The translations under genes were made by a program, and so were the position numbers. The notes beneath the pieces are model-generated. The model did no database searches. It saw nothing but the letters and a program-made list of their open reading frames with translations, and was not told the origin of the DNA. A DNA stretch of 50,163 nt from Granulicoccus phenolivorans DSM 17626 = NBRC 107789 = JCM 15570. Lineage in GTDB: Bacteria; Actinomycetota; Actinomycetes; Propionibacteriales; Propionibacteriaceae. This document shows, one piece after another, positions 1 through 50,163 of the stretch. Location: the NCBI RefSeq assembly GCF_000423085.1, contig NZ_KE383974.1, positions 158,400 to 208,562 on the forward strand, read 5' to 3'. Positions within the stretch are counted from its first letter, which is position 1. Each line of letters starts with the position of its first letter.

Positions 1-66
1 CTGCAGGGCCCGCGGGGCGTACGCCGGCCCGCGCACTGCATGTCGGCCCGCGGACCGCAGCTCAAC

Positions 67-115
67 CCCGCGAACAGCACTTCGGCCCGCGAACAGCACT
101 TCGGCCCGCGAACAC
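67..115. repeat. 19-bp direct repeats downstream of cysK
   Basis: Two perfect copies of the 19-mer cccgcgaacagcacttcgg occupy 67-85 and 86-104, and a third copy starting at 105 decays after about ten bases. A looser relative precedes them near 44-60. No gene is visible over the repeats, and their role is unknown. Confidence 0.8.
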
Positions 116-121
116 GCACGA

Positions 122-150
122 GGGCCCGGGGAGACGAACTCCCCGGGCCC
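122..150. terminator. Strong hairpin, probable terminator beyond cysK
   Basis: An 11-bp perfect GC-only stem (gggcccgggga, 122-132, with its complement at 140-150) closes a 7-nt loop. It lies about 100 bp beyond the cysK stop on the minus strand. No long T-run follows in either direction, so either strand could use it. The terminator role is inferred from structure and position. Confidence 0.6.
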
Positions 151-170
151 CCGTTTGTGCTTCAGCAGAT

Positions 171-254
171 CAGACCGGCCCTCTCAGACCGGCCCTCTCG
201 GACCGGCCCTCTCGGACCGGCCCTCTCAGACCGGGCCTCTCAGACCGGGCCTTG
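171..254. repeat. Six 14-bp tandem repeats abutting the cysK stop
   Basis: Six copies of a 14-mer resembling cagaccggccctct run from 171 directly into the cysK stop codon; the copy nearest the gene is 15 nt. Copies differ at one or two positions (cag/cgg, ggcc/gggc). Read on the minus strand, the last cysK codons (GAGGGCCTGGTCTGA) are themselves a near-copy, so the array looks like amplification of the gene's own 3' end. Confidence 0.85.
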
Positions 255-1178
255 TCAGACCAGGCCCTCGAACAGGACGGTCGACAGGTAACGCTCGCCG
301 AAGTCCGGCACGATGACCACGATGTTCTTGCCGGCATTCTCCGGACGGGCAGCCACCCGCGCGGCAGCCGAGATGGCGGCGCCACCGGACAGGCCGGCCA
401 GGATGCCTTCCTCGACCGCGGCGCGCCGGGCGTACTCCTTGGCGGTGGCCAGGTCGGAGGTCACGATCTCGTTGATCCGATCGCGCTCCAGGATCGCCGG
501 AACGAAGTTGGCGCCGATGCCCTGGATCTTGTGCGGGCCGGCGGTGCCCTGGCTCAGCACCGGGGACTCGGTCGGCTCGACCGCGATGATCTGGGCCTCG
601 GGCTTGCGCTCGTTGAGGACCTGGGCGACCCCGGTGAGGGTGCCACCGGTACCGATCCCGGCGACGAAGATGTCGATGTTGCCGTCGAGGTCGTTCCAGA
701 TCTCCTCGGCGGTGGTGTCGTGGTGGATCTTCACATTGGCCGGGTTCTCGAACTGCCGGGCCAGGATCGCGCCCTCGGCCTGGGCCAGTTCCTCGGCCTT
801 GGCGACCGCGCCCTTCATGCCGTCGGCACCGGGGGTGAGCACCAGTTCGGCACCGAAGGCCCGCAGCAGCGCCTTGCGCTCGTTGGACATGGTCTCCGGC
901 ATCGCCAGGACGACCTTGTAGCCGCGGGCGGCGCCGACCATGGCCAGCGCGATGCCGGTGTTGCCCGAGGTGCCCTCGACGATGGTGCCGCCCGGCTTCA
1001 GGTCGCCGGAGGCCTCGGCGGCGTCGATGATCGCCACGCCGATGCGGTCCTTGACCGAGTTGGCCGGGTTGTAGAACTCGAGCTTGGCGTACACATTCGC
1101 GTTGTCGCCGGCGATGCGGTTCAGCTTGACCAGCGGGGTGTTGCCCACTGCCTTGGTGATGTCCGAGAAGATCGTCAT
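255..1178 (-). CDS. cysK: Cysteine synthase A (O-acetylserine sulfhydrylase)
   Basis: This cytosolic PLP enzyme makes L-cysteine and acetate from O-acetylserine and sulfide. The 307-residue protein has the family's usual length. The PLP lysine lies in NSVKDRIG (Lys43), followed by the substrate loop TSGNTG (residues 70-75) and a phosphate-binding GTGGTLTG near residue 178. The ATG at 1178 is preferred over the in-frame GTG three codons upstream, because GGTAGGG sits eight bases before it; a hexamer TAGGGT seven bases upstream would also suit a leaderless start. The gene is divergent from the HIT gene and followed by tandem repeats and a hairpin. No serine acetyltransferase gene (cysE) lies beside it in this window. 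The function is confident; CysK versus CysM subtype is less certain. Confidence 0.95.
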
Positions 1179-1266
1179 GTTATTCACCCTACCAATACAT
1201 CCATAAGATTTACTACGGGACCGGGGTTGTGGGACGGCTGATGATGGTCCGGTTGGCCGGATTCAA

Positions 1267-1272
1267 TACGCT
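1267..1272 (+). promoter_or_regulatory. Putative -10 (TACGCT) for leaderless HIT gene
   Basis: TACGCT ends six bases before the ATG at 1279, so a transcript starting 6-7 nt beyond the hexamer would begin at the start codon. No Shine-Dalgarno sequence is seen. No clear -35 is visible. Confidence 0.45.
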
Positions 1273-1278
1273 GGGCAC

Positions 1279-1707
1279 ATGGCTTCGGTATTCACCCGCA
1301 TCATCAACGGCGAGCTCCCCGGCCGATTCGTGTTCCGCAACGAACGCGTCGTGGCCTTCCTGTCGATCGGACCGATGAGCTACGGGCACACCCTAGTTGT
1401 GCCGATCGAGGAGGTGGACACCTGGGTCGACGCCGACCCGGAGCTGTGGCTCGAGCTCAGCCGGGTGGCGCAGCTGGTCGGTCGCGCCGTGTCCCGGGTC
1501 ACCGGCGCCCCGCGGGTGGCCAACCTGATCGCCGGCTTCGAGGTGCCGCACCTGCACATCCACCTGTTCGGCGCCCAGGACATGACCGGCTTCCGGCTCA
1601 GCCCCGATGCGGTGATCGAGTTGAGCGACGACGAGATGGACCGTGCCTGCCGCGAACTCCGCGCCGCGCTGCGGGAGCTCGGCGAGACCGACACCGTTCC
1701 CGCCTGA
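1279..1707 (+). CDS. HIT family nucleotide hydrolase/transferase
   Basis: A 142-residue histidine-triad protein. The catalytic HLHIHLF motif (His91, His93, His95) is intact, and GHTLVVP near residue 36 is the other conserved strand of the fold. Family members hydrolyse or transfer nucleotidyl groups from substrates such as AMP-lysine, adenosine 5'-phosphoramidate or Ap4A; the substrate here cannot be told. The gene is divergent from cysK with a 100-bp gap and is followed with no gap by an unrelated membrane protein, suggesting co-transcription. The start has no Shine-Dalgarno sequence but has a -10-like hexamer six bases upstream, suggesting leaderless expression. Confidence 0.9.
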   Translation: MASVFTRIINGELPGRFVFRNERVVAFLSIGPMSYGHTLVVPIEEVDTWVDADPELWLELSRVAQLVGRAVSRVTGAPRVANLIAGFEVPHLHIHLFGAQDMTGFRLSPDAVIELSDDEMDRACRELRAALRELGETDTVPA

Positions 1708-2613
1708 GTGTCCGGCGACACCCCCCGACAGCGCCGCACCACCGGCGACGGCGACGACTTCAGCGAGGTTGCCCGGCAGGCCGGCCTCGGCCGCTGGATC
1801 GCCGCGCTTCCCCTGGAACTGAGCCGCACCCGCAGTACCGGACTGACCAACATCTTCCTGGGTCTGGGCTGCGGGGTGATCGTCGCGGTCCTGATCCTGA
1901 TGCTGCTGATGACCGGCTCGGACTGGATCACCGGCCTGGTGGTGAGCCTGCTGCTGGTCATCTTCGCCGTCCTCACCGTCGGCCTGCTGATGGTCGGGAT
2001 CACCCGACGCCGCCGCGCCGCCCGGATGCAGAACCAGGTCATCTACGAGTACGCCGACGGGTTGGTCCTGCCGCTCGGCGCCGGTTGGGTCGCGATGCCG
2101 TACGCCACCGCGCAGATCACCTTCGACCAGACCCCGGACTCCTCGGGCTTCTTCACCGACCCGATCCGGCCGCGCCCGAGCCACCTGCCCAATGAGGGCC
2201 GGGTCCGCCTGCCGGGAGGATCCGGCGAACAGGTCTGGGGCGCCCTGCTCGAGTTCAGCCCCGAGGTCGACGAACTGTTCCGCACTGCCGTCGTACGGGC
2301 GTACCGGGCCCAGCGTGATTCCGTGCTCGGCCGGATCATGCGGGATGAGGAGGTGACCTTCGGGTCGTTGACGGTCTCCACCGCCGGAGTCGGCCGCACG
2401 CTGGCCGCACCGATCGCCTGGAATCGGATCGCCGCGGTCTGGCTGGACCCCGATCGTTGCGCGCTCAAGCTGCTGCGCGCCGACGCCCCCCAGGAGATCG
2501 AGTTCGCCTACACCAGCGCGATCGCCAACCTCCCGTTGGCCCTCGAAGCGCTCAAACTCGCCGAAGACCTGGCCCGGAACCGTCCGGGCCCCAGCCCCCG
2601 GGAGATCCGATGA
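1708..2613 (+). CDS. Membrane protein of unknown function, paralogue of next gene
   Basis: A 301-residue protein whose GTG start follows directly on the HIT gene's stop. A short cytoplasmic segment (AGLGRWIAALPL) is followed by two hydrophobic helices at about residues 50-95, then an Arg-rich stop-transfer (TRRRRAAR) and a roughly 200-residue soluble domain. The soluble part is clearly related to the next gene: both share YxxAxGLxLP, a central V-RAY-AQR block, VSTAG, an I/V-AW-RIA strand and NLPLALEA near the end. The pattern resembles actinobacterial DUF6585-type proteins, but that is from memory and unconfirmed. No catalytic residues are recognisable; a membrane-associated PH-like role is only a guess. 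Confidence 0.75.
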   Translation: MSGDTPRQRRTTGDGDDFSEVARQAGLGRWIAALPLELSRTRSTGLTNIFLGLGCGVIVAVLILMLLMTGSDWITGLVVSLLLVIFAVLTVGLLMVGITRRRRAARMQNQVIYEYADGLVLPLGAGWVAMPYATAQITFDQTPDSSGFFTDPIRPRPSHLPNEGRVRLPGGSGEQVWGALLEFSPEVDELFRTAVVRAYRAQRDSVLGRIMRDEEVTFGSLTVSTAGVGRTLAAPIAWNRIAAVWLDPDRCALKLLRADAPQEIEFAYTSAIANLPLALEALKLAEDLARNRPGPSPREIR

Positions 2614-3296
2614 CCGTCCCCGATCCCGCCGTCCGTGCCCTCGGCGAGCGCGCCGGCCTCGGCTACTGGCTGGCCGGCCATCCGCTGAGCGAGCCGGTCT
2701 CCGGACTGCGCAAACTCTTCGCCCCGCGCCGCCCCGAGCGGGTCGGCGACCAGGTGCACGTGTTCGGCGAGGGCCTGCTGCTGCCCGGCCGGACGCAGTG
2801 GCTGCCGGCCCCGTACGCCGTCGCCCAGTTCTGCCTCGACACCGAGCCCGATGTCCACGGCTTCTTCCCCGACCGCACCGCCGGCTCCGACCGCCACCCC
2901 GTCACAGTGGTGATCGGCGAGGACGACTGGGGTGAGGGCCGGGTGCTCCCCGCCCCGGCCGCGCGGGTCTTCCGGGAGGCCGTCCGCCGGGCGTACCAGG
3001 CACAGCGGGAGCCGACCCTGGACCGCCTGCGCGCCGGGCAGACGCTGGACTTCGAAGGCCTGGCGGTCTCCACCGCCGGGCTGACCAGTTACTGGGAGGA
3101 CGAGTCGGTCGCCTGGTCCCGGATCGCCGGGTGGCGGCTGCAGCCCCAGCAGGGCAGCATCGAAGTCGCCGCGGATGGCAAGGACTACGAGTTCTGGGCC
3201 GGCGTCGCCGACGTGGCGAACCTCCCGCTGGCCCTTGAGGCGATGGCCGTCGCCCAGCAGATCGCCCGGAAGACCGACTCCACCGACCCCCGCTGA
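2610..3296 (+). CDS. Soluble paralogue of the preceding membrane protein, unknown function
   Basis: A 228-residue protein whose ATG overlaps the previous stop as ATGA, so translation is probably coupled. It matches the upstream protein from the N-terminal AGLGYWLAGHPL segment through GLLLP, the RAYQAQR helix, VSTAG, VAWSRIA and NLPLALEA, but the two transmembrane helices are replaced by a short Arg/Pro segment (FAPRRPERV). The pair therefore looks like a tandem duplication in which one copy kept and one lost, or one gained, a membrane hairpin. A membrane and a soluble partner working together is inference. No function is known to me. Confidence 0.75.
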   Translation: MTVPDPAVRALGERAGLGYWLAGHPLSEPVSGLRKLFAPRRPERVGDQVHVFGEGLLLPGRTQWLPAPYAVAQFCLDTEPDVHGFFPDRTAGSDRHPVTVVIGEDDWGEGRVLPAPAARVFREAVRRAYQAQREPTLDRLRAGQTLDFEGLAVSTAGLTSYWEDESVAWSRIAGWRLQPQQGSIEVAADGKDYEFWAGVADVANLPLALEAMAVAQQIARKTDSTDPR

Positions 3297-3322
3297 CCCG
3301 CCGTCCGGGGAGGCGGGCAACA

Positions 3323-4237
3323 ATGGCCCCTATGAGCGACCAGACACAGCGTGAACGGACACAGCGGATCGGTTTCGTCGGCGCCTCCGGGCTGATGGGC
3401 CACGGCATGGCCAAGAACCTGCGCGCGGCGGGATACCCGCTGGCGTACACGGTCAATCGACGCGAACCCGAGGGCCTGGCCGACGCCGGCGCGACCCTGG
3501 CGAACGATCACGCCGAACTGGGCCGCACCTGCGACGTCGTCTTCATCTGCGTGACCTCCGCCACCGACGTCGAGGAAGTCGTCACCGGTCCCCGCGGGCT
3601 GCTCAGTGAAGCCCGGGAGGGGCTGATCATCATCGACTCCTCGACCAGCGAACCGGGCCTGACCCAGCGGCTGGCCGCGGCCTGCGTCGAACGGGGTGCC
3701 CGCTTCGTCGACGCCCCGCTGACCCGGGGACCGGCCGAGGCCGAGGCCGGCACCCTGAACATCCTGGTCGGTGCCGATGACGACCTGTTCGCCGAACTGC
3801 AGCCGATGCTGCAGGTCTGTGCCGAACATGTCATCCACACCGGCCCGACCGGCTCGGGGCACACGATCAAACTGTTGAACAACTTCGTCATCCAGGCCCA
3901 GGCCACCGCCCTGGCCGAGGCCTTCGCGGTCGCCACCAAGGCCGATTCCGACCCGAAGACCCTGGTCGACGTGCTGTCGCTCGGGATGGCCAACAACGCC
4001 CTGCTCGCCATCATGGCCAAGACCCTCGACGGGGACTACGGCGGCATGGTGTTCGAGCTGGACAACGCTCGCAAGGACGTGCGCTACTACACCCGGCTGG
4101 CCGGCGACCTGGCACATCCGGTCACCGTCGGGGACGGGGTCCACGAATCCCTGGTGCTGGCCAGCGCGCTGGGGTACGGCAAGGAGTACGTTCCGTCGCT
4201 GGTCAAGGCGCAGGCACAGCTGGGAGGCAGCCGATAG
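3323..4237 (+). CDS. NAD(P)-dependent 3-hydroxyisobutyrate dehydrogenase-family oxidoreductase
   Basis: A 304-residue beta-hydroxyacid dehydrogenase with an N-terminal Rossmann domain (about residues 14-175) and a C-terminal all-alpha domain. Diagnostic segments are FVDAPLTRGPAEAEAGTL, corresponding to the family's D-A-P-V-S-G substrate loop, and GSGHTIKLLNN with the catalytic lysine. The nucleotide loop reads GFVGASGLMG, one residue longer than the usual GxGxMG spacing. Substrates of the family include 3-hydroxyisobutyrate, tartronate semialdehyde and glyoxylate; none can be assigned. GGGGAGG nine bases upstream supports the ATG at 3323; an alternative ATG at 3332 has an AACAAT hexamer seven bases upstream. 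The gene ends nine bases before guaA. Confidence 0.88.
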   Translation: MAPMSDQTQRERTQRIGFVGASGLMGHGMAKNLRAAGYPLAYTVNRREPEGLADAGATLANDHAELGRTCDVVFICVTSATDVEEVVTGPRGLLSEAREGLIIIDSSTSEPGLTQRLAAACVERGARFVDAPLTRGPAEAEAGTLNILVGADDDLFAELQPMLQVCAEHVIHTGPTGSGHTIKLLNNFVIQAQATALAEAFAVATKADSDPKTLVDVLSLGMANNALLAIMAKTLDGDYGGMVFELDNARKDVRYYTRLAGDLAHPVTVGDGVHESLVLASALGYGKEYVPSLVKAQAQLGGSR

Positions 4238-4240
4238 GAT
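4235..4240 (+). promoter_or_regulatory. Putative -10 (TAGGAT) for leaderless guaA
   Basis: TAGGAT overlaps the stop codon of the upstream gene and ends six bases before the guaA ATG, the spacing expected when transcription begins at the start codon. The GGAT within it could instead act as a weak ribosome site. Confidence 0.4.
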
Positions 4241-4246
4241 CGCCGC

Positions 4247-5812
<1,566 letters not shown>

Positions 5813-5845
5813 CCCCACCCGACGGGGTCCCGGCGGTCGGCCGGT

Positions 5846-6160
5846 TCACCGCAGGTCGTCGCCGCGGTAGATGTCGTTCGGTCCGGAGTTCTGCTGGCCC
5901 TGCTCGCGCTTGGCCTTCTGGTCGTCGTACCAGGCCTTGCCCTGCTCGGCGGCCTGCTGGGCGATCACCTTGCCGGAATCGCTGGGCAGGAGCAGCCAGG
6001 CCAGGACGTACAGCACCGGGCCGACGCCGGTGCCGAGCACGATCACGGCGGTGACGATCCGGGTGATGGTCAGGTCCCAGCCATAGGTCTTGGCCAGGCC
6101 GGAGCAGACACCGCCGAGGATCTTGTCGGATTCACTGCGCTTGAGTTCGGTGGCGGGCAT
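5846..6160 (-). CDS. Small PspC-domain membrane protein
   Basis: A 104-residue protein with a PspC domain at residues 5-65 (KILGGVCSGLAKTYGWD, then one hydrophobic helix ending in LAWLLLPSD) and a charged, Gln/Lys-rich C-terminal tail. PspC proteins belong to phage-shock or LiaF-type envelope stress responses. The start at 6160 is fixed by GAAGGAG eight bases upstream. It is the last gene of a three-gene minus-strand run (7631-5846) and is divergent, as a cluster, from a PspC-fused histidine kinase. A second helix is not obvious, so the protein may be a single-pass or re-entrant membrane protein. Confidence 0.88.
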   Translation of the reverse strand: MPATELKRSESDKILGGVCSGLAKTYGWDLTITRIVTAVIVLGTGVGPVLYVLAWLLLPSDSGKVIAQQAAEQGKAWYDDQKAKREQGQQNSGPNDIYRGDDLR

Positions 6161-6198
6161 GTTGGGTTTCTCCTTCAATATGGATGGACGAGCTGGGA

Positions 6199-6396
6199 TC
6201 AGGTCTTCTTGCGGGACAGCAGCAGACCGAGGATGCCGATCAGCACGAGGCTGAACGGCGCGGCCAGCTTGAGGACGATCGGGTCCAGGGGGCCACCGAA
6301 CGCCATCCAGAGCACGCCGGAGGCCAACAACAGCATGAGAATGCCGGCGATCAGCGCGACCGGGTCGGTGCGGGTGGGACGCGGCGTGCCAGACAT
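6199..6396 (-). CDS. Small two-helix membrane protein
   Basis: A 65-residue protein with two hydrophobic helices (about residues 12-34 and 41-61) and a basic end (SRKKT). Its ATG overlaps the stop of the upstream PspC gene as TGATG and is preceded by GGAGG at seven bases; a GTG one codon earlier is possible. Position between two PspC genes suggests a part in the same envelope-stress module. The sequence matches no family I can name. Confidence 0.75.
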   Translation of the reverse strand: MSGTPRPTRTDPVALIAGILMLLLASGVLWMAFGGPLDPIVLKLAAPFSLVLIGILGLLLSRKKT

Positions 6397-7631
6397 CACT
6401 GCACCTCCACCGAGCCGAACCCGACCCGGATGTCCAGGGTGAGCGTCGGCTTGCTCGGATCGAGGATCCGTTGGGTCGAGCCGGGGCCACTGACCTGGTC
6501 GCTGGTCTTCCCGAGGACGTCCACCCCGGCCAGATCGGTCTGCCAGGTCACCCGGACGTTGGCGTCGGCGGGCACCCGGATCACGGCCTTGCCGGTGTCC
6601 AGCTCGACCCGGTAAGTCCGATCCTCGGTGACCTGCAGTTCCCGCAGGTCGATGTCGTACTCACCCATCGAGGCCTGGGTCCGGTCGGGGAGTTCGGCGA
6701 GGGTGGAGTAGGTGAGCACGGTCGGTGCCGGGGGTGGGCCCGGGGGCGGGGCGGTGGCGCCGAAGACCGCCACGATCGCCAGGACCGCCGCGGTGGCGAC
6801 CATCAGCGGCGGCCGGCCGAACCGGTACGCCACCACCAGCACCACCCCGAGCACTGCCAGCGCCGCCGCGGGGTAGGCGTACCAGGCCACCGGTATCGGC
6901 AGCAGCACCAACGTGGCGATGGCCAGCCCGATCCCGATCAGTGCGATCAGCCACAGCCGGCCGCTGCGGCGGCGTTTGCGCGGGGGCGGACCGGCCGCCG
7001 GCGGGTCGTAGATCCCGGCCGGGTCGGGCTGGGACAGATACGCCTGCATCGAGTACCCGGGGGCGGTGGCGTACTCGTCGGCGGCCCGCGGGGTGGCCGC
7101 CGGGTCGGCAGCCGCGGCGGCGGACCGGACCGGTCCGCCCTGCTGGTACTCCGCGATCCGCTGCTGCCAGGCCCGCGCCGCCTCGGTGAACGGTGTCGGC
7201 GGGCCGGCCAGCGGGTTGATCTCGGCGACCCGTGCGGTGTGCTGGGCGCGCTCCCGGGCCTTCTGCGGCCGGCGGATCCCGAAGTACCAGACTCCGAGGA
7301 TCACCAGCGCCGGGACCAGGCCGAACGGCACCCACTGGCTCAGAATGCCACTGACGATCAGGCAACTGATCACCGCGATCGCGATCCAGGTCTGCCGGGA
7401 CAGATCCTTCAACTGGGGCACGTAGCGTTCCACGGGTACGCCGTTGGGCCCCGGCGAGAGCAGCCAGCCCAGCGCGTACAGGACCAGGCCCACGCCGTTG
7501 CTGAGCGCGAGCACGACGAAGATGACGCGGACCACGGTGGGATCGAGCCGATAGCGGCGGGCGATGCCGGCACACAGACCGGAGACCACGCCGTGCTCGG
7601 CGGGCCGCTCGATCTGCTGCATCAACTCCAT
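6396..7631 (-). CDS. PspC-domain protein with LiaF-like C-terminal domain
   Basis: A 411-residue membrane protein. An N-terminal PspC domain (GVVSGLCAGIARRYRLDP, about residues 14-70) is followed by more hydrophobic helices, a cytoplasmic-type linker rich in Ala and Pro, another group of helices around residues 225-300, and a roughly 100-residue beta-rich tail (VELDTGKAVIRVPADANVRV to VGFGSVEV). The tail resembles the LiaF / cell-wall-active-antibiotic response domain in style, which is inference. In Firmicutes LiaF restrains a LiaS-LiaR pair; here a PspC-kinase/LuxR pair is divergently encoded next door, so a regulatory partnership is plausible. Start choice between Met1 and Met4 is open. 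Confidence 0.82.
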   Translation of the reverse strand: MELMQQIERPAEHGVVSGLCAGIARRYRLDPTVVRVIFVVLALSNGVGLVLYALGWLLSPGPNGVPVERYVPQLKDLSRQTWIAIAVISCLIVSGILSQWVPFGLVPALVILGVWYFGIRRPQKARERAQHTARVAEINPLAGPPTPFTEAARAWQQRIAEYQQGGPVRSAAAAADPAATPRAADEYATAPGYSMQAYLSQPDPAGIYDPPAAGPPPRKRRRSGRLWLIALIGIGLAIATLVLLPIPVAWYAYPAAALAVLGVVLVVAYRFGRPPLMVATAAVLAIVAVFGATAPPPGPPPAPTVLTYSTLAELPDRTQASMGEYDIDLRELQVTEDRTYRVELDTGKAVIRVPADANVRVTWQTDLAGVDVLGKTSDQVSGPGSTQRILDPSKPTLTLDIRVGFGSVEVQ

Positions 7632-7766
7632 GTCTCCATCCTGCCCGCGGGCGCGGCCGGTTTCATCGGGGAGTACCCGGAATCTGCGCGCCGAAACCCC
7701 CCGGGGGATGCGCTCAGGGCACGTTCAGGGATCACCCGCTGGTCGCCGGCACGGGCGGGGGGAAGA

Positions 7767-9101
7767 ATGGAAGGCACTATGGCAGATTCCACGACCACCA
7801 GCCCGCCCGCGGCCGACCCGGCGGGTGGACAGCCCGACTGGCCGCCGGCGAAGGCGTACCGGGTTGCCGAGGGCTCCTGGATCGGTGGCGTGTGCACCGG
7901 GCTGGCCAAACATCTGCACTGCTCGGTGCTGGTGCTGCGGATCGCGTTCGTGGTGCTGCTGCTGGCGTCCTTCCTGGGTGCGCTGGTGTACGCCGCGCTG
8001 TGGCTGCTGCTGCCGCCGGACACCTCGGCCACTGCGGAGAAGGCTCCCGGTCTGGAGTCGGCCTCGCGCAACAACATGCGGACCGAGGGCAGCGAACAGG
8101 CCCAGGGGCGCAAGCGGCACAAGATCGAATGGGGCCCGCTGCTGGCGGTGCTGCTGCTGGCCGCGGGCGTGGTCTGGCTGGTGCAGGCCTCCGGACGGGG
8201 TCTGGCCGGCCAGCTGTTCTGGCCGATCGCGTTCGCCGCGGTCGGGGTCGCGCTGGTCTGGCGTACCGCCGACAACCAGCACGGCGACACCAGTTGGAAG
8301 AAGGAGACCGGCGGTCGGGCCTGGCTGGCGCCGCTGGTGGCCCGGGGCCGGCTGCTGACGATCGCGCGAACCGCGCTCGGGCTGGGCCTGGTCGGCGCCT
8401 CGATCGGGCTGGTGATGGCGACCCAGTCCGGGCTGCGGGCGTTGCCGGAGATGCTGGTGATGAGTGCGCTGGCGATCGCCGGGGTGGGCCTGGTGATGGC
8501 GCCGTGGCTGTACCGCACCCAGCGCGACCTGCAGGTGACCCGGGAGCAGAAAGTACGCGCCGACGCCCGGGCCGATATGGCCGCCCACCTGCACGATTCG
8601 GTGCTGCAGACCCTGGCGATGATCCAGAAGCAGGCCGACGACCCCAAGGCGGTGGCCACCCTGGCCCGCAAGCAGGAGCGCGAGCTGCGGCTCTACCTGT
8701 ACGGCGACCAGATCCGGGAGGCGACGGTGAAGGCGGCCCTGACCGCGGCCGCCGCCGAGGTGGAGGACGAGCGCGGCCTCCCGGTCGACGTGGTCTGCGT
8801 CGGCGACGCCGATCTGGATGAGTCCCTGGAGGCGATGATCCGCGCGGCCCGGGAGGCGATGACCAATGCGGCCAAGCATTCCGGGGCGCCCCGGATCGAT
8901 GTGTACGCCGAGGTGACCGACGACCTGGTGGAGATCTTCGTACGGGATCGGGGCAAGGGCTTCGACATCGACGAGATCGGGGATGATCGAATGGGAGTCA
9001 AGGGCAGCATCATCGGCCGGATGGAACGGCACGGGGGCACCGCCCGGATCCGCTCGACCCCCGAGGACGGTACCGAAGTGAAACTGGAGATGACGCGATG
9101 A
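7767..9101 (+). CDS. PspC-domain-fused sensor histidine kinase (NarL/LiaS type)
   Basis: A 444-residue membrane kinase. Residues 30-90 form a PspC domain (GSWIGGVCTGLAKHLHC to LLLPPDTS), followed by about four more hydrophobic helices up to about residue 245. A HisKA_3 dimerisation helix carries AAHLHDSVLQTL with the phospho-accepting His276, and the ATPase domain has the N-box EAMTNAAKH and a G-box DRGKGFD. Its stop overlaps the regulator's start (ATGA), forming a two-component operon. Start is ambiguous between 7767 and 7779. The ligand is unknown; position and domain suggest sensing of envelope stress. Confidence 0.92.
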   Translation: MEGTMADSTTTSPPAADPAGGQPDWPPAKAYRVAEGSWIGGVCTGLAKHLHCSVLVLRIAFVVLLLASFLGALVYAALWLLLPPDTSATAEKAPGLESASRNNMRTEGSEQAQGRKRHKIEWGPLLAVLLLAAGVVWLVQASGRGLAGQLFWPIAFAAVGVALVWRTADNQHGDTSWKKETGGRAWLAPLVARGRLLTIARTALGLGLVGASIGLVMATQSGLRALPEMLVMSALAIAGVGLVMAPWLYRTQRDLQVTREQKVRADARADMAAHLHDSVLQTLAMIQKQADDPKAVATLARKQERELRLYLYGDQIREATVKAALTAAAAEVEDERGLPVDVVCVGDADLDESLEAMIRAAREAMTNAAKHSGAPRIDVYAEVTDDLVEIFVRDRGKGFDIDEIGDDRMGVKGSIIGRMERHGGTARIRSTPEDGTEVKLEMTR

Positions 9102-9772
9102 CCGAGACCACATCCCACCCCGCGAGCCCGAACAAGCTGTTGCGGGTGGTCGTGGTCGACGACCACGAGATGTTCCGCACCGGGGTCAAGGCCGAGATCG
9201 GCCGCCACGTCCAGGTCGTCGGCGAGGGCGAGGACGTGGCCACCGCCGTCAAGGCCGTGCTCGCGCAGAACCCGGACGTCGTCCTGCTCGACGTCCACCT
9301 GCCCGGCGGGGGCGGCACCGAGGTGATCAAGCAGGTGCACGCCAAGAATCCCGAGCAGCGCTTCCTCGCCCTGTCGGTCTCCGACGCCGCGGAGGACGTG
9401 ATCGGGGTGATCCGCGCCGGCGCCCGGGGGTATGTGACCAAGTCCATCTCCGGGGAGGAACTGGTCGCCGCGATCCGGCGGGTCGCCGACGGGGATGCGG
9501 TCTTCTCGCCGCGGCTGGCCGGATTCGTGCTGGACGCCTTTTCCGGCTCGATCGACATCTCCTCGGTCGATGAGGAACTGGACCGGCTGTCGAATCGGGA
9601 GCGCGAGGTGCTGCGGCTGATCGCCCGGGGGTACTCCTACAAGGAGATCGCCCGCGAGCTGTTCATCTCGATCAAGACCGTCGAGACGCATGTGTCCAGT
9701 GTGCTGCGCAAGCTCCAACTGTCGAACCGGCACCAGCTGACCCGGTGGGCGACCGATCGGCGTCTCATCTGA
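9098..9772 (+). CDS. LuxR/NarL-family response regulator partnering the PspC kinase
   Basis: A 224-residue regulator. The receiver domain has the acidic pair Asp21-Asp22, phospho-acceptor Asp65 (VVLLDVHLPG) and conserved Lys in YVTKSI. A LuxR-type helix-turn-helix follows (LSNREREVLRLIARGYSYKEIA to KTVETHVSSVLRKL, about residues 160-210). It overlaps the kinase by four bases, so the pair is co-expressed. Likely targets are the adjacent PspC genes and perhaps the M23 peptidase downstream, which is inference from position only. Confidence 0.95.
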   Translation: MTETTSHPASPNKLLRVVVVDDHEMFRTGVKAEIGRHVQVVGEGEDVATAVKAVLAQNPDVVLLDVHLPGGGGTEVIKQVHAKNPEQRFLALSVSDAAEDVIGVIRAGARGYVTKSISGEELVAAIRRVADGDAVFSPRLAGFVLDAFSGSIDISSVDEELDRLSNREREVLRLIARGYSYKEIARELFISIKTVETHVSSVLRKLQLSNRHQLTRWATDRRLI

Positions 9773-9782
9773 CCCGTGCTTC

Positions 9783-9802
9783 GCTGTGGTCACAGCCGTG
9801 AC
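9783..9802. promoter_or_regulatory. Overlapping inverted repeats upstream of M23 peptidase gene
   Basis: GCTGTGGTCACAGC (9783-9796) is a perfect inverted repeat and overlaps a second one, GTCAC-N4-GTGAC (9789-9802). A third, GTGAT-N9-ATCAC, lies at 9808-9826. They sit about 50 bp upstream of the predicted -35, so they could be operator sites or a weak terminator for the regulator gene. Confidence 0.4.
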
Positions 9803-9852
9803 GGGCGGTGATGAGTTTCTGATCACTTGCCCACAATTTACTCAGCATCAGT

Positions 9853-9882
9853 TTGGCGGGTCCGTTGCAAATCCGTTAGGTT
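9853..9882 (+). promoter_or_regulatory. SigA-like promoter of first M23 peptidase gene
   Basis: TTGGCG (9853-9858), 18 bases, then TAGGTT (9877-9882). The block is conserved upstream of the paralogous peptidase at 21354 (TTGGCT, 17 bases, TATGTT) with matching flanking and spacer bases (CAGTTTGGC and AATCCGTTA), which makes it much more convincing than a lone match. Confidence 0.7.
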
Positions 9883-9931
9883 CCTTGCGAGCGGGTGACC
9901 GCGATTCAGCGAACTGAGTGAGGTTGTGCAG

Positions 9932-11005
9932 GTGTCAGGGAACCCGTTCCGTCGGTCGCAGGCCCGCCGTGCCGCCGTCGCCACCCGCGTACCCACCGAT
10001 CCCGAGCTGAGCATCAAGCGGCTGTGCGGGCAGAGTCTGGCCGCGGTCGCGATCTCCGCGCTGGGGATGGCCGTGGCCGTGTCGGTCGGGATGACCGCCG
10101 CCGCGGAGTCCGAGCGGCTCGCCGGCGATGCGCCGGCCACCTCCCAGGGCAATCCGGACATCACCCGGGCGAACCCGGCGCCGATGGCCCAGCAGGCCGA
10201 ACGCAACCTGGCCGCGATCCAGCAGGCCGAGGTGCACCAGGGCGATCAGGCCGGTTCCCTGGACGTGTTCACCCGGCTGAGCCGGGACGACACCAGCCGC
10301 AATGTGCTGCGCGGCGAACTGGACAAGGCCGTCGCCGACCAGCAGGCGAAGCGCCGCACCGAGCAACTCACCCAGAGCAGCGACAAGGCCGCGCTGGAGT
10401 CTGGGACCGCGGTCCGCGACTCCCGCAACAAGGATCTGATGAACCGGACCGAGGCCACCCGGCGGGAGAACGAGCGCCTGGCGGAGGAGAAGCGCAAGAC
10501 CGGCGAGGCCCAGAACCAGGGCGGCTCGAACATGCCGGCCGCCCAGCCCGGGGATGGGGCCGGGCTGCCGTCGGGTGGGGGAGCCGGCGGGGCCTCGGTT
10601 CCGATGCCGCAGGGGCGCTACTCCCTGGGCGCCCGCTGGGGTGCGGTCGGTTCGTGGTCGCGGTACCACACCGGGCAGGATCTGCCGGCGCCGGTGGGTA
10701 CGCCGCTGCGGGCCGCGGCCGACGGCGTCGTGGTCACCTCCAACGGGGGCAGCTGGGCCGGCACCCACGTGGTGATCCGGCACGCCGACGGGTCGGCCAC
10801 CCTGTACGCGCACATGTCCGGCGCGAGCGTACGCCCGGGGCAGACCGTCCGCGGCGGTGACATGATCGGGGCGGTCGGGATGACCGGGCGTACCTTCGGC
10901 CCGCACCTGCACTTCGAGCACTACCCCAACGCCGCGACCGTCGGGAACCCCTACACCACCGACGATCCGGCCGCCTGGCTGGCTCGCCAGGGCGTACGCC
11001 TCTGA
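9932..11005 (+). CDS. M23-family peptidoglycan endopeptidase, membrane-anchored or secreted
   Basis: A 357-residue protein with a basic N-terminus (NPFRRSQARRAA), a hydrophobic segment at about residues 34-55 (signal or anchor), a long charged coiled-coil-like region (about 80-190), a Gly-rich linker and a C-terminal M23 (LytM) domain. Zinc ligands are His246 and Asp250 in HTGQD and the HLH pair His325/His327. The family cuts peptide cross-bridges of peptidoglycan. GTG at 9932 is chosen because GTGAGG lies eight bases upstream and the paralogue starts at the same codon with the same spacing. It has its own promoter and is convergent with pcrA. A close paralogue lies at 20128-21354. Confidence 0.92.
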   Translation: MSGNPFRRSQARRAAVATRVPTDPELSIKRLCGQSLAAVAISALGMAVAVSVGMTAAAESERLAGDAPATSQGNPDITRANPAPMAQQAERNLAAIQQAEVHQGDQAGSLDVFTRLSRDDTSRNVLRGELDKAVADQQAKRRTEQLTQSSDKAALESGTAVRDSRNKDLMNRTEATRRENERLAEEKRKTGEAQNQGGSNMPAAQPGDGAGLPSGGGAGGASVPMPQGRYSLGARWGAVGSWSRYHTGQDLPAPVGTPLRAAADGVVVTSNGGSWAGTHVVIRHADGSATLYAHMSGASVRPGQTVRGGDMIGAVGMTGRTFGPHLHFEHYPNAATVGNPYTTDDPAAWLARQGVRL

Positions 11006-11020
11006 GCGCTCGGCTCAGAG
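11000..11020. terminator. Hairpin spanning both stop codons of convergent genes
   Basis: CTCTGAGC (11000-11007) and GCTCAGAG (11013-11020) form an 8-bp stem with a 5-nt loop, followed on the plus strand by CTTTTC. The peptidase TGA lies in the left arm and the pcrA stop (minus strand) in the right arm, so the hairpin is built from the ends of both genes. Confidence 0.6.
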
Positions 11021-13486
11021 CTTTTCGACCGGGGCGAACTTCAGCATCAGCCGCTTGACCCCGGGGGAGCCGAAGTCGATATCGGCGGTCGCCTTGTCCC
11101 CGGCTCCCGCGGTGGCGATCACCGTGCCGAGTCCGAAGGTGCTGTGCACCACCCGATCCCCGGTGGTCAGCGACGGCGCGTTCTTGTTCACCTTCGGGGC
11201 GTTGAAGGTCCGTTTGCTGAGGCCGGAGAAGGTCTCCGAGCGGCCCGCGCTGCGTTCCCGGTCGGCCCACCGGCTGCTGGCCGAGGAGTTGCGCCACTGG
11301 GTCACCGCGCCGGCGGTGCGGCGCCAGTCCATCAGATGCTGCGGGATCTCCTCGAGGAAGCGGCTGGCCGGGTTGTACTGCGGCGCGCCCCACGCGGTCC
11401 GGACCACCGCCCGGGACAGGTAGAGCCGCTTGCGCGCCCGGGTGATCCCGACGTACGCCAGCCGGCGCTCTTCCTCGAGTTCGGTCTTGTTGCCCAGGGC
11501 CCGCAGGTGCGGGAAGACGCCGTCCTCCAGGCCGGTCAGGAAGACCGTGTCGAACTCCAGCCCCTTCGCGGTGTGCAGCGTCATCAGGGTGACCGTGCCT
11601 GCGGCCGGCTTGGCGTCGGCGTCCCCGTCGGCCTGGTCGGGGACCTGGTCGGAGTCGGCGACCAGCGCGATCCGTTCCAGGAACGCGGTCAGCGACGGAT
11701 CCGGCTCCGGCGACCCGGCCACCAGCAGCGACTCCCCGCCCGGGATCTCGGCATCCTCCGGCGCCACCGCGGTCAGGTCGATCGCGGCCGCGGCCGCGAC
11801 GAACTCCTCGGCCACCGAGACGAACTCGGCCAGGTTCTCCAGCCGGGTCTGGTCCTGCGGGTCGGTGGAGTTCTTCAGCTCGGCGACCAGCCCGGAGGCA
11901 TCCAGGATGCTCGCGACGATCTCATCGGCCGGCTTGCCGTCGGCCACCATCTGGCGGTGCTCGTCCATCATCTGCACGAACGCCGCGATCTGCTTGGCCG
12001 AACGGGTGGCCAGCGGGGTCTCCTCGGCCCGGGCCAGGGCGGCGGAGAACGGGATCCGGTCGCGCTGGGCGAGCGCCTCGATGGTGGCCTCGGCCCGGTC
12101 CCCGATGCCGCGCTTGGGGGTGTTCAGGATCCGGCGTACCGACACGTCGTCGGCGGGGTTGGCGATCGCGCGCAGGTAGGCGATCGCGTCGCGGACCTCC
12201 TTGCGCTCGTAGAACCGGACGCCACCGACCACCCGATAGGGGAGCCCGACCCGGATGAAGACCTCTTCCAGGGCCCGGGACTGGGCGTTGGTGCGATAGA
12301 ACACCGCGGTGTCGCCGAAGCCGGAGGTGCCGGCGTCGTTGAGCCGGTCGATCTCGCCGGCGATGAACTGGGCCTCGTCGTGCTCGGTGTCGGCGACGTA
12401 GCCGACGATCTTGTCGCCGTCCCCGGCATCGGACCACAGGTTCTTCTCCGGCCGGCCGGCGTTGTGTCCGATCACGGCGTTGGCCGCCGACAGCACGGTC
12501 TGGGTGGAGCGGTAGTTCTGTTCCAGTTTGATCGTGGTCGCGCCGGGGAAGTCCTGCTCGAAGTCGAGGATGTTGCGGATCGTGGCGCCGCGGAAGGCGT
12601 AGATGGACTGGTCGGAGTCGCCGACCACCATCAGTTCCGGCGGTTCCACCTCGTTCAGGTCGGTCTGCTCGGACTCGCCGCACAGCTCGCGGATCAGCAC
12701 GTACTGGGCGTGGTTGGTGTCCTGGTACTCATCGACCAGCACGTGCCGGAACCGGCGCCGATACTGCTCGCGCACCTCGGGGAAGGCCTGCAGCAGATGC
12801 ACCGTCAGCATGATCAGGTCGTCGAAGTCGACCGCGTTCGCCGCCTTGAGCCGCCGCTGATATTCCCCGTACGCCCGGGCGTACGCCTCATCGCCGTCCT
12901 CGGCGACCCGGGTGTGGGCGGACTCGTGGTCGACCAGATCGTTCTTGGCGTTGGAGACCCAGTTCATCACCCCGCGCACCGGGTACCGTTTCGGATCCAG
13001 CGACAGGTCGTTCAGCACCAGCTGCATCAGGCGTTTGGAGTCGGTGTCGTCGTAGATCGAGAACTGCCGGGCGTACCCGAACCGGTCGATCTCGGCCCGT
13101 AGGATCCGCACGCAGGCGGAGTGGAAGGTGGAGACCCACATCAGCCGCGCCCGGTTCCCGACGATGTCGGCGACCCGGCTGCGCATCTCGGCGGCCGCCT
13201 TGTTGGTGAAGGTGATCGCCAGGATCGAGCCGGGGTGCACCTTGCGTTCGGTGACCAGGTACGCGATCCGCCGGGTCAGCACCCGGGTCTTGCCCGAACC
13301 GGCGCCGGCCACCACCAGGACGGGCGACCCGGCGTGCACGACGGCCTCCCGCTGCGGCGGGTTCAGCCCGGCCAGCAGGTCGACCTTGGGTTGGCGGCGG
13401 GCGGGTTTGGCATTGGGGGCGGGTTCACTGGCATCCTGAGCCTGAGCGGCCCGGCCGAACTCGGGAAACAAGGGAGTGGCAGACAT
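11015..13486 (-). CDS. pcrA: UvrD/PcrA-family ATP-dependent DNA helicase
   Basis: An 823-residue superfamily 1 3'-5' helicase acting in nucleotide-excision repair, replication restart and removal of recombination filaments. Walker A AGAGSGKT is at residues 60-67, motif II VDEYQDT at 251-257, and motif III follows as GDSDQSIYAFRGA; later motifs include QNYRST and LMTLHTAKGLEF with ARKRLYLS. The C-terminus (DRVVHSTFGLGTVI to the end) is the Tudor-like domain of PcrA/UvrD1 that contacts RNA polymerase in this family. About 200 extra Ala/Glu/Asp-rich residues in the 2B region are normal for actinobacterial forms. GGAGCAGAT precedes the ATG. It is divergent from the DUF805 gene. Confidence 0.96.
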   Translation of the reverse strand: MSATPLFPEFGRAAQAQDASEPAPNAKPARRQPKVDLLAGLNPPQREAVVHAGSPVLVVAGAGSGKTRVLTRRIAYLVTERKVHPGSILAITFTNKAAAEMRSRVADIVGNRARLMWVSTFHSACVRILRAEIDRFGYARQFSIYDDTDSKRLMQLVLNDLSLDPKRYPVRGVMNWVSNAKNDLVDHESAHTRVAEDGDEAYARAYGEYQRRLKAANAVDFDDLIMLTVHLLQAFPEVREQYRRRFRHVLVDEYQDTNHAQYVLIRELCGESEQTDLNEVEPPELMVVGDSDQSIYAFRGATIRNILDFEQDFPGATTIKLEQNYRSTQTVLSAANAVIGHNAGRPEKNLWSDAGDGDKIVGYVADTEHDEAQFIAGEIDRLNDAGTSGFGDTAVFYRTNAQSRALEEVFIRVGLPYRVVGGVRFYERKEVRDAIAYLRAIANPADDVSVRRILNTPKRGIGDRAEATIEALAQRDRIPFSAALARAEETPLATRSAKQIAAFVQMMDEHRQMVADGKPADEIVASILDASGLVAELKNSTDPQDQTRLENLAEFVSVAEEFVAAAAAIDLTAVAPEDAEIPGGESLLVAGSPEPDPSLTAFLERIALVADSDQVPDQADGDADAKPAAGTVTLMTLHTAKGLEFDTVFLTGLEDGVFPHLRALGNKTELEEERRLAYVGITRARKRLYLSRAVVRTAWGAPQYNPASRFLEEIPQHLMDWRRTAGAVTQWRNSSASSRWADRERSAGRSETFSGLSKRTFNAPKVNKNAPSLTTGDRVVHSTFGLGTVIATAGAGDKATADIDFGSPGVKRLMLKFAPVEKL

Positions 13487-13565
13487 ATCTGCTCCAGCCT
13501 AGATCCCCGCTCGGACATTTTCGGCGTCGACCGCGGCGCCGGAGAAACTCGCCCGCAGGAGGACC

Positions 13566-14141
13566 ATGACCGGCACATCCGCTGAGGAACCCGAGCGCGC
13601 GTCCGCCGAGTCCGGCCCGGTCAGCCCGGCCGAGACCAACTACGAGCAACCCACCGTCTCGGCCAGCGACGTCGACATCCCGTTGGATGCCCTGATCCCG
13701 CTGGACCGCTACTCCAAGTGGCATCCGCAGCGGCCCCGGGTGGGCCCCGGCCGGGCGCTGAAGCTGTGGCTGCAGAACTCGATGAACTTCAACGGTCGTG
13801 CCTCGCGGACCGAGTACTGGTGGGTGATGGCGCTGCTGGCGGTGCTCTATCTGGTGATCCCGCTGGTGGTCGGCAACCTGGCCAACGCGGAGGCGATCCC
13901 GCAAATGGTCGGGGTGGCCGTGGTGATCGCCTGCTGGGGGATCCTGCCGCTGCTGCTGTCGGTGCCGACCCTGGCGCTGAGCTCACGGCGGCTGCACGAC
14001 ACCAACCGCTCGGCGTTCTGGAACTTCTTCTACCTGATCCCGGTCACCGGGGCGGTTGTCGTGGCGTACTGCTGCATCAAACCGTCCAACCCGTACGGGG
14101 TCCGCTTCGACCCCGTCCTGGGCAACCCGCCGGTCGAGTGA
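13566..14141 (+). CDS. DUF805 membrane protein
   Basis: A 191-residue protein. A disordered acidic N-terminus (about 70 residues) precedes a DUF805 domain: the entry motif NFNGRASRTEYWW, three or four hydrophobic helices, the diagnostic SSRRLHDTNRSAFW between the middle helices, and the closing NPYGVRF. DUF805 proteins are bacterial inner-membrane proteins without established function. GGAGG lies five bases before the ATG (GCAGGAGGACCATG). The stop shares a base with the next gene's start (TGATG), so the two are probably translated together. Confidence 0.9.
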   Translation: MTGTSAEEPERASAESGPVSPAETNYEQPTVSASDVDIPLDALIPLDRYSKWHPQRPRVGPGRALKLWLQNSMNFNGRASRTEYWWVMALLAVLYLVIPLVVGNLANAEAIPQMVGVAVVIACWGILPLLLSVPTLALSSRRLHDTNRSAFWNFFYLIPVTGAVVVAYCCIKPSNPYGVRFDPVLGNPPVE

Positions 14142-14710
14142 TGGCGGTTTCGGTTCGGATCGATCCGTTGCCGGTCGCCCGGGTCCCCGAGCCCGAGGAG
14201 TGGGCACGCGGACCGATCGGCGCGTACGCGGCGTGCTATGTGATCACCGGGTTGTGGGGAATGGTCGGCGCGCCCTGGTTCGTCGCCATGGGCGATTTCG
14301 CGACCTTCGCGCTCCTGCTGCACGAAGCCTTCCTGCTGCTGTGGATCCCGCTGATCGCGATGCCGCTGCTGGCGCTGTGCGTCTACCCGCAGCGGCGGTG
14401 GTGGCGGATGCTGGCGTTCCAGGCGGTCGCGGGGCTGGTATTCGGGTTGGTGATGATTCTGTCGGTGTTCGGCAGGGCACCGGTGGTGGCGCTGTACGCC
14501 TGGTTGCTCTCGAGCGTCCCGGCGGCGGTGACGGCGATCCTGTTCGGGGGAATCGCGTACCTGCTGATCCGACCGGAGCGACCGCGCTCACCCTGGCTCA
14601 CCGGCGGTCTGCTGGTCGGTTCGCTGCTGGTCACCGTCGTCATCCCCATCGCGGCCGATGTGCAGGCCTCGGGTTGGAACTGGGCCCCGAAGCTGGCCCT
14701 GCGTCCCTGA
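14141..14710 (+). CDS. Multi-pass membrane protein of unknown function
   Basis: A 189-residue protein with about five to six hydrophobic helices (roughly residues 25-45, 50-80, 90-112, 118-145 and 158-178) joined by short basic loops (PQRRWW, RPERPR). It begins at an ATG overlapping the DUF805 stop by one base, so the two form an operon. I recognise no family or catalytic motif. A weak inverted repeat (14753-14774) lies about 40 bp past the stop. Confidence 0.7.
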   Translation: MAVSVRIDPLPVARVPEPEEWARGPIGAYAACYVITGLWGMVGAPWFVAMGDFATFALLLHEAFLLLWIPLIAMPLLALCVYPQRRWWRMLAFQAVAGLVFGLVMILSVFGRAPVVALYAWLLSSVPAAVTAILFGGIAYLLIRPERPRSPWLTGGLLVGSLLVTVVIPIAADVQASGWNWAPKLALRP

Positions 14711-15052
14711 CCCGGCGTCTCCCGGGCCATCGAGCGTCACCGTTGGCAATCCAGCTTCTGGGCGCCCCGAAGCTCAGTGACCAAGGTTGACGCTGGATGA
14801 CCTCGGTGGCGCTGGGTGGCAGCGTGTCAGCGCTGACTGGCAGCGTGTTGTCGCTGGCCGGTAGTTCGGTCGTCCGGACGCCCGCTGGTCTGCGGGTGGG
14901 GCGGGGGTTTCGCGGGCCTTGTTCGGGTGTGCGGTGCTGCTTGGTGTGTGCGGGGCCTGCAGGGGCAGCCGGGCGTACGGGGGACCGCGGACTGCTCCGG
15001 GGGTCGCTGGTTGGTGCCCATGCCTCGCTGGGCCCTTGTCCGAGCAGCGCCA
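14711..15052. other. Intergenic region with palindromes, no gene recognised
   Basis: This stretch separates two convergent genes and shows no convincing coding pattern. It holds a terminator-like inverted repeat at 14753-14774 (AGCTTC/GAAGCT around GGGC/GCCC), several gctggcagcgtgt-like direct repeats at about 14803-14860 and a perfect 12-bp palindrome GTCAGCGCTGAC at 14826-14837. The GT-rich plus strand from 14860 to 15000 is compositionally unlike its neighbours. Confidence 0.5.
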
Positions 15053-15081
15053 AGGCCCGGCACCTGCACGGTGCCGGGCCT
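15053..15081 (-). terminator. Terminator of MHS permease gene
   Basis: A perfect 12-bp stem (AGGCCCGGCACC with its complement) closes a 5-nt loop, 20 bases beyond the permease stop on the minus strand. The sequence after it on that strand begins TTGG, without a long T-run, as is common in GC-rich actinobacteria. Confidence 0.75.
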
Positions 15082-15101
15082 CACCCGGTGACGTAGCGGG
15101 G

Positions 15102-16517
15102 TCAGCCTTCGCGGGCGTACGCCGGGGCGGGCTGCTCGGCCGCCTCCGACGCGGCCACCGCCCAATCCCGACCACCCGACTGCGTGCGCTCCCGCATCGC
15201 CGCCTCGTTCTCCAGCCAGCTGTGATCGTTGCCCTTCAGGAAGAAGATGTAGACCACCAGGGAGACCGCGATGACCGCGGTGACGTACCAGATGAACGCG
15301 GGCACCTGACCGGCTTCCCCGGCGGCCTGGTACAGCAGCGGCGCGGTGCCACCGAAGACCGAGTTGGACACCGCGTACCCCAGCCCCAGACCCAGCGCGC
15401 GGATGTGGGTCGGGAAGAGGTCGGCCTTGACCACCGCGTTGACCGAGGTGTAGCCGGTGAGGATGATGAAGCCGCCGACCAGGATCGCGAAGGCGAAGAT
15501 CGGGTTGGTCTGCTGGGGGAGTGCGGTGAGCAGGAAGCCGGTGTACAGGACTCCGCCGACGCCGAAGAAGATGAGCAGGGTCCGCCGCCCGACAATGTCG
15601 GACAACCATCCGCCCAGCGGCTGCAGCAGCATCAGGACGATCAGCGCTGCCAGGTTGAGCAGGGTCCCGGTGATCACATCGCCGCCGGAGAATGCCTTCT
15701 TGACGATTCCCGGGCCGGTGACGGAGTAGGTGTAGAAGGCCAGGGTTCCGCCGGCGGTCACCAGGAAGCACAGCAGCAGCGGCTTCCACTGGTTCACCAG
15801 CAACTCGCGCATGGAACCCGTTCGGGTCGCGGTGCCGTTCTTGGCTGCCGCGATCGTCGAGGCGTCCAGGGTTTCGTCCATCGTGCGGCGCATCACCAGC
15901 ACGGCCAGCGCGCCGAGGGCGCCGATGCCGAAGGCAACCCGCCAGCCCCACTGGGAGATGGCCTCGTGCGGCAGGGCGACCACCATGATCAACAGCGTCA
16001 GCTGGGCCAGGACATGACCGCCGACCAGGGTGACGTAGTGGAAGGAGGACAGGAAGCCCCGGCGTCCGGGGACGGCTGCCTCGGACATGTACGTCGCGCT
16101 GGTGCCGTACTCGCCACCGGTGGCGAAGCCCTGGACCAGGCGGGCGATGACCAGCAGGACGACTGCCCCGGTGCCGATCGTCCCGGCCGTCGGGGCCACC
16201 GCGATCAGCAGGGAGCAGGCCGCCATCACCGACACCGACACCGTCAGCGCCAACCGCCGTCCGTGCCGGTCCGCGAAGCGCCCGAAGAACCAGGAGCCCA
16301 GCGGGCGCATCAGGAAGGTCAGTGCAAAGATCGCCCAGACGTACACCGTGGAGTTGGCATCGTTCTTGTCGAAGAACTGGGACTCGAAGTACGTGGCGAA
16401 CACGGAGTAGACGTAGACGTCGTACCACTCCACAAGGTTGCCCGCGGAGCCTTTCAGGGTGTTCGACACCGACCGTCGCAGGTTCGGTGCCGTCGCAGTC
16501 GTCGTTGACATTGACAC
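15102..16517 (-). CDS. MFS permease, metabolite:H+ symporter (MHS) type
   Basis: A 471-residue, 12-helix transporter. MHS-family signatures are GNLVEWYDVYVYS in helix 1, RPLGSWFFGRFADRHGRR in the first cytoplasmic loop, and GGEYGTSATYMSEAAVPGRRG after helix 4. Characterised relatives import 2-oxoglutarate, proline/betaine, citrate or shikimate with protons; a carboxylate is most likely but cannot be fixed. It is divergent from a regulator-kinase-binding-protein operon that probably controls it. Start is GTG 16517 or ATG 16511; neither has a good ribosome site. Confidence 0.9.
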   Translation of the reverse strand: MSMSTTTATAPNLRRSVSNTLKGSAGNLVEWYDVYVYSVFATYFESQFFDKNDANSTVYVWAIFALTFLMRPLGSWFFGRFADRHGRRLALTVSVSVMAACSLLIAVAPTAGTIGTGAVVLLVIARLVQGFATGGEYGTSATYMSEAAVPGRRGFLSSFHYVTLVGGHVLAQLTLLIMVVALPHEAISQWGWRVAFGIGALGALAVLVMRRTMDETLDASTIAAAKNGTATRTGSMRELLVNQWKPLLLCFLVTAGGTLAFYTYSVTGPGIVKKAFSGGDVITGTLLNLAALIVLMLLQPLGGWLSDIVGRRTLLIFFGVGGVLYTGFLLTALPQQTNPIFAFAILVGGFIILTGYTSVNAVVKADLFPTHIRALGLGLGYAVSNSVFGGTAPLLYQAAGEAGQVPAFIWYVTAVIAVSLVVYIFFLKGNDHSWLENEAAMRERTQSGGRDWAVAASEAAEQPAPAYAREG

Positions 16518-16600
16518 AGTCCATTCGTTTCGGGTGAGCCGGCTCTTCGTTCGGTGAGCCGTTCAGGGACAGGACCATCCTCACGGCCGCGACGGTGCCC

Positions 16601-16610
16601 GAACCGGTTC
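16601..16610. promoter_or_regulatory. Palindrome GAACCGGTTC between permease and regulator
   Basis: A perfect 10-bp palindrome in the 171-bp divergent intergenic region. It is a candidate operator for the adjacent OmpR-family regulator, although that family more often binds direct repeats. An AT-richer segment (taacagtccctttacaaaca) follows immediately and may hold the permease or regulator promoter. Confidence 0.4.
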
Positions 16611-16675
16611 CCTAACAGTCCCTTTACAAACACTTTCCCCACCGCCTGCCCGCTCGGCCGGGGGACGGCGCGGGG

Positions 16676-16681
16676 CATACT
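16676..16681 (+). promoter_or_regulatory. Putative -10 (CATACT) for leaderless regulator gene
   Basis: CATACT ends seven bases before the ATG at 16689, and no ribosome-binding sequence is seen (GGGCGCC only). The arrangement matches other leaderless candidates in the window. Confidence 0.4.
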
Positions 16682-16688
16682 GGGCGCC

Positions 16689-17345
16689 ATGCGAGTGCTG
16701 GTGGTCGAGGACGACCGTTCGGTCTCGGCTGCGTTGACCGCGGTCCTGACCCGGGTGGGCAACACCTGTACGGCGATCTCCCGGGGCGGGGAACTGGTGG
16801 CTCGGCACCGCGAGGCCGATGTGGTGCTGCTCGACCTCGGGCTGGAGGACATGGACGGGCTGGATGCCCTGCAACAGCTGCGCGAAGTCTCCGACATGCC
16901 GGTGCTGGTGGTCACGGCTCGCGGCGACGAGCGCTCCACGGTCGCGGCACTGCGCCTGGGGGCCGACGACTACCTGGTCAAACCGGTACGCCTGCACGAA
17001 CTGCTCGCCCGGCTGACCGCGGTGACCCGGCGGTATCCCGGTTTCGCGTCCCCGGAGCGGCTCCAGCTGGGCGACCTGGTGATCGAGGTCGCCGCGCACC
17101 GGGTCACCTACGGCGAGACCGAGGTGAGCCTGACCCCCACCGAGTTCTCCCTGCTCCTCGGGTTCGCCAAGCACGTCGGCAGTGCGGTGAGTCGGCAGAC
17201 CGTCGTCGAACACGTCTGGGGTCCGGGGTACGCGGCCAAGTCGCGGTCGTTCGATGTGCATCTGGCCCAACTGCGCCAGAAGCTGCCGATGCTCACCATC
17301 ACCACGATCCGCGGCTTCGGCTTCCGTCTCGAGGAGCCCGGGTGA
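16689..17345 (+). CDS. OmpR-family response regulator
   Basis: A 218-residue regulator with a receiver domain (acidic residues Glu7, Asp8 and Asp9, phospho-acceptor Asp49 in VVLLDLG, Lys in YLVKPV) and a winged-helix DNA-binding domain (LTPTEFSLLLGFAKHVG, then HVWGPGYAAKSRSFDVHLAQLRQKL and GFGFRLE). It overlaps the kinase start by four bases (GTGA). Together with the following kinase and binding lipoprotein, and the divergent permease, it resembles TctD/BctD-type control of carboxylate uptake; this is inference from arrangement. Confidence 0.94.
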   Translation: MRVLVVEDDRSVSAALTAVLTRVGNTCTAISRGGELVARHREADVVLLDLGLEDMDGLDALQQLREVSDMPVLVVTARGDERSTVAALRLGADDYLVKPVRLHELLARLTAVTRRYPGFASPERLQLGDLVIEVAAHRVTYGETEVSLTPTEFSLLLGFAKHVGSAVSRQTVVEHVWGPGYAAKSRSFDVHLAQLRQKLPMLTITTIRGFGFRLEEPG

Positions 17346-18739
17346 GGACCCGGGTCCTGCTGCCCCTGCTGATCTTCGGGCTGCTCACGATCTGCGCCAT
17401 CCTGGTCCCGGCCGGCGGGTCGATCGCAGCCGGGCGTACCCAACAACTCGCCCTGCAACGGGCAAACTCGATGGACCAGATCGGGCAGCGCGCCCAGGCC
17501 GCGATCGCCGCCGGGGAACCGGCGGTGCTGCAGCGCTACCTGCAGCGGTTCTTCGACACCTACGGTGAGCGGGTGCTCGTGGTCGACAACCAGGGTGCGG
17601 TCCTTGCCTCGGTCGGCGGCCTCGCCCCCACCGACCACATCGCCGACCTGGTGCTGGGGGCAACGCGCGCGGTGCCCCAATGGTCGGTTCCGGCGGTCTA
17701 CCCGTGGAGTGCCGACACCGTCCTGGTCGCCGAGCCCCTGCTGTCGGAGGGGAGCACGGTGCTCGGGGCGGTGGTGCTCGAGATCAACCAGACCGCGGCC
17801 AAGCGCGACATCATCGGTGGCTGGATCCTGGTGGGGCTCACCGGTGCCGGTCTGTTGGCGGTGCTGCTGCTCGCCTCGATCAGCTGGACCCGCTGGGTGC
17901 TGCGTCCGGTGCGCGCCCTGGACCGGGCCACCCAGGCCGTCGCCGAGCGCCGGGTCCCGGATCTGCAGGGCACGCCCGGGCCACCGGAACTGCGGCGGCT
18001 CGCCGATTCGTTCGTACGCATGGCCCGGGGGGTGGAGGACGCCCTCGAACAGCAGCGCGGGCTGGTCGCCGATGCCTCGCATCAGTTGCGCAACCCGCTG
18101 GCCGCGCTGCGCTATCGGGTGGACGGGCTCCGGGTGGGCCTCGACACCGGCCACGACCCGACCGGGACCGATCTGGATGCGATGGACCACGACCTCGATC
18201 GCCTGGAGCGGACCGTGGAGCGGCTGCTGGTGCTGGCCGATGCCGAACATCGCGCGACCGAGATCGCCGCGGAGGCAGCGGGACCGGGAGCCGACGCCGA
18301 CGTCGGCTGCGTGGTGTCCGCGGACGCGCTGGCGGCCCCGCACCGCCGCGCGCTGCACGAGGCCGGGATCGAGCTGGTGACCTCCGGGGCGGAGATCCGC
18401 GTCGCCGGTTCCTGCGGCGACATCGAGGAGATCGTCGAGATCCTGCTGGACAACGCCCGCAAGTACGCCGGGTCCGGGGCGACGGTCTGGGTCGGCCTCG
18501 ACCGGGCGGGCGACGTGGCGACGCTCGAGATCGCCGACTCCGGAACCGGGCTCACCGACGAGGAACTCGCCCGGGTCGGCACCCGGTTCTGGCGCGCGTC
18601 GCGGCACACCACGCTGCCCGGGACCGGCCTCGGGTATGCCATCATCACCCAACTGGCCCGCGCGAATCACGCCGAGGTCGAGGTCGGCCGGGCCGACCAG
18701 GGTGGACTGCGCACCCGGATCCGGCTGGGGGCGCGATGA
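17342..18739 (+). CDS. Sensor histidine kinase of the OmpR-type pair (TctE-like)
   Basis: A 465-residue kinase: N-terminal helix (about residues 5-25), an extracytoplasmic domain of about 130 residues, a second helix (about 158-182), a HAMP linker (RPVRALDRATQAVAER), a HisKA domain with DASHQLRNPL (His247), and an ATPase domain with N-box LLDNARKYA, DSGTGLTDEE and GTGLGYAI. The compact extracytoplasmic domain and the binding-protein gene that overlaps the stop (ATGA) suggest that the sensor reads a loaded binding protein rather than free solute. Starts at GTG within the previous stop. Confidence 0.93.
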   Translation: MRTRVLLPLLIFGLLTICAILVPAGGSIAAGRTQQLALQRANSMDQIGQRAQAAIAAGEPAVLQRYLQRFFDTYGERVLVVDNQGAVLASVGGLAPTDHIADLVLGATRAVPQWSVPAVYPWSADTVLVAEPLLSEGSTVLGAVVLEINQTAAKRDIIGGWILVGLTGAGLLAVLLLASISWTRWVLRPVRALDRATQAVAERRVPDLQGTPGPPELRRLADSFVRMARGVEDALEQQRGLVADASHQLRNPLAALRYRVDGLRVGLDTGHDPTGTDLDAMDHDLDRLERTVERLLVLADAEHRATEIAAEAAGPGADADVGCVVSADALAAPHRRALHEAGIELVTSGAEIRVAGSCGDIEEIVEILLDNARKYAGSGATVWVGLDRAGDVATLEIADSGTGLTDEELARVGTRFWRASRHTTLPGTGLGYAIITQLARANHAEVEVGRADQGGLRTRIRLGAR

Positions 18740-19659
18740 GCATCTCCCGGCGCGGCATCCTGCTCGGCCTGGCCGCGCTTCCGCTGATCGGCTGTACGCA
18801 GTCGGCCCAACCGGAGCCGCTGCGGCTGGCGGCCGGGGAGGCCGGTGGTCCCTACCTGGAGTTCGGGACGCTACTGAGCGCGGCGCTGCGGGCGCACGGC
18901 GGCGCCCAGCTGCAGGCCCTGCCCAGTGACGGCAGCATCCACAATCTGCGGCTGCTCGAGGCCGGATCGGTCGAGCTCGCCCTGGCGCAGGCCGACGCCG
19001 CCAGCGACCTCGGGCGCGGCGCGGTGGCGATCGGGCGGGTGTACCAGAACTATCTGCAGTGCGTCGTCCGCGCCGACAGCGGGCTGCGCCGGCTCGCGGA
19101 GCTGGCCGGGCGTCGGGTGTCGGTCGGGGCACCCGAGTCCGGTGGCGCGCTCACCACCCGCCGCATCCTCGAGGCCGCCGGGCTCACGACCGGTCCGCAG
19201 GCACCGACGCTCAGCGAGCGGGGACTGGCCGGCGGCGCGGCGGCGCTGGCCGCCGGCGACGTCGACGCCTTCTTCTGGGCCGGGGGTGTGCCGACCGCGC
19301 GGATCGCCGACCTGGCGGCCACCGGTACGCCGGTCGCGCTGCTCGACCTGGGCACCACCTTCGCTGCCCTCAACGCCGCCCATCCTGACCGCTATCTGGC
19401 CACCGAGGTACCCGCCGGGGCGTACGGCTCCCGCGCGCCGGTGCCGACCATCGGCGTACCGAACCTGTTGCTGGCCCGACCCGATCTGCCCGACCCGGTC
19501 GCCCGGACGCTGGTCGACGTACTCATCGACGATGCCGAAGCGCTGGTCCCCGCCGGATCGGCAGGCCTGCAATACCTCTCCCGGGCCGGGCTGATCGACA
19601 CCGCGCCGGTCCCGCTGCATCCGGCCGCGCTGCAGCGCTACCGCGAGCGGTACGGGTGA
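18736..19659 (+). CDS. TAXI/TRAP-type solute-binding lipoprotein
   Basis: A 307-residue lipoprotein. The signal peptide has SRRG followed by a hydrophobic stretch and the lipobox LIGC (Cys20), giving a membrane-anchored extracellular protein. The mature part shows TAXI-family features: an early AAGEAGGPYLEFG nucleotide-like loop, SIHNLRLLEAGSVELALAQADAA, and VSVGAPESGGALTTRRILEAAGL. TAXI proteins normally feed TRAP transporters, but no TRAP membrane subunit is here. Its ATG overlaps the kinase stop, so it is made together with the sensor. I infer that it is a sensing accessory protein, as TctC/BctC-type proteins are for their kinases. Confidence 0.88.
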   Translation: MSISRRGILLGLAALPLIGCTQSAQPEPLRLAAGEAGGPYLEFGTLLSAALRAHGGAQLQALPSDGSIHNLRLLEAGSVELALAQADAASDLGRGAVAIGRVYQNYLQCVVRADSGLRRLAELAGRRVSVGAPESGGALTTRRILEAAGLTTGPQAPTLSERGLAGGAAALAAGDVDAFFWAGGVPTARIADLAATGTPVALLDLGTTFAALNAAHPDRYLATEVPAGAYGSRAPVPTIGVPNLLLARPDLPDPVARTLVDVLIDDAEALVPAGSAGLQYLSRAGLIDTAPVPLHPAALQRYRERYG

Positions 19660-19722
19660 TCCGTCGCCCAGCGTTTGCAAAATCGTTGAAATTCCGTTGT
19701 TACGCACGGGTCACCACTTGTC

Positions 19723-19728
19723 TACGAT
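19723..19728 (+). promoter_or_regulatory. Putative -10 (TACGAT) for leaderless GlsB-like gene
   Basis: TACGAT ends six bases before the ATG at 19735. A GTTACG about 18 bases upstream could be a -35. No ribosome-binding sequence is present. The upstream segment from 19670 is AT-richer than its surroundings. Confidence 0.5.
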
Positions 19729-19734
19729 GGTCCC

Positions 19735-20022
19735 ATGGGTTTTTGGGAATGGATTATGTTCATCATCCTCGGAATCGTCGCCGGGGCTATCGCACAGCTC
19801 GTCATGAAGGGGAAGCAGGGCACCAGCAGCTGGATCCTCAATATCGTCCTCGGCGTGATCGGAGCCCTGCTCGGCACCGTCCTGGGCAACATCATCTTCC
19901 ACGGCGGGAAGGTCTCCCTGCAGGGGGCCAACCTGTTCAACATCGGAACCTGGGTGATGGCGATCATCGGTTGCATCATCGTCTTCCTGATCAAGGGACT
20001 GATCACCCGCAACCGCACCTGA
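19735..20022 (+). CDS. GlsB/YeaQ/YmgE-family stress-response membrane protein
   Basis: A 95-residue protein with three hydrophobic helices (about residues 4-24, 32-52 and 66-88) and the family's repeated Gly-rich pattern: GIVAGAIAQLVMKGKQG, NIVLGVIGALLGTVLG. The family is linked to stress tolerance in several bacteria, but its molecular role is unknown. The transcript probably starts at the ATG itself. A strong hairpin shared with the convergent peptidase gene ends it. Confidence 0.88.
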   Translation: MGFWEWIMFIILGIVAGAIAQLVMKGKQGTSSWILNIVLGVIGALLGTVLGNIIFHGGKVSLQGANLFNIGTWVMAIIGCIIVFLIKGLITRNRT

Positions 20023-20064
20023 CCCCCGACCGCCCCGAAACGAACAACCACGAAACGAAACGAC

Positions 20065-20097
20065 CGAGGCCGCAGCACCGTGGGTGCTGCGGCCTCG
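20065..20097. terminator. Bidirectional terminator between GlsB-like and M23 genes
   Basis: A perfect 15-bp stem (CGAGGCCGCAGCACC with its complement) closes a 3-nt loop. On the minus strand it is followed by a T-rich run (GTCGTTTCGTTTCG), a good intrinsic terminator for the peptidase gene; on the plus strand by ATCGTTC. Confidence 0.9.
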
Positions 20098-20127
20098 ATC
20101 GTTCACCGGAAGCTGTGTGAGATCTGC

Positions 20128-21354
20128 TCAGAGGCGTACGCCCTGTCGCGCCATCCACGAGACCGGATCGTCGGTGGTGTAGGGGTTGCCGACGTCCGAG
20201 GCGTTGGGGTAGTGCTCGAAGTGCAGGTGCGGGCCGAAGGTACGCCCGGTCATCCCGACCGCGCCGATCGACTCGCCACCCTTGACGACCTGTCCGGGCC
20301 GCACGGTCATCGCGGACATGTGCGCGTACAGCGTGGCCGACCCGTCGGCGTGCCGAATCACCACGTGGGTGCCGGCCCAGCTGCCACCGTTGGAGGTGAC
20401 CACGACGCCGTCGGCAGCCGCCACCAGCGGCGTACCCACCGGAGCGGGGAGGTCCTGGCCGGTGTGGTAGCGCGACCACGAGCCGACCGCACCCCAGCGA
20501 GCGCCCAGGGTGTAGGCGCCGCGGGCGATCGGGGAGGTGGCGCCACCGGAGCCACTGGCGGCCGGGGCCGGCGCAGCCTGACCGCCGGCGGCCTGATCGG
20601 CACCCGCCTGGGTGCTGCCGGTCTGCGCGGCCTGGTTGCCACCGCTCTGCTGGGCGGCGTTGACGTTGGTCTGGGAGGTGTCGGTGCTCCCGGCCGGCTG
20701 CTGCTGCTTGGCCGCCTGCTGCGGCATGTTGGAGCCGCCCTGGTTCTGCTGGGCCTGCTGCGCGGCGCGCTGGGCCTCTTCGGCCTTGCGCTTCTCCTCC
20801 TCCAGGCGCAGCTGCTCGCGCTTGGCGCCCTCGGACTTGATCACCAGGTCGCGGGAACGGGTGTCCCGGACGGCGGTGCCGGACTCCAGGGCAGCCTTGT
20901 CGCTGGTCTGGGTCAGCTGCTCGGTGCGCTCCTTGGCCTGCTGGTTCGCCACGGCCTTGTCCAGCTCGCCGCGGACGGCGTTGCGGCTGGTGTCATTGCC
21001 CTGGCGGTTGAACACGTCGAGGGAGCCGCCCTCGTCGGTGCCGTTGGCCTTCTTGGTGGCCTGCTCGACCGCGGCCTGCTCCCGGGCGGCCGCAGCCGCT
21101 GCCGGGGCCGGGTTCGCCCGGCTGATGTCGGGGTTCCCCTGTCCGGCGACCGGAGCATCGGTGGAGATCTGTGCCGACTGCGCGGAGGCGGTCATCCCGA
21201 CCGACACTGCAACGCCCATGCCGAGGGCAGACACGGCCACCGCGGCCAGCCCCTGCCCGATCATCCGCTTGATGCTCAGGTCTCCATCCTGATGCGCGCG
21301 GGGCGCCTTCGCCGCGCGGCGGGCCTGAGACCTCTTGAAAGGATTCCCTGACAC
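20128..21354 (-). CDS. M23-family peptidoglycan endopeptidase, paralogue of 9932-11005
   Basis: A 408-residue protein with the same plan as the earlier peptidase: NPFKRSQARRAAK, hydrophobic segment (about residues 38-58), charged coiled-coil-like region with the shared block KAALESGTAVRD, and an M23 domain with His297/Asp301 (HTGQD) and His376/His378 (HLH). The catalytic domains are nearly identical; this copy has a longer Gln/Ala/Gly-rich linker (about residues 215-280). GTG at 21354 follows AGAGG by eight bases, the same codon and spacing as in the paralogue. The promoter block is also conserved. It probably splits cross-links during growth or division; the reason for two copies is unknown. 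Confidence 0.93.
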   Translation of the reverse strand: MSGNPFKRSQARRAAKAPRAHQDGDLSIKRMIGQGLAAVAVSALGMGVAVSVGMTASAQSAQISTDAPVAGQGNPDISRANPAPAAAAAAREQAAVEQATKKANGTDEGGSLDVFNRQGNDTSRNAVRGELDKAVANQQAKERTEQLTQTSDKAALESGTAVRDTRSRDLVIKSEGAKREQLRLEEEKRKAEEAQRAAQQAQQNQGGSNMPQQAAKQQQPAGSTDTSQTNVNAAQQSGGNQAAQTGSTQAGADQAAGGQAAPAPAASGSGGATSPIARGAYTLGARWGAVGSWSRYHTGQDLPAPVGTPLVAAADGVVVTSNGGSWAGTHVVIRHADGSATLYAHMSAMTVRPGQVVKGGESIGAVGMTGRTFGPHLHFEHYPNASDVGNPYTTDDPVSWMARQGVRL

Positions 21355-21405
21355 CTGCTCTACCTCTTCCAGTTCCGGTTGTGCGGGGATCACCGCACTT
21401 CAGGA

Positions 21406-21434
21406 AACATAACGGATTGATAACCGCCAGCCAA
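21406..21434 (-). promoter_or_regulatory. SigA-like promoter of second M23 peptidase gene
   Basis: Read on the minus strand: TTGGCT (21434-21429), 17 bases, TATGTT (21411-21406). Surrounding bases match the promoter of the paralogous peptidase at 9853-9882, including CAGTTTGGC upstream and AATCCGTTA before the -10 core. Confidence 0.7.
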
Positions 21435-21505
21435 ACTGAATCGTGAAGTAATTTTTCTCAGGTTCACTCAGGGCGCCGTCAACACTGGGGGCAGCCCACT
21501 GCGGT

Positions 21506-21521
21506 AGTGACGATTGTCACA
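21506..21521. promoter_or_regulatory. CRP/GlxR-like inverted repeat upstream of sucCD
   Basis: AGTGA-N6-TCACA matches the CRP-family consensus TGTGA-N6-TCACA at nine of ten positions. It lies in the divergent region between the M23 peptidase and sucC, about 80 bp upstream of the likely sucC transcription start. CRP-type GlxR regulates central carbon genes in Corynebacterium; a role here is inference. Confidence 0.5.
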
Positions 21522-21582
21522 AACAGCGGTCCGCAGGGAGGAACGGCGCAAAACGGCACAGTGGGTACCCCCGGATTGCGGC

Positions 21583-21588
21583 TAGGCT
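21583..21588 (+). promoter_or_regulatory. Putative -10 (TAGGCT) of sucCD
   Basis: TAGGCT would place the transcription start near 21595, giving a leader of about 120 nt that begins right at the first hairpin of the structured segment. No convincing -35 is seen. Confidence 0.35.
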
Positions 21589-21600
21589 CCCATCCGTACA

Positions 21601-21690
21601 CCACGTCGACCTTAAAAGGGAAGACGTGGCTGACAAGCGTGTCCGGGCTCGAAGTCCCGGGGGCGAGAGCCAAAGGGGCGCAGACGCCCC
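21601..21690 (+). promoter_or_regulatory. Structured 5' leader of sucCD, possible cis-regulatory RNA
   Basis: Three hairpins fit in 90 nt: CCACGTC/GACGTGG (21601-21607 with 21623-21629, enclosing CCTT/AAGG), then CCGGG/CCCGG (21643-21660) in competition with GGCTC/GAGCC (21646-21650 with 21667-21671), then GGGGCG/CGCCCC (21675-21690), which ends 24 nt before the sucC start. The alternative middle pairing suggests a switch. It matches no riboswitch class that I can recognise. Confidence 0.4.
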
Positions 21691-21714
21691 GCACAGAACA
21701 AGGATGGAGCCGTC

Positions 21715-22896
21715 GTGGATCTCTACGAATACCAGGCGCGCGACCTTTTCGAGTCGCACGGTGTGCCGGTCCTGCGGGGCATCACTGCCACCACCGCCGC
21801 CGAAGCCCGCCAGGCCGCCGAAGACCTCGGTACCCCGGTCGTCGTCGTGAAGGCCCAGGTGAAGACCGGTGGCCGGGGCAAGGCGGGTGGCGTCAAGGTC
21901 GCCAAGAGCGCCGAGGAAGCCGAAGCCCGGGCCAACGACATTCTCGGGATGGACATCAAGGGCCACACCGTGCGCACCGTGATGATCGCCGAGGGTGCCG
22001 ACATCGCCGAGGAGTACTACTTCTCGCTGCTGCTGGACCGCGCCAACCGCTCCTACCTGGCGATGTGCTCGAAGGAGGGCGGGGTCGAGATCGAGACCCT
22101 GGCCGAGGAGCGTCCCGAGGCGCTGGCCCGCGTCGAGGTGGACCCGCTGGTCGGGATCGATCAGGCCAAGGCCGACGAGATCGTGGCCGCCGCCGGCTTC
22201 GACGCCGAGGACCAGCCGAAGATCGCCGCCGTGCTGATCAAGCTGTGGGACGTGTACGCCGGCGAGGACGCCACCCTGGTCGAGGTGAACCCGCTGATCA
22301 AGACCGGCGCCGGTGACATCGTCGCCCTCGACGGCAAGGTCACCCTGGACGACAACGCCGAGTTCCGCCACCCCGACCACGTCGCCCTGCACGACGACCA
22401 GTCCACCGACCCGCTGGAGGTCAAGGCCAAGTCGCTGGGTCTGCAGTACGTCAAGCTGGACGGCAACGTCGGCATCATCGGTAACGGCGCCGGCCTGGTC
22501 ATGTCCACCCTCGACGTCGTCGCGTACGCCGGCGAGGAGTTCCCGGGCTCGCCGAAGCCGGCCAACTTCCTCGACATCGGTGGCGGCGCCTCGGCCGAGG
22601 TGATGTCCAACGGGCTGTCGATCATCTTCTCCGACCCCGCCGTGCAGAGCGTGTTCGTCAACGTCTTCGGTGGCATCACCGCCTGTGACGCGGTCGCCAA
22701 CGGGATCATCCAGGCGTTCGAACTGCTCGGCGCCCAGGGTGCCACGCACAAGCCGGTCGTGGTCCGCCTCGACGGCAACAACGCCGAACTCGGGCGCAAG
22801 ATGCTCGATGAGGCCGCTCTGCCCAACCTGGAGCGGGTCGACACCATGGACGATGCGGCCCGCCGGGTTGCCGAGCTGGCCAGCCGGGCCAACTGA
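21715..22896 (+). CDS. sucC: Succinyl-CoA synthetase, beta subunit
   Basis: With SucD this forms the TCA-cycle enzyme that interconverts succinyl-CoA and succinate with ATP or GTP formation. The 393-residue ATP-grasp protein begins with the standard [18 protein letters not shown] (GTG start) and carries [21 protein letters not shown] and the C-terminal flavodoxin-like domain with [10 protein letters not shown] and [27 protein letters not shown] precedes the GTG by five bases. sucD follows after 13 bases. A CRP-like site and a hairpin-rich leader lie upstream. Confidence 0.97.
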
Positions 22897-22909
22897 GAGG
22901 ACGAGAACA

Positions 22910-23803
22910 ATGGCTATTTTCCTGAATTCTGATTCCAAGGTCATCGTCCAGGGCATGACCGGCTCCGAGGGCATGAAGCACACCCAGCGCATGCTCACCT
23001 CGGGCACCAACATCGTCGGTGGCGTGAACCCGCGCAAGGCCGGCACCGAGGTCGAGTTCGCCGGCGGGGTCAAGGTTCCCGTCTTCGGCACCGTCAAGGA
23101 GGCCATCGCGGCCGCCGACGCGGACGTGTCGGTCATCTTCGTTCCGGCGAAGTTCACCAAGGACGCCGTCGTCGAGGCCGTCGAGGCCGAGATCCCGCTG
23201 GCGATCTGCATCACCGAGGGCGTCGCGGTCAAGGACACCGCGGAGTTCTACACCCTGGCCAAGGGATCCAAGACCCGGCTGATCGGCCCGAACTGCCCCG
23301 GCGTCATCTCCCCGGAGCAGTCCAACGCCGGGATCATCCCCGCCGACATCGCCCCGAAGAAGGGCCGGATCGGGCTGGTGTCCAAGTCGGGCACCCTGAC
23401 CTACCAGATGATGTACGAGCTGCGCGACTTCGGTTTCTCCACCGCGGTCGGCATCGGCGGTGACCCGGTCATCGGGACCACTCACATCGACTGCCTGCAG
23501 GCATTCCAGGACGACCCCGAGACCGACGCCATCGTGATGATCGGTGAGATCGGCGGCGACGCCGAGGAGCGGGCCGCGGACTACATCAAGGCCAATGTCA
23601 CCAAGCCGGTCGTCGGCTATGTGGCCGGCTTTACCGCCCCGGAGGGCAAGACCATGGGTCACGCCGGGGCGATCGTCTCCGGTTCGGCCGGGACCGCCGC
23701 CGCCAAGCAGAAGGCGCTGGAGGCCGCCGGGGTCAAGGTCGGCAAGACCCCGTCCGGTGCCGCGGCCCTGGTGCGCGAGATCATGGAGGGCCTCACGGCC
23801 TGA
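22910..23803 (+). CDS. sucD: Succinyl-CoA synthetase, alpha subunit
   Basis: A 297-residue CoA-binding and phosphohistidine subunit. The N-terminal CoA domain has [16 protein letters not shown] and GGVNPRKAG; the catalytic phosphohistidine lies in GHAGAIVSG near the C-terminus, and NCPGVISP is conserved. The start ATG at 22910 has a GAGAGG-type site upstream, and the gene is in an operon with sucC. A strong hairpin about 30 bases past the stop ends transcription. Confidence 0.97.
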
Positions 23804-23835
23804 GCGGGTACGCCCCGGCGTACCCCCGCAACACA

Positions 23836-23872
23836 GAACCCCGGGTCCGGCATCATGCCGGGCCCGGGGTTC
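23836..23872. terminator. Terminator of sucCD, shared with convergent gene
   Basis: A 17-bp stem (GAACCCCGGG and on, with one T-G wobble) closes a 3-nt loop and is followed on the plus strand by GTTGTGT. It lies between the convergent stops at 23803 and 23897 and can serve both. Confidence 0.9.
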
Positions 23873-23896
23873 GTTGTGTCCGGTCCGCGATCGCGG

Positions 23897-25963
23897 TCAG
23901 CGCGACTGGGTGGCGCGCTGCCCGGCCCGGGTCGCGGTGGCGTTCCAGGCCTGATCGGTGAAGTCCAGCTTGTCGGCGTTGTTCAGCAGGTAGACCAGCT
24001 TCTTGTCCGCCACGACCACCGCGACGCGGTAGCGGGCCTGCTGACCGCCCTCCAGCTTCTGGGTGACCGTGGAGGTGAAGCCCTTCACGGTGACGCCGCT
24101 GACCTGGGTCTCGAAGGGCGCCGGGGTGGTCGCCTGACCGGTCAGGGTGCTCTGCTGGCACCGGCTCAGCCCCTGGGAGATCCGGTCGGACAGACCAGTG
24201 GCATCGCCATTGGAGCCGAAGGTCAGCAGCACTTCATCGGCCCCGAACCCGGTCGGCGCGGCGGGATCGTCGCGCAGCAGGTAGGTCCGCTGGCCCTTGT
24301 CGGTGGTGCCCGACACGGTCCCCAGGTCGACCCCCTCACAGCCGGTGCCGGAACGGATGTTCAGGTCCTTGGTGACCGGGGTCGCGTTCCACGAACCCAC
24401 CCCGTCGCTGAGCCGCGGCAGGTCGTTGGGAACCATGAAGCCGGGCGCATCGCCGGCCGGCGGCGGCACGGTCTCGGCGCTGGCCAGGGCCGAACCGGCG
24501 CACAGGCCGCCGACCGAACCGCACTGGCTGTTCACGACCTCGCCGATGGCATTGGTCAGCTGGGGCCGGTTCATCGGCTCCTTGAGCCGGTGGGCGTCGA
24601 AGATGTTCACCGTCCGGCCGGTCCGCACGATGATGATCGTGTGGTACTGCGGGGTCTGCTCCCGCAGCATCAGCCGTACGCCGACCGCCTGATCACCCAG
24701 GTCGTGGAAGCCCAGGCCCGACTCGATGTAGTACGGGGTGCCGGTGCAGGCACCGATCTCGGCGCTGCGGAAGTTGAACACCTTCTGGGCGTCCTCGACG
24801 GTGGCGAAGGTATCGGCGCGATGCAGCAACGCGGACTTGTCGTCGCCGGAGGCAGTCAGCGTCCGCAGGTAGGTGATCTGCGGGCCGGGCTGGCCCGAGG
24901 GCTGCGGCGCCACACAGGGGGCGCTGGCCGACTTGTCGGTGATCCCGGTATCGGTCCCGGTCACCGACCAGTCCCGGGTGGAATCGACCGTCTTCGCCTG
25001 GGCCTGGCTGAGCAGCATCTCCTGGGTCAGCGGCGGCCCGGGCTCGGAGTTGGTGGCGCTGCTGGGCGACTGGTTCGCGGTCTGCGCGGACTTGCCCAGG
25101 GTCCACACGCCGAAGCTGGCGACCAGGGCCACGATGATGATTCCGGCGGCGATCGAGACCCCGACCGCGACCATGTTGCGCTTGGAGCGCTTCTTCTTCG
25201 GCTTCTCCGCGGTGGTGGGGTCGGCGTCCGCGCTGGCGCCCCGGGCGGCGGCACCGGCCGGCAGAACCTTGGTGCTCTCGGTATCCTCGTTCTCGACGTC
25301 GACCGGCGTCTGCGGCCCCTGCGACGACCGGGACTCCTCGCGCTTGGCCCGCAGCCGCTTGAACGGATTGCGTTCCTTCTGCTCCGGCTCGGCGACCCGA
25401 CGGCCCTGCGGCTCCTCGGGGGCCTGCTGTTCCGGCTCCGGCTTCGGCGCGAACGGATTGACCGGACGCTCTGCCTCGTTCTCCTCGCGGCGCGGCGGCA
25501 CCGGGGCATCCACCACCGGCTCGGCGCGTACGCTCAGCGCGCGCGGCGCGGTCGGGCGACCGGATTCGGGAGTCGGGGTCTGCGGCGGGGTCTGTTGCGG
25601 AGCCTGCGGCGGGGTTTGTTGTGGAGCCTGCGGCTGGGTCTGTTGTGGAGCCTGCGGCTGGGTCTGTTGCGCAGCCTGCGGCGGGGGAGGGGCCATCGCG
25701 GGCCCCGGGCCGGCATCGGTGACCACGGGATTGATCGAGGTCTCATCCATCGACCCGTCCGAGGCGAATCCGCGACCACGCCGCGGCGCACCGGAGTCGG
25801 TGGCACCGGCGTCCGTGTCGGAATCGTTAGCCGCGAAACCGGCGGCGCGACGCCCTGGTGGCGTAGGCTCCACTCCGCGCTCCTGCTCCGGTCCTGCCGG
25901 TTCGTCGACCGGGCCGGCGGCGCGGCGCGGCCGGTAGGCGGACGCGTCCTCGTCGTTGCTCAT
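23897..25963 (-). CDS. Single-pass membrane protein with Pro/Gln-rich cytoplasmic region and duplicated sensor-like domain
   Basis: A 688-residue protein. Residues 1-262 are disordered and cytoplasmic, with a Pro/Gln repeat (about 95-130), two NPF motifs (NPFAP, NPFKRLR) and a Lys/Arg cluster (KPKKKRSKRN). One helix (about 264-289) follows, then an extracytoplasmic region with two related halves: each has a TYL strand, a Cys helix (GACTG; SRCQQ) and a closing strand (IIIVRTGRTVNIF; VAVVVADKKLVYLL). The halves resemble the PknH-type sensor domain of mycobacterial membrane proteins; this is inference. AAGGAG precedes the ATG. It occupies the place of Rv0954 between sucCD and perM in mycobacteria, though on the opposite strand. 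No function is known to me. Confidence 0.78.
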   Translation of the reverse strand: MSNDEDASAYRPRRAAGPVDEPAGPEQERGVEPTPPGRRAAGFAANDSDTDAGATDSGAPRRGRGFASDGSMDETSINPVVTDAGPGPAMAPPPPQAAQQTQPQAPQQTQPQAPQQTPPQAPQQTPPQTPTPESGRPTAPRALSVRAEPVVDAPVPPRREENEAERPVNPFAPKPEPEQQAPEEPQGRRVAEPEQKERNPFKRLRAKREESRSSQGPQTPVDVENEDTESTKVLPAGAAARGASADADPTTAEKPKKKRSKRNMVAVGVSIAAGIIIVALVASFGVWTLGKSAQTANQSPSSATNSEPGPPLTQEMLLSQAQAKTVDSTRDWSVTGTDTGITDKSASAPCVAPQPSGQPGPQITYLRTLTASGDDKSALLHRADTFATVEDAQKVFNFRSAEIGACTGTPYYIESGLGFHDLGDQAVGVRLMLREQTPQYHTIIIVRTGRTVNIFDAHRLKEPMNRPQLTNAIGEVVNSQCGSVGGLCAGSALASAETVPPPAGDAPGFMVPNDLPRLSDGVGSWNATPVTKDLNIRSGTGCEGVDLGTVSGTTDKGQRTYLLRDDPAAPTGFGADEVLLTFGSNGDATGLSDRISQGLSRCQQSTLTGQATTPAPFETQVSGVTVKGFTSTVTQKLEGGQQARYRVAVVVADKKLVYLLNNADKLDFTDQAWNATATRAGQRATQSR
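25580..25675. repeat. Four 24-bp tandem repeats encoding a Pro/Gln tract
   Basis: Four consecutive 24-mers resembling ctgcggctgggtctgttgtggagc, plus a 12-base partial copy, lie inside the minus-strand gene and encode the octad APQQTxPQ. Copies differ at one to three positions. Slippage could change the length of the disordered cytoplasmic tail without breaking the reading frame. Confidence 0.85.
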
Positions 25964-26077
25964 ATGTCACTCCTTCCCGAAGTGGGCACCCATCCCACTG
26001 GTGTCCCACTGGTCACGGGCGCTTCGACTTTACCCGAGAACCGAGTGTCCCTGCGAGTCTGCACGGTTCGCTTCCGG

Positions 26078-26083
26078 CACAAT
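26078..26083 (+). promoter_or_regulatory. Putative -10 (CACAAT) for perM-like gene
   Basis: GGCACAAT ends eight bases before the ATG at 26092, and no ribosome-binding sequence lies between. The same GGCACAAT occurs at the same place before trpS. Confidence 0.4.
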
Positions 26084-26091
26084 CGAGCGCA

Positions 26092-27366
26092 ATGGCGAGC
26101 TTGAATCCCTCTTCTCGGCGTGATTCCCGGGTCCGACTCGAGATCCACGGCACCGATGACCCTGACGCCCTCGACACCACTGTCGAGGACGAGCCCACGC
26201 TACCGTGGTGGGCCTCCTCCGCGCTGGCCGGTGTCGGCGCCGCACTGTTCGGCTGGGTCCTGCTGACCGGCCTGGCCCTGATCGGGTGGGGTGCCGCAGC
26301 CGGGTCCCTCGGCGGCGCGGTGCGCGGCGGCACCCAGATCTGGCTGCTCGCCCAGGGCGGGGGCCTGTTCCTGGACCAGACCAGTTGGACGCTGCCCCCA
26401 CTCGCCCTGACCCTGCTGCTCGGGGTCGGCCTGGCGCTGCTGACCGCCTGGGTCGCCCGCGCCGAGGCCGCGGCTGCCCGGGCGGAGGACCCGGATGCCG
26501 ATATCGGCCGGCTGGTCCGCAACGTGGCCGGGCTCACCTGGTTGTCGTATGTGACCGTCGTCACGGTGGTCGCCACGATCGTCGGGCCGCCCAGCCAGGG
26601 GGCCCGGACGCTGGTCGGGTCAGCCCTGCTGGGGGCGGTCGCGACCTACCTCGGGGCGCTGCGCGGGGCCCGGCACGACCCACGCGGCTCGTGGCCGGAC
26701 TGGCTGCGACCGGTCCCGCGGGCCGCGGCGTACGCCTCGGCGGTGCTGCTCGCCGGTGGGGCGGCGCTCTGGGTCTTCTGGCTGATCCGCGGTTTCGGGC
26801 AGGTCTCCGCCCTCAACGGGGATCTGGAACTGGGGATCTGGCCGGCGATCCTGGTGCTCGGGGCCGAACTTGCCTACCTGCCCAATCTGCTGCTGTGGGG
26901 GGTGGCGTACGTGTCCGGGGCCGGGTTCCGGATCGGCACCGACACGGTTGTCGCGGTGACCGGCAGCAATCTCGGGGCGCTCCCGGCGATCCCGGTCCTC
27001 GGCGCCCTGCCGAACGGGACGGCCGGTTGGCCGAACCTGGGCTGGTTCGCGATCCCGGTGCTGGCCGGGGTGGTGGCCGCGGTCTGGTTGATGCGCAGCC
27101 AGCCGTGGCTGCGGGCCGAGACCGCCGCACTCAGCTGCGGGGCGGCCGGACTGCTCGCCGGGCTGGTCGTGCTCCTCGCCTGCGCCCTGGCCACCGGGGA
27201 CCTGGGCACCGGCCGGCTGGCCGGGGTGGGCGCCCGGATTCCTCAGGTCGCGATGATCCTGCCGCCCCTGCTCGGCCTGACCGCGGCCCTGGTCGGACTG
27301 GTCTGGGGCGTGCTGCGTGCCCGCCGCGCGGCGGACGGCCTGCCCGTGCTGGAGTCGGGCCGCTAG
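26092..27366 (+). CDS. PerM-like integral membrane protein (DUF6350)
   Basis: A 424-residue protein with a polar N-terminus of about 40 residues and roughly ten hydrophobic helices, short loops and an Arg/Ala-rich cytoplasmic segment near residues 125-145. Position between sucCD and purN-purH matches mycobacterial perM (Rv0955), a DUF6350 membrane protein linked to cell division and persistence; the assignment rests on synteny and topology rather than a detailed alignment. Its stop TAG is part of a TAGAGT hexamer that may be the purN promoter. It may be read from a leaderless transcript. Confidence 0.82.
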   Translation: MASLNPSSRRDSRVRLEIHGTDDPDALDTTVEDEPTLPWWASSALAGVGAALFGWVLLTGLALIGWGAAAGSLGGAVRGGTQIWLLAQGGGLFLDQTSWTLPPLALTLLLGVGLALLTAWVARAEAAAARAEDPDADIGRLVRNVAGLTWLSYVTVVTVVATIVGPPSQGARTLVGSALLGAVATYLGALRGARHDPRGSWPDWLRPVPRAAAYASAVLLAGGAALWVFWLIRGFGQVSALNGDLELGIWPAILVLGAELAYLPNLLLWGVAYVSGAGFRIGTDTVVAVTGSNLGALPAIPVLGALPNGTAGWPNLGWFAIPVLAGVVAAVWLMRSQPWLRAETAALSCGAAGLLAGLVVLLACALATGDLGTGRLAGVGARIPQVAMILPPLLGLTAALVGLVWGVLRARRAADGLPVLESGR

Positions 27367-27369
27367 AGT
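27364..27369 (+). promoter_or_regulatory. Putative -10 (TAGAGT) for leaderless purN
   Basis: TAGAGT ends six bases before the purN GTG and overlaps the stop codon of the perM-like gene. The intervening bases (CAACGC) hold no ribosome site. Confidence 0.4.
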
Positions 27370-27375
27370 CAACGC

Positions 27376-27978
27376 GTGGCCTTTCGACTGGTGGTGCTGA
27401 TCTCGGGATCGGGCACGTTGCTGCAAGCCCTGCTCGACGCCACCGCCGACGGGACCGTGCCCGCGCAGGTGGTCGCGGTCGGCAGCGACCGTGCCGACGC
27501 GTACGGCCTGCAACGCGCGCAGCGCTGCGAAGTGCCCACCTTCGTCCATCCCTTCGTCAAGGGCGGCGACCGGGCCGCCTGGGACGCCGAACTGACCGCC
27601 CTGGTGGCTGCCCATGAGCCGGATCTGGTGGTCAGTGCCGGCTTCATGAAACTGGTCGGACCCACCTTCCTGGACCGCTTCGGCGGCCGGATGATCAATA
27701 CCCATCCCGCGCTGCTGCCGAGTTTTCCCGGGATGCACGGCGCCCGGGACGCCCTGGCGTACGGGGTGAAGGTGACCGGGGCAACGGTCTTCCAGGTGGA
27801 CGCCGGGGTCGACACCGGCAAGATCCTCGCCCAGGCGCCGGTCGAGGTCCACGAGGGCGACACCGTGGAGACCCTGCACGAGCGCATCAAAGTTGTGGAA
27901 CGGGCCCTGCTGCTGCAGACCGTCACCGAGTTGGCCCGCAACCGGACCCCCGAACCGAAAGAGGAGCGTCATGAGTGA
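27376..27978 (+). CDS. purN: Phosphoribosylglycinamide formyltransferase
   Basis: Transfers a formyl group from 10-formyl-THF to GAR, the third step of purine synthesis. The 200-residue protein has the nucleotide loop [11 protein letters not shown] (residues 9-19) and the active-site strand [13 protein letters not shown] with the catalytic Asn and His, then GVDTGKIL with the catalytic Asp. It starts at GTG without a ribosome site. Its end overlaps purH by eight bases, so the two are coupled. Confidence 0.96.
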
Positions 27979-29545
27979 AACCCCCGAGCAGACCCGCAAG
28001 CCGATCCGGCGGGCGCTGGTCTCGGTGTACGACAAGGCCCGGCTGGCCGAACTCGGCACCGCGTTGGGAGCGGCCGGGGTCCAGATCGTCTCCACCGGCT
28101 CCACCGCCCGCAACCTGGCCGAGGCCGGCGTGGCGGTGACCCCGGTCGAGGAGCTCACCGGCTTCCCCGAATGCCTCGACGGGCGGGTGAAGACGCTGCA
28201 TCCCAAGGTGCATGCCGGGATCCTGGCCGACCTGCGGCTGGAGACCCACCGGGCCCAGCTCGCCGACCTCGGGATCGAACCGTTCGACCTGGTCGTGGTC
28301 AACCTGTACCCCTTCGCCGAGACCGTGGCCTCCGGCGCCACCGAGGACGAGTGCGTCGAGCAGATCGACATCGGCGGCCCCACGATGGTGCGCGCCGCGG
28401 CGAAGAACCATCCCTCGGTGGCGATCGTGACCTCCCCGGACCAGTACGACGCTCTGCTGGAGGCGGTCGGCGCCGGCGGCACCACGCTCGAGCAGCGCAA
28501 GCAGTTGGCGGCCGCCGCGTTCAGGCACACCGCTGACTACGACATCGCGGTGGCCTCCTGGATGGGCAGCGTGCTCACCGATTCCTCCGCCGGGGACGGC
28601 TTCCCGTCCTGGATCGCCGGCTCCTGGAACAAGGTCGGGACGCTGCGCTACGGCGAGAACTCCCACCAGCCCGCCGCCCTGTACGCCGACCCGGCCGGCC
28701 CCGAGGGGATCACCCAGGCCGTGCAGCACCACGGTAAGGCGATGAGCTACAACAACTACACCGATGGCGACGCCGCCTACCGGGCCGCCTACGACTTCAT
28801 CCAGCCGTGCGTGGCGATCATCAAGCATGCCAACCCCTGCGGGATCGCGACCGGGATCGACATCGCCGACGCCCATCGCAAGGCGCACGCCTGTGACCCG
28901 GTCAGCGCGTTCGGTGGGGTGATCGCGACCAATCGCCCGGTCACCGTCGAAATGGCCGAGCAGGTCAAGGACATTTTCACCGAGGTGCTGATCGCGCCCG
29001 GCTACGCGGACGGCGCGCTGGAGGTGCTGCAGGCCAAGAAGAACATCCGGCTGCTCACCGCCCCGGCGTACGTCCATCGCGCGCGCAACCTGCACCCGAT
29101 CTCCGGGGGCGCGCTGCTCCAGGCCCCGGACCGGATCGACGCCGCCGGCGACGACCCGGCGAGCTGGACCCTGGCCTCCGGGACCGCGGCCGATCCGCAG
29201 ACGATGGCCGACCTGCTGTTCGCCTGGCGGGCGGTTCGTGCGGTCAAGTCGAACGCGATCCTGCTGGCCAGTGACGGCGCCTCGGTCGGGGTCGGCATGG
29301 GACAGGTGAACCGGGTCGACTCCTGCCGGCTCGCCGTCGAGCGTTCCGACGGCCGGGCCGACGGTGCGGTGGCCGCCTCGGATGCGTTCTTCCCGTTCTC
29401 CGACGGCCCGCAGATCCTGATCGACGCCGGGGTGAAGGCGATCGTTCAGCCGGGCGGCTCGATCCGGGACGAGGAGACCATCAAGGCCTGCCAGGACGCC
29501 GGGGTCACCATGTACTTCACCGGTACCCGGCACTTCTTCCACTGA
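27971..29545 (+). CDS. purH: Bifunctional AICAR formyltransferase / IMP cyclohydrolase
   Basis: A 524-residue enzyme for the last two steps to IMP. The N-terminal IMP cyclohydrolase (MGS-like) domain begins [13 protein letters not shown] and has [14 protein letters not shown] and [20 protein letters not shown]; the C-terminal transformylase carries the catalytic Lys-His in IKHANPCG and ends with PGGSIRDEE and TGTRHFFH, the family's usual terminus. GAGGAG precedes the ATG by four bases, inside the end of purN. folD follows after 25 bases, placing formyl-folate supply beside its users. Confidence 0.97.
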
Positions 29546-29570
29546 TTCCCGCGAGGACCGAGGAGACACT

Positions 29571-30425
29571 GTGACGGCACAGAAACTGGACGGCAAGGCC
29601 TGCGCGGCGACCATCAAGGACGAACTGCGCGCCCGGGTGGCCGACCTGCGGGAGCAGGGCATCGTGCCCGGACTGGGCACCATCCTGGTCGGGGACGACC
29701 CGGGCAGTCAGATCTACGTCAACGGCAAGCACCGCGACTGCGCCCAGGTCGGGATCGAATCGATCCGGATCGATCTGCCCGCCGACGCCACCGAGGAGCA
29801 ACTGGCCGAGGCGATCGACGGGCTCAACCAGAACCCGGCATGCACCGGCTACATCGTCCAGTTGCCGCTGCCCAAGCATCTGGACGAACAGCGGGCGCTC
29901 ACCATGATCGACCCGGACAAGGACGCCGACGGGCTGCATCCGACCAGCCTGGGCAAGTTGGTGCTGGGCATCCCCGGCCCGCTGCCGTGCACCCCGCGCG
30001 GGATCGTGGAACTGCTGCGGCGCAGCGGCATCACCATCGCCGGCGCGGAGGTCTGTGTCGTCGGGCGCGGCATCACCGTGGGTCGCCCGCTCGGGCTGCT
30101 GCTGACCCGACGCAGTGAGAACGCCACGGTCACCCTGTGCCACACCGGCACCCGGAACCTGGCCGAGCACACCCGGGGCGCCGACATCGTCGTGGCGGCG
30201 GCCGGGGTGCCGGGGATGATCACCGCGGACATGATCAAGCCGGGCGCGGCCCTGGTCGACGTGGGGATCACCCGCAACGCCGAGGGCAAGCAGGTCGGCG
30301 ACTTCGACGAAGGGGTCTGGGAGGTTGCCGACTGGGTGACCCCGAATCCCGGCGGGGTGGGCCCGATGACCCGGGCCATGTTGCTGCAGAACGTCGTGGA
30401 TCGCGCGGCCGTCCTGGCGGGTTGA
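29571..30425 (+). CDS. folD: Methylene-THF dehydrogenase / methenyl-THF cyclohydrolase
   Basis: A 284-residue bifunctional enzyme that makes 10-formyl-THF for purN, purH and formyl-Met synthesis. The catalytic lysine is Lys53 in YVNGKHRDC, Tyr49 is its partner, and VQLPLP and NPGGVGPMT are the family signatures; the NADP loop is [19 protein letters not shown] precedes the GTG start. The stop shares one base with the next gene's ATG (TGATG). Confidence 0.97.
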
Positions 30426-30748
30426 TGGCCGAGCCGACCGAACCGGCCGAGCCGACCGAACCGACCGAACCGCCGGGACGCCGATCCGAGAGTCCCTGGG
30501 CCCTGCTCGGGGTCCTGGCGGTGGTCGTCTTCGGGCTGGTGCTGGTTCAGGTGAATCACTGGCGCTGGGGCAGCGGCCTGGTCGGGGCGGCCCTGGTGCT
30601 CGGTGGGATGCTGCGGCTGGTGCTGCCGGCGCGCTGGGCCGGGCTGTTGAAGGTACGCAGCCGGGCGGTCGACGTGTCGATCATGATCGCGCTGGGCATC
30701 GGGATCGGCCTGCTGGCGATCTCGGTCCCGGCGCTGCGCCCGCGCTGA
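30425..30748 (+). CDS. DUF3017 membrane protein
   Basis: A 107-residue protein whose ATG overlaps the folD stop. A short Pro/Glu/Thr repeat (TEPAEPTEPTEP, residues 4-15) precedes three hydrophobic helices (about 25-42, 48-63 and 82-101). DUF3017 proteins are small actinobacterial membrane proteins found directly after folD; their function is unknown. The assignment rests on size, topology and position. Confidence 0.8.
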   Translation: MAEPTEPAEPTEPTEPPGRRSESPWALLGVLAVVVFGLVLVQVNHWRWGSGLVGAALVLGGMLRLVLPARWAGLLKVRSRAVDVSIMIALGIGIGLLAISVPALRPR

Positions 30749-30760
30749 CCGGGCGCGGGC
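30738..30760. terminator. Hairpin between DUF3017 and DUF4190 genes
   Basis: GCCCGCGC (30738-30745) and GCGCGGGC (30753-30760) form an 8-bp stem with the DUF3017 stop codon in its 7-nt loop. The right arm ends one base before the stop of the convergent gene. Confidence 0.55.
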
Positions 30761-31282
30761 TCAGCGGATGATGGCCATCAGCAGGAACAACGCCCACAGT
30801 GCGGTCAGCGCACCGCCCACGGCCATCCCGGCGATCGCCATGCCCCGGCCGGTGTACCGGTCGGGATGCTCGTTGACCTGGCGGTAGCCGGCGATGCCGA
30901 AGCCGAGCGCGAACGGGGCGGTGATGCCACAGAACACGGTTGCGATCGACATCACCACCGCGGTGATCGCCAACGGCGAGTTGGCCCGGGTCGGCGCCGG
31001 CTGGTAGACCACCGGCTGATAGCTCATCGGCGGCGGCGCGGACTGCTCGGAGTAGTAACCCGCGGAGTAGTTCGCATTGGCGTCGTAGCTGGGGAAGTAG
31101 CTGGCCGTCGGGGTCGGATCGGCCGGCTCGGTCGGGGCGGGGTTCGGTGCGGCGGGCTCGGCCGGCGGCGTACCCCAGGGATCGCCGGCGGGGCTCGGCC
31201 AGGCGTCGGCCCCGGCGGGAGTGACACCGTCGGCGTTGGTCGAGAACCGGTTCGGACCGTCGCTCGGGTAGTTCTGACTCAT
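30761..31282 (-). CDS. DUF4190-type membrane protein
   Basis: A 173-residue protein. Residues 1-95 are Pro/Ala/Asn/Tyr-rich and disordered (YPSDGPNRF, SYQPVVYQP). The C-terminal part has two hydrophobic helices separated by GYRQVNEHPDRYTGRGMAIAGMAVGG, the pattern of DUF4190 domains (PLAITAVVMSI, LGFGIAGYRQ). These are found in many actinobacterial membrane proteins without known function. AAGGA lies seven bases before the ATG at 31282. Confidence 0.82.
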   Translation of the reverse strand: MSQNYPSDGPNRFSTNADGVTPAGADAWPSPAGDPWGTPPAEPAAPNPAPTEPADPTPTASYFPSYDANANYSAGYYSEQSAPPPMSYQPVVYQPAPTRANSPLAITAVVMSIATVFCGITAPFALGFGIAGYRQVNEHPDRYTGRGMAIAGMAVGGALTALWALFLLMAIIR

Positions 31283-31461
31283 CTGAGATCCTTCCTCGGC
31301 TCGCGAGCGGAGTGCGCACCCCTGGGGCGTGCCGACCAGCTTATCGGTTCGGCCAAATGCGCCCGCCCGGCCGACCCCGGCGCCGACCGGTTCGGACCCG
31401 GGTGGCAGAGTCGGTTGCGTCATCCCGACACGCACCACCAGACCCCCGCAAGGAGACGACC

Positions 31462-31857
31462 ATGGCCCGTCCTGTCCACTTCGAAATCCAGGCCGACGAT
31501 GTCGAGCGCGCCAAGAACTTCTACGCCGAAGTGTTCGGCTGGGCCTTCGAGGACTACTCCGGCACCACCGGATCCCCGTACTTCGGCGTCCTCACCGGCA
31601 ACGACAACGAGCCCGGCATCAACGGCGGTCTGCTGCAGCGCCCGGCCGCCGCGCCCGGTCGCGAGCAGGGCACCAACGCCGCGGTGCTGACGATGCAGGT
31701 GGCGGACTACGACGCCACCCTCGAAGCGATCCTGGCCCACGGCGGCGAGGTCGCGATGCCGAAGTTCGCGCTGAAGGGGATGGCCTGGCAGGGCTACTTC
31801 ATCGACACCGAGGGCAACACCTTCGGGATCCACCAGCCCGACGAGAACGCGGCCTGA
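31462..31857 (+). CDS. VOC (glyoxalase/bleomycin-resistance fold) family protein
   Basis: A 131-residue protein with two beta-alpha-beta-beta-beta modules: HFEIQADDVERAKNFYAEVFGW at the N-terminus and the second module from VADYDATLEAILAHGGEV to YFIDTEGNTFGIHQ. His6 and the Glu/His of the closing strand may bind a metal. Substrates in the family are very diverse, so none is proposed. AAGGAG lies eight bases upstream of the ATG. Confidence 0.88.
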   Translation: MARPVHFEIQADDVERAKNFYAEVFGWAFEDYSGTTGSPYFGVLTGNDNEPGINGGLLQRPAAAPGREQGTNAAVLTMQVADYDATLEAILAHGGEVAMPKFALKGMAWQGYFIDTEGNTFGIHQPDENAA

Positions 31858-31866
31858 ACCCGGTCG

Positions 31867-31899
31867 GGGTGGGCCCCCGCGCATCGCGAGGGTCCACCC
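31867..31899. terminator. Bidirectional terminator between VOC gene and membrane protein gene
   Basis: A 15-bp stem (GGGTGGGCCCCCGCG with its complement, one G-T pair and one mismatch) closes a 3-nt CAT loop between the convergent stops. Confidence 0.7.
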
Positions 31900-31920
31900 A
31901 CCGCCGGGCAGGCCGGCGAC

Positions 31921-32583
31921 CTAGGACTGCAGGACCGGTGCCGGCAGGGGCCGCCGTGCCTTCCCCCGGCGCTCGGCCGGGGCCCGCCGCACCGCCAGAA
32001 AGACGCCGGCAACCAGACACCACAGCAGGAAGAAAAAGAAGGTGAAGTAGAGCGGGGCCAAAATCCCGCACACCCCGGCCACGGTGGCAAACAGTTTGAA
32101 CCACAGCGGCAGGCCGGTCCGCCAGCACAACACGGCGATGATGCCGATGAACAGGCCGGGAGCGCAGCCGCCGAGCAGGCCGGCAATCTCGCCGATGGTA
32201 TGGCCGATCGGCAGGGGGATGCCCGCAGTGATCTCGGGCCCGCCCTCGGCCGTGGCGACCGCCACCCCCGCGCCGAGGAACCAACCGGTGGTCCCGGTGG
32301 CCAGCGCGGCCAGGGCCAGCCCCCAGACCACGTCGCCCAGGTCGGCGAACTCGTCGCGGATGCCGCGTCCGAACAGCATCAGTCCCAGCAGACCGGCGAT
32401 GCCGAGGTACGCTGCGAGGAACAGGCGCCATTGGTTTCCCTGGGCCAGATAGTCGGTCACGACATCGGGACGGTAGGAACCGCCCGGCACCGGAGCCAGG
32501 ATCGCGGTGAGGACAGTGAGGACGGCGAAGGCGGCCAGGCCGATGCCCGCCGTTCGTGATCGAGTCATGCTTGATTGAGTCAT
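31921..32583 (-). CDS. Six-helix membrane protein of unknown function
   Basis: A 220-residue protein with about six hydrophobic helices (roughly residues 13-31, 51-70, 86-110, 125-155, 162-178 and 180-200) and a basic C-terminal tail (RRAPAERRGKARR). One helix has a run of Phe (TFFFFLLW). I recognise no family; size and topology resemble DUF4386-like proteins, but this is weak. It is divergent from a two-component pair that might regulate it. AAGGGAT precedes the ATG at 32583; an alternative ATG lies at 32568. Confidence 0.65.
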   Translation of the reverse strand: MTQSSMTRSRTAGIGLAAFAVLTVLTAILAPVPGGSYRPDVVTDYLAQGNQWRLFLAAYLGIAGLLGLMLFGRGIRDEFADLGDVVWGLALAALATGTTGWFLGAGVAVATAEGGPEITAGIPLPIGHTIGEIAGLLGGCAPGLFIGIIAVLCWRTGLPLWFKLFATVAGVCGILAPLYFTFFFFLLWCLVAGVFLAVRRAPAERRGKARRPLPAPVLQS

Positions 32584-32742
32584 GCTGGTGATCCCTTCGG
32601 GTGTGGACCGGCCGGGGTGGCCGATAGGTCCACGCTAGGAATCCGGGCGCCCGGGATCGTCCGCCCTGCGGGCCCCGCCGGTCGTCGCCGGGACGAGGAC
32701 GGTGTCCTCCCGAAGGAGGAAGTCGCCGGCGGGCGGAGGGGC

Positions 32743-32748
32743 TAGCGT
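32743..32748 (+). promoter_or_regulatory. Putative -10 (TAGCGT) for leaderless kinase gene
   Basis: TAGCGT ends six bases before the ATG at 32755 with no ribosome-binding sequence between. Confidence 0.45.
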
Positions 32749-32754
32749 GGGAAC

Positions 32755-33888
32755 ATGTCACGGCGAAGCTGGGCATTCGACATCGCGGTCGCACTGCTGG
32801 CCCTCATCGCGGGGCAGGCCGAGGTGTGGGCGGGGATCGGGGTCACCCATCGGCAGGGACCGGCCTGGGTACAGGCGCTCACCTACGGCCTGGCTGCCCT
32901 GGCGCTGGTGTTCCGCCGCCGGGCACCGCTGGAAGTACTGACCTTCATCGTGGTGGTCTACGGGGTCTCCTGGGCGCTGGTCGGTTCGCCGGAGGGCAAC
33001 GGGGTCGGCATGATGCCCGGGATCGCCGGGTACAGCGTTGCCCGATGGGAGAAGCGGCGGCCGGCCTGGTACGGGCTGGTGCTGTTGGCGGTGTTCGTGG
33101 CCTGCTGGATCGGCTTCGACCCGCTGATGACCACCTGGACCCTGCGGGCGGAATCGCTGTTCTGGGGATTGCAGCCGATGGTGGCCTGGTTGCTGGGGGC
33201 GCTGGTCCGGTCCCGGCTGCAGGTCGTCGAACAGCGCAAGCTGTCGCGGGCCGAGGCTGCGGCGCGCGCGGTCTCGCAGGAGCGGAACCGGGTCGCGCGG
33301 GAACTCCACGATGTGATCGGTCACCATGTCAGCCTGATGACCCTGCAGGCCACCGCGGTACGCCGGCGCCTGCACGACGACCAACAGGTCGAGATCGAGG
33401 CGCTGCTGATCGTCGAGCAGGCCGGCCGCGAGGCACTCGGCGAGATGCGGCGGATGGTGGCCGTCCTGCGCGATGAGGACCACGTCGCCGAATTCGCCCC
33501 CGCACCCGGCCTGACGGACCTGCCGGACCTGGTGGCCCGCTTCGAGGCAGCCGGCCTGCCGGTGCGGCTCACCGTCCGCGGCACCCCCACCCAGCTGGGG
33601 CAGACCTTCGACATGACCGCCTACCGGATCATTCAGGAGGGGCTCACCAACGTGCTGCGCCATGCGCAGGCCCCCAGCTGTGCCGAGGTGTTGATCGACT
33701 ACCACGACCACGACCTCGAACTCGTCGTCCGCGACGACGGACAGGGCACCACCGAGGGTGCCGCCCCCGGCCACGGACTGATCGGCATGCGCGAGCGGGT
33801 TGCGGTCTACGGTGGGCACCTGACCGCCGGGGCCGTCGCCGGAGGCGGCTTCGAACTGCGGGCGACGCTGCCGCTGGTGACGCCATGA
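32755..33888 (+). CDS. DesK/NarL-type sensor histidine kinase
   Basis: A 377-residue kinase with about four to five N-terminal helices (residues 8-160) and no large extracytoplasmic domain. The HisKA_3 helix carries RVARELHDVIGHHVSLM (His185), and the ATPase domain has N-box EGLTNVLRHA and G-box DDGQGTTE, then HGLIGMRERVAVYGG. This architecture usually senses membrane or drug-related cues. The stop overlaps the regulator start (ATGA). The pair probably acts on neighbouring membrane genes, such as the divergent one; this is inference. Confidence 0.93.
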   Translation: MSRRSWAFDIAVALLALIAGQAEVWAGIGVTHRQGPAWVQALTYGLAALALVFRRRAPLEVLTFIVVVYGVSWALVGSPEGNGVGMMPGIAGYSVARWEKRRPAWYGLVLLAVFVACWIGFDPLMTTWTLRAESLFWGLQPMVAWLLGALVRSRLQVVEQRKLSRAEAAARAVSQERNRVARELHDVIGHHVSLMTLQATAVRRRLHDDQQVEIEALLIVEQAGREALGEMRRMVAVLRDEDHVAEFAPAPGLTDLPDLVARFEAAGLPVRLTVRGTPTQLGQTFDMTAYRIIQEGLTNVLRHAQAPSCAEVLIDYHDHDLELVVRDDGQGTTEGAAPGHGLIGMRERVAVYGGHLTAGAVAGGGFELRATLPLVTP

Positions 33889-34580
33889 CCATCTCGGTGC
33901 TGGTGGTCGACGACCAGATGCTGGTCCGCCGCGGGTTCCGGCTGTTGCTGGAGATCGAACCCGATCTCGAGATCGTGGGGGAGGCCGGCGATGGCATCGA
34001 GGCGGTGGCCCGGGTCAAGGAATTGCGCCCCGACGTGGTGCTGATGGACGTCCGAATGCCGCGGATGGACGGCGTCGAGGCCACCCGTCGCATCACTGCC
34101 CTGCCGCACTGCACCACCCGGGTGATCATGCTGACCACCTTCGACCTCGACGACTACGTCCACGACGCCCTGCGGGCCGGCGCGAGCGGGTTCCTGCTCA
34201 AGGACGTGGACCCGTCGATCCTGGTCACCGGCATCCGGTCGGTGTACGCCGGGGACGCTCTGCTGGCCCCCCGCATCACCTCGCGGCTGATCACCGCCTA
34301 TCTGGCGCAGCGCCCGAGCGTGGACCGGGCCGCCCGGGAACAGGTGGCCCGATTGACCGGGCGCGAGCGGGAGACCCTCGACCTGATCGTCCGAGGGCTG
34401 TCGAACGCGGAGATCGCCGCCACGCTGTTCGTGGCCGAGACCACGGTCAAGACGCACGTGGCCCGCTTGCTGGCCAAGCTCGGCCTGCGGGACCGGGTCC
34501 ATGCGGTGATCTACGCCTACGACCACGGTCTGGTCCGCCCGCCCACCGACCCGGGACAACCGGAAGCGGCCGGCCGATGA
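33885..34580 (+). CDS. LuxR/NarL-family response regulator
   Basis: A 231-residue regulator with Asp9-Asp10, phospho-acceptor Asp55 (VVLMDVRMP), Lys in FLLKDV and a C-terminal LuxR helix-turn-helix (LTGRERETLDLIVRGLSNAEIA to TTVKTHVARLLAKLGL). It is co-translated with the preceding kinase. A hairpin built around its stop codon ends the operon. Confidence 0.95.
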   Translation: MTISVLVVDDQMLVRRGFRLLLEIEPDLEIVGEAGDGIEAVARVKELRPDVVLMDVRMPRMDGVEATRRITALPHCTTRVIMLTTFDLDDYVHDALRAGASGFLLKDVDPSILVTGIRSVYAGDALLAPRITSRLITAYLAQRPSVDRAAREQVARLTGRERETLDLIVRGLSNAEIAATLFVAETTVKTHVARLLAKLGLRDRVHAVIYAYDHGLVRPPTDPGQPEAAGR

Positions 34581-34594
34581 ACCGGCCGGCCGCT
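34565..34594. terminator. Hairpin around the response-regulator stop codon
   Basis: A 12-bp perfect stem (AGCGGCCGGCCG with CGGCCGGCCGCT) has a 6-nt loop that contains the regulator's TGA. It stands 21 bases from the mdh stop on the other strand and can serve both genes. Confidence 0.75.
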
Positions 34595-34615
34595 GCAGCG
34601 GATGCTGGGGGAGGG

Positions 34616-38060
<3,445 letters not shown>

Positions 38061-38149
38061 ACTGCGGGCCCACAAACTACTGTCCCCAGGAAATCGGACT
38101 GCAGCCGGCGAGCGGACAGGTCATGATGAGGGAGATGGAGACCACTGAC

Positions 38150-38815
38150 ATGACACAGCAAGTTGAGGCACCGATCCGGCTGGCCGCCGTGGATGATCAT
38201 GCGATCGTGGTCCGCGGGGTCGAGTCGCTCGCCGAACAGCACCCCGACCAACTGACCCTGGTGGCGCAGGCGCACACCGCCCGCGAACTCATCGCCGCGG
38301 TCGCCGATCAGCAGGTCGATGTGGCGCTGCTGGACCTCTACCTCAATGACGGCTCCGAGGCGCCGGACACGATCCGGACGCTCACCGCGCTGGGGATCAA
38401 GTGTCTGATGTACACCTCCGAGGTACGCCCGATGCCGATCCGCAACGCCATCCGGGCCGGGGCCTCCGGGGTCGCGCTGAAGTCCGACCCCGATGAGAGC
38501 CTGCTCGAGGCGATCCAGCAGGTCGCCTCGGGGGAGTTCGCCGTTTCCAGCGATCTGGCGTACGTGCTGGCCACCGATGAGACCCTGGCGGCCCACCTGG
38601 CGCCGCGGGAACTCCAGGCGCTGCAGTTGTACGCCGCCGGCGTACCCAAGAAGGCGATCGGGCGCCGGATGAACCCGCCGGTGGAGGAGTCGACGGTGAT
38701 CACCTACTTCTCCCGGATCGCCAAGCGGTACGCCGACCTCGACCGGGCGGTCGGGAACGCCTTCGGCGCGGTCCGCGAGGCGCACCGCGACGGCTACCTG
38801 GACCTGCCCGGCTGA
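38150..38815 (+). CDS. Response regulator with divergent LuxR-like DNA-binding domain
   Basis: A 221-residue protein with an intact receiver domain (Asp15-Asp16, phospho-acceptor Asp62 in VALLDLYLNDG, Lys in GVALKSD). The C-terminal region (LAPRELQALQLYAAGVPKKAIGRRM to STVITYFSRIAKRYADL) follows the LuxR pattern but has PPVEE in the turn and an acidic/aromatic recognition helix. GGAG nine bases upstream supports 38150; ATGs at 38123, 38126 and 38135 are alternatives. It is the likely partner of the preceding double-block kinase. Confidence 0.88.
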   Translation: MTQQVEAPIRLAAVDDHAIVVRGVESLAEQHPDQLTLVAQAHTARELIAAVADQQVDVALLDLYLNDGSEAPDTIRTLTALGIKCLMYTSEVRPMPIRNAIRAGASGVALKSDPDESLLEAIQQVASGEFAVSSDLAYVLATDETLAAHLAPRELQALQLYAAGVPKKAIGRRMNPPVEESTVITYFSRIAKRYADLDRAVGNAFGAVREAHRDGYLDLPG

Positions 38816-38822
38816 TCCCGGC

Positions 38823-39683
38823 TCAGCGGAAGATCACCGTCCGGGCCCCGTCCAGCAGCACCCGGTCCTCGGCGAACAGCTTCACCGCCGCGGTCAGCGT
38901 CTGGGACTCCGCGTCCTGGCCGATCGCCCGCAGGTCGGTGGCGGACTTGGTGTGATCCACCCGCACGACGTTCTGCTCGATGATCGGTCCCTCATCGAGG
39001 TCGGAGGTCACGAAGTGAGCGGTCGCGCCGATCAGCTTCACCCCCCGCTCGTAGGCCTGGCGGTACGGATTCGCGCCCTTGAAGCCCGGCAGGAAGGAGT
39101 GGTGGATATTGATCGCCCGGCCGTGCAGGAACTCGCACAGCTGCGGGGACAGGATCTGCATGTAGCGGGCCAGCACCACCAACTCGATGTCGTACTCCTC
39201 GACCGCCTCCATGATCCGGCGCTCGAAGGCCGCCTTCGTCTCCGGCAGCACCGCGTGGTGCTCCAGCGGCACCCCGTAGAACTGGGCCAGATCGGTCAGA
39301 TCCGGGTGGTTCGCCAGCACCAGCGGCACCTCGATCGGCAGCCAGCCCGAGCGCTGCCGGAACAGCAGGTCGTTGAGGCAGTGCGCGGCCTTGGAGGCCA
39401 GGATCAGCGTCCGCTTCGGCCGACCGAGGTGATCCAGGTTCCAGGTCGCGCCCAGGTCCTCGGCCACCGGACCGAGGGTGGATTCGAGTTCGGCACGTGA
39501 GGCCGCCGAATCCACCTGGATCCGCATGAAGAAGTGGCCCTCGGAGTTGGAGAACTGCTGCAATTCGGCGATGTTGCCGCGGGCGGCCACCACGGCCGCG
39601 GAGACCGCGTGCACGATGCCGGGCCGGTCGGGACAGGTGAGCGTGAGCACCCAGTGCTGGGCGCTCGGCGAATCGGAAGTCAC
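38823..39683 (-). CDS. purU: Formyltetrahydrofolate deformylase
   Basis: Hydrolyses 10-formyl-THF to THF and formate, which balances one-carbon pools. The 286-residue enzyme has an N-terminal ACT domain (LTCPDRPGIVHAVSAAV to FFMRIQVDS) and a formyltransferase-fold domain with AINIHHSFLPGFKGANPY and the catalytic Asp in TSDLDEGPIIEQ. It starts at GTG with TAGGCT six bases upstream, so it is probably leaderless. It is convergent with the regulator gene, only seven bases apart. Confidence 0.95.
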   Translation of the reverse strand: MTSDSPSAQHWVLTLTCPDRPGIVHAVSAAVVAARGNIAELQQFSNSEGHFFMRIQVDSAASRAELESTLGPVAEDLGATWNLDHLGRPKRTLILASKAAHCLNDLLFRQRSGWLPIEVPLVLANHPDLTDLAQFYGVPLEHHAVLPETKAAFERRIMEAVEEYDIELVVLARYMQILSPQLCEFLHGRAINIHHSFLPGFKGANPYRQAYERGVKLIGATAHFVTSDLDEGPIIEQNVVRVDHTKSATDLRAIGQDAESQTLTAAVKLFAEDRVLLDGARTVIFR

Positions 39684-39689
39684 CCCGGC

Positions 39690-39695
39690 AGCCTA
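39690..39695 (-). promoter_or_regulatory. Putative -10 (TAGGCT) for leaderless purU
   Basis: On the minus strand TAGGCT is followed by GCCGGG and then the purU GTG, a six-base gap with no ribosome site. Confidence 0.5.
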
Positions 39696-39713
39696 GGCCA
39701 CCGGCGTCCGCCC

Positions 39714-40328
39714 TCAGGCGGTAATCGCCACCTGGGCCGCCTGGATGCCGGTTTCGTCGGTGAACACGACGGTGACATTCTCCCGGGGCACGTCGAAGGC
39801 GACGATGCCGGTGGCGGTCTCCCCGGTGTTCAGCTTCCTGGTGGCCAGCACCGGCTCGTTGCCGTCGACCCCCATGGTCGGCTGGTACTCGGTGCCGTCC
39901 CCGCCGCGCAGCTTCACATACAGCGGGTTGACCGTGAGGGTTCCCTCGGTCGCGGTCCAGGCCAGGTCCAGCACGAGGTAGCTGCCGTGCTCGGGCGGCA
40001 GGGCCTTGCTGCCCTGCCCCTGGGTCCGCCAGGTGTAGGTCTCCAGCTGGATCCGACCGGCCCCGGTGGCTCCCTTGACGTCGACCGTCGGCCCCTCCAC
40101 CGGGGTCACCTGTTCCGGGGTCGGTGAGCTGCTCGGGGTCGGGGTCTCCAGCAGCGGCGTCGGGGTCGGCGCCGCCTCGCTGGGCAGGCCCGTCGGTGCG
40201 CCGGCGACGGTGACCCCGGTGGCGCACCCGCTCAGCGCGAGTACGCCGACCAGCGTCAGAACCGAACCGGTGCTACGCAGGGCCGACAGGGTGGTACGCA
40301 GGGCATGACGGGCAGACACGCCCTCCAT
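39714..40328 (-). CDS. DUF4352-like secreted lipoprotein
   Basis: A 204-residue protein with a lipoprotein signal (LVGVLALSGC, Cys at about residue 35), a Pro/Thr/Ser linker (about 52-78) and a C-terminal beta-sandwich-like domain with the pattern YLVLDLAWTATEGTLTVNPL then VAFDVPRENVTVVF. This is the form of DUF4352/Telokin-like domains of actinobacterial lipoproteins. Function is unknown. It lies between ugd and purU on the same strand with 19- and 30-base gaps. Confidence 0.8.
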   Translation of the reverse strand: MEGVSARHALRTTLSALRSTGSVLTLVGVLALSGCATGVTVAGAPTGLPSEAAPTPTPLLETPTPSSSPTPEQVTPVEGPTVDVKGATGAGRIQLETYTWRTQGQGSKALPPEHGSYLVLDLAWTATEGTLTVNPLYVKLRGGDGTEYQPTMGVDGNEPVLATRKLNTGETATGIVAFDVPRENVTVVFTDETGIQAAQVAITA

Positions 40329-40347
40329 GGAACCACCCCGGGGGCGA

Positions 40348-41664
40348 TCACAGCGTCGCGGCGCGCCCCATCTGGACGACCTTCCAGCCGGCCTCGACCC
40401 AGCGCGGCCGGTCCAGTTTGAGCCGGCCGTCGATGATCAGCGGGTTCTTCACCAGCGACACGTACTCGGCCGGGTCGAGCTGGCGGAACAGCGTCCACTC
40501 GGTCAGGTGCAGCACCAGTTCGGCGTCGGTGAGCGCCTCGGCGATCGACTCGGCCTGGACGATGTCGCCGTGCCGGACCCGGGCCTGCGGGTCGTACACG
40601 CACACCTGGGCCCCCTTCGCGGCGAGCGCATCGGCCACATCGAGGGCCGGGGAGTTGCGGGTGTCGTCGGTGCCCGGCTTGAACGCCGCACCCAGGATCG
40701 CGATCCGCTTCCCGGTCACCTCGCCGCCCAACTGCTCCACCGCCAGGTCGACCACCTCCTGGCGCTGGCCGAGGTTGATCGCCTCCACCGATTCGATCAG
40801 GTCGCTGAGCACGTCCACGCCGAGTTCGTCGGCGCGGCTGGCCAGCGCCCGGATGTCCTTGGGCAGACAGCCGCCGCCGAACCCGAGGCCGGCGTTCAGG
40901 AACTCCCGCCCGATCCGCTTGTCGTGGCCGATCGCGTCGGCGAGTACGGTGACGTCCCCGCCGGCGGACTGGCACATCTGCGCCATCGCATTGATGAAGG
41001 AGATCTTGGTCGCCAGGAACGCATTCGCGGCGACCTTGACCAGTTCGGCGGTGGCCAGATCGCATTCGACCACCGGCGTCTGCTCCGACAGCGGGATCGC
41101 GTACACCCGGCGCATCAGCCGCAGCGTCTGCGGGGACTGCACACCGAACACGATCCGGTCCGGATGCAGGGTGTCCTCGACCGCATGCGCCTCGCGCAGG
41201 AACTCCGGATTCCACATCACCTGGGCGTCGGGGCCGATCGGGGCGATCTCGTTGAGCCGCTCCTGGATCCGCATCGCGGTCCCGACCGGAACCGTCGACT
41301 TGCCCGCGATCACCGTCGGCTTGCCGGTCAGCAGTGGAGCCAGCGTGTCGATCGCGGAGAACACCTGGGACAGATCCGCCGCTCCGGTGGCCGACTGCGG
41401 CGTACCGACACACAGGAAGTGCACATCGGCCCAGTCGGCGATCTCGGCGTAGTCGGTGGTGAAGCGCAGCCGACCACTGGCGGTATGCCGTTCCAGCAGC
41501 GGCTCCAGGCCGTCCTCGTAAATGGTCGAGCGACCCGCGTTCAGGGTCGCGACCCGCTGCGGGTCGATGTCGACACCGATCACGTTGTGGCCGAACTCGG
41601 CCATTCCGGCGGCATGGGCGGCACCGAGATAGTTGGTACCGATCACAGAGATGTTCAGAGGCAC
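40348..41664 (-). CDS. UDP-glucose/GDP-mannose dehydrogenase-family protein
   Basis: A 438-residue NAD-dependent enzyme oxidising a nucleotide sugar to the uronic acid for surface polysaccharides; UDP-glucose is the likely substrate. Rossmann loop ISVIGTNYLGAAHAAG lies at the N-terminus, followed by FLCVGTPQ, NPEFLREAHAVEDTLHPDRIV, the catalytic Cys in GFGGGCLPKDI, and the C-terminal AFKPGTDDTRNSPALDV. The N-terminal loop has GTNYLG where GxGYVG is usual. The GTG at 41664 is chosen because GATTAT lies six bases upstream, fitting leaderless translation; upstream ATGs exist but add unrelated residues. Confidence 0.92.
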   Translation of the reverse strand: MPLNISVIGTNYLGAAHAAGMAEFGHNVIGVDIDPQRVATLNAGRSTIYEDGLEPLLERHTASGRLRFTTDYAEIADWADVHFLCVGTPQSATGAADLSQVFSAIDTLAPLLTGKPTVIAGKSTVPVGTAMRIQERLNEIAPIGPDAQVMWNPEFLREAHAVEDTLHPDRIVFGVQSPQTLRLMRRVYAIPLSEQTPVVECDLATAELVKVAANAFLATKISFINAMAQMCQSAGGDVTVLADAIGHDKRIGREFLNAGLGFGGGCLPKDIRALASRADELGVDVLSDLIESVEAINLGQRQEVVDLAVEQLGGEVTGKRIAILGAAFKPGTDDTRNSPALDVADALAAKGAQVCVYDPQARVRHGDIVQAESIAEALTDAELVLHLTEWTLFRQLDPAEYVSLVKNPLIIDGRLKLDRPRWVEAGWKVVQMGRAATL

Positions 41665-41670
41665 TCGTGG

Positions 41671-41676
41671 ATAATC
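41671..41676 (-). promoter_or_regulatory. Putative -10 (GATTAT) for leaderless dehydrogenase gene
   Basis: GATTAT is followed by CCACGA and the GTG start on the minus strand, again a six-base gap with no ribosome site. Confidence 0.45.
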
Positions 41677-41755
41677 GCACATCGCGGATGAACGCCGGGT
41701 GAACACAACCTCTGGGCGGCACCGCGAGGGTTGGGACCCGGACACCCCGGGCGTC

Positions 41756-41761
41756 TACATT
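41756..41761 (+). promoter_or_regulatory. Putative -10 (TACATT) upstream of CorC-type gene
   Basis: TACATT ends six bases before a GTG at 41768, the spacing seen at the other leaderless starts. A TTGGGA lies 19 bases upstream (41731-41736). The GTG opens a short frame rather than the CorC-type gene itself. Confidence 0.5.
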
Positions 41762-41767
41762 GGACCG

Positions 41768-41818
41768 GTGCATGCCGCTACGGAGGGTCATAGACATCGC
41801 GGGGTCCCCCGATGCTGA
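41768..41818 (+). CDS. Possible 16-residue leader peptide
   Basis: A GTG six bases after a TACATT hexamer opens a frame of 16 codons (MHAATEGHRHRGVPRC) whose TGA overlaps the first codons of the CorC-type gene. The peptide has three His codons, all CAT. Overlap with the next start would allow coupled translation. It may be a chance frame; the support is its leaderless-type start and the overlap. Confidence 0.35.
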   Translation: MHAATEGHRHRGVPRC

Positions 41819-43131
41819 CCGACATTCTGCTGATCGCCCTGTTCATCCTGATCGGCGGTGTCTTCGCCAGCGCTGAGATGGCCCTGGTTTCCCTGCGCGA
41901 CAGCCAGATCAAGCAGTTGGCCACCCGTGGCAAGCGCGGGGCCACGGTGGCCCGGCTGGCCCAGGATCCCAACACCTTCCTCTCCGCGGTCCAGATCGGC
42001 GTGACGGTCTCGGGGTTCTTGTCGGCGTCCTTCGGTGGCGCGACGATCGCCGGCGCCCTGTCCGGGCAACTGATCGCCTGGGGCGTCCCGACCGGGCTGG
42101 CCGATGTCGGATCGCTGGTGCTGGTGACGGTGATCATCTCCTATTTCTCCATCGTGTTCAGCGAGTTGACCGCGAAACGGCTGGCGATGCAGCGCGCCGA
42201 GTCGTTCGCGATGGCGCTGGCCCCGCTGGTGAACGCGATCGCGGTCGGGCTGCGCCCGGTGATCTGGTTCCTCAGCGCCTCCACCGACCTGGTCGTCCGG
42301 CTATTGGGCGGGGACCCGAAGGCGGCCCGCGACGAGGTGACCCCGGAGGAACTGCGCGCGATGGTGACCAGCGCCGACTCGATCTCGGTGGCCGAACGGC
42401 GGATCGTCGACGACGTGTTCGATGCCGCCCAGCAATCCCTGCGCGAGGTGATGGTCCCGCGGACCGAGGTCGACTTCCTGCCCGCCGAAATGCCGCTGTA
42501 CAAGGCCGTCCGCGAGATCCGGGACGCGCCGCACTCGCGCTACCCGGTGACCCGCGACTCCGCCGACGACCTCGCCGGTTTCGTGCACATCCGGGATCTG
42601 CTGCAGCCGGGGGTGGCCGGCACCGCGATCCCGGTGATCGAGCTGGCCCGGCCGCTGCTGTTCCTGCCCGAGACGATGAAGGTGCTCTCCGCGCTCTCGG
42701 AGATGCAGCGGGCCTCCACCCACCTGGCGATCGTCCGCGACGAGTACGGCGGCACCGCCGGGATCGTCACCGTGGAGGATCTGGTGGAGGAACTGGTCGG
42801 GGAGATCACCGACGAGTACGACGAGGTCCAGCCGAGCGGCCCGGCGCAGGCCCACCGCAAGGAACTGGACGGCCTGACCTCGCTGGAGGACTTCGAGGAT
42901 CTCACCGGCTATCTGCTGCCCGAGGGCCCCTACGACACCCTGGCCGGCTTCTTCATGGCCCAGGAGGGACGCCTGCCCGCGGTCGGCGACGAACTGACCG
43001 TCGACCTGGCGGCGGCCACCGACGGGCAGCCCGAGGGCCGCTTCGACCTGCGGGTGCTCGAGCTGGACGGTCGCCGGGCGGCCCGCTTCCTGATGCAGCG
43101 GACCTCCACCGACGCCGACCGGTCGGACTGA
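41812..43131 (+). CDS. CNNM/CorC-type membrane protein with CBS domains
   Basis: A 439-residue protein: a DUF21/CNNM membrane domain (residues 1-150; SAEMALVSLRDSQIKQLA, VTVSGFLSASFGG), a CBS pair (about 200-320; VPRTEVDFLP, VHIRDLLQ, IVRDEYGGTAGIVTVEDLVEEL) and a CorC_HlyC domain (about 345-430). Relatives take part in Mg2+/Co2+ transport or resistance, and are often called hemolysins without evidence. No ribosome site precedes the ATG at 41812, so translation may depend on the short upstream frame. Confidence 0.93.
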   Translation: MLTDILLIALFILIGGVFASAEMALVSLRDSQIKQLATRGKRGATVARLAQDPNTFLSAVQIGVTVSGFLSASFGGATIAGALSGQLIAWGVPTGLADVGSLVLVTVIISYFSIVFSELTAKRLAMQRAESFAMALAPLVNAIAVGLRPVIWFLSASTDLVVRLLGGDPKAARDEVTPEELRAMVTSADSISVAERRIVDDVFDAAQQSLREVMVPRTEVDFLPAEMPLYKAVREIRDAPHSRYPVTRDSADDLAGFVHIRDLLQPGVAGTAIPVIELARPLLFLPETMKVLSALSEMQRASTHLAIVRDEYGGTAGIVTVEDLVEELVGEITDEYDEVQPSGPAQAHRKELDGLTSLEDFEDLTGYLLPEGPYDTLAGFFMAQEGRLPAVGDELTVDLAAATDGQPEGRFDLRVLELDGRRAARFLMQRTSTDADRSD

Positions 43132-43172
43132 CCAGCCCGGAAAATCGGCGGCCGGGACGGCGGGCGCAGTGG

Positions 43173-43178
43173 CACAAT
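43173..43178 (+). promoter_or_regulatory. Putative -10 (CACAAT) for leaderless trpS
   Basis: GGCACAAT, identical to that before the perM-like gene, ends seven bases before the ATG at 43186. It overlaps the alternative ATG at 43177, which would make that earlier start unlikely. Confidence 0.45.
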
Positions 43179-43185
43179 GCGGGTC

Positions 43186-44214
43186 ATGCCTGATCAGCCA
43201 ACCCCCGCCCCGACCGCGCTGCCGCGCGTCCTGTCCCTGGTCCAGCCGACCGCAGATTCGCTGCACCTGGGCAACTATCTGGGCGCGCTGCGTCAGTTCG
43301 TCGACCTGCAGCACAGTGTCGACGGGTTCTTCGGCGTCGCCGATCTGCACGCCCTGAACGAACTCCCCGAGCCGGCCGTGCTGCGCGAGCGGACCCGGCG
43401 TACGGCGGCCCAGATGATCGCGGCGGGGCTGGATCCGGAGAAGTCGACCATCTTCGTCCAGTCGCACATTCCGGCGCACACCCAGCTGACCTGGGTGCTG
43501 GACTGCTACACCGGCTTCGGCCAGGCCTCCCGGATGACCCAGTTCAAGGACAAGTCCGCCAAGCGCGGCTTCGATTCGACCAACCTGGGCCTGTTCACCT
43601 ATCCGGTGCTGATGGCCGCCGACATCCTGATCTACAAGGCGACCCGGGTCCCGGTGGGGGAGGATCAGCGGCAGCATCTGGAACTCACCCGCGACCTGGC
43701 CGAGCGCTTCAACGCCCGCTTCGGGGAGACCTTCCCGGTCCCCGAACCGCACATCCTGGCCTCGGTCGGCAAGATCCAGGACCTGCAGAATCCCGAGGCG
43801 AAGATGTCGAAGTCGGCGACCTCGCCGGCCGGGGTGGTCGAACTGCTGGAGGATCCGAAGAAGAACGCCAAGAAGTTCAAGTCCGCGGTCACCGACTCCG
43901 GCACCGAGATCCGCTTCGATGAGGAGAACAAGCCGGGGGTGTCCAACCTGTTGCGGATCCTGGCCGCCTTCACCGGACGCAGCATCCCCGAGCTGGAGGC
44001 CGAGTTCGCCGGCAAGATGTACGGACATCTGAAGGTGGCCGTCGCCGATGCGGTGAACGACACCCTCGCCCCGATCCGCGAACGGGCCCTGGCGCTGCTG
44101 GCCGAAGGGACCGAATTGGACCGGATTCTGGCCGAGGGAGCCGAGAAGGCCGAGGCCGTCGCGCAGGCCACGGTGCGCGAGGTTTACGATCGGGTTGGCC
44201 TGCTGGCCCGCTGA
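43186..44214 (+). CDS. trpS: Tryptophanyl-tRNA synthetase
   Basis: A 342-residue class I synthetase charging tRNA-Trp. The HIGH-type motif is [10 protein letters not shown] (about residues 25-34), the KMSKS loop is AKMSKSATS, and the dimer and anticodon region is complete. The protein has the family's normal length. Start at 43186 is preferred on the -10 spacing; 43177 adds three residues. It is followed after 28 bases by an APH-fold gene. Confidence 0.96.
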
Positions 44215-44242
44215 CGTCTCACGCCAGGAGGTCCCCCGACCG

Positions 44243-45481
44243 ATGTCGACCCGAGCCGAGGATCCCGACGGTTCCCGTCTGCTGACCACCGATGAGGTGG
44301 GTCCGCTACTGGCGGCGGCGGTCACCCATGCCGGGGGACGGCTGGTGAGCTGGCAACTCGACCACGTCGACCAGAATCCGAATCAGTCCACGACCGCGAC
44401 CTATTCGGCGGTCGTCGACTGGCCCTTCGGGCGGCGCGACGAACTGCTCGGAGTCAGTGCCCGGGCCTCGGGTCGGGCGCCCACCGATGAGCGGGCCCGG
44501 ATCTTTGCCGACGGGGACCGGGAGGCCGCGGTCTGGCTCTATCCGCGGGATCCGGACCTGCCCGGCCTGGCGCGGGCGGCGTACCCGGAGGACATGGCGG
44601 TGCTGCTCTCGGAGATCATGGGCATCCCGATCCCCAGCGACTGCGTCCGCCTGGACATGATCGGCTACCGGCCGCGGCGCCGGGCGGTGCTGCGGGCCAC
44701 GGTCGCGATGACCCACCACGGGCGGCCGGTCCACCGGGTCTTCTACGTCAAGGTGCTGCGCGAACACCTGTTCCACGATGTCCGGATCCGCCACGAGATG
44801 CTGCTCGCGGCCGGGGTGCCCGCACCGGTGGTGGCCGCGGCGACCCCGGACTGTCTGCTGGTCCTGGATGCCCTGCCCGGTACGCCGTTGGCCCGCGCGA
44901 TCTTCGACCCGCGTCCGCCCTGCACCGCCGAACAGCTGATCGGGGTGCTCGATGCGATGCCGCCGGCGGTGACCCAGCTGCCGCGCCGGGCCCCGTGGGC
45001 GGACTCGGTGCAGCACTATGCCGAGATGGTGATCCAGGCGATGCCAGCCCTGGAGGGCCGGCTGCGCCGGCTGGCCGACGAGATCGAGGCCGGGCTGCGG
45101 CCCATCCCGCCGGGCAACGAGCCCACCCACGGCGACTTCCACGAGGGTCAGATCCACGTCGCGCACGGTTCGGTCTGCGGCCTGCTCGACATCGACACCA
45201 TCGGCCCCGGCAGCCGGGCCGACGACCTGGCCTGCCTGATCGCGCATCTGTCCACGGTGCAGCGGATGAACGCCGAACAGGCCGCCCGGGTGCGTCACCT
45301 GCTGGCGACCTGGGTCCCGGTCTTCGACGAGCGGGTCAATCCGGGGGAACTGCGGCTGCGCGCCGCAGCGGTGGTGATCAGCCTGGCCACCGGACCCTAC
45401 CGGGGGCAGGAACCGAACTGGATGGCCGAGACCGTCGGGATCGTCAACGCCGCCGAGACCCTCGTCGGCCAGGTGCGCTGA
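44243..45481 (+). CDS. Aminoglycoside-phosphotransferase-fold (APH) family protein
   Basis: A 412-residue protein with a kinase-like fold. The catalytic loop reads THGDFHEGQIHV, with Gln where the usual HGDxxxxN has Asn, and the metal-binding DID in LLDIDTIGPG replaces DFD; the fold's remaining strands (VFYVKVLREH, LLVLDALPG) are present. Acts on an unknown hydroxylated small molecule or may be inactive. AGGAGG is 11 bases upstream. The last 38 bases overlap the end of the convergent M23 gene. Confidence 0.8.
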   Translation: MSTRAEDPDGSRLLTTDEVGPLLAAAVTHAGGRLVSWQLDHVDQNPNQSTTATYSAVVDWPFGRRDELLGVSARASGRAPTDERARIFADGDREAAVWLYPRDPDLPGLARAAYPEDMAVLLSEIMGIPIPSDCVRLDMIGYRPRRRAVLRATVAMTHHGRPVHRVFYVKVLREHLFHDVRIRHEMLLAAGVPAPVVAAATPDCLLVLDALPGTPLARAIFDPRPPCTAEQLIGVLDAMPPAVTQLPRRAPWADSVQHYAEMVIQAMPALEGRLRRLADEIEAGLRPIPPGNEPTHGDFHEGQIHVAHGSVCGLLDIDTIGPGSRADDLACLIAHLSTVQRMNAEQAARVRHLLATWVPVFDERVNPGELRLRAAAVVISLATGPYRGQEPNWMAETVGIVNAAETLVGQVR

Positions 45482-46475
45482 GCAGCGCCACACCGACGGC
45501 CAGGGTGCCCACCGCGCCGACCAGCGCCGGCAGCCCGGCCTCGGCCCCGGTGTCGGCCAGCCCCGTGCCCTGGTACGCAGAGGCGCCCGGGCCCTTGTTG
45601 TCGGCGACCGGGACCAGCGCGGGTTCACTCGGGGCGGGTTCGTTCGGGGTGGGCTCCGGCGCGGCGGTCGGGGTCGGTTCCGCCGGAAGGGTCGGGGTGG
45701 TTCGTACCGCAGTGGGCGTCTTGGAGGCGGTCGGCTGCGCGGTCCGGCTCGGGCGCGGGGACGCCGTGTTGCTGGGCCGGGCCGTGCTGCTCGGTCGCGG
45801 GGATGCGGTGCTACTGGGCGTCGGGGACGCAGTGCTGCTCGGCCGCGGGGACGCCGTGCTACTGGGCGTGGTCTTCGGGGCGGTCGGGGTCGGCTGCGTC
45901 GTGGTGGCGGCACCGGCGATGTTCTTGCTGGTCACCCTGCTCCCGACCGCCCACAGGTCCACCCCCTCGGCGACCTTCAGCTTGGTCTGCGGCTGGTAGT
46001 ACGCCTTGCCGGTGGAGCACTGCACGACGTTCCAGTGCAGATGCGGCCCGGTGGTCTTCGCCCCGGTGTTGCCCGACAGCGCCACCTTCTGGCCGCGCTG
46101 GACGGCGTCGCCCTTTTTGACCTGGAACTGGTTCAGATGCAGGTACTGCGTGCAGAAGTCATCGGCCCCCGGATGCTTGATCAGCAGCATGTTCCCGCCG
46201 CCGGCGTTCCAGCCCGCGTCGACCACGGTGCCGGCCGCCGACGCCCGGAGCTGGGTGTTGCTCGGCGTACCGAAGTCGATCGCGTTGAAGTTCCAGATGT
46301 CGTTGTGGCTGTAGGTCCCGTTGCCGCCCTGGGTGATCGCGTACCCCTCGCCGGCACTCCACGGCAGGTACAGCGTCGGGGGAGCGGCGTACGCCTGCTG
46401 CAGACCGACCCCGGCGGTCACCATCGTCGCGGCGAGAGCGGCGCCGACAATGATGCGGCGGGTGCGCTGGTGCAT
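45444..46475 (-). CDS. Sortase-anchored M23-family protein (LAxTG type)
   Basis: A 343-residue exported protein: signal peptide (to about AYA-A, residue 30), M23A-like domain with HND (His57), AIDFG (Asp67) and the GPHLHW pair (His145, His147), a Ser/Thr/Pro tract with octad repeats (about 205-290), and a cell-wall sorting signal LADTG (306-310), helix and RRGSRRR tail. LAxTG is the class E sortase motif. The first zinc ligand is displaced relative to the usual HxGxD, as in LasA-type enzymes; whether it is active is uncertain. GGGAGGA precedes the ATG. No sortase gene is in the window. Confidence 0.85.
   Translation of the reverse strand: MHQRTRRIIVGAALAATMVTAGVGLQQAYAAPPTLYLPWSAGEGYAITQGGNGTYSHNDIWNFNAIDFGTPSNTQLRASAAGTVVDAGWNAGGGNMLLIKHPGADDFCTQYLHLNQFQVKKGDAVQRGQKVALSGNTGAKTTGPHLHWNVVQCSTGKAYYQPQTKLKVAEGVDLWAVGSRVTSKNIAGAATTTQPTPTAPKTTPSSTASPRPSSTASPTPSSTASPRPSSTARPSNTASPRPSRTAQPTASKTPTAVRTTPTLPAEPTPTAAPEPTPNEPAPSEPALVPVADNKGPGASAYQGTGLADTGAEAGLPALVGAVGTLAVGVALLSAPGRRGSRRR
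45763..45873. repeat. 24-bp repeats encoding a Ser/Thr/Pro/Arg tract
   Basis: Three tandem 24-mers (45781-45804, 45805-45828, 45829-45852) resembling gccgtgctgctcggtcgcgggga, with degenerate flanking copies, encode SSTASPxP units in the wall-spanning stalk of the minus-strand M23 protein. Length variation would alter stalk reach without breaking the frame. Confidence 0.8.
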
Positions 46476-46559
46476 GGGGGTCCTCCCGGTCGGGTACCCC
46501 GACCCTAGGAGGACCCGGACCCGCCCCGCGCGCCCGCCGCCGTGGAAGTTTCCTTCCGC

Positions 46560-47357
46560 TCAGGCGATGACCACACTCGCCTCGGCGGTGTTCACCCGGA
46601 AGGCGAGGGACTCCTGCAGATAGAGCCGGACGGTGCTGTCGTCGTGCGACAGATAGCCGATCGAGACGTCCTGGCCCAGGTGCAGTTCGAAGTCACCGCC
46701 GCGCTCGGTGAGCAGGACCGCCCCGGACAGCGCCGGCGCCCACACGATCCGCCCGCCCTGCAGGATCCGCTCGACATGGGTGCCGATCGGGTACCCGTGG
46801 TCGGTGGTCTCCAGCGCCTTGGTGTACAGCTCGCTGCCCAGGACCAGCGCATAGTCGCCGGAGACGCCGACGCTGCGCAGCTGGGTGATCGCCCGGGCCA
46901 CGACCCCGGGCAGGTCGACCACGTCGGCCGGCAGCGCGAGCTGCGGGTTCGAGCTCTCCGGGATGATCCCGGGCATCCGGATCTGCTCGGCGCCGCCGAA
47001 CACCGCCCGGTCCTCGGCGTGGGCGAGCAGGGTCGCGGCGTCCTTGACCGGCTGCCAGTCCGAATCCTGGGAGCCGCGGGCCACGTCGTCGATCGCCTCC
47101 CGGGTGACGGTGAAGGGGACCCGGAGTTCGGCGACCGGCAGCACCTGCCGGACCCTGGTCTCCACCCCCTCGGCCAGCGCCGGCACCGCGGCGACGTGCC
47201 CGGTGTCCAGGGCGGAGAAGGCGAAGCCGGCCGGACCGGCCACATCGACCACGGTGCGTGCGGTGGAGTTGCGGGTGAAGGTACGCCGGGCCTCGTCCTC
47301 GATCGCGGTCCAGGCGGCGTCGTTGATCGGGGCCAGCGAACGGTACAGGTTGTTCAC
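46560..47357 (-). CDS. Encapsulin shell protein (family 1, linocin/Cfp29-like)
   Basis: A 265-residue HK97-fold protein that self-assembles into a hollow nanocompartment. Recognised by the N-terminal MNNLYRSLAPINDAAWTAIE, EARRTFTRNSTAR and the C-terminal YLSHDDSTVRLYLQESLAFRV with a conserved end (EASVVIA). Length matches the family. The GTG start has GAAAGGAAA upstream at about seven bases. It is the second gene of a two-gene operon after the DyP peroxidase, 28 bases apart; that peroxidase carries a targeting tail, so the pair forms a loaded compartment. Confidence 0.95.
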   Translation of the reverse strand: MNNLYRSLAPINDAAWTAIEDEARRTFTRNSTARTVVDVAGPAGFAFSALDTGHVAAVPALAEGVETRVRQVLPVAELRVPFTVTREAIDDVARGSQDSDWQPVKDAATLLAHAEDRAVFGGAEQIRMPGIIPESSNPQLALPADVVDLPGVVARAITQLRSVGVSGDYALVLGSELYTKALETTDHGYPIGTHVERILQGGRIVWAPALSGAVLLTERGGDFELHLGQDVSIGYLSHDDSTVRLYLQESLAFRVNTAEASVVIA

Positions 47358-47385
47358 AATGTTTCCTTTCGATGCGCGGTGCGGG

Positions 47386-48360
47386 TCACTGCTTCAGGCT
47401 GCCGATGCCCAGCGAGCCGTCGGCGGGGGTCTCGGCGCCCGGCCGTGGCGGCTGGTTGCCGAGGAAGTCAAGGCTGGGGACGAAGAAGAGGCTGCCGGTG
47501 TGCGCGGTGGAGAAGTCCAGCACCCGGTCGTGGTTGCCCTCGGGAACGCCGAGGAACATCCGCTCCAGCATCGTTTCGGTGATCGACACGTCGGCGGCGT
47601 ACCCGATGAAGTAGGTACCCCACTCCTGGGTGCCGATCGTGCCGAAGGAGCGGTTGTCGCGCAGAATGTCGCGTTCGTTGCCGTTGGCGTCCTCGATCGT
47701 GTTCAGCGCGACGTGGGAGTTGCTGGGCTTGTCCGCATCGGCGAACTCGAGGTCCTCCAGTTTGGTCCGCCCGATCGCGGCCTCCTGCTCGGCCACGCTC
47801 AATCGGCCCCAGGCGTCGAGATCGTGCAGGTACTTCTGGACGATCACGTACGAGCCGCCGGCGAACGGGTCGTCCGCGGGCAGGAACACCGCCGCGGCGG
47901 CGTCGGCGCCCTCCGGGTTGGCGGTGCCGTCGACGAAGCCGAGCAGATCCCGCTCGTCCAGGTAGCGGAACCCGTGCACCTCATCGATCACGTCCGCGTG
48001 CCCGCGCAGGGTGTCCCCGATCAGCTTGGCCAGGCTGAAGCACTGGTCCTGCTGGGAGCTGCGCAGGTGGAAAAACAGGTCCCCGGGGGTCGAGACCGCG
48101 GTGTGCGTGGCGCCGCGGACCTCCCGGAACGGATGCAGCTGCTCCGGCTTCGGGCCCGCGTACAGCCGGTCCCACAGCTGCGAACCGATCCCCACCACGG
48201 TGGCCAGATCCTGGTTCGGCGATCGGAAGGAGACGCTGCGGGTCAGATCCGGCAGGCCGGCCAGAAAGTCCCGAATGGCATCTTCGGCTCCCGGACGCAC
48301 CGTGAATACCAGAAAGTACGCCGAGGCTCCCGCGGTCCCGGTCGGCTGCTGCAGCGGCAT
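47386..48360 (-). CDS. DyP-type heme peroxidase with encapsulin targeting tail
   Basis: A 324-residue dye-decolourising peroxidase. The signature GFVDGT supplies the catalytic Asp144; the proximal heme His is likely His216 (NSHVAL) and the distal Arg is Arg234 (DILRDNRSF). A Pro-rich linker follows (about 303-313), and the last residues DGSLGIGSLKQ (314-324) match the cargo-loading peptide that docks enzymes inside encapsulin shells. AGGAG at seven bases supports the ATG at 48360; TTG and ATG further upstream are less likely. The encapsulin gene is next. Confidence 0.95.
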   Translation of the reverse strand: MPLQQPTGTAGASAYFLVFTVRPGAEDAIRDFLAGLPDLTRSVSFRSPNQDLATVVGIGSQLWDRLYAGPKPEQLHPFREVRGATHTAVSTPGDLFFHLRSSQQDQCFSLAKLIGDTLRGHADVIDEVHGFRYLDERDLLGFVDGTANPEGADAAAAVFLPADDPFAGGSYVIVQKYLHDLDAWGRLSVAEQEAAIGRTKLEDLEFADADKPSNSHVALNTIEDANGNERDILRDNRSFGTIGTQEWGTYFIGYAADVSITETMLERMFLGVPEGNHDRVLDFSTAHTGSLFFVPSLDFLGNQPPRPGAETPADGSLGIGSLKQ

Positions 48361-48491
48361 GGGCAAACTCCTCATCAACTCATTACCCTCGCGAACGATC
48401 TCCCGCTCACCCTATGCCGGGCGCTGCTCGCCGATTCGGCCGGGCGCACCGGAGGTGGTTGACTTCGCCCAGACCGTCCCGAAGGAGCCCC

Positions 48492-50163
48492 ATGCCGCCT
48501 CGCCACACCCGCCCGCTCGCCGCCGTGCTGGCGGGGCTGGGACTGCTGCTGCTGGCCGGCGGGCTGCCCGCGTACGCCGCCCCGACCCCGACTCCGGCTC
48601 CGACCCGGACCGCGGCCCCGACCGGGAGCGCCGGCCCGGACGAGCAGGAACTGGCGAAGGCGCTGCAGCGCGATCTGGGGATGTCGGTCGAACAGTTCCG
48701 GCAGCAGGCGGCGACCAGCGAGCAGGCGGCGACCCTGGCCACCAAGCTGGAGCAGCAGCCGGAGTACTACGGCGTCAGCGTCCACGACGGCCGGATCACC
48801 GTGCGCGGGCGCGGGGCCGCCGTCGAGCAGGCGGCCGCCGCGGCCGGAGCCCGGGTGAGCGATCCCGGGCCGCAGGCGGTCAAGCCGGCCGAGCTGGCGA
48901 CCAAGTTCCGGCAGGAGGTCGGCTCCGACGTCCGGTACGCGGTGAAGACGACCACCGACCAGGTGGTGCTGCAGGTCGCCGAACCCGATCGGTCCACCGG
49001 CGGCAAGACACCCGCGCAGTTCGCGGCCGAGCAGGGCGTACCGGTGGAGCGGTTGACGGTGGTCACACCGCACACCGACCTGCGCGGCGGGGAGCGCTAC
49101 ACCGCCTCGAACCTGGCCTGCTCCTGGGGATTCGCCCTGGTCACCGCGCAGGCCGACCCGGCCCTGCTGAGCGCCGGGCACTGCGCCAACTACGGGATGG
49201 GCAACATCGCCCGGACGCCGAGCGGCGCCATCATCGGCACCCTGGACTGGTACCAGTTCGGCGACCGGGCCGACCTGTCGGTGTACGCCACCCTGCAGCC
49301 CGGGATGACTCCGGTCGCCGAGGTGACCGGGTACGCCAATGCGGCCACCGCGATCAACGACTGGTTCGAACCGCCGGTCGGGACGCCGGTGTGTGCGGCC
49401 GGTGCGACGACCGGGGCGCTCACCTGCGGCACGGTCACCGACATCACCGACTTCATGGTCCACTGGAATGACGACAACACCGACCACCTGGTCACCGGCT
49501 TCGGCTACGACCGGATCAGCCGACCGGGCGACTCCGGTGGCGCGGTCTTTGCCGGCAACCGGGCGGTGGGCGTGGTCAGTGGCGGGGCGGACACCAAAAC
49601 GTACGCGTCCTCGCTGAAGGCGGCGATGGATCGTGGCTACAAGATGATGCTGCCGCAGCCGCAGATCCGCTCCTACGACGCCGGCAGCGGGCAGGTCCGG
49701 GGGAGCGTACCCACCGGTTCCGGGCTGCCGGCCAACACCCGCGTGAGGGTCACCATGGGGTCGCGGTCGGCGACCGTGCCGGTCGACGGGTCCGGCAACT
49801 TCTCCTTCACCTCCCTGGGCGCCGACCAGCAGCGGCTGCAGACCGTGAGCGACACCGGCGCCTCGGTGCAGCAGGCCTGGTCCCGCGATCTGGGCAATCC
49901 GACCGGGGACCAGGTCTGCGGGCTGAGCCAGGGCGGCTGCGTGCGCACCTACCAGGGCGGGACGCTGGCCTGGTCGTCGGCGACCGGCTGGCATGTGACC
50001 CGCAATGCGATCGGGGCGAAATGGGCCGCGGTGGGGCGCGAGGGCGGCCGGCTGGGCTACCCGACCACCGATGAGATCTGTGGGCTGACCGGCGGCGGCT
50101 GCTACCAGCTGTTCACCGGCGGGGCAGTGCTGTGGTCCCCGGCCACCGGAACCCACACCAGCT
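48492..50163 (+). CDS. Secreted chymotrypsin-fold (S1) protease with LGFP repeats, partial
   Basis: The frame is open for 557 codons from ATG 48492 to the window edge. The protein has a signal peptide (to about AYA-A, residue 30), a propeptide-like region (about 50-195; FRQQAATSEQ, YYGVSVHDGRITV), and a streptogrisin/alpha-lytic-type protease domain with His230 (SAGHC), Asp261 (RADLSV) and Ser348 (PGDSGG), plus likely disulfides Cys210-Cys231 and Cys301-Cys312. Then comes a beta-rich linker and LGFP-type repeats (LGNPTGDQVCGL; LGYPTTDEICGL), which bind cell wall or glycans. GAAGGAG precedes the ATG. It is divergent from the peroxidase. The 3' end is missing. Confidence 0.88.
   Translation, partial: MPPRHTRPLAAVLAGLGLLLLAGGLPAYAAPTPTPAPTRTAAPTGSAGPDEQELAKALQRDLGMSVEQFRQQAATSEQAATLATKLEQQPEYYGVSVHDGRITVRGRGAAVEQAAAAAGARVSDPGPQAVKPAELATKFRQEVGSDVRYAVKTTTDQVVLQVAEPDRSTGGKTPAQFAAEQGVPVERLTVVTPHTDLRGGERYTASNLACSWGFALVTAQADPALLSAGHCANYGMGNIARTPSGAIIGTLDWYQFGDRADLSVYATLQPGMTPVAEVTGYANAATAINDWFEPPVGTPVCAAGATTGALTCGTVTDITDFMVHWNDDNTDHLVTGFGYDRISRPGDSGGAVFAGNRAVGVVSGGADTKTYASSLKAAMDRGYKMMLPQPQIRSYDAGSGQVRGSVPTGSGLPANTRVRVTMGSRSATVPVDGSGNFSFTSLGADQQRLQTVSDTGASVQQAWSRDLGNPTGDQVCGLSQGGCVRTYQGGTLAWSSATGWHVTRNAIGAKWAAVGREGGRLGYPTTDEICGLTGGGCYQLFTGGAVLWSPATGTHTS

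Follow-up and report, generated by a model that had tools for sequence, protein, structure and literature searches.

We propose, at a probability of about 0.77, that the window analysed here (50,163 nucleotides of Granulicoccus phenolivorans) encodes a three-component carboxylate-sensing system, in which a TAXI lipoprotein would act as sensor and signal through a histidine kinase and a response regulator to an MHS-family permease (Table 1). Tethered to the membrane outside the cell, the lipoprotein would bind a small carboxylate, with 2-oxoglutarate, glutamate or another carboxylate as candidate ligands, and would contact the PAS-like extracytoplasmic domain of the kinase. The kinase would phosphorylate the OmpR-type regulator, which would bind tandem 11-bp repeats in the region between permease and regulator genes. 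Activation being the presumed sign of regulation, the regulator would thereby switch on the MHS carboxylate permease, and possibly the operon to which the regulator itself belongs. The TAXI protein would sense, and would not deliver substrate to the permease. Comparison of related loci reveals a recurrent, predicted co-translated unit, a two-way co-occurrence of TAXI and kinase, swapping of the transporter and a predicted box that is conserved with it. From these observations, together with the clade formed by the TAXI proteins, we infer that TAXI most likely serves as the sensor subunit, with the permease as the output under its control.

Table 1. Features of the proposed sensing locus, in positions of the window.
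Feature	Position	Strand	Remarks
MHS-family MFS permease	15102..16511	-	likelier ATG start at 16511; alternative GTG at 16517
Predicted regulator box, tandem 11-bp direct repeats	16609..16630	+	TCCCTAACAGTCCCTTTACAAA
OmpR-family response regulator	16689..17345	+	ORF and Pfam
Regulator stop/kinase start overlap	17342..17345	+	4 bp, GTGA
Sensor histidine kinase	17342..18739	+	extracytoplasmic sensor, HAMP, HisKA, HATPase
PAS-like extracytoplasmic sensor domain of the kinase	17420..17815	+	model pLDDT 92.6
Kinase stop/TAXI start overlap	18736..18739	+	4 bp, ATGA
TAXI (NMT1_3) binding lipoprotein, proposed sensor subunit	18736..19659	+	

Locus architecture and protein families

The 4-bp overlaps that join regulator, kinase and TAXI, and the divergent permease, had been described in an earlier sequence-only reading and are all seen in the ORFs and the sequence. 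Profile searches place Response_reg and Trans_reg_C domains (OmpR type) in the regulator, which reached 118.5 bits against the NCBIfam TctD equivalog, whose cut-off is 337. At E <= 0.001 the kinase matched only HATPase_c, HisKA and HAMP in Pfam; the TctE-type N-terminal sensor domain, which we take to be 2CSK_N, was absent at this threshold. The best NCBIfam model for the permease was PRK10406, presumably the KgtP model, at 360.6 bits, below that model's cut-off of 550.

The lipoprotein scored 180.9 bits against TRAP_TAXI (TIGR02122; cut-off 84.35) and 148.4 bits against NMT1_3 (PF16868; cut-off 27), and its predicted structure matches 8u79, 1us4 and 8s4j with query TM of 0.75-0.79. By curated cut-offs and by fold it is therefore a member of the TAXI solute-binding family. 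Its lipobox, LIGC, lies downstream of an Arg-Arg pair, and R5, R6 and C20 are invariant in 24/24 aligned TAXI. The fold is common with VcGluP and TtGluBP, TAXI-TRAP glutamate-binding proteins, as are several pocket residues (the Y45 and S75 equivalents), whereas E125 is replaced by Asn and Y200 by Trp; Q93 is Gln in the window protein but Leu in 26/28 operon-linked TAXI, a comparison that left out two mis-framed rows (L036_5990 and L038_11900). Pocket residues are also common to the sensor TAXI and the transport TAXI of one locus. We attempted to read the substrate from these residues by mapping the VcGluP positions, and abandoned this as known TAXI ligands are too few.

TAXI proteins usually serve TRAP transporters. 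VcGluP and TtGluBP do so, whereas the window TAXI has no such partner: TRAP genes were not found near it, in line with the earlier reading, nor did a search for a dedicated partner across the assembly (98.46% complete, in 74 contigs, so that a gene may have been missed) recover a TAXI-type fused TRAP permease, linked or encoded elsewhere. The whole assembly holds one TAXI, and the one DctM found is fused to DctQ, with a neighbouring binding protein of the DctP rather than the TAXI type. The TIGR02122 match and the typical role of the family would fit a conventional TAXI-TRAP binding protein with a permease encoded at another place in the genome. However, the sole DctM found adjoins a binding protein of the other type and the window TAXI falls in a clade distinct from TRAP-linked TAXI (below), so that we regard this explanation as highly improbable and already largely refuted.

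Conservation of the unit and exchange of transporters

In 78 of the 80 named related loci, TAXI is immediately preceded by regulator and kinase, a linkage that is more than chance. The patterns used to find these 80 loci came from two operon-linked TAXI, and the loci are not independent of one another. The 4-bp overlap of kinase and TAXI recurs in 67/80, and an MHS permease is present in 65/80, either divergent (34/80) or encoded ahead of the regulator on the same strand (31/80). Searching instead with a profile of the sensor domain (E <= 1e-6), we recovered 17 kinases of the window type in 16/396 genomes, and every one (17/17) has a TAXI match within 7 kb; the hypergeometric probability of this co-occurrence is 2e-17 by genome and 1e-6 by genus, for a profile that was built from TAXI-linked kinases and with 10 candidates scored per genome. 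The binding-protein gene is thus co-encoded with kinase and regulator across genera, as in a three-component system.

Moreover, a census of 50 loci across the phylum held 15 with a kinase of the window kind, 25 with a TRAP permease and none with both, as counted per fetched stretch. In a quick tree, which includes the two mis-framed rows together on very long branches, the 28 sampled operon-linked TAXI form one clade (SH-aLRT 99); the TRAP-linked TAXI of three loci (L132, L133 and L148) group with other TRAP-linked TAXI, apart from it.

These three loci carry a TAXI-TRAP transporter with its own second TAXI, and the kinase-linked TAXI is kept. The same holds at L034 and L039, where the transporter is TctCBA with its own TctC, while at L045 it is DctA and TAXI is convergent with the kinase. 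At nine loci that have both kinase and TAXI, no transporter was recognised and the box is not clear, with best scores from -0.3 to 12.0; loci of this kind without a transporter are those of Saccharothrix and Amycolatopsis suaedae.

MFS proteins are not known to be elevator transporters. This bears on an alternative in which TAXI delivers substrate to the MHS permease and the two-component genes merely regulate, as might be modelled on TAXI-GltS of Bordetella pertussis. There, a TAXI protein without a TRAP partner is translationally coupled to its neighbour, and the system shows that TAXI proteins can move from TRAP to a different secondary transporter (PMC12344293). The presence of MHS near TAXI in most of the named loci agrees with such a role. 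However, the same paper suggests that dependence on a binding protein may require an elevator mechanism (PMC12344293), and the window TAXI overlaps the kinase, with which it is co-translated, and not the permease. Furthermore, TAXI is kept where the transporter is TAXI-TRAP, TctCBA or DctA. Incidentally, no fusion of TAXI with MHS came to notice. Delivery is therefore improbable, and we rejected a transport subunit of MHS as the best reading: because TAXI tracks the kinase and not the transporter, it is probably a sensing rather than a transport part. The proposal of the sequence-only reading that the lipoprotein is a sensing subunit gains support from this behaviour and from its persistence where the transporter has a binding protein of its own.

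A predicted regulator box

The predicted box is followed by a third, weaker repeat that extends to about 16637. In its exact form, the box is present a single time in the window's 4.1-Mb genome. Across 4.73 Mb, both strands considered, 37/37 strict matches lie between transporter and regulator. The best site per locus is upstream of the transporter and on the opposite strand in 71/78 loci, and among held-out loci in 36/41; at L039 the box precedes tctCBA, downstream of TAXI. This conservation of position and orientation favours the earlier suggestion that the MHS permease is the output. The rule failed in seven of the 78 loci, two from the training set and five held out (L055, L137, L154, L167 and L169). 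At L137 the permease start was missed by the script, and by hand the site is ~108 bp upstream; at L154 only the second-best site (score 6.1) fits; at L167 the locus is at a contig end. Streptomyces-type loci (genus code g35, taken as Streptomyces) have a different 11-bp repeat, CTCAGA-N5-CTCAGA, between the regulator and an ABC operon, on that operon's own strand and so against the orientation rule. The predicted box could be used by another regulator or, where the genes are divergent, act at the promoter of the regulator gene.

A wide regulon was considered and discarded, given that a pattern with 2 mismatches found 112 genome sites, fewer than the 426 of a backwards control; we claim only the single exact site. 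A Nocardia-type pattern run against the genomes of five relatives matched exactly at 2 sites and with one mismatch at 13, with fewer sites than the control in each genome and one forward count equal to it. Both exact sites (2/2) fall in 3-kb loci that contain MHS. Of the one-mismatch sites, one adjoins the expected Actinophytocola regulator; in the loci of the other 12, the MHS, TRAP and two-component queries found no match.

The sensor domain of the kinase

As modelled, the sensor domain is read as PAS-like, with no finer assignment. It contains a Pro-Trp pair that is invariant in 32/32 aligned sequences. Foldseek returned weak matches (best E 6e-4), VIA-align placed WalK first (Z 14.0, rmsd 2.7, 125 aligned), and the fold resembles the sensors of WalK, CitA, DcuS and DctB. 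Because of its likeness to WalK, CitA and DcuS, the domain might bind a ligand by itself. The kinase could then sense the carboxylate directly, with TAXI either buffering or concentrating the ligand or surviving as a bystander of an old TRAP locus, an explanation that we consider unlikely. The PAS-like sensor LuxQ works through a binding protein, and the LuxQ structure is among the weak Foldseek matches; moreover, TAXI and the sensor domain are retained jointly across genera, where a bystander should be lost. Direct sensing does find a parallel in GluK of Streptomyces coelicolor, a presumed relative, which bound glutamate directly in BLI according to the relevant passages of a review.

Relation to known systems

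Gene order suggests GluR-GluK of Streptomyces as the nearest characterised relative. In the same review passages, the S. coelicolor pair (SCO5778/79) is an OmpR regulator and a kinase, divergent from and regulating the glutamate uptake operon gluABCD (SCO5774-77). The g35 loci have this gene order plus a TAXI convergent to the kinase, from which we infer their identity with GluRK, and the window-based sensor profile picks up kinases at these presumed GluK loci (e.g. E 1e-15). The systems differ in output, which is an ABC system for GluR-GluK and MHS in the window, where a gluABCD-type operon is absent and the permease stands in its place. They differ also in the TAXI gene, convergent at the g35 loci but co-translated with the kinase here, and unmentioned in those passages of the review.

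Binding proteins that work with a kinase are known elsewhere. In Bordetella pertussis, BctC activates the sensor kinase of BctE/BctD and so turns on carboxylate transporter genes (PMC5812351). As in the window, a binding protein is tied to a kinase that controls a carboxylate transporter; however, BctC is of the TctC family and doubles as the transport protein of BctCBA, whereas the window protein belongs to the TAXI family (NMT1_3) and seems to serve sensing alone. CuaD-CuaS-CuaR of Ruminiclostridium cellulolyticum has a second, dedicated binding protein beside the two-component pair, giving three-component control of uptake genes (PMC10384115), but its ligand is a sugar and its transporter ABC, unlike the window. 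The TAXI of TAXI-GltS is elongated and dimeric and has a transport role with GltS, whereas we read the window TAXI as a sensor; the words "kinase" and "two-component" are absent from the main text of that paper (PMC12344293). Among the matches listed for open-licence PMC papers, none reports a TAXI protein with a kinase. The TAXI version would add a variant to the binding-protein-assisted two-component systems.

Implications

In many actinobacteria, a nutrient-binding lipoprotein normally used for uptake appears to have been recast as the sensing part of a kinase-regulator pair that switches on an importer of organic acids, a reading for which the genome comparisons give strong support. We give even odds to a broader view, in which a whole actinobacterial kinase family, Streptomyces GluK included, is informed by TAXI proteins that left TRAP and became sensor subunits, the unit and its operator then being joined to unrelated importers (MHS, TAXI-TRAP, TctCBA, DctA and ABC). 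If the proposed system is true, TAXI proteins would have a second role, as signal input, beside their known role in uptake, which would account for actinobacterial TAXI proteins without TRAP partners, and a single sensing unit would be reused across several unrelated kinds of carboxylate importer. The defined box would be usable for target prediction, and whether the glutamate signal of GluR-GluK goes via a binding protein would become directly testable.

Gene cluster in the window

The sequence-only reading had described a regulator, a kinase and a binding lipoprotein with successive four-base overlaps and a divergent permease. All of this was confirmed by the ORFs and the sequence, with a 4-base overlap at both the regulator/kinase and the kinase/TAXI junction. 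Assignment of the lipoprotein to the TAXI family is firm, being drawn from TIGR02122, PF16868, the structure model (pLDDT 90.8) and the solved relatives that the model matches (1us4, 8u79 and 8s4j). Moreover, the lipobox Cys and an Arg-Arg are invariant in 24/24 aligned TAXI relatives.

The same reading held that this TAXI has no TRAP partner, and the search of the whole assembly (98.46% complete, 74 contigs) bears this out: it gave one DctM only, which is fused to DctQ and adjoins a DctP-type protein. A family-model search of the 74 contigs recovered no further TAXI; the one extra place from the first TAXI search (E 0.03) is not recovered by that model.

The TAXI cluster and a helicase-like gene are flanked by an inverted pair of related genes (61.7% identity across 410 aligned positions), which may reflect a duplication or inversion.

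Features of the TAXI cluster and its surroundings
Feature	Position	Strand	Remark
Gene of the inverted pair	9926-11005	+	
MHS-family permease	15102-16517	-	divergent from regulator-kinase-TAXI genes
Predicted regulator box	16609-16630		tandem 11-bp direct repeats
OmpR-type regulator	16689-17345	+	
Histidine kinase	17342-18739	+	
TAXI binding lipoprotein	18736-19659	+	
Gene of the inverted pair	20128-21393	-	M23-type peptidase (Pfam)

Recurrence of the unit and exchange of its transporter

Patterns made from two operon-linked TAXI were run against species genomes and gave 192 confirmed stretches. We analysed the best 80 of these, a set whose members are related to one another and in which the patterns favour operon-linked TAXI. 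By scripted count, 78 of these best 80 loci have a regulator and kinase directly upstream of TAXI on the same strand, and kinase and TAXI overlap by 4 bp in 67. The exceptions are L159, truncated by a contig end, and L134, where no kinase, regulator or TRAP gene was recognised around TAXI in the fetched stretch. At L134:7647-8933 (Microbacterium gorillae) the TAXI gene faces a thiamine-diphosphate enzyme gene.

The transporter varies. MHS is divergent, as in the window, at 34/80 loci, mainly in Microbacteriaceae, and lies upstream of the regulator on the same strand at 31/80 (Nocardia, Amycolatopsis, Kribbella and Kutzneria). At three (Leucobacter luti, L. chromiireducens LYC-2 and Terrabacter) a TRAP permease and a second TAXI take its place, and at 10 of the 80 no MHS transporter was recognised. 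In one of these ten, L160, an Nramp-like transporter (4558-5814) diverges from the regulator, and a site resembling the box (score 10.3) lies between the two; such a transporter is an odd partner for a carboxylate sensor. Among further relatives, the transporter of L039 is TctCBA (TctC, TctB and TctA matches), that of L034 was assigned to TctCBA from a TctC match, and that of L045 is DctA.

A quick maximum-likelihood tree was made of 60 TAXI, two of them mis-framed and on very long branches. In it, a single branch (SH-aLRT 99) separates the 28 operon-linked TAXI from all the others. TAXI from the TctCBA and TAXI-TRAP loci (L034, L039, L148, L132 and L133) fall within this clade, and the TRAP-linked second TAXI of the last three group with other TRAP-linked TAXI. 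The tree and the loci therefore indicate that TAXI stayed with the kinase where the transporter was exchanged. The proposal that the lipoprotein would act as a sensing subunit is well supported on comparative grounds. The 13 kinase-linked TAXI in convergent arrangement do not form one group. The window TAXI is placed among Microbacteriaceae sequences (highest identity 56%) and only 1/32 other genomes of its own family has a TAXI match; acquisition was probably horizontal.

In a census less biased than the set of 80, a profile of six kinase-linked TAXI gave 52 matches in 43/396 genomes of the phylum. Two of these, the window and L048, have a kinase. Among the other 50 loci, some of whose fetched stretches are short owing to contig ends, 25 have a TRAP permease without a kinase of this kind, 15 the kinase without a TRAP permease, none has both and six have neither; four weak matches, one with a TRAP permease, were not re-identified as TAXI on scoring. 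In the nearer-relative set, several genomes carry TAXI-TRAP and the kinase at one locus with one TAXI for each, TAXI-TRAP being divergent from regulator-kinase and the second TAXI convergent with the kinase. In the reverse direction, the extracytoplasmic domain of the kinase was made into a profile, which found 17 kinases in 16/396 genomes of the phylum (10 candidates scored per genome). When places were compared, each of the 17 had a TAXI match no more than 7 kb away, and 15 had one within 1.3 kb. Counted by genome, this co-occurrence has a hypergeometric probability of 2e-17; counted by genus it is 1e-6, the fairer figure because 11 of the 16 genomes belong to one genus.

A predicted regulator box

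Reading of the divergent spacers revealed tandem 11-bp repeats, of a kind typical of OmpR/PhoB-type regulators. The pattern C[ACT]T[AT]AC-N5-C[CT]T[AT]AC matched 37 times in 4.73 Mb searched on both strands (the window, L033-L051, L053-L102 and L104-L183), each time between transporter and regulator, the transporter being MHS in 34 cases, a TRAP permease in two and TctC in one. In same-strand operons the box is reversed and lies upstream of MHS. A weight matrix built on 25 distinct sites places the top-scoring site of the whole locus upstream of the transporter on the opposite strand, 24-140 bp away (centre to start), at 71/78 loci with a recognised transporter (binomial 2e-69, a figure that ignores relatedness). 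This position holds for 35/37 loci fitting the training pattern and 36/41 held-out loci. In Nocardia and Amycolatopsis many sites have scores of just 9.5-18, partly in the chance range (25 TRAP-only loci reach 12.3); these count because of where they lie and because they are conserved. The exact window box occurs once in its genome; the exact Nocardia-type box occurs once in one Nocardia and once in one Amycolatopsis genome, both times beside MHS. At nine further kinase and TAXI loci without a recognised transporter no clear box was found (best scores -0.3 to 12.0).

At L039 the box is found ahead of tctC, downstream of TAXI, and in L045 it precedes dctA; its place thus goes with the transporter rather than with the regulator. 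The regulator of L039 is divergent from a malate:quinone oxidoreductase gene (2394-3860), a hint of co-regulated malate metabolism.

Sensor domain and ligand

The outer part of the kinase is a single PAS-like domain (model pLDDT 92.6), with a Pro-Trp pair invariant in 32/32 aligned sequences. Foldseek matches of this domain, taken alone, were weak; VIA-align put WalK closest (Z 14.0, rmsd 2.7, 125 aligned), with CitA, DcuS and DctB below. The best model for the window permease is PRK10406, which we take to be KgtP, for 2-oxoglutarate. Given this model and the DctA and TctCBA outputs, our best guess at the ligand is a di- or tricarboxylate such as 2-oxoglutarate.

Pocket positions Y45, S75, Q93, E125, Y200 and M201 of VcGluP, as stated in excerpts of PMC11574862, correspond to Y40, S67, Q85, N105, W181 and A182 of the window TAXI. 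Operon-linked TAXI have Leu at the Q93 position in 26/28 and Asn at the E125 position in 26/28. The window TAXI, unlike these relatives, keeps Gln (Q85, codon 18988-18990); its ligand may differ from theirs. Glutamate is also a possible ligand, the more so given this Gln. At L132, L133 and L148 the sensor and TRAP-linked TAXI share pocket Tyr, Ser, Leu, Asn, Trp and Ser, except for Phe in place of Trp in the L148 sensor TAXI, and because of these shared residues sensor and transporter probably recognise the same compound.

Relation to known systems

In presumed Streptomyces loci of the census the regulator-kinase pair is divergent from an ABC operon and TAXI is convergent to the kinase. At one of them, L070, the best model is GlnQ for the ATPase, GltK for one permease and the lysine/arginine/ornithine model for the binding protein, all below cut-offs. 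Four of these loci (L066, L070, L074 and L076) carry another tandem 11-bp repeat, CTCAGA-N5-CTCAGA, between regulator and ABC operon, perhaps the GluR box. Passages of two reviews (PMC9739842 and PMC10345050) describe this gene order for the GluR-GluK pair and gluABCD, from which we infer that these would be the GluR-GluK locus. One of the two states direct glutamate binding by GluK (BLI), and their descriptions of GluR-GluK, in those passages, do not mention a TAXI gene.

Excerpts on BctC-BctE (PMC5812351) and CuaDSR (PMC10384115) report that a binding protein can activate a kinase, and one on TAXI-GltS (PMC12344293) that TAXI is able to leave TRAP. A survey, also in excerpt, counts 13/22 binding-protein families known to interact with receptors and about 10 characterised kinase cases (PMC9602780). 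The window system would work like BctC-BctE or CuaDSR; its lipoprotein is a TAXI protein but does not belong to a TAXI-TRAP.
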